DNA of 64,000 nt from Pseudofabraea citricarpa (Eukaryota; Ascomycota; Leotiomycetes; Helotiales; Dermateaceae). The position numbers were made by a program, and so were the translations under genes. The notes under the pieces are model-generated. The model ran no database searches and was not told where the DNA came from. It worked only from the letters and a program-made list of their open reading frames with translations. The stretch's first letter is position 1. Each line of letters begins with the position of its first letter. Positions 1 through 64,000 of the stretch are shown in pieces. The stretch lies in contig JAPWGK010000004.1 in assembly GCA_029641185.1 (NCBI GenBank), forward strand, positions 62,001 to 126,000, given 5' to 3'.

Positions 1-1661
1 GCGTTTCTGCACAAGCGAACGCAAGCTCTTTAGCTACGGCCACACCGTCGTGACGCCTGACTAGATTTTTGCTTTTTGCTTTTTTTGTTCTTAGATATGC
101 ACCCGGTAAGAAGTAGGGAAGAATGCTACGTGGGTTGAACAAAGGAAGCCTCTCGTAACATGTTGCCCCATAGCACGAACAATCCTCTTTTTGAAAGCAC
201 AAAGCACAAGGTCAGCTTAGCCTCCAGAACGAACCTACCAACCAAGCCAGCCAAACCAACAGGTACTATAGGTAAACCTTGTCCACCCAATAAAGTATCT
301 CCAGTTCAAATTTTGATCAACATAATCACATACTGTACTTTAGGTCTTTAACAACTAACCCATATTCTCTCTACAGTATCCTAAATAATCAAAACATAAA
401 ACCACCCCAACTCGTTTTCTCTCCTTCCCCTCCCCCTCCAACAACACAATGCCAGTACCCACACCCACACCCTCAACCCCTGTCTCGAAGCATGCACAGT
501 GATGATGACCCGTTCGCACACCTCCTCCTGCGGGGAAAATCCAGCGCGTCCCAAGAAAAAAGAACGAGAAGAAAAAAAAGCTCCGAGCGCCCCACATCGG
601 CTTCCATTCCATGTCGATAATAAAGCCACACCTGTGTCGGGTCCAGAGTGCAAAAGCAAAAGCAAAAAAAAGCCCCCCCCCAAAAAAGAAAAGCAACAAA
701 AGAAAAAGAAGAAGAAAAGAAGAAGGCATGATGCCGAACACCCCCCTATCCTATTGTCTTCCTGCAAGTAGCCTAAACGACATCCCATCTCATGAGACCA
801 GATCGGCGATGGCGGAAGCATACTTACTTTACTGGCTTGGCTTGGATTTCACATCTCAGCCTCCCTCCATTGAGCCGCTTGCCTCCCTCTCTCCAGTACG
901 ATTACTTACCCAGGCAACCAACTACCTACCGGGGTGACAATCCATTCTTTCCATTCCCTCCTCAATCCCCTCTTTTCTTTTTCTTCTTTCAATTCCAAAA
1001 ATAAAATCCATCCCTACCATACCGTGCCGTATGCAACGAACCGCGACACACCTACTACATATGCGTATAGGTACATACACGAGCCGAGCGACGTCGCAAC
1101 TCTCGCAACCTCTCCCTCCCAACCTCACGTAGCGACCTCCTTTTTTTATTGACACGACATGCAAGAAACCGCACCCGCACGCGCACGCAGACCAACTGGT
1201 GCACAAGAGGGGAGAAGGAAGAACCATACTAGACAGTACATCGGGCACATGTTCCAAAATATGACGAGTCTTCTTTTTTCTTTCTTTTTCTTTTTTTCTT
1301 TCTTTTTTGTCACTTCGTCCACCGGCCCATCTCATAAATCAGAAACGGGAATTCTCGCAGGAGGGGGAAAGGAAAAGAAACGAAAAAGAAATCAGATGGG
1401 AGGCTCGTCATGTGACTGGGTACCAATAGATAGGACAGATACCTACTATGTACCTAGGTAGGTAACTGATAATTCGAAAGAAGAGTGACTCAACAGAACT
1501 CCGCAATCTACCTATACGTATCTAGGTATATGATTGAACAACCCATTCCCAACCCAAAAGGAAATCCAGAACGCCAAATCGGGATCCCGCATCCTCCAGA
1601 ACGCCAAAACCCTCAAACCCCAGTCCACCATGATCTAAATCTTACACGCGCGATTGATTAA
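1..1661. other. Intergenic, low-complexity region without a supported gene
   Basis: About 1.6 kb of purine- or pyrimidine-biased sequence with A-rich and T-rich tracts (for example 540-720 and 1265-1310). Open frames here are low-complexity (poly-Lys/Arg one way, poly-Phe/Leu the other) and look like no protein family. Two TACCTAGGTA-type near-palindromes lie at about 1450-1465 and 1505-1530. I see no RNA gene or promoter element I can support. Confidence 0.6.
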
Positions 1662-4058
1662 TCACCCCTGCCCGGCCGTCTCATTTCCCTCCGCAGCACC
1701 ACCACTTCCCGTCACGTCGCCGAGCCAGACCTTCCAGCCGTCCAGCTTCCCCTGCAGCCACTCCCAGAAGCTCTTCTCCTCGTCCGTCATCTCGCTCTCG
1801 TCTTCCACCACCGGTCGATCCACACTCACATCGTCCGTTTCATCCACACCCACGAGATGCGGCGGGACGACGTTGGGATCAGCTGCAGAGCTAGCCTCGA
1901 TGGGCGAGATGGAGATGACATTTGCTCCATCGTCGGTCGGCGAAGCAGCGGATGGATTAGCGTTTAGAGATTCGGCGGCAGAAGGCGCTGAAGCGGAAGC
2001 AGGTGACGGATCGGGATCCAGAGGCTCAGCGGGAGTCGTCTCGGGGCTATGGAGGCCAATGGGTTTCAAAGGCAAGCGGAGCGTCCCGTTGTTGGGCCGA
2101 GGAGTGAGATCAAGAGAATCACAAACGATATTGTACACTTCAATGTTTTCTTGCGGTCATGCGTCAGTATACAGATCAATCTCGTCTTCAGACTTGAAAG
2201 GACAGAAAAGAAACTTACGGAAAGGCTCGACCCGACTATTCGGTTCATGTGGAAAGGCTGGACCTCTAGCAATAAAGATGGCGCGCATCAGGGGATGCTC
2301 GTGGTCGTAGCCGTGTAATCCACGTGGCATATATTCAATCCCTTTGGCCTTGGAATCCTCCACATCAAAATCGGACCGTCTGACAATGGCCCAGCCAGTG
2401 GTGGGGACGATCCAGAGAGGAGCAATCCGCTCGTTCTTCGAGAAGTGATACCGTTCAGGCATATTGACATCTCGAAGATATACTTCGAATCCGGGATTGG
2501 CAGCCGCTTCCGCGGCTAGCTTATCGTACAGGCCTTGTAAGTCTGCTGGGTCCTTGGGTCGAAGACCATACAACGGCCAGCCATCAATATGCTCGATCAA
2601 ATCTGGATCGATGATATCATCCAATTGGATCAATCTTTCAACAGACGTGGTAGCCATGCCATGATCGGAAACGACAACAACGTTCACGATATCGGTCAGA
2701 TTCCTTTCCTCTAGTCCCTTGAAGAGATCATCAAGCATAGTATCAACGTCCGTGATAATGGTCCGGATTTCAGTGCTGTTTGGTCCGTATAAATGGCCAG
2801 CTGCATCCACATTAGGCACATACGCAGCAATTAACTGCGGCCTCATATCAGGTATCAGTGCTGTCGGGTCTTCCACACCAGGCTTATCCAGGAGGCCTAG
2901 TACTCGTGAGACCTTGTTCGATAACAATTCGTCCCCGTTGTACTTGTCCAGGAAAGCCGGCTCCAATCCCATGATATGTGCTTCGCTACCTGGCCACATG
3001 TGAATGGCTGTCCTGATGCCCTGGCTTTCAGCTGTCACCCACAACGGTTCTCCGCCCCACCACTTGGGCTGCATTGCATTTCCATGCGTATAGAAAAATT
3101 CGTCGTGGAGGTCGGCATCCCAGAATGTGTTTCCCACAACACCGTGCGACTCGGGATACAAACCAGTGACGAGCGTGTAATGATTCGGGAAGGTGACTGA
3201 AGGGAAACTTGGATTCATGTACACAGGTGAGACTCCTTCCTCGACAAAGGCATTCAATCTCGGCGTGATCCCTCTCTTCAAAAAGTCGGCACGGAATCCA
3301 TCCAGGCTTATCAAGATAGTGGTCGGTGCGAACAGAGCTGTCCCATTACTCAAAAATGTCTGACCAGCCTTGACTTTCCGCTGCTTTAAGGAGAGCTTCC
3401 AGGCCACCAAGACAATGATTGAGAATCCAACCACGATCAAGAGGTATATGAAACACCACAACCACCAATTCTTGCGGCGTTGAGATTTCTCGTCCCGCAA
3501 CCCCAGCAAACCTCGTCGATCGATTTCGTCGCTACCTTCGGTTTCGCTGCTCTCGCCAGTTGCACTTCCTTCTCTAAGACCGCCCTCCTCCATCTCATAC
3601 ATCAAACCACCATCTTCTCCATGCGAAGCCTCCGTCATCAGCTTGTCTTTTTTCTTCTGTCGTCTGGCCCGTCTCTGCTTCCTCCGTTCCCTCCTCCCAC
3701 TGCCAATCTCCTTCATCTCTTCCTGCTCGACCGCACCAGACTCCACACCGGGCAATTGGCTGTAGCTCTTCGAGAATAGCTTCTTTAATTGATTGGGCAT
3801 TGCCAGTCCACTGCCCCTCCGTTCTCGCTGCCGCCGACTCTCTTCCAGCAGGCGATCCCGCTCCTCCTCCTCTTCCAACACGGTCCTGTCATGCTGTCGT
3901 ATATCGGCGCTGCTTCGAGCGCGCATCATGACCTGGTCATCTTCGCTATCCGTGTCCTGGTCACTGCGGTCGCTGTGGATGCTCGAGGCGTCGTCGTCGT
4001 ATCCTGACGGCGAGAGGAGCGATGCATCGCGATCCTTTTTCAGTTTCTGGGCCGGCAT
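1662..4058 (-). CDS. NPP1: Type II membrane ectonucleotide pyrophosphatase/phosphodiesterase
   Basis: Two exons, 4058-2219 and 2149-1662 (GTAAGT...AAG/AAAA), joined in frame to 775 aa. Residues 1-195 are a charged, low-complexity cytosolic tail; 197-220 is a single membrane anchor; the rest is an alkaline-phosphatase-superfamily NPP domain facing the vacuole lumen or outside. Visible NPP signatures are ILISLDGFR with metal-binding Asp about 253, the nucleophile Thr about 289 in VTFPNHYTLVTG, VPNVDAAGH, VVSDHGM, and HGYDHEHPLMRAIF near the end of exon 1. Exon 2 restores the family motif IEVYNIVCD...PNNGT, which supports the splice. The family hydrolyses nucleotide pyrophosphate and phosphodiester bonds; yeast Npp1/Npp2 are linked to phosphate starvation. 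Length fits fungal members (about 700-800 aa). An acidic, Pro/Ala-rich tail follows the NPP core. Confidence 0.93.
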
Positions 4059-5097
4059 CTTGGAGCGTCACTGGGGCTGAGAATGACCAGGCGTGTTTGC
4101 GACGGCAGCATCATTCGTTGCTTGCGAAAAGAAATGAACAAGTCGTCGTGTCTGTTCCACTATTTTGGCTGATTTGGGGTCGAAAGCCTGAGAGGCGAGG
4201 CATAAATGGCTAGCCTCGTCCCAAGCACCTGCAAGTTTCCATTTTCTCCAGCCTTGTACCCCATCCTCTGCCAATGCCAACAAAGCTTGATATACTTCAC
4301 ACGCTGTAGCGAACTGCTACGCTACAGTACAGCTATCTCCAATACTTGGCCTGGGCTTGTCTATCATCCGAACCAACAAGCTTCACAAGGTGGAGACGTG
4401 CTGATGACATACCATCAAAGCCGATGAGTCGGTGTGTAACCAGCCAGTGAGCACCGGATGAGCAGGACATTGCCGACAAGATGCAAAGACAAGAAATACC
4501 TCACGATAACCTCCAACTTCAAAGCAGAATGACGGTTCTTCTCGTCATTTGCGAGAAAGTAAGGTTCGTACAGTTTGTAGCACAGCCTCTTCTTGTTTGG
4601 CCAGAGGGTCGAGCTCGCGCGCACATCCCGCTTGTCCCACGATGCTTGGCGCTGAGGCATTTTTATATTCCCCTCATCCATCACCATCCCAACCCAAGTG
4701 ACAGAAGGCAAATCCCGCATACTGTAGGTAGTTCCACACGAGAGCATGGGGCTGTGGCAGGTGGTGGGGAATTTAGACTTTGCTGGACAAGTATATTTCT
4801 ACCTTTCCCTTTGACCTTGGAAACAATACTCGTCGCTTCATAACTACCTGCTACTTCTGTCCTCTCTCTCTGTCTTCAGACAAGAAGATTCTGTTTCTCT
4901 TCCCATTCATCATATCCCGGACTCTTACCCACTCACAAGATGGAGCCTGTTTCGTGCCTCATGATGGGACTGGGACTGGTCATCAGTTTCATCATGTTGG
5001 AATTCCTCTGACAGTATATTTGTACAGCTAAAATAAAGGTATCATCAAAATCTCCATTCCGACTACATCGCTAATGACCAACAACAGCATCCGAGGT
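4059..5097. other. Intergenic between NPP and permease
   Basis: Contains the 5' flank of the pyrophosphatase and the 3' flank of the permease. Short open frames at 4415-4843 on both strands have no family resemblance, no splice partners and no coding-like composition. Nothing else is supported. Confidence 0.5.
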
Positions 5098-7013
5098 CTA
5101 TCGAACCTCGTTGGTGATGTCTGTTTCTCCTTCCATTGCTAGCTTTTTGGACAAGCCTGGATTGTCGTGGTCGCTAGAGCTATCTTTCCCCTCGATACCT
5201 TCCACTACATTTCGCCCCAGCATCATGTGCTCGACGTTTATAACTGGTCCATGGAACCCTTGTTTGTGTCAGTATTGGGCATACCAACCACGAAGAACAT
5301 CACCAGGGCTTGACTTACATTTATGGGCACTCACGAACCACCATACAATCACAAACAACATTCTGAGGACAGTTAGCAACAGAGAACAAAGAGTCCAGCA
5401 GATGCAGAACTTACGGTACACCATATACAACAATGGTCCAGTTCATCAGCTCGGCTGTAAGATTGGCATTCTTGACAGACGGGAAGCAAAGTATAGGCAT
5501 CATGACAAGGATGAAAGAGCAAGCAATATATCCTACCGGCTTACTGAATTTCCCCAAGTGCCATGGACCCCGACGGAAGCGATCTCCAACAAAGAAAGTT
5601 TTGATGAAGATGGGGATGGTGAAGGCGACATACGCAGCAATCGCACCGACCGAGAAGATGGCCCCGATGGCGATGGATCCCCCAAAGATGAGGAACAACA
5701 AGCAAATGCCGATGCTTGTATTGAACCAAACGGCATTGACTGGGGTCAACGTATGCTTGTTGACCCTCTTGATCCAGAACGAGGCAGGGAAACAATCATC
5801 GCGAGCATATGCGAAAGTGACTCTGGATGCGGCGACCATGCATCCCTGGCCCATAAAGAAGCCACACATGATGGTGAGCGACAGTGCAGCCAAAGCAACA
5901 TTCTTTGGCACCACCTGGACTAAATAAGAAGCCCATGGCTGACCAAGTTCAGACCCAATGACCTCGTCAATATCAATGACGGTATATGCAACGACCAGTT
6001 GCAGCGCCCAGCCCATGAGACCTCCAATTCCAGCAGTCATGACAATGGCGCGAGGCGATGCAACTGCTGCGTTACTGCACTCTTCCGATAGATGGAAAGG
6101 AGCGTCATATCCCGACATGGTCCAGATAATGGCAATAAACGACATCAGCACTGCGATTCCATCAGGCCAATCAGTGCCATTCTGGACACTCCAGACTTCA
6201 GAAGACGGATGGAACTTTGGACCGCCCATTCCCGTAACGGATGCTGGAATCAAAATGATGACGACCACCAGAGCAATGATGTTCAACGTCGACCCATACG
6301 AATTGAACCTCGCAATCCACAAGGTCGGCATGCTAGAAATTCCCGCATGAATTATCAGGATGAACAGAGTAAGGAGGAATGTCTGGTAATTTGTCGGGAT
6401 ATATGAAGGGTGCGTGATAGAGGCGGCTGCGAGAATCATGGCCGCGAGAGCATAGTCGACGGATGGTGCACCTGTAATCTGACACATCCAATTCGACCAG
6501 CCCGTCAACCAAGCCGCGAAAGGGCCCCAACCCGGTGGTGCTAGAACAGCAGAGGCATAATACAAGCCACCACTGTGAACAAAAATCAAAAAGAATTAGC
6601 AAATGGCCTTATCGAGGGTTGGTGAGTAGGTCAGGTACATACCTCGTAGGCATACTCGAGCAGAGCTCAGCCATGCCCAACGCAACACATTGGATAAAAA
6701 CCCACGAGATCAGCCAACCCCAGACCATGCCACCTCGCCCCGCATAGCCCATGCCATAATACAGCGTGCTCGCAAAACTCGGCAATAGACCCAGCACGGC
6801 GAAGGAGACGCAAAAGGTCGTCCACAGCGAGAACTCGCGCTTGAACTCCTGCTTGTAACCCAAAGCAACGAGGGCCGATTCGTCGGCGCTCAGCCCTGCC
6901 ATGTTGATGGGCACGTCGCCCTCGGGCATGACGGACGTCACGGACGGCTTGCGTGGATCGTGGCCGTGGCCATAGTGCGGCTGGACGACGTTGTGGTGAT
7001 GGGTTGCTGCCAT
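5098..7013 (-). CDS. APC-superfamily amino acid/GABA/choline-type permease
   Basis: Four exons: 7013-6643, 6572-5415, 5362-5319 (44 nt) and 5258-5098, 577 aa. The ATG at 7013 is used; an in-frame GTG six bases upstream is not a credible start. Joining exons 1 and 2 gives SSMPTSGGLYYASAVLAPPG, the classic fungal amino acid/choline permease (AAT/ACT) motif. Exons 3 and 4 give WWFVSAHKWFHGPV, the usual C-terminal end of Hnm1/Uga4-like carriers. About 12 hydrophobic segments run from residue ~60 to ~520, with YARDDCFP in the loop after TM8. The carrier should import an amine, GABA, choline or amino acid across the plasma membrane by proton symport; the exact substrate cannot be read from sequence. 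The N-terminus is hydrophilic and His-rich. The short third exon is easy for gene callers to miss. Confidence 0.92.
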
Positions 7014-9119
7014 TGCCACGGACTGTTCTGCTTGACTTGACCTGACTACACTGGCGGGAGGGGAAGACGTGGACGTGGGCGGGATCGGGCATTACTTATA
7101 TGCAATGCAGTTGCAATACATGTCGCACGCGGCTAGTAAGCTCTCGCTATCTCTCTCTCTGTCTATCTGTCTGTCTATCGTTCACGCATATGCAAGAGGC
7201 TACAGGGGAACGGCCTGGCCTGGTCGTCGTGGTGGAGGGCATTCCATGTAGCTAGTGACGCTTCCGGAAGGTTTAGCCAGAGGCGAGAGCGACGAGAGAT
7301 AATGGTGGAGGATTGACTTCCCTGGCCCTATTCCCAGATCAAGCCCCCATGCCAATTGCGAAAGTCATTTCTCTTATCTCTTGGGGGACGAGGAGGGTTT
7401 CTACTTGATTACCTACAGTAGCTTGACTAAATGTTTGAACATGTCTATCGTACTCACTCTGACTCTCCATATCCCTCTTCTTTGCTGTCTCTCTCTTATT
7501 GCTCTGGTACCGGTACAGGATAAATGCCATCTCATCTCTGTTATCTATGGCGTGGTATACGGTAGGCATGGCATGTAATATTCCGGCCGCACCGCACCCC
7601 GCCCCGTCGCAAGCGATGCAGGGTAGAAAGGCTTGATTAGTGGATTAAGGCTATCACGAAGACCACATTCTTATCTCCCGCATTCTGTCTTCTCTTTTCT
7701 TCCTGCATCTGGTTTTCTCTCTTTGTCTTTTTTTTTTTATACTATAGATCAATCTATCTCTCTCTAGTTCATATCCTCTAACCTACCAATAAACCCCTAA
7801 GAAGATTCCCTTGACCTTATCCTTATCCTTATCTCGACGCTTATCTATCTCCCCCACCTCCCTTCTCCTCCTATCCACCACAGACAGACAGATAGACAGA
7901 CAGACAGCGGCACGGGAACTTACTTGCTCACTGTAACAAACTATAAACAAACAACTCCAGCCACAGGATTCCTAGCGGCGTGCAGCCACACGCGGGAGCT
8001 GGAACTGATATCCATATCCATATCTATCCATATCTATCTCTATCTCGCCTCGTTACGTAAAGCCTTCTCGGTTCGTGCTGTGATTGTGGTTGTGGTCGTG
8101 GTCGAGATTTTATCTGTTCTCGGCTTAGCTTCTTTCTTTGGTGGGGACGACGGGAGACGGGAGATGGGGCGAGCGGGTAGGAGGGTAGGGTAGGGTAGAG
8201 AGAGGGGGGTCGATCGACGACGGTGACGGTACCTTTGGTACTATTTATTGTCTTCGTAGAGCAAGTATGCCCTACTCGCCCGCCTGTTGAGGTAGATGGT
8301 AGATGGTAGATAATAAACAGAAACTTGGCAGGGACTTGGAAATACATAGCGCGCGCGCTGATCTTTCTCTCCTCTTGTTTTTTTCTCTCTCTTCTTTCTC
8401 TCCTTCTGAGTTTTCCTGGTGGGGGGTTTTTTTTCTCCGTGTGTTCTATCGCTTGCGGTCGTCTCTTCGGGTGACGTTCTAAGAGCGAGGGAGTAATCAT
8501 TCGCAGAAAGGACTAAGTCGCTTGCTCTTATAATATCCTCCTCTTCTTTGGTTTTGTCTAGCACGTGTGCTTTTCTTTAGAGAGGTCTGTTTTCATAATA
8601 TTTCTCGTGTCGAGTTAGGGCAGAAAGCAAGAGAAAGAAAAAGAAGAGCTAGAATCTACATATTTTTGCCGGTTAGATTTTAGAAGGCGAGGATACTTAA
8701 TCCACCTTTTAGAGAATAAGAAGACTCTCGAATTTATACTTGTTTACTTCACTATTAGATAACTTAGAAGCAATAGTTATAAGTATAGATTATCAGACTC
8801 CTTCCTCATCCGGTCGGTTACTTCGCAGATAAAGCAGGTTACATTTTAGTATTTAGCTAAGTTTATTCTTGTATGACGGATACATTTACTCGAGCTTCGG
8901 TTTCCTTCAGCTTAACACAAGTAAGAAGAGAGAGAGGAAAAGAGAAAATATATCGCCCAATTCGTTTCTATATCCCAATTTGTTATGCCGTCCTGCGGCA
9001 CAAAGACAAGTCTAAAGTACTTCATAGTCCCTTGACATAAACCTGCAACGCCTGAGTTCCCTAGCCAGCACATCATGTCATACCATCGTAACCTCGTCGG
9101 TTCAATCACAACGCACCAT
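7014..9119. other. Intergenic with pyrimidine-rich microsatellites
   Basis: About 2.1 kb between the tail of the MFS transporter and the permease start. It holds TCTC/TCTG/TATC-type simple repeats (7150-7180, 7680-7720, 7880-7910, 8010-8045) and an AT-rich stretch at 8600-8900. Open frames at 8024-8564 on the minus strand are Arg/Pro/Ser-rich translations of simple repeats and are not called. Confidence 0.55.
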
Positions 9120-11119
9120 CTACCCCGCACAATACGTACTCCGCGCTCTCATGCGCTGTCCATAAACCCACAACAAGACAGGCGAGACAAGACCAACTCC
9201 AATAGAGACGAAAGCGAGCACGCTCGTACCCCAACCAACGCCCAAGCGGCCATACATAGCCGGGGCGAAGAGAGGAAAGCCAAAGCCGGCCAGGGTACGG
9301 ACGAAGGCAGCAGAGCCCGTAGCCGACGCGGCATATCGCGTATAGGCATCGACGATATAGCTCTGGGCGCACTGGAAGCTGATGATGCAGCCCGTGGCGA
9401 AGATCAGGGCACCGATGTTGGGCCCGATCCAGTGCGTTCGGCTCTCGGCCGTCCAGCCGTAGATCAGCAGCCCGATGGGCACGAGCATGCCTCCGGGCAC
9501 CATGAGAGGCACGCGGAACTCGGGCCGGCCTGGCTCGTCGTAGTATATCTTCAATCGCGCGTAGATCTGGATACGTGTCAGCAGTGGATAAATGCAACCT
9601 GTGGAGTGTGACTTACCTTGTCGATCATGGGCGCGCAGATCTGCAGACCCAGGGCAAATCCGATGCCCAGCGAGATGTAGTTCAGACTCGCTTCGCTTAC
9701 AGACATGCCGTAGGATTGCTCAAAGACCATCGGGAACGTGGCAAGGCTTTTCTCAGGTATGTACGTTAGATGACCGCATGAAGCTGTCTGATGTACAAGG
9801 ACACTCACACAAGATACATGAGCCCGTAGATGTAAGCTCGGTACAGCGCCAAGGCCTGGATGGCAGGCTGCGTAGCGAGCATGATGAAGGGCCGCACGAG
9901 GTTCTGTCGAAGGATATGCCAGAAAGTACGACCGGGCTCTTCCCACTTGGTGTGCAGCGAAGTCTTACCCGTGTCGCGGCGTAGCCTGCGGGCTTTCAGC
10001 AGCAGAATCTTAGGGCCGTAGGTTTCCTTGAGAAAGAGGAAGGCCAGGATTTGGATTCCGACGTCGACGATGGACGTCCCCCAGAAGATCCAGCGCCACG
10101 TCGTAGCCTGCGTGACCTGACCACCGACTGCGAAATCGTTAGCACTTGACTGTTAGAATTTGCACTTTTGGCTGCTTTACCAATTGGTCCCACGACCATG
10201 CCCATGAACGGAGCGAGGCTGTAGATAGCCAACGCTTTACCACGCTCCTCTGCCCGCCAGCAGTCGCTAAGAACACCACCTCCCAACTAAGATGCGTGAG
10301 TTAACGTGTAGAGCTACTTGGAATGGGAGAGAAAACGCACAGATTGAGGAGCACTTCCGCCCAGACCGCTGAGGAATCTAAAGGCCATCATCTGCTCCTT
10401 CGTCTGGGCAAAGCCGCACGCGAGATTGAAGATCAGGAACTCCATGTTCGCGCACTGCATCACCGACACGCGCCCATACATCTCAGATAGCGGTCCCAGA
10501 AGGAAGGGCCCGATGGCGTACGCGATCAGGAAGATGGACATCACGAGTGCTTCTTCAATGCTCGATGTGATCTTGTACTCGCGCGCGATGGACGGCAATG
10601 CGGGTGCGATCATCGTTGACGCGAGAGGGGAGATGAAGGTGAAGGAGGCGATCAGCAGCGTCGCCGTCCATTTTTTGGGACGTTTCCAGTTTAGGGGGTT
10701 TGTGGGATCGTCTGGTCCGGACCATGTTACCTGAGATTTGTCAGCTGTGTTGTTCTTTCTAAACGGGTTACAATAAAAGTTGAACGATTCAAGACGTGGC
10801 AGAGTTAAGATGGATCGGGGATTGGCCGTGCAGGTAAGCATAAAGTCGATGGCTTTACCGACTTTCAAAAAGCAGCTTTGCTATTGACAATAATGCTCGT
10901 TTGACTTTAGGAGTGCTTCATTGCTCGGGGGTCAATCAATGTCAGGAAGGCTGTAAAACATACCAGATCAGTATCAGTATCCTCTCGATTTATCAATTGC
11001 AACGTATGACGATCGACTTCACTCGATGGTACGGCAGATCTATCTTCAACCGACAGTCTGGTGTCTAGCGAGTCGCCATCGCCAAGCTCCAGATCACGAT
11101 GCTCATTCGGCTGCAACAT
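9120..11119 (-). CDS. DHA1-family MFS drug/proton antiporter
   Basis: Six exons: 11119-10964, 10730-10341, 10286-10181, 10127-9809, 9746-9617 and 9566-9120, 515 aa. All joins keep frame and restore family motifs: DLVTWSGPDDPTNPLNW (N-terminal DHA1 box), GPLSEMYGR (MFS motif A between TM2 and TM3), FLSGLGGSAPQSLGGGVLSD (TM4/motif B region), GMVVGPIVGG (motif C region), and QATTWRWIFW after TM5-6. The relatives are Flr1/Mdr1/Tpo-like 12-TM exporters of the plasma membrane that expel drugs, fungicides, toxins or polyamines by proton exchange. Substrate is unknown. The first 50 residues are acidic and cytosolic. The start is the ATG at 11119; an upstream TTG frame extension is not needed. Intron 1 is long (about 233 nt). 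Confidence 0.92.
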
Positions 11120-12965
11120 AGGAGGTGATTTCAAACTGTAAAGGTTCGGTTCTTCAATTCAAATAACACTAAAATGATCAGATAAAACGAATGTATTGAC
11201 GAATTCAGCGAGTGAGTTGAGAATGAAGATGATAGCAAGACGCCGTCGTGATGGACGTTATATACATTATTTGGCGACATGGAAACATCCAACATCCAGC
11301 GTGCTCGCGTGCACTGCAACTCGAATTGGAAACGTCTCGTGTGACCAATGAGGCGTCTGTGGCAGTGTTCCTGGCCGACAAAAAGACAGCGCAGGGAGAC
11401 TCGTAATCCAAGCTGTCTTGGACTTCTTGTTTCCTCGATTAAAGTTGGGATCCCCACACGCTCGCTTGCTGTCATTCGCCTATCGAGCTGTCAAGAAGGC
11501 TAAATCACTCAGGGCTGTTATCTGACACCTGTACGAGGTCTATGTTGGGATAAGAAGCTGCATGTCTGAGCCTTGCTACTCCCTGCCTTCTTGGGACTTG
11601 TGAAGGGTCCACACTGCACTGTACGTGAGAAAGCTTGGCTTGCTACTCGGTGCGCTTCCGCTTGCTCCAAATCACCAGATTTGAAGCCTCGTTTACCACT
11701 CCCATGAAACTCTCAATTGATGACTATTCTTTCTTCTTAGTGGCTACCGGACCTTGACTTTGGTGCTCGGCGACCTGCAGGGAAAGGCCTCCACAAAAGT
11801 GAAAGACTCCAAAAATAGTAATGGGGATTGCATCTGAGTGATTTCATTTTGATGATGATGGCACGAGTAGAATGAAAATCACCACCTTGCGCGGGAGGCA
11901 TCCATATTTTTGGGGAAGATCTTCAAATCCCCGCGCCAAAATTCCGGTTTCGGTCCCGCAGGTATTGAGATTTTGGAGGTGGATTCCTAACAATCGCGAT
12001 CATCATTCTAGAAGCGTGACAAGCGTTTGCCGAGCTTACGCAAGGAGGCGAGGTGTTTGCCGAGCATTACGCAAGCCCTTAGCCGACGATCCGTCACTGC
12101 TTCTGCAACATCAGATAAGTCTAACTCTTATCGAGGAGACGCCAATCAGCAGGAACCGCGAGCCTGAGAAATCTGGAGTGGCCTGACTGGTTCCTACCCA
12201 ACCCTGGCTCCGTTTCACCCGAAGTACATACGGTACTGTACACATGGCGGCTTTGGGATAGCGTCCGCAAGCTGCCCAGTCAACCAGCCATCCTGGGCAG
12301 CTGTCCGAAGCCTTAGGACCACAAGGGCACTTTGAGCTCCTCAGTTGCGGCTTAGACGTGGTAAAGTCTTATTTCGTGCCTCAGAATCCGGGACTTTCTC
12401 GAATACGACCTTTGTCTCTAGCCTCAGATCGTCAGCAGATGCCGAATAGGCTGAAGCAAGCTTCTTAGGCGACTTCTATCACGATCGCGACAGGAACCAG
12501 AGTTTAAAGGCTATGTGCACTTGCCTGCTGCCCCAAACCTGTTTCCATCTATTTCCTCAGGCAGGCAACGTCATCTCATGGCTTGGATACAGACGGCTCT
12601 TGTGACCACTAAACAGTCTGATGATTCTCATGTTGTACATCAAAAACTGTGCTGGGTAGAATCATCTTCTATTCTTAGAGTGAGATGAAATGGAAAGAAC
12701 GCGAATGCATTACGAGATCTAGGCAATAGATAGCCACAATTATCGATGAGCCACAAGACATGCAGTGTCTTTGCGTTGGAAAGGAATGAAGCAACTTACA
12801 TATAATAACCGTGTCTTGACCATGGTTCCTTGCAATAGACCATCAGACAAACCAACACTCGCTCAGCTCACAAGATATCCGCACTCGTTTCCAGCCCCAA
12901 CACACTCGCTGAATCCTTTTTGACTTCAGTACTATCACGATCCTGTCTCTTTCTCTGAATCTAAA
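11120..12965. other. Divergent intergenic region between transporter and glycerate kinase
   Basis: About 1.85 kb shared upstream region of the MFS transporter (-) and the glycerate kinase (+). The sequence is of ordinary composition. Open frames at 11131-11475 (-) and 11872-12186 (+) show no family features. I cannot support individual binding sites. Confidence 0.5.
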
Positions 12966-14300
12966 ATGATGCAGCCTGCCGAGAAGCCCAAGAAGAACAA
13001 CTTGAACATTCTGATCGCCCCCTCGGGGTTTAAGGAGAGCCTCAGCCCAGAATCCGCTGCCAACTGCATCGAAGACGGCATTCTACGTGCACTCCCTCTC
13101 GCTACCATCAAGAAAGCGCCGCTTGTTGATGGGGGAGAGGGCTTTGCAAAAGCTTTGGTCGCTTCGACTTCTGGCGAGATCAAACGCCTCACTGTCACCG
13201 GTCCGGTCGGTGAACCTATCGAGTCCCACTATGGCATTCTTGGAGAATGCAATACCCCAACAGCAGTGGTGGAGATGGCTGCTGCTGCTGGTCTCAGTCT
13301 CGTTCCTAAACATCTCAGAGACCCAGGTGTTACCACTACATACGGTGTAGGAGAGACTATCGTCGCCGCCTTGGATGCGGGAGTCGATCGTATCATAATT
13401 GGATGTGGTGACTCCGGTACCAGCGATGGAGGTGCTGGAGCCCTGCAAGCACTGGGAGCACGTCTGCTAGATGGCAATAACAACGAACTCCCCAGAGCCG
13501 GAGGTGGAAAGGATCTCTCCAGACTCAAAAGGATTGACATGTCGAGAGTACACCCAGGCTTGAAGAAAGTTCAAATCGACGTCGCTTGCAACTGGCACAA
13601 CGTCCTGTGCGGACCTAAGGGAGTTGCGCGTGTCTTTGGGCCTCAGAAAGGAGCAACGCCCGAACAAGTCGAGGAATTATCCAACGCTTTCGACAACTAC
13701 GCTTCGATTGTTAGTGGTATACTCGGTAGAGACATCTCTCGAGCCCCTGGAAGCGGTGCTTCCGGTGGACTTGGAGCAGGACTGATGCTCGCCGGAGCAA
13801 CACTGCATTCGAGATATGATCTGATTATGAAATACTTCAACTTGGATACCTTCATCGACGATTGTGATCTCGTCATTACCGCCGAAGGGTCATTGGATGA
13901 CCAGACTCCGCACGGAAAGATCCCAGCACATGTCGCCATGCGAGCTAAGAAGCGTGGCCTACCCATCATTGCACTCGCGGGCACTATTGGTACTGACGCT
14001 CAGGTCAATTATGAAGTGGGCATAGACGCCTTTACAAGCATCGTGCAAGGACCAACATCTCTCGAAGACGCCATGACGGACACCGAGAGACTTCTCAGAG
14101 ACGCAGCTGAGAGCATGATCAGGATGGTCTTGATCGGGCACAGATTGGGCCATCCAAAGACCAGCGTGCCGCAGGACATGAGGGCCGTCCAGGGAATCAG
14201 GAAGGGGAAGGAGACTTTTTTTTTGTCCAGGGTTCGTTCTAGAATCCGTGCTTCGATTTTGCTGCGTCCTTTTCACTTACTCGCTGGGTATTTTGTTTAG
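12966..14300 (+). CDS. Glycerate kinase (GarK/GlxK family)
   Basis: Single exon, 444 aa, starting at ATG 12966 (a second Met follows at once). The protein matches the family 1 glycerate kinase fold (PF02595): IAPSGFKESLSPE at residues 17-30, APLVDGGEGF (51-60), TPTAVVEMAAAAGL, IIGCGDSGTSDGGAGALQ, GSGASGGLGAG and AEGSLDDQTPHGKIP. It phosphorylates glycerate to 2- or 3-phosphoglycerate, feeding photorespiration-like or serine/glyoxylate carbon into glycolysis. The family is best known from bacteria, and an intronless fungal copy fits old horizontal gain, but that is inference. Residues after about 400 are an Arg- and hydrophobic-rich tail unlike the rest of the domain. It is read through a T9 run at 14216-14224, so the annotated C-terminus may be affected by slippage or a sequencing error. 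The kinase core is complete either way. Confidence 0.92.
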   Translation: MMQPAEKPKKNNLNILIAPSGFKESLSPESAANCIEDGILRALPLATIKKAPLVDGGEGFAKALVASTSGEIKRLTVTGPVGEPIESHYGILGECNTPTAVVEMAAAAGLSLVPKHLRDPGVTTTYGVGETIVAALDAGVDRIIIGCGDSGTSDGGAGALQALGARLLDGNNNELPRAGGGKDLSRLKRIDMSRVHPGLKKVQIDVACNWHNVLCGPKGVARVFGPQKGATPEQVEELSNAFDNYASIVSGILGRDISRAPGSGASGGLGAGLMLAGATLHSRYDLIMKYFNLDTFIDDCDLVITAEGSLDDQTPHGKIPAHVAMRAKKRGLPIIALAGTIGTDAQVNYEVGIDAFTSIVQGPTSLEDAMTDTERLLRDAAESMIRMVLIGHRLGHPKTSVPQDMRAVQGIRKGKETFFLSRVRSRIRASILLRPFHLLAGYFV

Positions 14301-14541
14301 TTGCTTTGTTTCTCCAGATATCCCTAGGTATTAGAGTGCTATGATTTACGATATTTCTTTACACGAATAAATTGATTTGATTTCCATATCCCAACTTCCA
14401 CCGATATGCGATAGAGAGGTTGCTATTTTTGGTAAGACCCGCTCACCTCCTGATTCGCTTAGTTGACTCTAAACCGCACCGTGCGAGCTTGCTTTATTTA
14501 ATCAAAATTCGTTTTCCTCTCCAACAATTGTCCAAACAACA

Positions 14542-14668
14542 GCCCTCGTAGCTCAATGGTAGAGTAAGTAGCCATCCAACCTCAGTATCACATATAACAA
14601 TGTCTAACAAACAAACAGGCGCGTCACTAGTAATGACGAGGTTGCCGGTTCGATTCCGTCCGAGGGCA
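14542..14668 (+). tRNA. tRNA-Thr(AGT) interrupted in the D stem by a 55-nt GT-AG insert
   Basis: Exon 1 is 14542-14563 and exon 2 is 14619-14668; together they make 72 nt plus no encoded CCA. The cloverleaf is complete: acceptor GCCCTCG/CGAGGGC with discriminator A, D stem GCTC/GAGC (only after removing the insert), anticodon stem CGTCA/TGACG with loop CTAGTAA (anticodon AGT, threonine), variable loop AGGTT, and T arm GCCGG-TTCGATT-CCGTC with one C-T mismatch at 50:64. T8, A14, G18, G19, T33, T54, T55, C56 and A58 are all present. G1-C72 and C2-G71 fit Thr identity. A box TAGCTCAATGG and B box GGTTCGATTCC (14647-14657) are intact, and a T5 Pol III terminator follows. The anticodon loop is uninterrupted, so this is not the ordinary 37/38 tRNA intron. 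It could also be a recently interrupted pseudogene, but exact restoration argues for function. Confidence 0.9.
14564..14618 (+). other. Spliceosomal-type intron candidate inside the tRNA-Thr gene
   Basis: Fifty-five bases between tRNA nucleotides 23 and 24. It begins GTAAGT, carries a fungal branch site CTAAC at 14604-14608 (branch A 14607, 11 nt before the end) and ends ACAG. These are the same signals and size range as the mRNA introns of the neighbouring protein genes in this window. Its removal recreates the D stem GAGC exactly. Whether it is removed by the spliceosome, by the tRNA endonuclease, or not at all cannot be told from sequence. Confidence 0.8.
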
Positions 14669-15439
14669 TTCAGCTGATCTTGAGATATACCTTTTTGCAT
14701 TTTTGAGATTTTGGCATTAGCCAGAAAGCATGTTGGAATAATGCATAATATCTTTTTGAGATGTCTGAATTATTTGCCCTCCTCGCTTGCTGAATACTCG
14801 GTAGCCCCTGTGTGGGTGGCTTTTGACATTAGTCAGCAATCACTCATCCATCTCCTCCACCCCCGACGAAGTTGAAGCCATTTTTTGAATCTATGTTTAT
14901 GTTACTCAGAGGCACTTGGTCTTTTGTTCAGCATCGGTAAAGGAAGGATTAAAAACAACCCTTCATATATATCACGTAGAGTTCGATTCTCAAATGAGAC
15001 GACCTGGTGTTAGATGTCTGAAAATACTCGGCTGTGTGGATTTGCAGTAAAGTTGCCAGCCTTTCTTAATCCCTTCATGATTCAAGTAGGTTCCAAGCAC
15101 TTCGGTAAATGTCAACATGAATCTAATGCTCGATGCCGAGTTTATTTCAATCTCGTTGAGGTAGGGACGTCCCTTGCTACGACACTGTTCAGGTTAGCTC
15201 AACTTCGGATATAAGAATGGCGGGACTGACAGAGAAGCTCTGATTCTTGTTTTAATAGCTTTGCTATATCGATCAGTGTTAAGAAGAATTTAATGCAGTT
15301 GGTTTCCATTATAAACGCCCCCCAACCCTTGTCCTTTAGAAACGTCTGCCAAAAAGAGAGTTTTAGCAAGTTTTACTTGGTTAGCAATCTGGGCAGAGGT
15401 TCTTCTGGAACTATTATATCGAACTGCAACTAATAAAGC
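14669..15439. other. Intergenic, AT-leaning, no supported gene
   Basis: Downstream of the tRNA. Contains only short open frames without family features. A B-box-like string near 14978-14991 has no acceptor stem or anticodon arm around it and is not called as a tRNA. Confidence 0.45.
14692..14696 (+). terminator. Pol III T5 terminator of the tRNA-Thr gene
   Basis: A run of five T begins 24 nt after the tRNA 3' end, followed within a few bases by a second T run (about 14700-14704). This is the normal Pol III termination signal and supports Pol III transcription of the interrupted gene. Confidence 0.7.
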
Positions 15440-16194
15440 TCATTTACTAGATTTCATAGCCTTTTCGGAAAGACACTTTTCCTCGTCATTTTCAGATCTC
15501 TCGAGATAAAAGTCTTCATCCTCTTCAGCTCGCTTGTCTCTTTGGCGAACCCGACAATACCGAGAATAAATTCGAGAGACTTCTATTGCTGTCTTTGCCA
15601 AAGCTGGTATGGCTGAGATCTTGTATGTGAAATTTCGGTCCTTGGGATCAGTAGCTTCTTCGTCAACACAGCTGTCTCATACTGGGCTTGGTGTGTCTTT
15701 TTGCCATCCTTGTAACGAGCCGCCTTGAATATGGGCATATTCATATCCATACACGAGACTGCGTTGCGATTTGTAGCTAAGAAGATAACTGTATTGATCA
15801 AGATTGGATTGAATCCTTATGATATTTCATTTGGATCGCCATGGAACCTTTCACAGAGTGCAAGGAGGTACCTGCCGATTTCATCCTGTGTCAGCCTCTC
15901 AAACCTATTTGGGGCTCCTACGCGTTCGAGACGAAATTCCTTGAATCTTCCACCCTGTACAATTATTTTCACTTCCCCATTCTTCGCAACCTTTCGGACT
16001 GAGTTGCCAAAGCCGATCGAGGCCTTGAATACGAGCAATGGTGTCAGGGATGTTAGAGGTCGGAATAAAATGCCTGGGTTTGGATACTTTGGCAGAAATA
16101 GCATCCCAAATGCGTAGAACCCGCCCCTCTTAGATTTTCTAATACGAAGAGAGGTTTTGGGCGGTGGGCGAGCTTCATGAGACCCTATGAACAA
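15440..16194 (-). pseudogene. Decayed gene of unknown family
   Basis: Reading leftward from ATG 16194, a coding-like frame runs 125 codons (GGRFKEFRLERVGAPNRFER..., LTQDEIGRYLLALCERFHGD...). It meets one in-frame TAA just after DPNEIS (about 15814-15816) and continues in the same frame for at least 45 more codons (GFNPILINTVIFLATNRN...). It then resumes in another frame with DRNFTYKISAIPALAK and EVSRIYSRYCRVRQRDKRAEED, ending at TGA 15440-15442. One nonsense change (CAA to TAA fits C-to-T decay) and one frameshift would explain it. I do not recognise the family. An unrecognised intron could explain the frame change but not the stop. Confidence 0.5.
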
Positions 16195-16482
16195 ACCGGG
16201 GAAAGGGCACTATCCTGATAGTTTAAAGAGGTTGATTGGCTCAATTGAAGTTGCGATCCACAACTATTTATGCTAATTTTATTACTAATAAAAAGAACTT
16301 ATCAATAAAGTTCTCTTGATGTATTTGAGAAGCCAGAAAGTGGTAGAAGTCTATTCTGTTATGCTAAAGTGTAGAATTAGAAAGACTGATTCAGTAGTTG
16401 TTTTGATCTGAGAGAATAAAGATATATTAGTAGCTACCTTGCATAAATCACAGGAAGTTTCAAGAACTACAAGTGATGGATC

Positions 16483-17310
16483 ATGTATGGATTGGTCTAT
16501 ATTAACAGCCTCTTTGATAACACAGGATCTTTTGGGCGTCGGACTAAGCAAAAGGAAGACAAGGAAACTACCCGCTTTATATGCCACGTGCCAGATATAT
16601 CACTCCCTAATTCCAACCAGGATCACTTAGTACGTTACTACCAAACACAGTACGATGAGTCATTACATCTCACTAAATTTATTACACGAACTGCAAACTG
16701 ATAATAACACAGGCACGCAAGCTTGCAAAAAACGGCAAAACAGAGCAAGCAATCGATATCATGTACGAGATGCAACTCGAACCTGATTTTGGGCTTTACC
16801 ACCAAGCCATTACGAGCCTCCTTCTTGCGGCACTAGTCGAAACCCAACTAGAAAAGTATTGCAACTAGTATGGGACCTCATACAGGAGTTTCGAGCGGAG
16901 AACGATAGAGGACATAAGTATCCAGAACTCGTTGAAGCCGAGAATGAAATTCGAAAGATGCTGGAAGCAATTCAGAAAGACAGAAAGAAAGATGATAGCA
17001 AAATGGTACGCGATAACAAGGCTGGTGATGAGGGAGTCGAGCTATCTCTTTTGCCTCAATAGAGCCTCCCTCTGTTTGAAACGCCTTTCCAGATTGAAGG
17101 AATGTACCGCAATCATGATCAGAAGAAAGAAAAAAAGTCATCGCCTCAATTGTCTAGATCTGATACTACTGTTATGGCACAGATATTCAGTAAGCCATAA
17201 TTCCCTCATCTTGTGATTGCAGGAGATGCTTATAAATATCAGGCCAATCGGATACCAGCTCCGCCGCGACCCGATCTCGAGAAACTACAGCTGATATTCT
17301 CTCCCCCCAA
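16483..17310 (+). pseudogene. Decayed multi-exon gene, helical repeat-like protein
   Basis: Coding-like segments: ETTRFICHVPDISLPNSN (to about 16629), a GTACGT...CACAG intron (about 16630-16708), then LAKNGKTEQAIDIMYEMQLEPDF and LVWDLIQEFRAENDRGHKYP. A one-base deletion near 16857 breaks the frame between ETQLEK and LQLVWDL. An in-frame TAG at 17060-17062 (CAG to TAG) interrupts it again, after which coding-like sequence continues in the same frame to about 17188. It may splice to a last exon near 17222-17310 (YKYQANRIPAPPRPDLEKLQ), although that intron would be only 33 nt. The helical, TPR-like flavour is inference; the family is not recognised. Confidence 0.45.
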
Positions 17311-17815
17311 AAGTGAGTGACTAACAATATAAGATTAAACAGACGGACATTTAGGTATAAAGTAAAGCAGCATAATACTGGTTACTATTCAGATTCTAGA
17401 AATTAAATGAAATTTGATTTTGCTGTTTTCATAATCATATCCGGTGCGTCTACAAATCCATGTCTACAAATTTGTTCTTCACAGCATCCCACCAATTGAT
17501 CTTAGCTCTAATATAGATCCATAGTTCCAAATATTTCAAATATCTGGTAAAGGTCATGTCAATTGATAACAGAAGTCTAATGTAGTAAGAAGAGCTGTTT
17601 AAAAACCTTTCATTTAACAAGGCTTAAGCCAAGAACATCGTTAATAACATAGATTCAAAAAATCACTTGGCTTGAGGTGGGTATAGAATCCAGGAATCAA
17701 AAGAAGTAAGTTGAATATCTACATTGAAAAAATCATCGAACGTGAAGCGAGAAGTATGTACAAGAACGCAAGCTAATAACTCATTTTCTCTCTCCTTTTG
17801 GTAATGATCATACTT
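17311..17815. other. AT-rich intergenic stretch
   Basis: About 500 nt of AT-rich sequence with stops in all frames, lying between the decayed gene and the 3' end of the cellulase. No gene seen. Confidence 0.5.
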
Positions 17816-20046
17816 CTACTGGGTAAAAGTAACATTGAAAGAATTCTGACCGACGCTGCGGGGGAAAAACTATCGGCAGCAAGTTAGCATGAAAGGATGC
17901 TCTCTAATAAAAGAGGGAAGGGGGTTGAAAAATATAAACAAAGAGACTCACCTCGACGGTCAAAGTGACAGTCTGTCCCGTCGCTTGCAGAGCCTGTAAT
18001 CCGGACGCATACACGATGAAATCCGTCCCCTCATAGCCCCAGCTTCCAAACGTCCACCTCGCTTCCTGCAGCGGGCCAAACCACACCGTGAAGTCATCAG
18101 CGAGATACGTTCCGTCTGCCTTGACGGCTTTCACGGCCGCTACAGCAGGGACACCCTTATACGCGAGAGGAATATGTAAATCTGAGGCTGGGTTGATCTT
18201 GTAGGTGTAGGTTCCTGACACAATGGAAGGCGTATCGTATTGTACGATCTGTAGACGGAGAGGGGCACCGGCACTGAATGTTAATGTGAGTGTCTCTTTG
18301 ATGCCCGCTGCAGCTGTCGACGTATACAGGGATCCGAGGTAAGCCGAGGTGAAGGTTAGGACTCCAGAACTCGAGAAGGTGTATGAAGATGTAGCAAGGG
18401 TGGCACCGGCGGAGGTTTTGATTCCGGTCAGTGTGTTACCGTTGAGTAGGTAATTTACTGATTGAGAAATGACGGGATCTCCGACTTTGTGGAAGAGATA
18501 TGCCGATGTGTTCTGGCTTGATGCTGATTGAAGGGTAGTCGAGTCTGCAAGTGTGTTCGTCACCCCCTTGGCTGCGTTGATAAGAATATCAATCGCGACG
18601 GGATCCCTCCATACGCCCGTAGAGCGATCCAAGTGATCATTGCCGTTATCCCAGAGTTGAGATGAATAACCAAAAGAATTCATCGTGCGCACGAGAAAGT
18701 CGAAGTACTTCCAGCGAGCGGCTGGTTCGGTGCTTGCTGAAGAAGCGTCCCATTCACCGATGAATGTCGGGATATTGGAGAAGTTTCCGTGGAACAGGGC
18801 GAAGTCGTTCAAGAGACTAGCCTTGTCGTCATCAGATCCCCAGATAGTCTTTCCCCATGCGCTGAAAATAAAGTCATAGGGACTGTAGTAGTGGAATTGC
18901 AGACCCCATGGTTGAGAAGGGTAAAGAGAGCTTCGCTTGAAGAATTGCGATGTGAGTGCAGCATCCATTCTCAAACCAACAAGAGAAACGACTCTCTGCG
19001 GGTTGTATCCACCAGCTTTGTTGATCTCGGTTAAGAAGATGTCGTTTAGCTTGTTGAGTTCATCTCCATGTTCCTGAGTAGATCCTGGAGGTTCGTTGAT
19101 GGGTTCAAGGATCAACTTGGACGATTTACATGCAAATCTCTTTCCAATCTGTGCCCAAGTGCGTGCAAACTTTTCTTCAATCATAGTGATGTTAGCACCT
19201 GCTACAGATATATCGGCCCATTCCCAGGAGTCGTGGTGGACATTCAGGACCACATAATAGCCGAGGGCTAGTGCTTGATCTACAACTGTCTCAACACGGT
19301 CCATCCAAGTTGTGTTGATATTCCATGTTGGCGAAGCATCGGCGTAATGATGAGTCCATGTCACTAGTTGAAATCAAAGTCTGTGTTATTTATTTCAGAA
19401 GGTAACTTACCTGGAATGCGTACACTCTTAAATCCCTTGGCTTGAACTTGACTGAAAGTTGATGCTACAACTGGTGGGTTATTCCAAGACCCTTCATCTG
19501 GTATTGCATCAAGGGTGTTGCCCAAATTCCAGCCAGGGTTTAAGGCAGCAAAGGCGACAGAGGCGGAAACTGGTGTGAATGCCGCAGTGCATGATTGGGC
19601 AACTGTTGAAGTTGCTGAAGTGCTTGTCCTTGAAGATGTTGAAGAGGTAACTCTTGTGGAACTCGAGGTGGCAGTTGAGGTTACTCTGGTGGACGAAGAG
19701 GAAGTTGTTCGGGTTGTCAAAGTAGTTGCAGTGGTTGGCGTGGTTGCTGCTGTGCCTGGAATGCATTGAGAATACCCTGCACTCAAATTAGCCTGCGCTC
19801 TTTTCTTCCCTATTTTTTTCAAGGGAGTACCGGTAACTCACATTCATTTTGATAAACACAAGTATATCCCGAAACACAGGTCTTTACTCCCGTGTAACCA
19901 CTACCGCCACCTAAACTTTCAGCTTTTTTTTTTTTTTTTTTTTGAAAGCCAAGTATTTCCTACTTACATTGACCATATCCAGCAACCTGTGCATTAATCT
20001 GCTCGGCGCCAAAAGCTAGAAGACTTAAAAAATAGAGAGAACGCAT
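17816..20046 (-). CDS. Secreted endoglucanase: CBM1, GH5 (subfamily 4 type), CBM_X2, CBM46-like
   Basis: Five exons: 20046-19968, 19910-19842, 19776-19411, 19363-17952 and 17869-17816, 659 aa. A signal peptide (residues 1-19) precedes a CBM1 cellulose-binding module (about 21-54), whose YGQCGGSGYTG and final QCIPG are rebuilt only by splicing. A Ser/Thr-rich, O-glycosylatable linker follows (about 58-115). The GH5 domain has NPGWNLGNTLDAI, LNVHHDSWEW, acid/base Glu262 in LEPINEP and nucleophile Glu375 in FIGEWDAS; NLGNTLDA suggests subfamily 4. Residues about 461-548 (YLLNGNTLTGI...) resemble CBM_X2, and 551-659 resemble the CBM46 module of bacterial tri-modular GH5_4 enzymes. It should cut beta-1,4-glucan or xyloglucan in plant cell walls. 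Introns 1 and 2 sit at the edges of the CBM1. The last intron (17951-17870) replaces an in-frame readthrough tail. Intron 1 holds a long T run. Confidence 0.93.
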
Positions 20047-21008
20047 ATTTACAGAGAAATGAAACTAAATGGAGTCACACCAAAAAGAAATCAAAGTGAG
20101 AGAGAGGAAGCAAACCAATTTATAAGATCGTCTCCTGTTCATCCGGATTCCGAAGTCGACATGGTCTGCATGCAGTATCCTTTCTAGGAGGCATATTGCT
20201 CATAACAGGGATCGAGCACCGCAAACATCAACTGGGCTCACCTCTGAAGTTCCGATTCGTTATACTTGGGGGAAACGGCCTGACTTCATCTGCTGAGCGT
20301 GATATGTCACGGCGAGGGATAATCTCCCGGTCCTCTGTCCCAAACAACCTCACTTTAAGGAAGGAGGACAAGCGAAAGTCAGATTAAGATTCCACGAATG
20401 AGCGAAACGTCGGTGGGATGCAGGGGAGAAAAATGAAAAGCATCTGTACCATCCCCGCTCCAAGTCCGGCACTTCGGTCCCTGATTCTCTTTTTCGGTTT
20501 GCATGCGGGAGAACAGATGAGATGATGCGATAGATTGGCGAAAGGGGCACGAGCGGTACAAGTGTGGGGAAACCCCGGCTACTCATCGCACGTTGCATTT
20601 TGCCTCAACTTGGTGGTTAATGTTAATCTACCCCTCGGTCGCATCGGCCCGCTGCAAGTTGTCATGTGCTTTTTTGAAATGAGAGCATGGAAGAAGATCT
20701 TCCGTCTTGTGAACATTCTTCTAGAAGACATCTTGTGCGATGCCGAGGTCTGTATTTGCGATGTGTCATTTTCTTTTACCCACATGGTGATGGTGAAGTT
20801 GTTTGCTCGCTTGATTGTCTTCCTTTCCATGCCCAAGTCAGGGTCGGAGGTACCAAGAACTTAACTTTCTGACGCCTTATAATTAATATATGAGAGTATT
20901 AACGGCCATCATAATAATCGAAGCAAGTGAAGACCCAAAAATAAAAGTGTGAGCCATTGCAAGAGAGTCCTGAGAAGTTCTCAAAATCTATTCCTGTCTT
21001 GTTAATGC
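20047..21008. other. Intergenic upstream of the cellulase
   Basis: About 960 nt holding the cellulase promoter side and the 3' flank of the ATPase gene. Overlapping open frames at 20535-20872 on both strands show no family features. No sites are supported. Confidence 0.45.
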
Positions 21009-22675
21009 TCACTTCTCTTCCTTCTCAACTGCACTCAATGTAGTGGTCTGTTCAACTTTCCCAGATAGACCTCTCTGCACCGCTAGATATTCAAGGCCTT
21101 GTTGCAAATCCTTCAGAGTTAATTCCCTCGTTCGCTGCAGGCTCTCAATGGCATCAAGGCGGTCTAGCGTAGCTTGCAAATGCTCGTCAAATCCACTTTC
21201 AGTACAGACATCTCGGAAAGCATTCATCATCGGTACGGAATCGGCTCGGACCATAGCATCTGAATCAATAGCGAAGATGTTGATATGATCATAATTCTGC
21301 ATGAAATCTGCTCGAGTTATAATTTCGCGCGCTTTGTGTGATGGGATCTGTGGGAGTGATGTATCACCACGCGCAAGCATCTCTTTCTCTTTGTCAACCA
21401 GCGCTTTTGCTAGCACCATGGCTGCGGCCTATAGCGAAGTCAGATATATCAACTTGTCCAAGAGTGGGATTTACTCACGCAATATGTCTGTTGTTCCTCG
21501 ACATGCGGGTCCAAAGGTTCACCCAGGATCCAGCATTTGTTCAAGAACCAAGTCTTCTCCCGCTTGCAAATGTAGTTACACGTCTGCAGCATGTTTTCGG
21601 ACATAGCCACCTGGCTTAGGAAGTTCAAACGACCACCAATCTTGTCGTATACCTCTTTTAAAACACTCTGCTCAATAGTGTCACCAAAGACCCTCTTTCG
21701 ATAAGTTTTGAGGGCTTCAAACACCCGAGATGGAGGTAGATCACCCACAGAAACAACTTGCATGCGCGTAGAGTTCTGCTTCAGCCGCTCATAGACCCAG
21801 TAGTCATCACTGTTCAACACGACAGTAACAAGTCCGCTCGCCGCCCAAATCTCAGCACGTTGCTGAATCAATTCCAAAAGATCCTGCCCGTCCTCGTCAT
21901 CTCGAATCAGATGACTATTATTGATTATCAGCACTAAAGGTCTTGGGATGGTCTCTCTCCTCTTCAGGGCTACTTTTTCGAGCTTGTTGAATGCACGCTC
22001 GATATCCAGCAGAGCTGTGGTATCTCTTTGGCCCTTGATGCTAAAGAAACTGCCGATGTAATCCTCGTTAAACTCAAAATCCAACGCTTTGCCCAAACGC
22101 AGGCGGAAGATCTCCAGATCGCCATGGGCATCAAACATCGCAATCCCATCTCCATGGATGCGTTTCATGGCCTGCAGGATAAGACTCGTCTTGCCAACCC
22201 CCTTTTCCCCCACGATCAGGTGATAATGCCCTTTTCGGTTTCCCTGAACAATGGCATCGATTTGCTCTTGTTCTGTGCGTGGAATCCAGAACAAATCGGC
22301 TTCGGCTTCGTGCCGCGCTAAGGCTGCCAGCTCCAAGGATGAGTAGCCAGCTTCGAAGGCATTCTCCATCTTCTCCAAGACGACTTTCTTGTAGTACCTA
22401 TGGTAGAAATATCCCGCACTTCCAAGAATTGCAATGGACGCAAATGTCGTCAGAGAAGTCTCAAACAACTTCCCCAGTATCTCCTTCCACTTAAAGCCTT
22501 CATCTTCCTTTTCTTTGCCATTGCTTTCGGCGCGTGTCACGTGTCCTTCCTGCTTTTGCTGTGCTTGACTCGTAGATCTAGTCAAGGTCCGGCGGCGAGG
22601 GATGTTGTATATTGGTGCGCCGCATCGCTTGAGCGATGATACCCGACGTGGCAGGGCACGTAATGTGGAGAGCAT
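21009..22675 (-). CDS. Mitochondrial-type membrane P-loop ATPase (AAA+/RNA12-like)
   Basis: Two exons, 22675-21479 and 21428-21009, 538 aa. The ATG at 22675 is preferred to an in-frame GTG 24 bases upstream. Residues 1-35 are Arg-rich and free of acids, like a mitochondrial presequence. A hydrophobic segment spans about 74-92. Then comes a nucleotide-binding domain with Walker A GEKGVGKTS (156-164) and Walker B PLVLIINNSH (about 246-255), followed by a helical C-terminal region and a Glu/Lys end. The layout (presequence, one TM, AAA+-like domain, helical tail) recalls the Yme2/RNA12 group but without the RNA-recognition motif. It is probably an inner-membrane protein of unknown role in filamentous fungi. 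The splice joins QQTYC to AAAMVLAKALVDKEKEML in phase 0 through a GTGAGT...ATAG intron of 51 nt. Confidence 0.82.
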
Positions 22676-22927
22676 GCTGAGGTTGATTTGTACAGCCACT
22701 GGACAGTTCCTGCAGGTAAGGTGGAAGTTGTCCTTACCTGATTGATGCCTGAGGCCATGTCACCTTTAAAGCCAAGAACTCGGTATACTTGCTTGTCGTT
22801 TTGGAACGAGAAGCATGAGATGTTTTGTTATTCAAGCAGCCATAAACACGGTACGACCCTCAAAAGTCTCTGCTCTTAACTGCACGGTCCAACTACCAGG
22901 CATATTATCAACCTCCAACTCCAATCG

Positions 22928-24383
22928 TCAACTACCAACTTCGCTCGTCTTGGTCTTCTGGTCCTCCATATCCTGGCCAACCAGGTACAAGCGCGGTTCC
23001 GCGCACTTCCCCTGATTGTCTTGAGTGCCAAATGCTCCCTGAGCTCCCTGATCTTCCTGCGCTTCCTGCGTTTCCTGGCATCTATGACCATCCTGGTCTT
23101 GCTTATCATCTGACGCCGGCTCATACATATTGAATGGCAATGAGCGACATTGCCAGCAGCACGGCTTGAATAGCCGTTCCTGATCATCGTCGGGTTTGGA
23201 TAGGAGATCAAGCACCATAACGTTGTGGAGCTTATCTTGAGGATCTTTCGATTGCCAGAAGGGATCACAGTTAGGATGAGCTCCCGGAGACATCCCGCGC
23301 TGGCGGTCGATAAGCCGGCCCAATTCAGATGTAGTCAACGCGAAGAAGTTCGCCTCTTCGTCGATGTCGCGCAAAGTCCTCCAGTAGTTGTTTCCACCTG
23401 GATAGACGGGCCTGGTTGCTGCCGTTAGGTATAGAGGGCATTTTGACCGGCCTAAGGAGATGCCAATCACTGATGGCGCGCCATGTGTCATCCGAAGCCC
23501 CTCCTCAGCCATGGCTCTCTTCACGTCATTCGTGATACTAAGATATCTATCTATGAGAACCAACACGTCAGTGAATGTAACAACAACCATTCGCCTGGGA
23601 AATAGGGAAGCACATACCAAAGGCATCCTTGACTGTGATCTTCTTGGGAACGCCGGAGTAAAGGAACCTAAGGAGCAGTTGGAAAGGGTCCTCAGTTGGG
23701 ATATCGAGTGGCAGAAGGCGATGACTTCTGAGCACACCTGCGAGTTTATTCACGGCACGTTGGACGCCCAGAAAGCGACGTGAACGTTGGTGGTTGCGTT
23801 TTGGCGATTGTGGCTGTTCTGTCGCGAAAAATAGCTCTTTCAGCACATTCAAGGTGAAATTCGTTCGTGTGAGCCAATCCCGAGCTTCGTGCGATGCGAA
23901 ACGCTTATCTTTGGCTTCGATGAGCTTATGCTGAAAGGCGAGGAACTTCACAAGCCGTAGGATGTTGGTATCGCTAGGACGTCGGGGGCTCAAAGAGATA
24001 GCTCGCTTTAATGTGGACAATTGTTGCTCTCGAAATGTGGCCCGTCGGAAATGTCGATCCGATTTCGTTGTTCCATAGTGGAGAATGGGCTCACAAGATG
24101 GAAACTGTTTGCGGTAATTGTAAAGTTCGACGAGGGTATTTTCCTTGAGAGGCTTGAGCTTGTCTGTGTCTGTGTCTGTGGGTTTGGCTTCAGATTTGGC
24201 TTCAGATTTGGCTCTGGTTGAGGCTCTTGCTGTGGCTGTGCAACTCAAGCTCAGACCATGTGCCACATGCTGTGTTGTGTGGAGACGGAAAATCGACGCG
24301 GGGGGAAAGCAAAGGGGGGATAAGCGAAGGGGGGATAAGCGAAGGGGGGATAAGCGAAGGGGGGGTAAGCGAAGGGGGATCAT
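22928..24383 (-). CDS. Conserved-looking protein of unknown function with N-terminal peptide repeats
   Basis: Two exons, 24383-23618 and 23550-22928, 462 aa. The join VKDAF/DRYLSITNDVKRAM uses GTATGT...CATAG. I do not recognise the family. The N-terminus consists of LRLSP repeats encoded by a 15-bp minisatellite that starts right at the ATG; being Arg-rich and acid-free it could act as a mitochondrial presequence. The middle is basic and helical. The C-terminus (about 410-450) is Gln/Glu/Asp-rich (QETQEAQEDQGAQGAFG) and probably disordered. Its 3' end lies about 250 nt from the ATPase start, in the same orientation, and it diverges from the gene at 24753. Confidence 0.7.
24312..24380. repeat. 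15-bp minisatellite over the N-terminus of the 22928-24383 gene
   Basis: Four to five tandem copies of a GGGGGGATAAGCGAA unit on the plus strand. On the minus strand each copy adds the five residues LRLSP in frame just after the start codon. The G-rich strand could also form quadruplexes. Confidence 0.85.
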
Positions 24384-24752
24384 CTTCACGACAACACCAA
24401 AGTCATGAAGATAGATCTATATCTCTGAGCACTACCATCTACATACATATATGTCGGCTGGTTCCTCATTTTCGCCCTCTGAACCCCTCTCTTTCTTTCC
24501 TGCTTGTTCCTTCTTTTTGAATCATGCATGCAGCGAACCTGTCCAGCTTTCTAGCATAGATACCAACGAGTGAGCCATGACAGTCAGCCACTTGCTGCCT
24601 TCCATCTTGCTCTCTATGCTTGCTTCCGTAGTTCACTGATTTCTAGCGTTGCCGCTAACGATTAAGCGAGATGTAACAAACGATAAATATGCAGTCTGTC
24701 GTCAATTCGTCATGTCTGCTTTCTCCTTCAGACAGTCCAGCGCAGTTGAACC
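24384..24752. other. Divergent intergenic region between two unknown genes
   Basis: About 370 nt between the head-to-head genes starting at 24383 (-) and 24753 (+), long enough to serve as a shared promoter. No binding sites are supported. Confidence 0.4.
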
Positions 24753-26095
24753 ATGTCCTGCATAATACAAACACCCAAGCTCGCCAGCCTGCGGCTGCAA
24801 TATTATGCAGCATCAGCCACCCCTTTCCGTGCAACCAAAGGCCCGGCATCCTTCGCTAATCGCCTCGCCCGCACTCTCCCGTTACAGTCACCACTACTGT
24901 CACTATCCATCACACGATCATGGTCGCTACTACGAACACGCCAATTCAAGAAAACAGATGATGTAAGACAGACCACAGACCGCCCCGTTCTTCTTCCATC
25001 TTTTGCATATTGCAGTTTGCTAACCTGCATGGTCAGTCACTCCCTGCAACACAGTTTGATGCATGCTCCTTTATTAAGCAGACCGACTTCTCGAACCCAA
25101 TCCATGTAGCAAGGGTCTATCTTGAGATCTCACGCCATCGATTTGGAGTGGATTTCCCAAACGGTGCTTTCTGGCAGAATGGGAACGAGATGCGTGAATG
25201 CCCGTTGCCTATTGTCATCAAGCCATCCACCACAGCTGCACAAAAAGCGTTTGGGACCCCACAGTGCCGCGGTATGATAATGCTTGGCTGTATGTTCTTG
25301 CCCGGTATCACACCTCCTAATTCCTGCCATATTCTCCTTGCAACAATTGGCCAACCTGTGGGGACGCTCTTTGTAACCCAGCCCATCCGCTTCAAGCCGC
25401 TTACCGATAATGAAAAGGGAATGATCAATCCGATTGGTACGAAAGATGTCCACCCCCTAACCAACACGGAGTTCGAAGCTAACATTTGTGAAGGGCGAGA
25501 TTTTCAAACAGAAGATTATGTGGCACAACAATATAGGGTTACCCGGAAACATAATTATTTCGAAGATTACCACGAGGAAGAGTATCCATGGACATTCCTT
25601 GAGTACCGTCTTAAGGAAGCCGCTAAACGTAGGATTCGAGAGATCGAAAAGCCTGGTCACAACAAGACCTGGTTAGCAAAGGTGGGTACAACCGACAACT
25701 TTGACGGGATACAGATGCCGCTAAAGTATTTTTATTGCAAAGAATGCACACATCGCAATGCTATTGAACAGATCAATATCCCTTGGGAGGACCTAATTGT
25801 CATGTACGACTTATTGGTGTCAGATGCTCACAAAGCCAACCTCGACTTAAACAGTTGCTTTGAGCTGCGGAGAAGTCTCCCTGCCAGATATATTGATATG
25901 GTAGAGGAAAGCTGCTGGTACTTGGGATCAGAGCCAGAAGATGAGGAAGACGAGGCAGCCAAGATAACCAAGGCAAACAAGGCAACTTCCAAAACAGATT
26001 TTACAAAGGGGAATTGCCTGGGCGAGGAGCCAGAATCGAAGGCAGGTGGAGACTGTGTGAAAGAGGAGTGCGCAAAGGAAAATTCTGTGGAGTAA
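24753..26095 (+). CDS. Protein of unknown function, possibly mitochondrial
   Basis: Two-exon model: 24753-24962, an intron 24963-25015 (GTAAGA...TTGCAG, 53 nt), then 25016-26095, 429 aa. Both exons are in phase 0, joining QFKKTDD to FANLHGQSLP. The N-terminal exon is Arg/Ser/Leu-rich with almost no acids, like an organelle presequence. The main part contains VYLEISRHRFGVDFPNG and a CKECTHRNAIEQ segment with a CxxC pair. The last 80 residues are Glu/Lys-rich and low-complexity. I do not recognise the family. If the intron is wrong, the main frame would lack a convincing ATG, since its first in-frame start is a TTG. Confidence 0.65.
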
Positions 26096-29000
26096 AACTA
26101 TGGTGTCTCTACTTGAAATCCTTGTTCTTGCCGATGGGAACAAAGAGCGACAAGCAAAGTGATGGAGCAGTTGTTAGAATCATATGTAAAGTAGAAAAAC
26201 AATCCAATTCTCTCCCCTCTCTTGCCTCCTGTTTACTCTTATAAAGCTTTGCAATAATCCCTATATGTAAACTGGTTTTAATTACTACTTTAAATCTCAT
26301 CTATGGTTGGTTTTCGACGGAAATTCTTTAGAGCGTCTATGTCAGGGGTATGGTCACCAGGTATCTCACACACATGCTGGTGTCTACATTACTGGATATA
26401 TCTGATTATTTATTAGAAGAGAGTGACTTTTAGTCTTGTTATTAATTAGACCATGGGATATATATAAAACCCCAACTCTAATCTTTTATTTCCGTCTAGG
26501 AACTGAAGTCTTCTATATCAAAACCCCATCTGGGCTTTCTTTTCGAAAGATAGGGGTTAAGCGAGGCGAGGTTAGCCGAACGAACGCATGAAAACCCACT
26601 TCACTTTATCAAATGATAGAAACCTACTTATGCTAAGCTTATAAATTTGTACCAGATATATACTCTCTCCTTCCCTTTAATATGACTTTTCAGTCGTGGC
26701 TTATAGTATAAGGTGGCAGAATGCAAGACATATCCTTAGATTGAATCGGAATCTCAGAAACTTCGCTTATTTTCGCGAAAATCCGAAAATCTCTGGCTCG
26801 CAAAAAGATTGTGCCCTGGTTAGGCTCCGTCACTGGCAAGTTCAATATTGGTCAGCCTTCGCCGTTTTGTAATCTTGCTGACTGGGGCCTTATACTAACG
26901 CTATCTGTACTGCCACATAGCCCGTTTACAACCAAATCAGGTCAGATTCATGCCAGATCTATTTAGGGATACTCAGTTATTAGAAACATTAAAAAAGAAA
27001 CAGCCCAGTCAAAACAGGTAATTCCAGCTAAAAGTGTCTATACCCAGTTGAGATACCTTTGGTAGAAATCACTTCCACTATCGCTACTTTACGCAATTCA
27101 GGACGTAACAAAGAGAACGAGGAAGAATTCTGACTTTGGGATTACACACTAGTCTATATGAAAAGAGCAGGTTACTAAGAACCCGAAGCAAAACCAACCT
27201 TTAACAGCTTAACAAGTTGATAATATAAGAAGACGTGATAAATAATCTGCGAAGTTGTCTGCCCTGTCTTTTGATTGTAGAATTCCTTCTCACTTTATGG
27301 AAATCCTTGTGTCGCTTAATTAATTCCGCATAGGCAACTGATCATATATCTTCGGCTCTTATAGCCTTTATCTGCAAAGAAAAGTTTTCCATTTATCTAT
27401 CAAACACTAATAATCACTTATTATCTATAGTAGAACTATATGGGAGATAAATTAGCTCTAAACCAGCCAAAGCGAGGATCAAGACTCCACCACAAGCAAG
27501 TACAACAGCTAGAAATATAATCTTAGTAATAAAAGAGTCTACTTGAATGAAATAAGAGGAAAGGTCGAAAATATGCCGCTCTGCGCTTTGTGGCTATATC
27601 TTTATTCTCTTCTATAGTGATAATAACTTGGTATTATAGTATAGGTGTGGTTCGCTTCCTTCTTCTATATGAAGCAACTTGTAATCTTAAACTGCGCGTG
27701 GAAGAAATTTCCATAGAATAGAAGTAAGTGTAGCAAGTTTTGGGTTGCTGTTCAGATACATGTAGCGAGACACCACAGCTAAATCTTTTAAGATCAACCA
27801 TCTCTCATTCTATCATGCTCTGGCAGTTGTTCTAAAAATTTGGACCGTGTCTGCTCGTTGTTGGTTGACATCCATGAGATCTGAGAGTATGTACCCTTTT
27901 GTGTTGTTTCTGCAGATATTATCACTTATGTTTCTGGTCAGTGATTTCTACCTTGGTTAACCATCTTGTCTCATGCATATGCTACACCAGCTGTAAACGA
28001 GGAATATTGCAATCAAGAGGCACGAAAATAAATATGAAATATTATTTTTTTTTGTCTTCGGATCCAGAATCCCTGACTGGTAGTTGAGTCTGGACTCGGT
28101 TAGTTTCTCTCTAATCCCTCTTGGTTAAACCTAAGAACTGCTAAAGAGAACCGAGAACAAGCTCCAAGCCCACGATGATACGTCGGCATATATTAGGCGA
28201 GGAAGAGAAGACATTTCCTCGTAATCCCAAACCCCCCATATGAGATGATTCATTCGACCTGGAGTCAACTGTCTTACAGCCATTCAGTAAGACCACAGAG
28301 GCCTATTATAATAACACAGGTCTTTACGGCAAAAGACTGGTATTTTTAAACACGTATGGCTACCGTGTCTAATTATTGATCCCCATTCTCGGGTCCTCGA
28401 CGCCATTCAATGCGTCGTTGTCATGCTGAGAAGTGCCAAGATCCTCCATGAAAGCTGTGGTAAACATCTTAATGCGGAGACTGATATACCGCCCTTTCGC
28501 AAAACACTACCGCCTCTTATGCCCAATGACATTCTCGAGCGCATACCCCTCACTTTCCGAATCTAAGCCTCATTGATCGCGTCGCTTCGCAGCTGCTTAC
28601 TGGATGTTGGGTTTGCACTGGATACTCTTAAAATATGGAAGGATTTCTGAGAAGAAGAGTTGGTGGCATGGGGCTCGCAAGCCATGGGCAGAAAGTGGTT
28701 GGGAGACTGGTTGGTTAGATATTTGCTGGTTCACATAGTAGTTTTCATAGACGAGGAGGCCTTGCGAACAACCGACCTCTGGAGGTCAAATCGAGGCGAG
28801 CAAATCTTGCAGAAAGGAGAGTTCAAAAGAGACAAAGGCAAAGATGGGAATGCCGAGTCTAATAGGCTACTGAGCTTAGACCATTTACTTTAGTCCTGTG
28901 CTATCAGCGGGATCTCAACGAAGCCGAGTTAGCTCTTCTTGGGTAACATGGGTCTCCCTCCCAAGCGAGCAAAACCCAGAAGAGCGAGCGATCTTCTGCT

Positions 29001-29444
29001 GCGCTGTACTAATAAGCTGCTGCTTCCTCAGCACGATAATCAAGAATTGCACTGCCGAATAATCCCTTCCACGCCTCGTCAGCCAATGCAAACAATCTCT
29101 TGCTCCAGAGCGGATCATGTGACCCCACAATTTGCTTGCAGTGCCGCACGAGGATCGCCGAGTGCTCGTAATTAACGCCACCAGCTCGATGATTTTCCAG
29201 CCAACGTGCCAGCTCACGTCAGACACACTGGCCCATGGTGATAAGTCGACATGCGCCCACCCGACCGCCCATGTTTGAGACCTGAAGCTCTATTCTTCAA
29301 CTGCATGGCCTCCATCCATCCACCCATCCATCAATCCATCCCTCCATCCTCTTCAAAGACGTCGCATCCAACCTCACAGCAGCTGCATATAGTTCGCTTT
29401 ACCGCCAGTGACAGCTTTCCCCACATCCCACGTTGATCCGGACC
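26096..29444. other. AT-rich gene desert, probable RIP-decayed repeat
   Basis: About 3.3 kb without a supported gene. From about 26250 to 28100 the sequence is strongly AT-rich, full of TA steps and stops in every frame, unlike the flanks. That is the look of repeat DNA mutated by RIP, though no transposase or reverse transcriptase frame is readable. 28380-29440 returns to ordinary composition. The frame at 28660-28893 (+) could be a small or remnant gene but has no family features. Confidence 0.5.
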
Positions 29445-30260
29445 ATGTCGCGACGCACAGTCTTCACAACCATCACCCCCCTCCCTGCGGGCATCTCCCG
29501 TGCGACCGTCATTGAGACCCTTCACGACCACAAAGAGATGATAGACCTGGGACCTTCGCACGAGGAGCGGCATCGCATCAAATCGCCTCCTGAGGCCACG
29601 CCCGAGGAGTACCACTGCACCTGGTATCAGATCACCGACAAGGTCGCTTATCTCCCGGCGAACATGATGACGGGCAAGGTGCACTTCAAGGCATGTTTCC
29701 ACGACCTTGCGAACGGCATGCAGACGCATGTCTATGCGCCCATGGGGCTCGATATCAAGCAGAAGTGGACGCTGGGGGGGACGTTGCCGGGGGAGCCGAT
29801 CCAGCCGGTCGAGATTGGCTACGGGGTCCCCATCTCGGGCCTGTATCTGAGGGAGGACGTCGAGATGAAGTGCAATTTCCTCGTCACCAAGTTTGTCAAG
29901 AAGACGCTGAAGCAGAGTCTGCAGGCCCTGGTGGCAAGGTTGATTGTCAGGTCGCAGCTGGTCGAGGCATCCGAGGCCAATCGTCGCCTCACATACGATC
30001 CGTATCGAAGCACCATGATGTCGGCCCCTCTCTCTCCTCCCATCTCTGAGCCGGGAAAGGAGCCGCCGCAGTGGTTCCTGGAGGCTCGACAAGAGGCCGC
30101 GGATGAGAAGTTCAGGGCCAGTTATCCGCAGTACGGGCCACCGAAGTCGCAATCGCAATCGCAGCCGCAGTCGCCGCAGCATCCGCCGATAAGTGAGATG
30201 GCAGCCGAGACGAGGAATACTGGCCACGGCCACGGCCAGGGTCTTGTCGAGCTTCCGTAG
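29445..30260 (+). CDS. DUF7053 family protein
   Basis: Single exon, 271 aa. The ATG at 29445 is used; an in-frame TTG 12 bases upstream is not. The protein begins SRRTVFTTITPLPAGISR and contains ATPEEYHCTWYQITDKVAYLP, HVYAPMGLDIKQKWTLGG and GLYLREDVEMKCN, which I recognise as the fungal DUF7053 domain (about residues 2-180). The domain's function is unknown. Its alternating strand pattern and single-domain layout resemble START/SRPBCC-like lipid-binding folds, but that is speculation. The C-terminal 90 residues are Pro/Gln/Ser-rich and end in His/Gly repeats, probably disordered. A 326-codon open frame on the opposite strand is a GC-driven shadow. Confidence 0.87.
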   Translation: MSRRTVFTTITPLPAGISRATVIETLHDHKEMIDLGPSHEERHRIKSPPEATPEEYHCTWYQITDKVAYLPANMMTGKVHFKACFHDLANGMQTHVYAPMGLDIKQKWTLGGTLPGEPIQPVEIGYGVPISGLYLREDVEMKCNFLVTKFVKKTLKQSLQALVARLIVRSQLVEASEANRRLTYDPYRSTMMSAPLSPPISEPGKEPPQWFLEARQEAADEKFRASYPQYGPPKSQSQSQPQSPQHPPISEMAAETRNTGHGHGQGLVELP

Positions 30261-31434
30261 CTGAAAGGTGGGTAGGAAATCAAACAAGGAAATTCTCATG
30301 ATATATCCCAAATCCTGTACAAGTATACTGCTTCAAGGCGTAATGGCGTCAGGGGAGTAAAATGGACGGTGACATGGTGGTGGTGGCCTCTGGCGTTAGG
30401 ACTCAATGAGTTTGAAGGAATTCACAACGGGTGTTTAAAATGCTTTTGCTATACACTTAAAACAAAAATTTAAATCCTGAGACCTCAAGCTTCTGGGCCT
30501 TTTTAGTCTGGTGATAAGTAGTCAAAGCGGCATATAGCAAGCTTTCACTTATTATGTTATATGAATTAAGAGTTAGAATTAAGTGACGAGAATGAAATTC
30601 ATCTGGTCTACTAAATAAATTGCAAGGAACTCAAATAAGTCCTATACGACTAACTTCCACTAAGTGATTGCGGGGATAGCTTCTGGAAGATTATAGCAGA
30701 CCGATTATCACAACTTAATAGATATTTTTCTGCTGACAATGTGTCGAGGTAATCTAAGTACCCTTCAAGATTGCAAGGCTGTAGCTACAGTGGCAGAAAT
30801 CTCTTGCTTCACACCAATTAAGAGACGACAAATGATAGCGAAATTTTTCAATTTCAATAACGACATAGAAAATTCAGGATTAATTGTCACAGAATTTTGC
30901 TATTAACATCTCATTCCAGTTCATGTAAGCTCGGTATTTTAGGAACGCAGAAAGCTTGCCTAAAACCCGCCAAAAAAGATTTAGGGATATAGCCAAAGAC
31001 ATCAAATATACAATAATACCATATCACAAAAAGAAAAGAAAAGAAGCTTTAACTTAAGGGGAAAGGCGAGGTAGAATTTCTACAGTCGATCAGCCAAAAT
31101 CATCTGCTATCAAAAGAGCTAGTTTATAGTTGTCAGGTCTTTTGGGGGCTCGTGGCTCCAGCTGATCGATATATTTTAGAGAGGATTATACAACAGGATA
31201 TTCTAAAGCCCTCAAACATGCAAATGAACAGGTTAAAAAAAAATATGAGAATCTAGAACTCAATTAAAAGTAGTTGTTATTTCTTGTCTATCGCGGGTAT
31301 TTTGCCTCATATGGATAAGGGTGCCATAAGCGAGCCACTTTTATGTGGATAGCCGCATCTGCCGATTCCAGGACCAGGACTACTTTGCTCCACCGCCAAA
31401 TTTCTTCGCGATGACTCCTCACAGTTCATGATGA
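30261..31434. other. AT-rich intergenic stretch
   Basis: About 1.2 kb, AT-rich from 30420 to 31280 with stops in all frames. It may be another RIP-affected remnant. No gene or RNA seen. Confidence 0.5.
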
Positions 31435-31500
31435 ATGCACATCCCGTTGAAGAGGATCTCAGGTAGAAAAGATCTGACGGCGGAGATCTCCCGGTTGAGT

Positions 31501-33109
31501 ATGTCCGTAGCCCGGAAGTTTCCACAAAATCAAGCCACTAAAAGCTGTTGGACCTGCAGGCGTAAGCACCCCTCCTACCCCTCCTCCCCGCCTCGTCCCA
31601 AAGGCAGACCAAATCCTAACATGGCTCCCAGAGCGCAAGATTGGTTGCGATAAATCATTGCCGTTATGCCAGAATTGTGTGCGCACCAAGCGGCTTTGCG
31701 GAGGATATAATATCAAGCTCCAATGGCCCGAGTCCGGCGATGGCCGAAGGCCAGTATTAGCTTGGGAGAGTGAAAGCTCACAATACATACGTTCTGGGTC
31801 AGCTCAACAATCTGGAGATTACCATTTTCTTAACACGACCTATGAGGATTTTTTATTATGCATACCCTCCGACTCGTACTTGTTCGATCAGAAGACCTTC
31901 TCACTTCATGGGCACCAACCAAGCCCTTCGCGAAGTCTACCATTTGGCTATGAGACCTCGCTTACAAAGAAGGATGGCAGGTTCTTGTCTTATTGTGAGT
32001 AATACCACTTACTTGATCATGAATTCTTTCTCAAACATATTTCAGATCATCATGTGGTGTCCCGAATGATCACTAGCATCGACGATGGCCTGAATGGTTT
32101 TCGGACTGTCCTTCTCCCGAATGCTCTTTCGAGTCAATCTCTAGCTTCTCAGAGTCTTCGACAAGCAATATTAGCTCTCTCAGCCTTCCATTCCAGTGGC
32201 CATGAGCAGGCCATTCCCTACAAGATTTCAGCTATGCGACTTCTTCATAGGTCTATCCATTCAAATGAGGATGGCCGCGTTGCTCAGATTGCCGCATGTA
32301 TGATGCTATGCGTGGGCGATGTTTTTGACTCGGCGGATGGCTCTTGGTATACCCACCTCACAGCCGCGAAGATCTTGCGCAATAACCTAGCCACTCCAGC
32401 GCAGAAGAACGGCTTCATTGATTCATGGCTTGCATACCACGATGTGCTAGCAAACTTCAGTTGTCCCGGCCCCAAAAGAGTGTCAAGCGGTCCAATTAAA
32501 CTTCCAAGTCAGGGAGACGACAAAGATATCATTATCGGGTCTTTGGGCTGCTCTCTTCAAGTCCTCCAATGTATAGCATGTATCAATAGCCTTTCAAATT
32601 TGCTGAGCCAGAACGATACGAAAGAATTGCCAGCCGAATACACATCATACCCTGATATACTTCTAGAGATGATCACTTCCTTGCGCCAACGGCACCCTGT
32701 CGTAGAAGATATCGAGACCGGGGTTCTAGACGCGAAAAGGATCCTGCAGACCGCTGAGTTATATCGCACGGCGACCGAGATCTACTTGCGACGCTCTGTC
32801 ATGTCGACACCCTCGCAATCCTTCGAAGTTCAACAACTCGTCAACTTCACGCTTGACACCATCGAAAACCTGGGCATCTGCACGAGTCCCTGGCCGGTTT
32901 TCATGGCTGCATGTGAGGTCATCCACGATGAGCAACGGATCCGGGTTCTGAGAGCGCTCGACAGGATGCGAGTCGAGCGAAGGATAGGCAATATCGAGAT
33001 CATGAGAGGCATTATTGAAGGGTTTTGGAAGAAACAAGACCTCGGAAATACCGACGTCGACTGGAGGGAGGTTGCTGATCTCCAAGGTCACGTGCCTAGC
33101 TTTATCTGA
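31501..33109 (+). CDS. Zn2Cys6 fungal transcription factor
   Basis: Three exons: 31501-31561, 31632-31994 and 32046-33109, 495 aa. An in-frame ATG at 31435 would add 22 residues. Splicing exon 1 to exon 2 (C/AG codon) creates the complete binuclear zinc cluster with CxxCx6Cx6CxxCx6C spacing (CWTCRQRKIGCDK, then CQNCVRTKRLC), at about residues 16-42. The second join gives LSYYHHVVSRMITSIDDGLN. The remaining 350 residues are helical and match the fungal-specific regulator domain type Fungal_trans_2, with QAILALSAFHSSG and FIDSWLAYHDVLANF. It should be a nuclear DNA-binding regulator recognising CGG-type half sites. No metabolic cluster lies beside it, so its targets are unknown. It is flanked on the left by an AT-rich block. 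Confidence 0.92.
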
Positions 33110-34133
33110 CACGGATCCTGCCATGGATGCATCGGTTCCAGGCTTGTCAGATTGTTCATAGGAAAAACAATACTCGGAATCTTGCTTCTTCCTCTATACC
33201 CAGCAAAGATTGAGAAAGATTTTTCAGGGAAATGGGCAGGGGTATGCGACGTCTGGTTTGGGGCTTAAACTTGCTCTAGATAGATCTGCTTTAGAAATTT
33301 GGTCTTAGTTCGTCCTCTCAATATGTTGCTTGGATATCCGATTATCAAGCTTTTGAAATCCTGCCTATTGCCTTGATTTGTTGCTTTTTGATCTTTGCTT
33401 GGTCAAAGTAAGAAAAGTGGGAACCACTCCGGGTATTTTAGGGGCTTTCTAAATCGGGTTCGTCGTTGATAGGACGACACTGTCAGAACCGGCGGCTTCT
33501 TTATGCTACTAGCCGTGGAACCTTTCTGGAAGAATGGACTAAGTGCTACTATCGTTCTGGAATATTCTCTAGACAGGTCACATCGGAAGAAAATGACAAT
33601 GAAAACAAACTTCTAGTTCTCGAAGTCTTCCTCATGTGGACCTCAAACCCCACAGACGAACAGAGCATAAAAGATTCACCAGAAAGAAAAATGTTTCTTC
33701 TGAGTCAATAATTCCCAAATCTCCTATTGGATGGCGACACAAACAGTTGTGCCTCTTGGTCAATAGTGTGGATCAACGAGTACTTTTTTCACTACCCTAT
33801 AATAGGCATATATATTTTACGCTTACCAAGAGAGCAATCTAAATCTATTCATCCTACCATCTCAAGGTCATTCTTGCAATCTGAAACTAACATATCAAAA
33901 GAGGTTTTACTGTATCCAATTCATGAACGCTTTCTTTGATGCTCAGACATGTCTCATGTCAACCAACAAACTGTGTCTCAAAAAAGTCAATGGTGTAACC
34001 AAGAACACGACAAAGAAAAAGAATTCTTACAAGAGTCAATTTTAGAGAAACTTTGCACAGAGCAATATATCTTTCAAAGGCGCTCTCTGGACTTGGCATT
34101 CAGTCTCCAGAATCAGAATCAGATATCAGCAAC
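33110..34133. other. Intergenic, AT-leaning
   Basis: About 1 kb. Open frames at 33466-33842 and 33949-34293 have no family features. The latter overlaps the next gene in another frame. Confidence 0.45.
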
Positions 34134-34727
34134 ATGGGATCGAAACTACAGAAATTCTTCGGCTTCAAGCCCCATCCCCAACCCCGGCGACAACAGAAAC
34201 CTGCAACAAGAAGCTCCGATTCTCAGTCTTCGAAGAGAAGTCCCACATCACAAACCGAGCGAGTTCAGCAGACGAGGGCCTATGATTCGATGAAGCGCAC
34301 TTCAGATAAAGAGAGGAGCCATCAAGATGAATCACCAAGTCATCCAGCACACAATCAACCCGGTATTGTCTCGACAACAAATCTCACTCAGATCCCGCCT
34401 CCTCCCGAGACTCCGCAGAAAGACTCCTCGGGACCAGTCTGCTTCGAGGAGGAAGACATCACGGCAGCGGCACACCTCTTCCGCGATCACGATCACGTCC
34501 TTAACGAGTTCCAGATCAGGGAATGCGCGGTAGAGTTCCTCAAGGAATATATTCAGTATCTCTCTAGCCATGTAGCATCGGCTCAACGACCGGATATCGA
34601 AGCACACGTTGTGGATGTGCCGTATCGACCGAAGCGTTGGGAAAATATCAGAGACGAGTTGTGTGGTCAAGGGATTGAGTTTGTGGATGAAAGATATCTG
34701 GATGAGTTGACTTATCAGTACTATTAG
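34134..34727 (+). CDS. Small protein of unknown function
   Basis: Frame open from 34053; I prefer the ATG at 34134, giving 197 aa beginning GSKLQKFFGFKPH. The Gly2-Ser-Lys context is compatible with N-myristoylation, but this is only a hint. Residues about 15-105 are Ser/Pro/Gln-rich and disordered. The C-terminal 95 residues (ITAAAHLFRDHDHVLNEFQ, FLKEYIQYLSSHVAS, VPYRPKRWENIRDELCG) look like a compact helical domain I do not recognise. Using the upstream ATG gives 224 aa. Confidence 0.55.
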   Translation: MGSKLQKFFGFKPHPQPRRQQKPATRSSDSQSSKRSPTSQTERVQQTRAYDSMKRTSDKERSHQDESPSHPAHNQPGIVSTTNLTQIPPPPETPQKDSSGPVCFEEEDITAAAHLFRDHDHVLNEFQIRECAVEFLKEYIQYLSSHVASAQRPDIEAHVVDVPYRPKRWENIRDELCGQGIEFVDERYLDELTYQYY

Positions 34728-35809
34728 GGGCTTTGGGCAATGAGAAGTGGTTGCAAAGTGCTGTTGACAAATTACGAGGGAGAGCGATGGATTTTGGTAT
34801 TTATTTTGCTCGCTTAATGGTGTGAATTGGGATCCGGTTTTGCCAATGGGAATGAATGGAACATGCCTTTTGGGATAGAATATGTATCTTGCAAACAGCA
34901 AGTGTTTCCTTATCAGCAGGTGCTTGACAATCACTAAATGCCTCTTAATCACTAACCGCTCTGTAAAATACAAACACTTTATTTTAACCGACGCCCTTTT
35001 AATCACTGCATGTAAAGAATTGAACAAAGATACAATCCCATACCAACTGTCTTGTTTTCACCGGCCAAAATTACCTCAAACAAGTGATGAATCTAAATAA
35101 TAAGTAGCTTAGTACCTTCGTACCATACAACTAGCACTATATTTTAGGAGAACATACCCGAATCACTAACCGCCCAGCTATCCCTTTAAGTGACACGCTA
35201 TCACAACTTTAAACATTCTGATATGAACTGACAAAACCTGGAGCGGATCAGGTATCTAGACATTAAGTTCATTTCCCGACACAATAATGCGATGTGACGC
35301 ACTGGGACCAGTCACAACAAACCTATCGCAACCATCTTGAGTACCTCAGTAGCCACGACAAATAAGCACAAGAGCGACAGCTAATGTGAATCTCATAACA
35401 CCGCACTATTCGCTGTGACCGGCCCGACAGACGTACAGATCTGAGCTGGGCTCGATCGTTTGGTTCTACTTCCCATAACCTATCGATCATCATCCGCTCA
35501 TCTGATACTTGCGGAGAATCAGAGATCCGATATCATCCTTCTGCGACTTCTGCCTTGGTTTTGCTTCACTAAGACTTACAACACCACTCACGGTACCACT
35601 CACGATAACCACCAACAACACACCACTTACGATTCAACACTCGATATCTCGAAACAGGCCCATTGAGTTCAACAGCACTTTTCACGGATCCACTCACGTT
35701 TCAACACTGAACAACTCCGCTGCTATCAAGCGCAGGAAGTAGAGCAACTCGTTGTCATTTCCACCACCGCAAACCAGTCATCAAAACACGGCGTATCGCC
35801 TGAACCAAG
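34728..35809. other. Intergenic, no supported gene
   Basis: About 1.1 kb with AT-leaning composition from 34860 to 35240. The long minus-strand frame over 34332-35027 is mostly the shadow of the 34134 gene. 35560-35760 is rich in CACT/CAAC repeats typical of a fungal 5' untranslated leader. Confidence 0.45.
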
Positions 35810-36743
35810 ATGGACGCACTCACATCACTCAACAACGTCCTGAAGAAAGCCAGCGAGTACAGCAACGCAGGACTCGCCAAAGCCCAAGAATACAGCCGGC
35901 CCGCAATGAGAAAAGCAGTCAAGAAGACGAACGAATACACGCCGCAGCTGGTACAGTCGCAGGTCAACCGGGGCGTCAAGTGGGTGCAGACCAAAGTCGA
36001 GGCGTACGAGTACCTGAAGAAGGCCGAGGAGAAGTGGTGGACCCGCAAGGAGCTATACGACATACCGCCCGGCGACGACGAGTGCGGGAGTGACGACGAG
36101 ACGCGCGAGCATGAGTTGGAGGAGGCTCGCCTTGAGGAACTAGAGCGCCAGCAGGAACGGGAACGTGGCCCGCCGCAGATGGAGCGCTTCATTGTTCCTG
36201 TTCCGCTGCTGGTTTCGCCGCCCCCTTCTCGCTCTCCGTCGCCGACGCCTGGTGCATGGGAGGAGCTGGGGAATAGAAAAGTTAAGCGAGATAAAAAGAG
36301 AGCTCCCACTGGCACCCCAGCAAGGGAGGAGTTGGGCGAGCGGGAAATCCAGAAGGGCAAGAAGAGAAGTCCTGCGCCTGAACCTCAAGTCATAGATGCC
36401 AGCGGAGAGTTCCAGATAAAATACACGGCGGAACAGCAGCAACAGCGAGATCAGATTGCGGCTCGATTGAAAGCAGGAACCAAGAGGTTTGCAAAAGCCC
36501 TATGATGACCATTGTTTCTCTGACTCATGAGTAGATAGCTCTGTCAACAAGGAAGAGGAAGAATGGGATGACGATATTAGGCCCTTCGATCCGCAAAATA
36601 CGGCCCTCGAATTAACACCCTATGTGTTGAGACATATTTCTCAGGATCCAGATTTTGTAGGAACTAGCTTGAGGCCTGGAGAGGTTATTAGGGCCAGAAC
36701 TGATCGGGAGATCTTGAATCTTTTCAAACATCGGCCTCGTTGA
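35810..36743 (+). CDS. Two-exon protein of unknown function, helical N-terminus
   Basis: The obvious frame ends at 36505, but coding-like sequence continues downstream (EEEEWDDDIRPFDPQ..., YVLRHISQDPDFVGTSLRPG, REILNLFKHRPR). A GTTTGC...GATAG intron at 36487-36538 joins the two in frame (AG/C codon), giving 35810-36486 plus 36539-36743, 293 aa. The first 80 residues are amphipathic and helical with repeated KKASEYSNAGLAKAQEYS-type segments, reminding of apolipoprotein or perilipin-like 11-mers. The middle is Glu/Arg- then Pro/Ser-rich. The family is not recognised. The donor is weak for fungi, so the exact splice needs transcript proof, but the second exon is convincing. Confidence 0.65.
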
Positions 36744-37068
36744 GACTATTGGAGTGCTGGACCATAGCAACCCATCCACTGTTGGTTGTTGTGTCAAAGT
36801 ACAATGTACTTGTCGAGGAGAAAGAACGAAGAACAGGAAAGAAAGCATCGAAAAATAGACATCAGCAAGCAGAAGGAAACCAAAAAGCAGAGGGGTATCA
36901 AAAGGCAGCAAGTGCTTAGAAAGCAGACGGAACCTGGAAAGTAGAGAGTACCCACAAACCCGGCGACACCTGAAAGGCATCGGAAATACATAACGACATA
37001 CATTCATTTCTGGCTAGTAAAGCCTAGGATTCAAAGATGGTAAAAATGGGTGTTGGTACATGGTGTAA
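36744..37068. other. Convergent intergenic spacer
   Basis: About 325 nt between the 3' ends of the 35810 gene (+) and Lunapark (-). Frames on the minus strand are not convincing. No gene seen. Confidence 0.45.
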
Positions 37069-38304
37069 TTATGCCTTCTTGCGAGAACCCTTGGGCCTTC
37101 CCTTCTTTGGTTTTGGCGCTTCCTCGACAGACTCTTCGTCCTCACTGTCGTCAACTACAATCAACTCTTCGCTTTCCCTTTCATTCTCATCTTCGGAAGA
37201 AACAGGTTTCGCAGTTTTCTCGTCTGGTCCGTCCTGTTCCTCGGTCTCAATTCGCTTCTTGATCTCTTTCACAGCCCGTAAGCCCTCATCCTCCTCACCA
37301 TTCCATCCCCCACAACCAAAGCATCTCCACTTCCCTAAGTCTTGCGGTCTTTTTGTACCAGGTGGAGCTTGACCATTGACTAACTTGCAATTTTCGCAGA
37401 TCAACACCATGCGATTCTTTGGTAGCGTCTCATCTTCGCCCATCAATAAATCCAGTACGCGATCATACCATTTGCCTTCGTAACTCAATTCGGCACCGTG
37501 GGCGTACTGTGGTGGAGCAGAAAATGCGTTTGGCGCAAACTCGGGTGAACCTGGCTGGAGTTTTGGAGTAATGGGGGAAGGTGCTACCATGGGTGGTGGT
37601 GCCATCTGCATTGGCTGAGGTGTAGAAGGGTGACTAGGAGGGTTATCCTGGATGCGTGGAATGTTGGCTGTGGCTGGAGGACCCATATTGGTCCTTGAAG
37701 GTTGGCGTTGGACATTCCGCGGGCCTTTTGATGGGGTATTTTCTTTCTTTGCTTTGGGTGCTGGTTTCTTCGGTGGTGCCCCGCCGTATTTCTCCAACAA
37801 CTCTTGTGTAGAATTATATTTTGTTGCAGCTTTGAGCTTATCAATGGTTCTCGCCCGCTCTGCTTGCCTTTCCTCCAATCGTGTTGTGACGCTATCAATC
37901 CTGTAGGTATAGTAGACTGTGATGACACTCCGAATCCCATAGATGCTATAAGATTGTCAGTTCATACAGTTCTCTATGTATCAAGCAGCACACCTACAAT
38001 ACAGGACTAACGGCAACCACGCCGATTTCGACATGGGTCCAGTTCTGCCAGCCCACAACCAGGAAGAGGATGACGAAGCATATCATATACGCAAAGCTCG
38101 TGTACAAAGTCCATAGCGCCTTCAATCTTCGACCTCTCTGGCGCAAAACATCAAGCTGTTGCTGGGAATTCGTGATTTTGGTAGCCAAGGCAGAAAGCGT
38201 CTTTTCAAACGACGCTGGAGAGTTGTCCTCGCCCTGAAAATGGTCAATAGCGGCACGGGGAAGATTGCAGATATACTTGCCTTCCAGGGCCATAGAGACA
38301 CCAT
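37069..38304 (-). CDS. LNP1: Lunapark-family ER network protein
   Basis: Three exons: 38304-38281 (24 nt), 38233-37998 and 37945-37069, 378 aa. The first intron has a GC donor (AAG/GCAAGT...TTTCAG); the join yields SLWPWKGEDNSPASFEKTL, the conserved fungal Lunapark N-terminus. A coiled-coil stretch (about 20-50) is followed by two membrane segments (about 56-75 and 82-100) that form the ER hairpin. After them come RLEERQAERARTIDKLK and LLEKYGG. The Lunapark zinc ribbon is CENC ... CFGC (about residues 275-310). Acidic and Lys/Arg-rich ends follow. Lunapark stabilises three-way ER tubule junctions with Sey1/atlastin and reticulons. It lies head-to-head with IMH1, with 344 nt between start codons. 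Confidence 0.93.
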
Positions 38305-38648
38305 GTTGGTAGTTCTGCAGAGGTCCTACCGTGTCATTCTACCATGAAAGATAGATGTAGTGAAAGGTGTCAGGTCGCGGAGGATGGCAGGCTTTCGCGT
38401 AGAATAGCTTTAAGCTCCGTCGTCACCAGCCCTGCGCAGCTGACTAGCTCTACGCTTAGACCCTGGGATTGATACGGGGTGCATAGGTGTGTCGCCGCGT
38501 GTCAGAGCTCAAGTCAGATCAATGTAGCCAGAACATCACTTTCTGTACCGCCTCTCTTGCATTCTGTTCTGCCCTGTGGCATGGCTATTTATTTTTGAGG
38601 GGATCATAGGATCCAAGATATTGTCTAATCTGATCTGCAAGGCGCACA
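38305..38648. promoter_or_regulatory. Shared divergent promoter region of LNP1 and IMH1
   Basis: The two start codons are 344 nt apart on opposite strands with nothing coding between, so both promoters must lie here or overlap. No individual element is clear enough to mark. Confidence 0.6.
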
Positions 38649-41600
38649 ATGTTCCAGGTAACGCTTCCAAGACAGTGACTTACCCCAGAGACAAAAGACT
38701 AATCCACCCCAAAGCGAATCAAGGGTGCAATAGACTCCCGAATAGCTGAGGAACAAGCGCGCCAGAAGGCGACGGCCTCTGCTACTCCTCTGTCTAGATC
38801 TGCTTCGGGTACTGGCAGGCAATCGCTTTCTTCGAGAACAGAATCTCCCAACAGACGGCCACGGAAACCAAAACCAAAGGACGACGATGGATCCCCGTTG
38901 AAAGGACCAGATCCCTCGGAATTCGAAGCTGCCTTTGTGATTGAGGACGAATCTGAAGGACCCACCCGAACAGGAACACCTGTAGCTATGGATGAGAAGA
39001 CTTCGCAAATGGAAGGCGATGCTGGTGAGGCAAGCAAAGACAAGGAAAATGGTGTTGAGAAGCCGGTTGAGGCAGCTGCAAAAGTTAGTGAGCTTCCGCA
39101 AGATGTGCGAACAAAACTGCGCAAGCTGGAAAAGCTGGAGTCGCGGTATCAGGGTAAGATTCTTGTATTCTCAATAAATCTACGTTCGTTAAACCGTTTG
39201 CGCAACAGAACTTCTCCGCTCCTATCGTATTGCACATGGTCGTGCTGTATCTATTGAGCCCTTCGAAAAAGCCTTGAAAGAAAACACTCCCCTCACTACA
39301 ATTGCTGATCCTGATGCGTTGGTGGAATACCTCAATCAACTAAACTTGAAAGGTGATATGGTTATGGATGAGTTGAAGCGAGTCTCCGGGGATCGGGATC
39401 AGCACAAAAAGAAAATGGAAGATGCAGAGAAGGAAAATGCTTCGCTCAAGGAAGAGCTTGCGACACTCAAGGACTCCAAGACAGCAGAAGAAGTTCCTTC
39501 AGAGAAAGCAGATACAGGAAGCATTGATACTCCATCAGCCTCCATCATGTCTCCGGTCACATCTGTACTTGGAATCTTCTCGCCAAAACAAAAACCACAA
39601 GCAACGGAAGACAATAAAGATGTGAGCGAGGAATTCTTCTCTTACGACGAAGAACTACCTCAACTGCAATCCGAGGTGAAGGCAAAGACGGCCGAGATCG
39701 AGGGGCTCAAGACAAAAGTCACTACTTTGGAGAACGATCTTACCGTCGCAAAGGAAAGCAGTTCCGGTCTGGTTGAGAATTTGGAGAAGACAACTAGAGA
39801 ACTCAATGAATCCAAGGATTCTTCCAAACGTCTAAGCGAGGACTTGGATAAGGTCAAGCAAGAACTGGACGAATCGAAAAAAGCTTCAGACAATTTGACC
39901 GATGAGTTGAGCAAGGCCCAGAAAGAATTGAGTGCCTCTAAGCTAGCTTCATCTGAAGCTGGCGAGCAAAACAGTAAGCTCTTAGATACACAAAAAGAGG
40001 AAGTCAACCAGATCAAGGAGAAATTGCACAAGACCGAGGCGCAACTTACCATACTCGAAGCAGATCTTACATCACAGAAGAAGATAGTGGATGAAAAGAC
40101 AAAGTTGCAAGCGAAAACAGCGGCAGAAGCAGACGCGGCCAACAGTAAATTAGACGCTCAAATCAAATCTTTGGAGCAAGACAAAGCTAGTAATACTAAG
40201 AGAATCGAAGAGCTTACAGCTGAGGTTGAAGCTCTGAATAAACCCGTTGAAGAAACCCAAACGGGCCCCACAGAGGCACCTCCTGCCACGGAATCTGCAG
40301 CTCCAGCGTCAACGGCTGCGAAGAAGAAGAACAAGAAAAAGAAGAAGGGTGCCAATGCTGGAGCTGCAGCTGTTTCGAAGGATGTCTCTGACGTGGTCGA
40401 AAAGGCAGTTGACAGTGCACCTCCTACTCCAATCGCAAGTGATCTCGAGGCAGAAATCTCAAGACTGAAGGAAGAGCTAGTGAGGAAGGATGCAGAAATT
40501 GCAAAGCTGCAAAGCAAGCGAAAGACCGAGGCGGATCTTCGCGAGGAGTTGGAGAATATGCAGGATAATTTCCTTCAGGTTGGACAAGAACACGTTGAAG
40601 CCAAGGAGAAAATCAAGGCACTCCAGGCCGAGAAGGTTGCCTTGCAAGAAAGAGTCACATCTCTGGAGTCGGAAATCGAAGCGAGCAAAAATGAAGCTAA
40701 ATCTTCCGATAAGCTGGAGACAGATCTCAAAAGCCTCACAGCCGAGTATGAAGATCTCAAGATCAAATCAGCCACGTTGCAGACAGATCTCGGAGCCGCA
40801 CAACAGCTGGCCACGTCTCGGTATAAAGAGTTGACCCAGCTACAAGACATTCTCCAAAAAGCCCAACCAGAGTTGAGATCTCTTCGTGCAGAAAACGCCA
40901 ATATGAAGGTCACGAAAGAAGAACTCAACTCCCGCACAGCAGAGTTGAGGAGATTGGAAGCCAGGGAGAAGGACCTGAAGGCGGATATTGCTAGCTTCAA
41001 GAAGCAAGCAACTGATAGAGATGGGGAGATGCGTACGCTGAATGAGAAGATTGTTCAGGAAACTAATAGTCGTCTGAAGGCTGAAGACCAAGCTCGAATC
41101 GCAGGTCGCGATATGAGAAAAGCCGAAGCCGAGAAGATCTCACTTGCAGCATCTGGGGAGAAAGCCAGTCGTGAACTGGCCGAGGTTCAGGAAGAAGCTG
41201 GAAAACTGAGAACCAAGGTTCGCGATCTGGAGGAACAAGTCTCCAAACTTTCTACGGAATCAAAAGGACTCCGCGAAGAGGTTGAGCTTCGAGGTTCGCA
41301 ATACAATAATGCCCAAGGACTTTTGGGATCAATGCGCGACCAGACTGCAGAGATGGCCATGCAACTCAAAGAGGCCAAGGAACAATCCGAGAGTCTGGAG
41401 GAAGAACTCGTTGAAGTGCAGAGGCTCCTTAGCGAGAGAACTAGAGAAGGCGAAACTATGCGACGACTCCTAGCCGATGTCGATGATCGTGCCGATGCCA
41501 AAGTTCGCGAGATGCGGGAACGCATGGAGGCGGCAATTGAAGAGCGCGACCGAGCTGAAGATGAAGCCAGCACCGATGGAAGACGACGAGCGAGGGAAGT

Positions 41601-42190
41601 GGATGAGCTCAAGAACAAGATCCGAGATGCGGAAAGAGAATTCAAACGTACCAGCGACGAGAGAGACGAGCTTGTACACGCCCAGAAGGAATGGAAACGA
41701 CGAAGAGACGAACTCGAGACATCCTCCGAACGAGCGGTCCAAGAAGCCAACGAAGTACGGACTGCCCTGGGCCAATTGCGAAGTGCGTTGGATGGTAGCG
41801 AGAAGCAAGCCCGCGATGCTGAGAAACAGAAGATTGATCTGAGACGGCTCCTCGACGAAGCGACTGTGCGCTACGAAAAGTTGCAGAAGGATTACAAGGC
41901 TCTCCAAGCCAAGAATTCTCGATCTTCAAGTGTTGATGGCTCACGGGCGCTCTCGCCAGCGCCGGCTGCTAACGGTGCTGCGAAGATGGATCTGGTTTAT
42001 CTGAAGACAGTCCTGCTCCAGTTCCTGGAACAGAAGGACAAGAAGAGGCAGGCTGATCTAGTGCCCGTGCTCGGGAGGCTGCTGTCGTTCGACAAGTAAG
42101 TACTCTCCCTCTTGTCGCATGTATAGAAACTGACTCCCGTGTAGGAAAGACGAGCAGAAATGGATCTCGGCCATCAATTCCATCAAGTGA
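38649..42190 (+). CDS. IMH1: Golgin with C-terminal GRIP domain (Imh1 family)
   Basis: Four exons: 38649-38657 (only ATG TTC CAG), 38715-39153, 39209-42095 and 42145-42190, 1126 aa. The 9-nt first exon is chosen because it gives MFQRIKGAIDSRIAEEQARQ, the typical Imh1 start. Without it the frame would begin at an internal Met about 64 residues later. RYQELLRSYRIAHGRAVSIE is rebuilt across intron 2. The bulk (about 200-1040) is long heptad coiled coil, interrupted by a Lys-rich patch near KKKNKKKKKGAN. The C-terminal GRIP domain (about 1070-1126, KMDLVYLKTVLLQFLEQKDK) binds Arl1-GTP on the trans-Golgi; its last 16 residues come from exon 4. The protein tethers endosome-derived vesicles at the Golgi. 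Confidence 0.94.
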
Positions 42191-43244
42191 TTGATTGACA
42201 AGAGGTGTTTTTTTTTTTTTTTTTTTTAGAGTGCTTGAGGATGACAAGGTTGACCATCGTCGATACGTGGAGCCTCTTATGTATCAATACCCCGCAGTGA
42301 CGAAAGTTGGAGATGTACGAAATAATATATGACTATTTTGGCAATGTTGCTGTTGACTTTTGATCCTGAGGGTTTGACACGTGGAGCCATGTTCATGTTG
42401 CCTCGTGGACAGGACAAAGACAAGCACCGACGACTCGTGACAGTGGCGTTCGAGTCTCAAAGGATGGCGGATAACATAACATTGCATGGGTAATCATCAC
42501 ATGACGAGAGCGGGCTTCAGCACGCAAAAACAAGTATTTGATCCCCCATCTGCTGTGCAATGCAGTGCAACGCGCCTCTCCCCTCTTGGCTCTTGATTTT
42601 GTTGCAGCTCTCAGGCTGGATGTCAAGCCGTTGAAGAAGCACCTTTTAGATGTTGCAAGGTTTCCGGCTCCCTAGCTCTTCTCTGCTTTTTAAGTCCCTG
42701 ACTGAGCTTGTCGGTAACCTCACCCTGTGTTCTCTCTTTTTTTCTTTTGGGTGGAATGCTTGGATAATTTCAAAATGGGATAACCTTTTACGCGGAGTAA
42801 TTGTTTGGCAGTTACAATGGGTAGCTGGCTAGCTGGGGAGCTGGGGAGGTTAGTACAGTAGGGTAGGTATGGAGCCAGTCTTTTCTTCCGCATCGCTGGC
42901 ACCGGCCACTCCTATACTGTCCTGACCTTGGGCAGCCAGCCAGCCATCTAGGGTATGTGCACTGTACTGTGGCATTGCATTGCGCCTTTTCGAGGATGTT
43001 CCTCCCGGCTCGTCATAGTCATCAACCCATGTTCACCTGAGCGGGTGGAAATTGGCAGATGGCAGATGGGCGATGGGTTCTTGATGAGGCACTTTATGAC
43101 TGCCCTTCCGTAGTAGTGGAGTGGAGTGGAGTGGGCTGGGCTGCTGGGCTGCTGGGCTGAGCCTCGGTAGCTAGCCTATCGATTACCTGGCCTGGCCTGG
43201 CCCTGGAACTGGACTGGCTTGGCTTGGCCCGGGTGTCAACTTGC

Positions 43245-43297
43245 AAGTCAAGTCAAGTCAAGTCAAGTCAAGGCCAGGTCAGGTCAGGTCAAGTCAG
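43245..43297. repeat. (AAGTC)n then (AGGTC)n pentanucleotide repeat
   Basis: About five AAGTC units followed by three AGGTC units and a return to AAGTC. Confidence 0.85.
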
Positions 43298-43490
43298 ATC
43301 TTAAGGTTAATCCTATCACTTCTGCGGTGCGGGTGCGGGTTTGTTATCAGGAAGGTGGGTGGTTGGTGGGTAGTGGGTAGTGGGGAGTGGGAGTTCTCAC
43401 CACACACCCACTGCTTCTTGCTAGAATACTATTGCCACCCACAAGGGAGTGTAAGTGTATTCTACAGTCTACAGTGAACAGTCCCTAAGT

Positions 43491-43510
43491 ACTGTACTGT
43501 ACTGTACTGT
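43491..43510. repeat. (ACTGT)4 pentanucleotide repeat
   Basis: Four exact ACTGT units. Single and double copies recur at about 42850-42975 and 43660-43765. Confidence 0.85.
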
Positions 43511-43918
43511 AGGTCCCTATAAGTAGGTAGCTATAGAGATGGTCACTACTAAATGTGGCTTGCGGGAGAGGGAGATGAAGATGGGTACGTGCCATTGCAT
43601 CTCCCCTCTCCCCCCCCTCCTTGCCCACTGCGCCCTGGTCTGGATCTGCTTTGTACTGGTACTGTACTGTGCTGTAAATACTGGAATGTTGAAGCGCCTA
43701 TTCCAAGAGCAGAGCAGACCCACGTTCTCGTCTACCGTGCTGTACTGTACCGTCCAGGGCTTTACTGTAGCGCCCTCCAGACCCTCCAGACCCTTCAATC
43801 AGTGCCTCCACCACCCACCACCCACCACACCTCGAAAAGCCCAATGATAGATAATACCATCTTCCACCACCATTCTAGACAGCCCACCTCCCCAATATTC
43901 CCACCCCTCCACTCCCGT

Positions 43919-43947
43919 CTCTTGTCTTGTCTTGTCTTGTCTTGTCT
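43919..43947. repeat. (CTTGT)5 pentanucleotide repeat
   Basis: Five exact CTTGT units with partial units on each side. Confidence 0.85.
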
Positions 43948-44425
43948 CCCATCACCTGTCTTCCATCTCCCATCTCCCCCAACATCATCATCTCCTAACT
44001 AAACTAACCTGCTTCCCGACTCCCTCCTCTCCTCCTCCTCTCCTCCTCTCCGAACCCCTCTAGCTTTTATATTGTCTCTCCCACCACCCGTGAATGCCGT
44101 CACATCGTCCCTCTACCCCCCTCCACCACTCCGACCGTCATCACCACCACCACCACTCGTCGTCTATGTGGGGTTCCAGTACATCGCAGAGAAAAATTCA
44201 GGCCTGAGTTTGTCGCAGCACACAGCACGCAGCAAGCAGTACAGCACGGATAGCGCGCCCGTGCCGTCATAACATACTTTGCCAGACCTTCCTTGCTACT
44301 CGATTGCCTGCCCAGTGCCCACCACAGACACAGACAGAGCAACAGCCACCGCCTGTGTCCTGTCCTGTCCTGTCCAAAGCCAAAGCCAAAGCCAAAAAGC
44401 CCGCACCCCCCAATATCCAAGAGAA

Positions 44426-46659
<2,234 letters not shown>

Positions 46660-47735
46660 GGGTGAGGGAGGTGGTGATGGTGATGATGATGATGCTGCTG
46701 CTACTGCCACAGCCTAGCTATGCTCTTAGAGAAAGGATATGACGATGGAGCGAGTAAAGTAAAGAAGAAGATTACACCAAGCAAGCACGCGTGTGTGCTC
46801 TGCCTTGCGAGAACTTTCGTTATCGTACAGATGAGATGGCATGACGTACGCATGGCATGGCGTGCATGATACGGATAAATACAGGAATATAAGAATACGG
46901 AAATTCAAGAGATTAATCTATCCTGGGATGGCTTACTTGTGTAAAGAAGAGAGGAGGGGGGAGAAAAGTGAAGAAGGAAGAAAGTGAAGAGGAGAAAAAA
47001 AAGAAATCAGTCACATAATTAGGTAGGTAGGTATTCTTGTAATACCCCCGAGGAAGAAAAGGAAGAAGCAAGAAGAAAGAAAGAAGGAAAGAAGGAAGGA
47101 AGGACAAGTCATCGTGTTATACTATCTATCAACCCTATCTATCAACCCTACCTCGAAACGCTCGAAACGCTCGAAACGAGAGGAGAAGGGAGAGAGAGAG
47201 AGAAAAGAGAGAAAAGAGAGAAAGAAGAAGAGGAGGACGACGAGGAGGAGGAGGGGTTTCTCACCTTGATCTACTTATACTCGTCTCGTCTCGTCTCGTT
47301 TACAATCATAGGTAGGTATAGTATAGGTGCTTAGCTGCGTGGGTACTTTTTCTTTTTCTTTTTCTTTTTTTTCCCTTTCTCTCTTCTCTCTTCTTCTCCT
47401 TCTCTCTTCTCTTCTTCTTCTCCTTCTTCTACAGTACCTGGCTTGCTTGCTTGCTTATTCTCCTTTTAACTCTTAACTCTTAACTCTTAACTTTAACTCT
47501 ACCTCACTCCTGCTTCTGCTTCTGCTTCTGCTTCTGCTCATACATATATATAACTCGACGACGGGTGGTTTTTACTACGAGTCTTGGAGTTGGAGTTGAA
47601 GTTGGAGTTGGATGGATAGCTTTATCTACATACTTGTTCTTTTCCCCCTTGGGCCTTGGGTTTTTTTATATACAGAGCTACTTATTATCATCATAGTAGC
47701 TATAGCTCTATATAATCTTTGACTTTTTTGTAATA

Positions 47736-47770
47736 CCTCCCCCTCCCCTCCCATCCCCTCCCCTCCCCTT
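47736..47770 (-). repeat. G-run array with quadruplex potential on the minus strand
   Basis: Five or more blocks of three to five C separated by one T or AT on the plus strand, so the minus strand reads as closely spaced G-runs. This satisfies the usual quadruplex pattern of four G3+ runs with short loops. Confidence 0.6.
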
Positions 47771-48132
47771 CTTGGTGATATACACACATCTACACGATAT
47801 ATGTGTTCACTTTATCGTTCGTTATGAGCTAATCTCTCTTTTTGTCTCTGTCTCTTTTTCTTTCTCTCTCTCTTATTATTAGTAAATCAACCAAGTATAA
47901 GGATAAGGATAAATATAAGCGTAGATGAGTGACGTGCTAAGATGGCGAAGAAGAGGAAGAGGGAGAGGAAGAGGGAGAGGAAGAGGAGTGATATCTATAG
48001 TGGCCTAACGAGGCAAAAAAAAAAAAGAGAAAGAAGAAAGAAGAGAAGAAAAAAAAAAGAAGAAAGGAATAAAGAAGAAAAGAGAAAAGACGAATATCCT
48101 TAGGAATATCCGGGTGCCCGCTCTGCTGTCTG

Positions 48133-48297
48133 TTCGTGGTCGAGTCTCTTGTGGTTGAATCTCTCATGGTTGAATCTCTCATGGTTGCGTCTCTTAGGAT
48201 CGAGTCTCTCATGATTGAGCCTCTCATGGTTGCGTCTCTTAGGATTGAGCCTCTCATGATTGAACCTCTCCTGATTGAACCTCTCCTGATTGAGTCT
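48133..48297. repeat. 15-bp minisatellite, about 11 copies, open in frame on both strands
   Basis: Diverged copies of a unit like TCTCTCATGGTTGAA. Plus strand translates to alternating VESLM/VASLR/IEPLM pentapeptides and minus strand to MRDST/MRGSI/LRDAT pentapeptides. The unit length of 15 keeps both frames open, so long open frames here (48136-48381 plus, 47937-48356 minus) are weak evidence of a gene. Confidence 0.8.
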
Positions 48298-48497
48298 CGT
48301 GGTCTGACAGCCCCGTCACTTATAGAGAGCAAAGAAACCAAAGTACTAAAATGCATATACAGATGCTCAAGGGCTCCTTAGCCTAGCCTACCTAAATAAC
48401 CCCCACTAGCCTACTAGCCCAAAACCAGGCGCCTGTACAGATATCCTACAAAAAATGTGCCCGTCGAAAAATAAACAAACCCCCGATTCCAATCCAC

Positions 48498-49857
48498 TCA
48501 GTTAAGAAGATACCTATCCCGATCTCCCTTGCTTGGGCTCCGACTACCTTTGCTCGGGCTCCTGTTTCCCTTGCTCGGGCTCCTCTGTTCTGCTCCCGTC
48601 AACCAGGGCGTGTTGCTCTCGTACGGCGCGGCAAATCCGTTGTGTGATGGTGTCTGAGGAACGGGTCCCCATTGGAATTGACTTGGCTGCGGTGGAGGAG
48701 GGAAATATTGTGGAGCGTGATGAGCTTGAGCACTTCGGAAGGATCCAAACACCATGTTGTTGACGGAGAAACATGCAATCACTAAGACGAAAGTGAAGAT
48801 CTGCGCGAGGTTAGCTCCATAGGATACCAATATAGGTAGAGACGTACCATGGCTTTCCAACTTATAGGCTCGATGAAGCTGTTGAAGATCTGTGCGAATG
48901 TGTGCGCGCTCACTCTGGCTCGTCCGACTTGCTTGGGGTCCTTGTTCATGCAAGCCTCCCAGTTCTCACATACGGCTTTCATGGCTGGTAGTCGAAGATC
49001 AGGAGCGCATCTATTCTCGACGTAATCCCGAGCGCAGATCTGGATCTCTGCCATGACAGCTGCTACCTCCTCTTGTGCTGCCTTTTCAACATCTGACCGA
49101 ATCGTGAGGTAGAATGACATAACCATATACATGAGAATTCCGATCAGGAAGACATTCAGTGCAAGTTGAGCCCAGTATGAGAGGATGTCAGGTAGGTTGG
49201 GTCGAGACTCGATGCCTGATAGTACAGAGCCAAACCAGCCAGGTTTATCACCGCCATTCGCTCGCTGACTTCTGCTCCTCGGTCTTGAATCCTCCTCTTC
49301 TGAATCCGACTCTGATCCCCTCCGGTTTCCCACAAGCGCATAGTCCCTCTCGACCCTCTTTCTCTTCCGTATTTTGTTCACTATCGCATTGGCGTATTTG
49401 CCCCGTCGCAATTCGCCTCTTCCCGGGCTGCTACCAGTAAAGTCGAGTCCGTATCGTCCGAATATGGGTTTCTTCTCTGAGGTTCCCGTGACTGCCCCCA
49501 TTATCCTGCTACCTCTTTGCTCGGGCGTGTCGACGTCTCCGTTGTCTGCCGGTGATGATTCTGCGCCTGAGACTTCCGAGAGCAGGTCGTCGTTGAATGG
49601 TTTGCGCGGTGTGGTGAAGGATGGGTTTCGGAATGCTGGCGCTGGGGTAGATGAGGAATTCATGAAAGAGGTAGACGGCTTGGGCGATTCGAAGCTCGCT
49701 GTTTACTCCATTAGCATGCTTTCCCATGTAGGCAAGGTTCCAACACACCTTTGTGACCTGGTTGCGGTTTCCATTGTGGAAAGGGCGTCTTGGGGTCTGT
49801 TGGGCCTTGGGTTTGCCATTCCCAGTCCATGGGGCTTTCGGTTGTGCGTCGGTCCAT
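48498..49857 (-). CDS. BRL1: Brl1/Brr6-family nuclear envelope protein
   Basis: Three exons: 49857-49749, 49698-48848 and 48800-48498, 420 aa. Exon 1 (DRRTTESPMDWEWQTQGPT...) joins by a GTGTGT...ACAG intron to ASFESPKPSTS, restoring the usual N-terminus before FRNPSFTTPRKPF. The conserved core has a membrane helix (LNVFLIGILMYMVMSFYL), a lumenal segment with four cysteines (CARDYVENRC ... VCENWEAC) forming two disulfides, and a second helix beginning after the last intron (IFTFVLVIACFSVNN). This is the Brl1/Brr6 di-sulfide domain (PF10104), which helps fuse inner and outer nuclear membranes during nuclear pore assembly. The C-terminal tail is Pro/Gln-rich with three RSPSKG repeats. Assignment to Brl1 rather than Brr6 is not certain. 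Confidence 0.92.
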
Positions 49858-50181
49858 GAGATTGAACATGTTTTATGGTTTGGGGATTGTCGAGCTGAAG
49901 TGATGCGCCTTGGGTCCTGGTGGTCCAGCCGTGTAAACAAAAACATTGGCAGCCGGGGAAGGGCGGATATTTAATTAAAGTTTGTGCTAAGGCCACCCCT
50001 CTGATGGCGATCCTGGAATCCCAAGAACTTCAACCTCTAAATTCACGACGCGACGAGCCCCATCTAGCATTCGCTCTTCACCTTTCCTCACAACGCGCTA
50101 CTCTCGCGCCGTGCGCTCTGGATCCGACCTACAACTTCTACTTCCTTCCTCTCTTCTTTCATCCCCCGCACAACCACAACA
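49858..50181. promoter_or_regulatory. Shared divergent promoter region of BRL1 and IWS1
   Basis: The start codons at 49857 (-) and 50182 (+) are 324 nt apart. The region has a pyrimidine-rich leader before the IWS1 start. No individual element is marked. Confidence 0.55.
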
Positions 50182-51661
50182 ATGTCGGACTCCGATCTTA
50201 ATTCGAGGCCTACAACGCCCCTTCCAGAGGCAGGAGATGATGCAGGAGATCTGAATGGAGCAGTCTCAGAGGATCGAGAGAATACGCCACCTGCCGCGAA
50301 CCCAGATCTAGATATGGATGACGACGATAACAACCTCTCGGCTGATGAATCCGACAACGACTCTCTACTCTCTGAGGTCGACGAAGCAGAGTTCGCAGAT
50401 TTCGACCCTACGAATGTCACATTGGAGGATAGGCCAGCAATCGATATCGATGAAGATGTTGTCAAGACTCTCAAGGCGGGAAAGCGCAAGCGGGCAGAGG
50501 CCGACAAGAAACCCAAGGAGGCTAGGAGAGACAAGACCAAGAAGAAGAAATCTCGCAGAGATGACGATGAGGATCCAGATGGAGAGCAGCTTGATGGAAA
50601 GCGGACTCGGAAGCCAAAGAGCGTCAGAGCCGATGGCGAGAGAAGGGATAGGGAGCGCACGAGGGAACGAAAGAAGACGCCAGAGCCTGAGAATGAAGAG
50701 AACCTGACTCCTGATGAGAGAAGACGACGAGCTTTGGACAGGGCTATGGATGCTGCGCTGAAGAACCCCAACAAGAGAAGACGCAAGAAGGATGAAGTGG
50801 TAGGTTTTGGTCTGATGGGGTGTTTATTCTATCTAACTTTGTACAGGACCTGGAGGAAGCTTTCGATGATGAGATTGCAGCACTCAAGATCCGTATGGAG
50901 CAGGCTTGCGAAGCTGATAATACTGCTCGCGAGAAGGGCCAACCCGCCATCCACAAGCTCAAGATGTTACCCGAAGTGGTGGCCCTCCTCAACCGAAACA
51001 CTGTTCAGCACTCGATCGTCGACCCCGACACCAACTTCCTTCAATCCGTCAAGTTCTTCCTCGAGCCACTGAATGATGGTAGTCTGCCAGCATACAACAT
51101 TCAACGTGATCTGTTCGCAGCTCTCGCTCGATTGCCTATTGAAAAGGAAGCTCTTTTGAGCAGTGGTATCGGCAAGGTTGTTCTCTATTACACCAAGAGC
51201 AAGAGACCAGAAATTGGTATCAAGAGAACAGCCGAGAGATTGTTGGGAGAATGGAGTAGGCCAATCTTGAAGCGGAGTGACGATTACAAGAAGCGCAAGA
51301 TTGCTACTAGGGACTTCGATCACCAGTACGTACGACATTAATTGATACATAACCATGCTAACCATCATCCAGGGCTGCTCAACTCGCACTTCGTCCAGGT
51401 GCAGCACCATCTTCACAACTGCCCTCGTCACAACGTGGTCCTGTCATGACACAAAAGGAACTCGAACGTGAACGACTCCTTGCACCAGTCAATAAGAATA
51501 ACCGTGCTCGCATAGAATCTTCCAATGCAAGTTACACTATCGCTCCTCGCAGTAATTTCGATGCCAGTCGCGGACCAGATCCATTGTCGAGACCCGTCGG
51601 TGCTAGTGGTATGGATGCTTTCAGGAGGATGACGGCCAAGCAAGGAAAGAAGCGATCGTAA
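50182..51661 (+). CDS. IWS1: Transcription elongation factor Iws1/Spn1
   Basis: Three exons: 50182-50799, 50847-51325 and 51373-51661, 461 aa. The N-terminal half is an acidic (DLDMDDDDNN, EVDEAEFADFD) then Lys/Arg-rich disordered region, the usual histone- and Spt6-contact part. The core (about 205-370) is the TFIIS N-terminal/LW-type domain: HKLKMLPEVVALLNRNTVQ, FLEPLNDGSLPAYNIQRDLF, RLPIEKEALLSSGIGKVV and ERLLGEWSRPILKR. The tail SYTIAPRSNFDASRG and FRRMTAKQGKKR is also typical. Iws1 binds Spt6 and travels with RNA polymerase II in the nucleus. Both introns are short (47 nt each). Confidence 0.95.
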
Positions 51662-52549
51662 GTTTGTAAGATTATGGGATGGGATATGGGGCGAGGCGGG
51701 AATTATTACCAAAGGTATGCAGCTGCTACATGAAGCCAGAGGTAATTTCAAGCGAGGAAATCGAGGTAACGTTCATAGAAAAATGGGAGATACGATATGA
51801 GCGTCCCTCGTCCCTTGAACTTGTTTATCTACTGAGTATTGAGAAAATTGGCAACAGCCAATCAGACTTTGCGATGTTCAATCTGTGCTGTTTCTATGCG
51901 TCATTCTTTTTCTTGTATTGTAATATTCTAACCTACAGCTCGATTTGACCGTCCCGACTATCTTCCACGTAGGTCTACCTAGCGGTCAAGCCAACACGGC
52001 ACTCGCCTTTGTGAAGTTCGGAATAGGTTGCAGCGTGTCTGGTAAGAAATAGGATCGGTATACGACGAGATGTGGTGGTTGGTATACTTGGTATACGAGT
52101 GAATGGCGGTGAAGAACGAGAGGGACACATCTCCGTTTGTTGTCTAGCGACGACATTATTTTCATGTTGTGTTATGAACTTCTGAGAGCGCGAGAAGTGA
52201 GTGGTTTCGGCAGAGATACTACAGTCTTGTTGATGGGGCTTGGCTTGCTTGCTTGCTTTAACAGCTTGACCGCTAGTCGTCAGTCGTCGGCTAGTCGTTG
52301 TCAGCAGAGGCAGTTAGATGCTGTGAGATGCTGTGAGATGCTGAGAGATATTGAGAGAGACTGAGAATAGAGTACAGCACGTGTGGTTTTGCTTCAACAG
52401 CTTACAGGTACAGGTCGATTAGCCTGACCGCCATAGACGCCAGTCAGTCGTCAAGTGGTCAGTCATGTCAGCACAGCACAGCAAAGCTAGAGACTGTTTC
52501 ATCATCCTGTGAGAGATAGAGCATGGCATGGCACAGCATAGCACAGCAC

Positions 52550-52600
52550 GTGTGTGTGTGTGTGTGTGTGTTGTGTGCAACAGCTTAGCTTAGCTTAGCT
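52550..52600. repeat. (TG)n followed by (TTAGC)n
   Basis: About eleven TG units at 52550-52571, then three to four TTAGC units at about 52583-52600. Confidence 0.85.
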
Positions 52601-52847
52601 CGTCCTTGTCCTTGTACTTGTATGGTCGGCAAAGCTGCAAAGCTGTGCACGCCCTGTGCATATGCCATGGCCCGATTTCTCGTACGATGAGATGTTTCTC
52701 TACCTTTTTTTTTTTTTTTTTTTTTCCCCCCCTTTCGGAATCCCGGAGATTTTTCTTGTTATCTGTCCTCCTAGGCAAAGATTTGTAGGGAGAGAAGGAG
52801 GGAAGGGGGGGAAGGATAGGATACCTTACTCGGGTTTCCTTTCTGCT

Positions 52848-52873
52848 ATGTATGTATGTATGTATGTATGTAT
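52848..52873. repeat. (ATGT)n tetranucleotide repeat
   Basis: Six ATGT units; the complementary ATAC/ATGC motifs recur at 52990-53025, and GCAT units at 53164-53183. Confidence 0.85.
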
Positions 52874-53098
52874 GCCATGCAGGCTTGAACTCAAAACCCT
52901 TCTCGGGATTAACTCTTCGCGCATCTTGTGTGCTCGAGATGGGCTGTAGATCGTCTCTTGGAAGGTTCTGCTCTTGAAGGATAATATACATGCATACATA
53001 CATACATTCACACACATACATACATGGCTTTACGCGACGAGATTTCCCCCGAGTTGGACTTGTACTTGCTACTTGGAGTTGTATGCCCAGCTACCTAC

Positions 53099-53122
53099 CC
53101 AGCCAGCCAGCCAGCCAGCCAG
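53099..53122. repeat. (CCAG)n tetranucleotide repeat
   Basis: Five to six CCAG units in tandem. Confidence 0.85.
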
Positions 53123-53934
53123 CTCTCCTTCAAAGATTCCGAGTCCTAGACGGAGGCACGCCGTCATGCATGCATGCATGCATATGCACGGCAGTTTCCT
53201 TCTTCTTGATGATAACAGATTCTCATCGCTAGATGCGCTGCCTCGAAAAGTACCGGGCGTTACACGAGCTACGCTAGGTACCTAATGGAGGGTGGTAGGC
53301 AAGCATGCTACGACCCCTTTCTTTTTTCTCTTTGGGGGGTGTGTTGCGGCTGTCTTTTTATCTGTATCTGGCTGCGCCTGAACTCTTTTCCCAGCTGTTA
53401 GATAGGATGGATGGACAGATAGATGGGTGAGTGGGTTCTAGGTGCGGGTGTTATGAGCGGAAGCGGGGAATTCCCATGTTGTGATACACACCTTGATGTG
53501 TGTCGATACACGACTGATTCAGAGGTGGTCGATTACCTACCTCTTACCTGCAATCAGCCAATTTATCTCGCGGCTTATCTTCCTCGACTCGAGTTTTCTT
53601 CTCGTGTGGGAAAGAAAAAGAAAGGTTGAATGTGCACAGGTCCTGGTGGTTTTCAGTGTTTGGTTTATTTATCTACCCACCTACCTACCTACGGACCCAG
53701 GTATGGAAGAAGCCCAAGGTAAAGTAGAGTAGATTAATTCATTCTTGGGCATCTTTGAGAAGCTGCGGCTGAGCGAAGCTGATCCAAAGGTAGAAGAAGG
53801 GTGAGCAGATAAGTTTCACCCTCGCTATCCCTTTCCCCTCCCTGTCTTCGCCCATCTCACATTATACCGACAATCCTCTAAAAATCAAAAACCGGGATGG
53901 AAAACGAAGCCTGGCTTCTCTCAAGAGTGGAAAC

Positions 53935-54000
53935 GTCACTCTCTTTTCTTCTTCTCTTTTCTTCTTCTCTTTTCTTCTTCTCTTTTCTTCTTCTCTTCTT
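53935..54000. repeat. 13-bp pyrimidine repeat
   Basis: Four exact copies of CTCTTTTCTTCTT with partial flanking copies, a pure polypyrimidine strand that could form triplex DNA. Confidence 0.85.
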
Positions 54001-54610
54001 TCTTTCTTACTCGCCTCCTTATCTCCACATACGCGATATATCAAGATTAAATTTGAATCGTGGGCGTGGATAGAAAGAAAGAGTAAGTAAAGCTTATTAG
54101 GATTCTCTCTCTTCTTGTTGTAACTAGAGGATACTTAGGTTTATTTTTATTTTTTTTTATTTTTAATACTCCTTGACCTTTACCCGCTTTTCTCCTTTCT
54201 TTTCTTTTCTCTTCCTTCCTTCCTTCCTTTCTTTCTTTCCTTCTTTTAATAAGAAGAAGATCATTCCCTCTTGGATTTTTCTAATATCCTTACTTATCTA
54301 CCTACGTTTCTCTCTCCTCTTCTTCTTTTGCTATCCGCTTCACTCGTTCTTTCGAAAAGAGATCGAGGGATAACTAGAATAGAAATCTGAAAAAAAAAGA
54401 AGAGAGAGAGAGAGAGAGAAGAAGGAGAAGAAAAGGGATCTTTTTCCTCGAGCGAGTCTTCGACATATAAGATTAATCGATCTACGAGGCACGAGGGAAG
54501 GTTCTTCGTCATCTGTTTTATTCACCCACTCCCTCGAGTCTTGTATCTTTTCAGAGCCAAGGAGAGGAGGGATCAGTACTCTAACCTGCAGATGACGCGT
54601 ACACAAACCC

Positions 54611-54639
54611 TATCTCATCTCATCTCATCTCATCTCATC
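54611..54639. repeat. (TCTCA)n pentanucleotide repeat
   Basis: Five units plus a partial one. Confidence 0.85.
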
Positions 54640-55712
54640 ATATCTCAGGTCAAGTTATCGATCGCGTGAGAGAGAAGCGAGAGGCGAGCGAGCGGCGAGG
54701 GGCGAGAGGTATTCTTCTTCCTAATCTAGCCCTTTAAAAAAAAAAAGAAACAAAAAGAAAAGAAAAGAAAATCGTCCCAACGCGTGACGAGGAGGAGAAA
54801 GGGAGAAGAGAGAGACGAGAAGTAGACACGAGAAGTATCACTCACACACTCACTCACGCACTTGTCTGCATACCACCCCCCTGCTCGCTTTTTTTTATCT
54901 ATCTCTCGCCCTTCTCACATCTCCCAGATCACCTCACGCGCGCGCGCACGTACGGAGTAGGATGTTGATAGTTAGTAAGGTAGGTAGATTAGCCTCTCAC
55001 ACGCGAGTCGAAGGCTAAAGGCCGCCGGGGGGGGGGTTCTTCTTCTTCGTGCCTGATTTATAAGTGTATAGAGACACTATCCTTTTCTTCTTCTCTTTTT
55101 TCTCTCTTCTTTTAACTCTTATTCGAATCTCTTATACTGTGTATGTGGCGTGGGATGACTTCTTAAGGAGACTGGCTATATTGTGGGAGTAGGTGGTGCT
55201 TGCTTGGATGCGACGCCTCGCTGTATGGGCTGTACTGTACTGTACGTATCGATCGGTAGGGTACTCGTTCATCTTGTCTTCACTAACTGACTGATTGACT
55301 GACTGACCAACTGCTGAGACTGGCTGGATCAGACAGCCGAGTATCAACCCCTACCTCCCTATCTCCCTACCTTACGTACTGTAGGTATCTAGCATCAGTG
55401 AGAAGAGAGAGGAGAGAAGAGAGAGGCGACCGCAAAGCTATCATAAAAGAGACTGCTAGATACAAGTAGGGTTTGGTCGTCCCGAGCATACTGTACTCCG
55501 AGTGACCGAGTCTCACCAAACGTAAAGTCGGGCATCTCGCGTCCTGGAAAAACCTGTCCCTATCCTTGAAGGGAGTAGATCAGATCCCCTAAAGTCACAA
55601 AGTCACAAAGTGGCAGGGAAGGTCTAGACCAGCGGGAAAGCGGGCTCTGTATCCTCTCTCGGCTCGCCACGCCTCTCTCTTAGGAAGCAACTCCAAGCCA
55701 GAATGCTTCTAG

Positions 55713-55739
55713 GATATCATATCATATCATATCATATCA
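55713..55739. repeat. (ATATC)5 pentanucleotide repeat
   Basis: Five ATATC units in tandem. Confidence 0.85.
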
Positions 55740-55864
55740 CGGCGAGGCAGGTAACCATGACCATGACCTTAAAAGACAGATAGACAGACGGACCTACCTC
55801 TTCACCTCTCAATGCACAGAATCCGGTATGGGACGTAGCAGCAGCGGCATGGAATTTGATAGGT

Positions 55865-55904
55865 ACCTTACCTTACCTTACCTTACCTTACCTTACCTTA
55901 CCTT
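55865..55904. repeat. (ACCTT)8 pentanucleotide repeat
   Basis: Eight exact ACCTT units. Confidence 0.9.
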
Positions 55905-56744
55905 AGCTAGCTTTGATTAGGCCTTACCATCCATCCATCCATACCTCGCCTGTCCCTCCTCGTTCTCGGTCTCGCTCCAGTCCCCTCTCAACTGCCGAGA
56001 TCCAGATCAGAGGACCGAAGCAGCTAAGTAAAACACTGCTCAGGCTCGGGCTTATGCTCATGCTCATGCTCAAATGGGCACACATCAACGCATCAGCATC
56101 AAGACTCAGGACTCAGGACTCAAGACTCAAGACTCAAGAGCCAGACCAGATCATCTAGGGATTGGGATTACTTCTGACGCCGGGAGCTGACTCGGGTCCG
56201 GGTCTCGCTGGAGTCTAGAGTCTCGAGTCTCGAGTCTCGATGGTCCGGGTCGTGCAGCCTTTTCCTCTTCTGCGGTGGTAGCGGTAATGCAGATGGATGC
56301 AGATGGATGGATATGTATCTTGGGGATCCGGGACATGTGAAGGTGGGTTCGGACATGCGAGCATCTTCTCTCTCTCTTGGTTGTTCATGTATGTCTACGA
56401 GAGGGGAGGGGAGGGCAATCTGAGATGGTTCCTTGATATTGCGTGCATGGCCTGGAAAAGGTGGTCCGATCTGTGATGCAGGTTAACGGCCCGTGGAGTG
56501 TGGTGTAGTGTAGTGTAGTGTAGAGAGCTGGTTATGTGTGTGGATTGGGTTGGATTGGGTTGGGGATGCGGATGTGGATGTGGATGTGGATGTGATGTGG
56601 ATATGGATATGGATATGATGTGCATGTAGGTGTCTTGAATCAGAGGATGGGCGTCTGAGAATTCTGGTGGTGTGCATGTTCTTATGTCTTTGATTCTCGG
56701 GAGATGGTTTTCAGAGGTGTTCTCTCTTCAGGTATAGGGTAGAG

Positions 56745-56793
56745 TAGGTACTTAGGTACTTAGGTACTTAGGTACTTAGGTACTTAGGTACTT
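56745..56793. repeat. (TAGGTACT)6 octanucleotide repeat
   Basis: Six exact units of eight bases, each containing the palindrome AGTACT across the joint and the GGTACC-like core GGTAC. Confidence 0.88.
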
Positions 56794-58033
56794 ACTCACT
56801 TACCGATAGCTCACACGCGGAGGCAAGCAAGAGGAAGCGAAGAAGAAGAAGTCCATTAACACGGCCTCAATGGCATCTTTATATTCAGCAGCCAAGCAGA
56901 AGAGTCCTACCGCAAAGGGAAATATAATCCCTTGGACCGAAGTAGTAATTCGAAAGAGACTCGTCCTCGATGCAGCTGGCTCGGGAGCTCCCGCGAGGTG
57001 CTCGACAAGAGAACAAGCACGTGCAAAGGCATAATGGGCAATTCATGACGGGTTACAGGCGATGTTTCGTTCTGGAAGGGGTAATTTCATACGACCAGAT
57101 GTGCAACAAAAGATTGTGTCAAGCGGGGAGGGGGGTGGTTAGGGGGGGTTAGGGGTGTAGTGTGTAGTGTGTAGTGTAGCCGTCGTTAGGCACTGTAGAC
57201 AGTAGTATCAGGCCCTGTGGCAGGTGTTGTAGCTACTGTAGTCTATTCTCTGTACTGTAGCTACTCACTTCACTAATCATCCCTCCCGGATCTATCCGAG
57301 CGCTGGTTCTGATTGGGTGCTGGGGCGGGCACACATCAGACCACTCTCCCCCAGACTGGCGCGATGTTGAAGGCGGATCGTATGCTTTTCGCACGCTTTT
57401 CGCAACAAGCCTTGACCTTCCAGCCACTCACAGCCGCGTCGGAGCCCGCCTACGCTGGCAATTCACGTGCTGGTCGCTTGGGGGGTTCGACGTCGCTGAG
57501 TGACTTTTGGGCGAATGCTGTGCTCGGGAAGTTGTGGGGAGTGAGTCGAGGGTCGAAAGATGCTCGTATGACTCTGTGACTCTGCAATCCCTTCTGTGTC
57601 GCCGGGAACTGAAGCCTCTCGGGCCCAGCCAGCGGGACTTTTGCACTATGCTATGCCCGCGTTATATATTTTTCTACCTCCTCCAGAAGTCTCTCCCTCT
57701 CACACCATTTCTACTACAACACCTCATCACTCTATCACTCTACTACCATCACCACTATCATCACCACTATCATCACCAAAACAACAAACACAACCACAAC
57801 CACAACCACAACCACCTTGGCAATCCTCCCACAACCACCGCACCCTGCAACACACTGACCTGCATCCATCTACCCATCTACCCATCTACCCCGCCAGCCC
57901 GTATCCACACACACATCACATCACATCCCATAAGGCTCATCATCCCCACCCAGAACCACAGCTCTACGCCGAACTGCCTGTATTTACCCTACTTTGTTAA
58001 AAAGTAGAGTAGATAACCCTCGACGTCTGATCA

Positions 58034-59402
58034 ATGTCGAGTACAACCACCACCACCTTTACGACTACCACGCTCAGCAGACCCAAGACCAAGACCCAGT
58101 CCGTTGACTACTTCTCCTTCTCGTCTCAGAAACCACAGGTAAGCCAGAGCCCACACCTCTACAGATCACCACCCTAACCAATGGCTCCCCCAGAACATTG
58201 TCACCTCCCAACCGAGGAGTACATCTCCGTTCAGATTCTGGTCGACCGCTGAGGAAGAACAAGAGAGTCCCGAAGAGTCAGCATCAGATTCCTTTCTGAC
58301 CACGCCAACCTCGCGATCCCCCTCGCCACATCCAACCTACCACCTGCCGCAGTCACCACCAACCAACCAGAAGATCGTCGAGCCCGCTCCAGCATCGGCA
58401 CTGGACAACTTTGGCACCGTCGAAGACTGGATGTGCTGGGACAGCTGCGGATCCATATCCGACGCATGCGACAAGGCCCTCTCCCCAACATCTGAGTACT
58501 TCCCCGAGTTGAAGCTCGAGCCCTTGTCCCCATCGCCCATCATGAGCTCCGTCAACCCGCGCTCCATGTCGCTCAACGACGACGCGGCCCTCTTTAATGG
58601 AGGAGGAGCACAAGAGCACCTCTACTCGACCCCGCTCTCGTGGACCCGACCAGTTCTCCCCCAGCAGCAGCAGCAGAGACAGCCGCTCTTCACAACGACT
58701 CTGAGTCCCGGCGAAGAAAGTAAATTACGCTCCATTGCTATGCCATCTCACTCCATCCCTATCTACCCCGGCTCACCAACCCAATCAGAAATGTCGTCCC
58801 CGTCACAAGAGCCCGAGTCGATGAGCATGCGACCCAGGAAGCGCAAGAACTCATCCGACGAGGAAGACGATGACGAGGATGACCGACACCGTGATCATCG
58901 CGACGAGCCCGTCCGGAAGCAACCCATCAAGAAGACGGCGCACAACATGATCGAGAAGCGGTACCGAACCAACCTGAACGACAAGATTGCCGCGCTGAGA
59001 GACAGCGTGCCAAGCCTGCGCGTCATGGTCAAGAAGAACTCGAGAGGTGAAGATATCGAGGAAGATCTTCAAGGCTTGACGCCTGCTCATAAATTAAACA
59101 AGGTATGTTTTTCTGTGGGTTTGGAGTGATCAGAGGCTGATGAGAGATAGGCTACTGTGCTCAGCAAGGCCACGGAATACATCGCCCACCTCGAGAAGAG
59201 AAACAAGCACATCTCGCGCGAGAATGCGCAGCTGAAGGCTAGAGTTGAAGCTTTTGAGATCCTGATGCTCTCGCAACAATCAACACAACAACAGCAACAA
59301 CAAGCTCAAGCGCAGCAGCAACAGCAGCAGCAGCAACAACAAATCCAACAAGCCCAACAACAGCAGCAGCAAAGACAAGGAGGATACGGCATGATGAGAT
59401 GA
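58034..59402 (+). CDS. SREBP-type bHLH transcription factor with poly-Gln tail
   Basis: Three exons: 58034-58138, 58194-59102 and 59151-59402, 421 aa. Residues 1-270 are Ser/Pro/Thr-rich, with a Lys/Arg patch and an acidic run (DEEDDDEDDRHRDH). The basic helix-loop-helix spans about 283-365: HNMIEKRYRTNLNDKIAAL with the SREBP-diagnostic Tyr in EKRYR, an extended loop with SRGEDIEEDLQGLTP, then HKLNK/ATVLSKATEYIAHLEKR rebuilt across intron 2. A short leucine-rich helix (LKARVEAFEILML) follows, then a CAG/CAA-coded Gln tract to the end. There are no membrane segments and no C-terminal SREBP regulatory domain, so it is not a classical membrane-held SREBP like SrbA. It resembles the soluble SREBP-like group. 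It should bind E-box or sterol-element-like DNA in the nucleus. Confidence 0.92.
59280..59384 (+). repeat. CAG/CAA trinucleotide tract coding poly-Gln
   Basis: About 30 Gln codons, mixed CAA and CAG, in the last exon of the bHLH gene, with a few Ala, Thr, Ile and Arg codons between. Confidence 0.85.
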
Positions 59403-61005
59403 CCGTCTTTCAAATTTTGAGATGATCATCTTTTGATTTTTGGGTTGATTTACTGGAGTTTCTCATGAGGGTTGAAGGAGTTTTCATAGTCACGACTTTG
59501 GCGTTTACGGAAGGGAGGCAATCGCGACAGGGCAACACGCGAAACCAAAAAGGAGGGAAGGAGTTCTGCAGCATAGCATCATCTTGTTGTGTTTTTTTCT
59601 CTTTTTCTGGAAAAGGAAGAAAAAAAAAAAGCGAAATCTGGAAAGGGGGGAGGAAGGGGAGGGGGGAGAATCAGAATCAGATACCCCTTTTTTTCTTTTC
59701 TTATATCTATCTCTCTCAAGGATGAGATGAGATGACGAATGGAGATATCCATCCAGGCGTTTTTGTTTTTTGCTACTTCCAGAAGAGGAAAGGGGAGGAG
59801 TGGAGTGGAGAAGCGGAGAGAGTCTAATGAGGAGGTCGCTTGCTCGTTTGCCGTTCTTGAAATATATACTTAGCATGCATCGCATTGCATTGCACCGCAT
59901 CGCACCGCAGCCTTTGTTTTTTTTTTTTGGTTTGTTTCTGCATAGCATCTGGCATCGGCGATTGGCATTGGCACTGGTATTGGCACTGGCGTTGAGCATT
60001 TGCTCATTTACTCATCGAGATGAAGATGAAGATGAAGATGAGGTGGTATGATAGAGAAAACAGAAGACACGAAAGAAAAAGATATCCCCTCTCAGATACG
60101 TACATAGCTATATAGCCTTAGGGGTTTTTTTTTTAGGAATCACCCAGAATCAAGGCCTTCGAATTGAAGAAAGAAGAAAGATGCAAGAGAGTCCAAGTTT
60201 GTAAGAGAAGAAGTGATCTACCTGGCCAAGGCTAAAAAGGAAAAAAAAAAAAAAGGAAATAAAAGGTAACTCGCGAGAGGAGAGGAAAGGAAAGGAAAGA
60301 GGAAAAAAACAAAAAGGACAAAAAAAAAAAAGAAAAGAAAAAGGAGAGAGAAATACTTAAGTCGAATTCCTTCTTTCCTTCTCCTCTCTTCTTTTCCTTT
60401 TTCTCTTTCTCTTTCTCCTTCTTTCTCTCTTTTCTCCTTCTCTTTCTTGCTTTTCTTGCTGCTGCTGCTGTGTAACCCCTTCTCCTCTTTTCGTCTTTTC
60501 CTTCTCCTTCTCCTTTCCTCCTTCCCTCCTCTCTTGGCGACCTACAAACCAACCAAACGATCGTAAAGTCGCCGAGCTCGCTTCGCTTTACGCTTTTACT
60601 CTTCACACTCTCGGCTACACGCATACATACCGTGCATGCATACAGTACCGTACAGTACATGCATAGGTAAGCATAAACCTTCCAAGAAATCAGTACATAG
60701 AGGAGGGATGGGGAGGAAAGGAAAAAGTTAAAATCAGCCCACTTTTTTTTTGGGGGTTGGGATTTTTTATGTGAGGAGAGAGAGGAGGAGAGATTGGTAG
60801 GGAAGGGAGGAGGAGGAGGAGGGGGGAGATGTGTTGGGTTGGGTTAGGTTGATTTGGGAGGGAGGGACGGAGGAGGAGAGGTGGATGTATGCATCCCCTA
60901 CTCGTAGGTGGAGGGAAGTAGAGGAGTGGACCGAAGCGAAGGTAAGTGCGAGAGGGATAGAGGGATAATAAGGTAGACGAACATCTGGTTGCGCACCCGT
61001 GTATC

Positions 61006-61032
61006 TTTTTTTTTTTTTTTTTTTTTTTTTTT
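61006..61032. repeat. T27 homopolymer
   Basis: Twenty-seven T in a row on the plus strand. Confidence 0.85.
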
Positions 61033-61143
61033 CATCCGCTTGCCTGATTATCTACTCTGCTTGTCTGCTTGTGTGCCTGTGTGCCTGTGTGCGTGTATTT
61101 GTTGCATGTTTGTACGTGCGTGATGTTGCTGAATAAAGCGGAC

Positions 61144-61200
61144 ATGGTATGGTATGGTATGGTATGGTATGGTATGGTATGGTATGGTATGGTATGGTAT
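61144..61200. repeat. (ATGGT)11 pentanucleotide repeat
   Basis: Eleven ATGGT units, the longest uninterrupted microsatellite in the window. A short (GATGG)4 array follows at about 61267-61291. Confidence 0.92.
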
Positions 61201-63349
61201 AGTACCGAGGCTTAGGCTGTTGTCTACCCCAGGTACGGTAAGCGTACTATAGTAGAGGTAGGGTGGAGATGGGATGGGATGGGATGGGATGGTATAGGTA
61301 GGTAGGTACGTTTGTAGTATAGTAAGTGCGTTTGTAGTCTGGTACTATATCCTAAGGTGGGGTAGGCTAGGTAGGAACTAGGTATACCTAAGTAGGTGTG
61401 GTGCATGTCTGTTTATGTGTGTTACGTGCGTGTTACATGCGTGCATGCATGCATCTGTTTGTGTCTGTCTGTGTGTGTGTTTGTATGTTTGTTTTTGTGC
61501 GTACATGCATATCCGTAACGCAAACGAGTAAATGAATATGCGGTGTATAGCAAAAGCGAGAGGAGAAGAGGGGAGGAGAGGGGGAAATGTTCCGCATATA
61601 GCTACAGAGAACAGAGAGCCAACTTTTCTCTTAGAATCTTATACTTTTACTTTTTATCAGACTTGTAATATTACCGCTTTCTTAGGATACTTGCTCAGAT
61701 CAAAGGCCTTGGTTTACTTCTAGCAGATACTAGTTTCCATATATTTATATAGGGATACGTGGATATACGTATAGCTTCATACGGGGGTTTTTTTTTTTTT
61801 TTTTTTGCAAGAAAAAGAGTGTGTCAGTCGACTGTAATCAGTAGGTCGACAGGTATTATATATCCACTCTAGTAATATAACACTCGTTTCGAGGGTATTC
61901 ATTTGTCTAAGGAGGAAAGAGGAGCTTGTGGAGGGAGGCCTTATATACGCACTAGCGTACCACGTGCCCACGTGACTATCCTTCCAGCGGAGAGAAAGAA
62001 GAAAGAAGAGAGAATAGAGAAGGAGGAGGCATGTATAAAGAGCATAGATATTTGATTGACGTCTGGTATCTTTGTATATAAGTTAACCCTCTGAGTATAG
62101 AAAGCCGATATGCCCCTCATATACAGATGGTCTCTATAGGAATATCTCATCCTGTCAACCTCACGTATTTAGAACTCGAATCATTCTCGAACCAAAATCC
62201 AAAATCTAGAAAAACACTGCTTCCTTCTTTAGTAGTAACCGTTCCCGTTCACGTGTCCAGCACAGCACTCTCTTCCTAGCAGGTTGATGACATGAGATCT
62301 CTGATTGCTAGCAATCTGCAGACTAGAATCGCTTAGCTAGCACCTGCTTCTCTCAAACCCCATTCCTTGCCATTGCCATTCTAGTATCCGTTTCTCTGTA
62401 CACCTACACCCCAAAACCCAGCTGCTGCAGTAGCGGCCTGAGCAGAAGACGCTGAATTACCGCAGTGCTATTACTTAGCCCGCAAATACTTGGGCTCGAC
62501 ATCTTTTAGAACCCAGAATCCAGAACCCAGAACCCGACCGAACAAGCCACGACTGGCAGTCTTTCCCTCATTTTTTCTTCCCCCTTTTTCTTTTCCTTTT
62601 TTTGAAATCCACGAGATTGGTCCCGCTCGCCTCGCTATGCTTTACAGAAGCCGAGGCGGTGAGATTTATCCGCTATCGCTCGACCAGTTCTGATCCCCAA
62701 GGCCTAAGGTCTACAAAGACGACGAGACCGGATATGTTTGCATCGTCAGGCAGTTTGTCGAGGCCGACCGTCTGTAGGATATCTGGGACAATGTTGATGC
62801 ATCTCAGAGAAAGATATCACAGACCAGCTGCACGATCTTTTCTCCTAGCTGCGAAAAGTTAGAGCGTCCTTCGATGGCTGTATCGATAGGTCTGCATGCA
62901 AAGACCAGCTGTTCAGCTGTTTAGTGATGAGTTGGTGGGTTGCGGACCATAGAGGATGAGACAGAGGTGGAATTCAGCGAGGGTATTATCAGATACCCTC
63001 GAACGCTCATAGCAGGGTCTATAGATTGACGTAGTCTGCGAGATGGTTTTGCGTTTGCTGAAGAACCACGAGATTGCCCTGTCTCAATCTTTGGTGATTT
63101 CAGCCCTGTAGTAAAAGTATCCTCGTGCAAGGTACGAAGGTTGTTGCGATCTTCGACTGCGAATTATCTGGCTATTTCCCCGAGTACTAGGAATCTGTCA
63201 AAGCTCTCTGGCGGCCATGATTATCCGATGGAATTAGCAGTTGCTTAGCATATGAGTGATATAAGTTATATAATTTGGTGAGGCGGCTAGATACAGATTC
63301 GGGATCTTTCATCATCGTCATGGCACGTGTATTCCACAACCTATCCCAT

Positions 63350-64000
63350 ACTCTCATTTTTCCTTCTTCTACTCGAAAACAATTCCAGCGTGTCATCAAT
63401 CTCATCCAGAATTCTTCATACCAATGACCAACCCAGCCCGGAGTAGTCTCTCCAGCTCATCTGCATGCCAATAGAAGAGAGCGTGTGAGGTAAGCGGTTT
63501 TCTATCCCAGCTCGCACTTGATCTTCTCGTCTTCTTCGCCATGGCAAACCAGAACCGGCGTTGCTAAGCACGTTTGCTTATTATTCGAAGCCAATAAACA
63601 CAGCGGATTGATTGCAAGTACATAGTTTGCACCCCTCGCGACATTGATCGCGATTGGAAACGGTCAAACGGATTGATGTCTCTACCCGCATCTGCATCTG
63701 AATCTTCAAACGAGAAGGTCTCATTAAGCGCCATCGTTGAATCCTGTTGAGAGGGGTCTGACAATATCATCGAGTGAGCTTATTGCGAAATATGAGTCAT
63801 TTACTCACGCCCGCGAATCCACCTAGCGGAAACTCTAGACATAATAGGGGGAAAGGATAGAAAAAAAGAAAAGAAAAAAGAGAGTTGTTGCACACCACTG
63901 GCTCGTACCTCCCACCGTAGATCGATCTTCTCGCGGAGTATCACTTCCAACTATCCCCCCAGAAGAGACGCCGTGTCGGATATACTACGAGTCTGCGACG
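63350..64000 (-). pseudogene. Decayed phospholipase/carboxylesterase (Abhydrolase_2, acyl-protein thioesterase-like), cut by window end
   Basis: Fragments of the family appear in order but in different frames on the minus strand. GGTSQWCATTL near 63880-63912 is the nucleophile motif GxSxG with its second Gly changed to Trp. LGGFAGVSK-stop-LIFRNKL comes next, where Trp would be expected at the TGA. FEDSDADAGRDINPF is followed by TPVLVCHGEEDEKIKCELG-stop (TAG). MSWRDYSGLG and HWY, the catalytic His region, are in different frames, and DEIDDTLELFSSRR ends it. At least two stops and several small insertions or deletions make it non-functional. The stops fit TGG to TGA and CAG to TAG changes, the RIP pattern. 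The 5' part lies beyond the window. Confidence 0.72.

Follow-up and report, generated by a model that had tools for sequence, protein, structure and literature searches.

The introns of eukaryotic nuclear tRNA genes canonically lie at position 37/38, where they are cut by the Sen endonuclease, the ends being sealed by tRNA ligase. A second kind of intron turns up elsewhere among the genes of RNA polymerase III (Pol III). U6 snRNA is both essential and a Pol III product, and in fungi (S. pombe and others) its gene reportedly carries introns of the mRNA type, as Tani and Ohshima are said to have found in 1989 and Canzler et al. in 2016; these fungal U6 introns have a CTAAC-like branch site. A tRNA precursor has reportedly been brought to the same machinery by design: Koehrer, Vogel and Domdey are said to have shown in 1990 that an artificial yeast tRNA precursor holding a pre-mRNA intron is spliced via the pre-mRNA pathway.

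According to the available part of a 2017 paper, U3 and U6 were the only small structured RNAs then known to be often interrupted by introns (PMC5832005). For tRNA genes, the available part of a 2014 review names nucleomorphs and Cyanidioschyzon as the exceptions to the view that insertions in the D or T arm mark pseudogenes (PMC4090602). The review (PMC4090602) has no occurrence of “spliceosom,” and a paper on the Guillardia nucleomorph (PMC3978253) has one mention, for protein genes. The non-canonical intron search of tRNAscan-SE 2.0 is, in the available part of its description, described for archaea alone (PMC8450103). Our search of the open-access literature listed no paper in which a nuclear tRNA naturally carries an intron of the spliceosomal type.

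The locus considered here, a tRNA-Thr(AGT) gene of Pseudofabraea citricarpa within a stretch of 64,000 nucleotides that we call the window, has something in common with each of these systems and departs from each of them. It shares with the canonical introns a nuclear tRNA gene as host, and the canonical kind is frequent in this genome (31 of 45 ARAGORN calls), but the D-arm introns of this gene and its sister copies differ in position, are without a bulge-helix-bulge (BHB) motif and carry the splice signals of mRNA introns. Like the fungal U6 introns, they are short, have GT-AG ends and interrupt the Pol III gene of a structured RNA (and the genome’s own U6 has three); unlike them, they are housed in a tRNA, with its internal promoter and its cloverleaf, in four copies found and at two positions. 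The Koehrer construct reportedly proved the principle, the spliceosome being able to act on a tRNA precursor, but that precursor was engineered, whereas here the arrangement is natural and present in every copy found. The introns of fungal U3 snoRNA are likewise, in the part of the source available, spliceosomal introns in a small structured RNA, but U3 is not a tRNA (PMC5832005). With nucleomorphs and Cyanidioschyzon our introns share, as far as the available text of both sources goes, non-canonical places in eukaryotic tRNA genes, the D arm included (PMC4090602, PMC3978253). For the ectopic introns of Cyanidioschyzon, however, the available text invokes BHB motifs and the tRNA endonuclease (PMC4090602), and the inserts of the Guillardia nucleomorph measure 3-24 nt, with a mode of splicing given there as then unknown (PMC3978253), as against 55-56 nt here. 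On the reading favoured below, a kind already known, the Pol III gene with a spliceosomal intron, would here include a tRNA.

Results

The window gene

The tRNA-Thr(AGT) gene occupies window positions 14542-14668 on the forward strand and consists of two exons around one insert, with these parts:

14542-14563 (+), exon 1, tRNA nucleotides 1-23, with the 3' end ..GGTAGA; its first 18 nt are the same in the other three copies
14549-14559 (+), A box TAGCTCAATGG, wholly inside exon 1, with 4 nt between the A box and the intron start; named by the A-box consensus
14564-14618 (+), D-stem intron of the GT-AG spliceosomal type, 55 nt, between tRNA nucleotides 23 and 24
14564-14569 (+), 5' splice site GTAAGT
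14604-14608 (+), branch site CTAAC, with the predicted branch A at 14607, 11 nt before the last intron base
14615-14618 (+), 3' splice site ACAG
14619-14668 (+), exon 2, tRNA nucleotides 24-73, with a CTAGTAA loop in an intact anticodon arm and a T arm with one mismatch, C50.U64
14647-14657 (+), B box GGTTCGATTCC, which is C34:76647-76657
14692-14696 (+), T5 run, the likely Pol III terminator

An earlier note on this DNA had claimed a 55-nt insert with GTAAGT, CTAAC and ACAG in the D stem, an intact anticodon arm with no intron at 37/38 and a T5 terminator, and we find just these features, the insert at 14564-14618, the CTAGTAA loop uninterrupted in exon 2 and the T5 run where it is listed above. 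Its further claim, that excision restores a full cloverleaf, was slightly too strong, because one T-stem pair (C50.U64) is mismatched, as it is in ARAGORN’s drawings of all four copies. What does stand of that claim is that removal of the insert leaves a 72-nt tRNA, and when a tRNA finder is run on this insert-free sequence, as the note had proposed, ARAGORN names it tRNA-Thr(agt), with a score of 120.5. On the unspliced gene, ARAGORN makes no tRNA call with introns off and misnames the gene tRNA-Val with introns on; the Rfam tRNA model runs end to end over 14542-14668 at 43.2 bits (cut-off 29), with the insert placed in the D arm.

No other Rfam family reached its gathering score in the window, and none reached E 0.01 in the four loci. 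A self-splicing group I or group II intron was considered and rejected; the insert has no catalytic core, and its 55 nt are too short for an intron of either group. A glycerate-kinase ORF (12924-14300) lies 241 nt upstream of the tRNA gene and in the same direction. Its nearest protein, at 76%, is from Phlyctema vagabunda, and that of the window’s SRPK, at 88%, is from Coleophoma cylindrospora; both species belong to the Helotiales.

Four copies, all interrupted

The genome searched amounts to 43,985,132 bases in 43 contigs, and the copy searches were made for tRNA-Thr(AGT). The earlier note had suggested counting the other tRNA-Thr(AGT) genes of the genome: four were found, at C34:76542 (the window), C34:218419, C28:359460 and C10:275566, and every one is interrupted. 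BLAST of the whole gene against the genome gave the identical set of four loci, which were also the only loci in the genome to match a pattern of the 3' exon with up to three mismatches. A pattern of the first 18 nt, at the same tolerance, matched 33 places (four perfectly, 29 with two or three mismatches), and a reversed-pattern control matched 18. The uninterrupted tRNA-Thr(AGT) junction, sought throughout the genome with up to three mismatches allowed, had no match. An anticodon region TAGTR with a B box GGTTCRANYCC 12-42 nt further on was matched 19 times; by eye we classed four of these as the interrupted genes and one as locus L062, to which we return below.

In all four copies the insert stands after the A box, with a length of 55 nt in the window, 56 nt in C28, 55 nt in C34:218419 and 55 nt in C10. 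None occupies the canonical Sen position, 37/38. Three lie at 23/24, and that of the C10 copy, the interior of which differs from the other three, lies at 19/20, directly behind the A box. Exact GT-AG excision yields one identical 72-nt tRNA-Thr(agt) from all four, and all four have an A box, a B box and, after a trailer of 20-23 nt, a run of at least five T. The loci are separate, and their neighbouring ORFs differ.

Wider searches put these genes in context. The Rfam tRNA search of the genome, in which 63 of 1716 candidates were scored, gave 62 matches, none of which is one of the four interrupted genes. Across 115 loci ARAGORN made 45 tRNA calls (distinct by sequence plus 20 nt of flank), 31 with an intron in the anticodon loop (ARAGORN position 36-41), 10 with none and four with a D-arm intron; two loci of C36, which is probably mitochondrial, were excluded from this count, and the doubtful loci L062 and L026 were included. 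In a structural search of the loci examined, 93 T-arm candidates were scanned near the D arm for a GT-AG insert that has a branch site and whose removal leaves a sequence of tRNA length with a paired acceptor stem and an A box; under these criteria, which were fixed once the four genes were known, the search returned only those four, each with a single solution. The exact exon pattern had no match in the viral and prokaryotic contig collections.

Intron signals and those of mRNA introns

The donors of the four tRNA introns are GTAAGT in three cases and GTACGT in one, the branch sites CTAAC in three and TTAAC in one (with the branch A 11-12 nt ahead of the intron’s final base) and the ends ACAG in three and GCAG in one. 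For comparison, we used nine introns of coding genes in the window, hand-picked among 15 viewed stretches and checked for continuity of the reading frame, one of which, in the SRPK kinase, is confirmed by a homologous protein (P0121) that is continuous across the junction. These nine have donors GTAAGT, GTACGT, GTATGT, GTAGGT and GTAAGA, ends that read YAG and lengths of 47-70 nt, a range within which the 55-56 nt of the tRNA introns fall. (Ab initio detection of mRNA introns from codon usage gave 0 and then 3 candidates and was dropped as too weak.)

Donor, branch and acceptor were combined in one score, its donor and acceptor weights trained on those same nine introns and its branch weights chosen manually to follow the general consensus of fungi. 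On this scale the tRNA introns score 15.7-16.7 and the nine mRNA introns 10.2-16.7, so that the tRNA introns lie in the upper part of the mRNA range. The window has 2315 stretches, 53-57 nt long, that run from GT to AG; a single one of them reaches 15.66, the minimum for the tRNA introns, and that one is presumably the window tRNA intron itself. The chance that a random 55-mer of the window has GT at its start and AG at its end, with one shift permitted, is 0.0067. The inserts have GT...AG ends at the borders that the mature RNA dictates, and also the signals and their spacing, the length and the conservation of signals by which a U2-type spliceosomal intron is recognized.

Conservation of exons and introns

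All 72 exon positions agree among the four copies. The three introns at 23/24 have only 51-63% pairwise identity outside their signals (21/41, 26/41 and 24/41), and their signal columns are identical in 13 of 14 cases, as against 19 of 42 for the other columns (Fisher p = 0.0015). At the rate of the non-signal intron positions, the chance of 72 invariant columns would be about 1.6e-25. The same three introns agree in 32 of 56 columns, compared with a mean of 18.4 and a maximum of 26 in 60 shuffles, and by their sequences they are homologous. Selection that preserves both the splice signals and the mature tRNA would be the simplest reading of these alignments. Gene conversion could keep the exons alike, but tracts that reached the introns would have made the introns alike too. 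What commonly betrays a tRNA pseudogene, an insert in one of many copies and decayed exons, was not found in these four genes. Moreover, the codons ACT and ACC are used often (59 and 74 times among the 3945 codons of nine window ORFs), and a tRNA that reads them is therefore needed.

Predicted folds of the precursors

The predicted folds of the four precursors have no junction structure or helix in common and are mildly more stable than those of shuffled sequences, with z from -1.2 to -2.1. In the predicted minimum-energy folds of the C28 and C34:218419 precursors, the first intron bases, GU, are paired in a D-arm-like helix, and this donor helix also appears in the predicted centroid fold of the window copy. 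The helix, GCUC/GAGU, joins window positions 14551-14554 and 14562-14565, and the same site is seen in L054 and L055. Pairing of the donor GU, if the folds are right, may compete with U1 binding or hinder it.

Other candidate threonine tRNAs and neighbouring observations

Could some other gene supply the same tRNA? At L062 (C1:1559265-1559355; positions 1432-1522 of the locus) ARAGORN calls a tRNA-Thr(agt) with a 16-nt canonical intron, at a score of 106.0 versus the 120.5 of the excised window gene. The best Rfam match there is tRNA-Sec at 21.4 bits (cut-off 47; the tRNA cut-off is 29), and the locus has G14, a weak D stem, a T-stem mismatch, a B box and a T8 run downstream. With introns allowed, ARAGORN made one call in 2 Mb of random sequence, which makes it unlikely that the call at L062 is pure chance. 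We regard L062 as a pseudogene or a divergent tRNA, and judging by its sequence it is probably a pseudogene rather than a working gene; as an alternative source of tRNA-Thr(AGT) it is weak, although if it did work, the interrupted genes would not be the sole source. A tRNA-Thr with another anticodon might also read ACU or ACC.

Two more ARAGORN calls bear the name of threonine. L026 (C3:712663-712740; locus positions 301-378) is called tRNA-Thr(ggt) and has an Rfam score of 37.3 bits, above the cut-off, but it looks like a copy of a repeat, because its downstream flank is that of L028 (C25:29580-29653; locus positions 301-374), on another contig; from these sequences L026 and L028 are probably a tRNA-derived (SINE-like) repeat. 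The head of L027 is similar to the tRNA-like heads of both. L018 is called tRNA-Thr(cgt), with its intron drawn at the odd place 35/36, and may be misnamed.

Among the arginine tRNAs, L082 (C3, about 1287764) was considered as a further interrupted gene and not supported: it holds the 3' part of a tRNA-Arg(TCT), around locus positions 1480-1522, and the 5' part is absent from its 3011-base locus. Short repeats nearby contain GACTAACAAAG. On contig C12, two clusters separated by roughly 111 kb (C12:2624-3940 and C12:113956-115272) are mirror images of each other; each is made up of one tRNA-Arg(ACG) and three tRNA-Arg(TCG), and the pair looks like an inverted duplication.

U6 and SRP RNA

A genome search for U6, in which 47 of 2951 candidates were scored, found a single match, at C2:955536-955687 (L057), with 33.2 bits, below the cut-off of 44. 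Three introns with GT-AG ends split it; they measure 55, 50 and 52 nt, have branch sites TACTAAC or TACTAAT and lie within C2:955502-955709:

L057 1467-1521, U6 intron 1
L057 1548-1597, U6 intron 2
L057 1623-1674, U6 intron 3

Once these are removed, the sequence reads by eye as U6 and is followed by a T7 run. One of the introns separates the ACAGAGA box from the AGCAUGG segment. Intron 2 has a weaker donor, GTAAGC, and a score of 11.57, which about 14 of the 2315 null stretches reach; a U6 core without intron 2 was not found in a pattern search of the genome with up to three mismatches. If this is the sole U6 gene, then, given that U6 is essential and made by Pol III, splicing of at least one Pol III transcript is indispensable here. 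Pol III genes are not all affected, since SRP RNA, also a Pol III product, has no large insert (268 nt versus a model of 293 positions).

Discussion

What, then, takes these inserts out? We consider it very likely, from the sequences and their comparison, that the window gene is a working nuclear tRNA-Thr(AGT) gene with a U2-type spliceosomal intron in its D arm, which would be removed from the Pol III pre-tRNA. Identical exons, divergent intron interiors, conserved signals and a split U6 all support the spliceosome. The earlier note had left two alternatives, that the spliceosome processes this Pol III transcript or that the gene is a marked relic; the interrupted copies, the divergent introns and the split U6 speak for the first of these.

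The steps would be as follows. Pol III would transcribe the pre-tRNA from the internal A and B boxes to the T run. Transcription should tolerate the intron, because in all four copies the A box is complete upstream of it and only the spacing between A and B box is lengthened; canonical tRNA introns lengthen that spacing likewise. U1, U2 and the tri-snRNP would assemble on the 55-nt intron, which would leave as a lariat, and after its excision the D arm would form, with processing of the ends, modification and charging to follow. The Sen endonuclease would have no role in the D-arm intron, and presumably serves the anticodon-loop introns of this genome. As for origins, the tRNA-Thr(AGT) family gained an intron at least once and, because there are two insertion sites, probably twice. 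The introns of the C10 copy (L053) and of the window copy (L056), at 19/20 and 23/24, stand four bases apart, as they would after two gains or after one gain and a slide.

Other explanations have to be weighed against this one. The genes could be relics, into which mRNA introns have landed and whose copies are dying or dead, with another tRNA reading ACU and ACC. According to the 2014 review, a short D- or T-arm insertion in a eukaryotic tRNA gene mostly affects a single member of a large synonymous set and is read as the mark of a pseudogene (PMC4090602), and in L062 the genome has a weak tRNA-Thr(agt)-like candidate. Yet here four of the four copies found are interrupted, their splice signals are conserved, the codons ACT and ACC are common (the 59 and 74 of 3945 in the nine window ORFs), and the exons of all four are identical while introns at the same site have diverged to 51-63% identity outside the signals. 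This last contrast disfavours the relic, which we hold to be very improbable. Nor was the second alternative of the earlier note borne out: intact intronless copies would have pointed to a relic, and, as far as that test has been run, the relic fails it, because no intact copy was found and all four are interrupted. It is still harder to believe that the insert is simply retained, as a long extra loop in a tRNA that works unspliced, or that the inserts are errors of assembly. For two of the four RNAs, the predicted minimum-energy fold of the unspliced form does keep a D-like helix that uses the intron GU, but a retained insert would leave the conserved splice signals without explanation, and we know of no cytosolic tRNA with a 55-nt loop on the D side; assembly errors are hard to square with four separate loci and inserts that differ. 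Both variants seem to us extremely unlikely.

There remain the possibilities that the inserts are removed by a different enzyme or from a different transcript. An ectopic tRNA intron could be cut by a Sen (archaeal-type) endonuclease or something similar, as in Cyanidioschyzon merolae and perhaps in nucleomorphs. Such an enzyme is presumably present, given the many anticodon-loop introns of the genome, and the available text of the review has non-canonical D- and T-arm introns in those algae (PMC4090602). At the D-arm junctions of our four copies, however, there is no BHB: in exact register 0, 1, 0 and 0 of the four central pairs form, and at best 2-3 of the four if shifts of one base are allowed. 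That absence is not decisive, because many ectopic introns of the Guillardia nucleomorph also have no defined BHB, in the part of that paper available (PMC3978253). The donor, branch and acceptor signals are conserved, though Sen has no need of them, and the part broken by the insert is the D arm, which, in the available part of the review, is a contact of Sen54 (PMC4090602). We think removal by Sen very unlikely. Alternatively, the spliceosome might act on a Pol II read-through transcript, for instance the 3' region of an mRNA, from which the tRNA is then cut out. The window gene, 241 nt downstream of a glycerate-kinase ORF in the same direction, is well placed for this, and plant transcripts that join tRNA and mRNA have been reported (PMC8166872). 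But the four copies stand at separate places among different ORFs, all four have kept the A box, the B box and the run of at least five T after 20-23 nt, and U6, a Pol III gene with a T7 run of its own, is split in like manner. Read-through, too, we judge unlikely.

If the spliceosome does remove these introns from Pol III transcripts, several consequences follow. The usual programs for finding tRNA genes can overlook such genes or give them a wrong name, as ARAGORN does here, and more cases may therefore sit undetected in other genomes. The family would be a natural system in which to study intron recognition by the spliceosome on a Pol III transcript that has no cap, is short and folds rapidly. 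The use of the spliceosome by a tRNA family would break the largely held view that eukaryotic nuclear tRNA introns form a single class, one at 37/38, cut by Sen and sealed by ligase. For the fungus itself, we think it likely, again from sequence, that the maturation of tRNA-Thr(AGT) is wholly dependent on the spliceosome, each of its genes having to be spliced as a Pol III transcript, that in this lineage spliceosomal introns have been spreading into Pol III genes, with three in U6 and two sites in tRNA-Thr, and that threonine decoding and U6 are thereby coupled to the capacity for splicing. With the U6 gene found itself split by three introns, the spliceosome would be needed both for U6 and for the tRNA decoding ACU and ACC, and a component of translation would be dependent on the splicing of mRNA.
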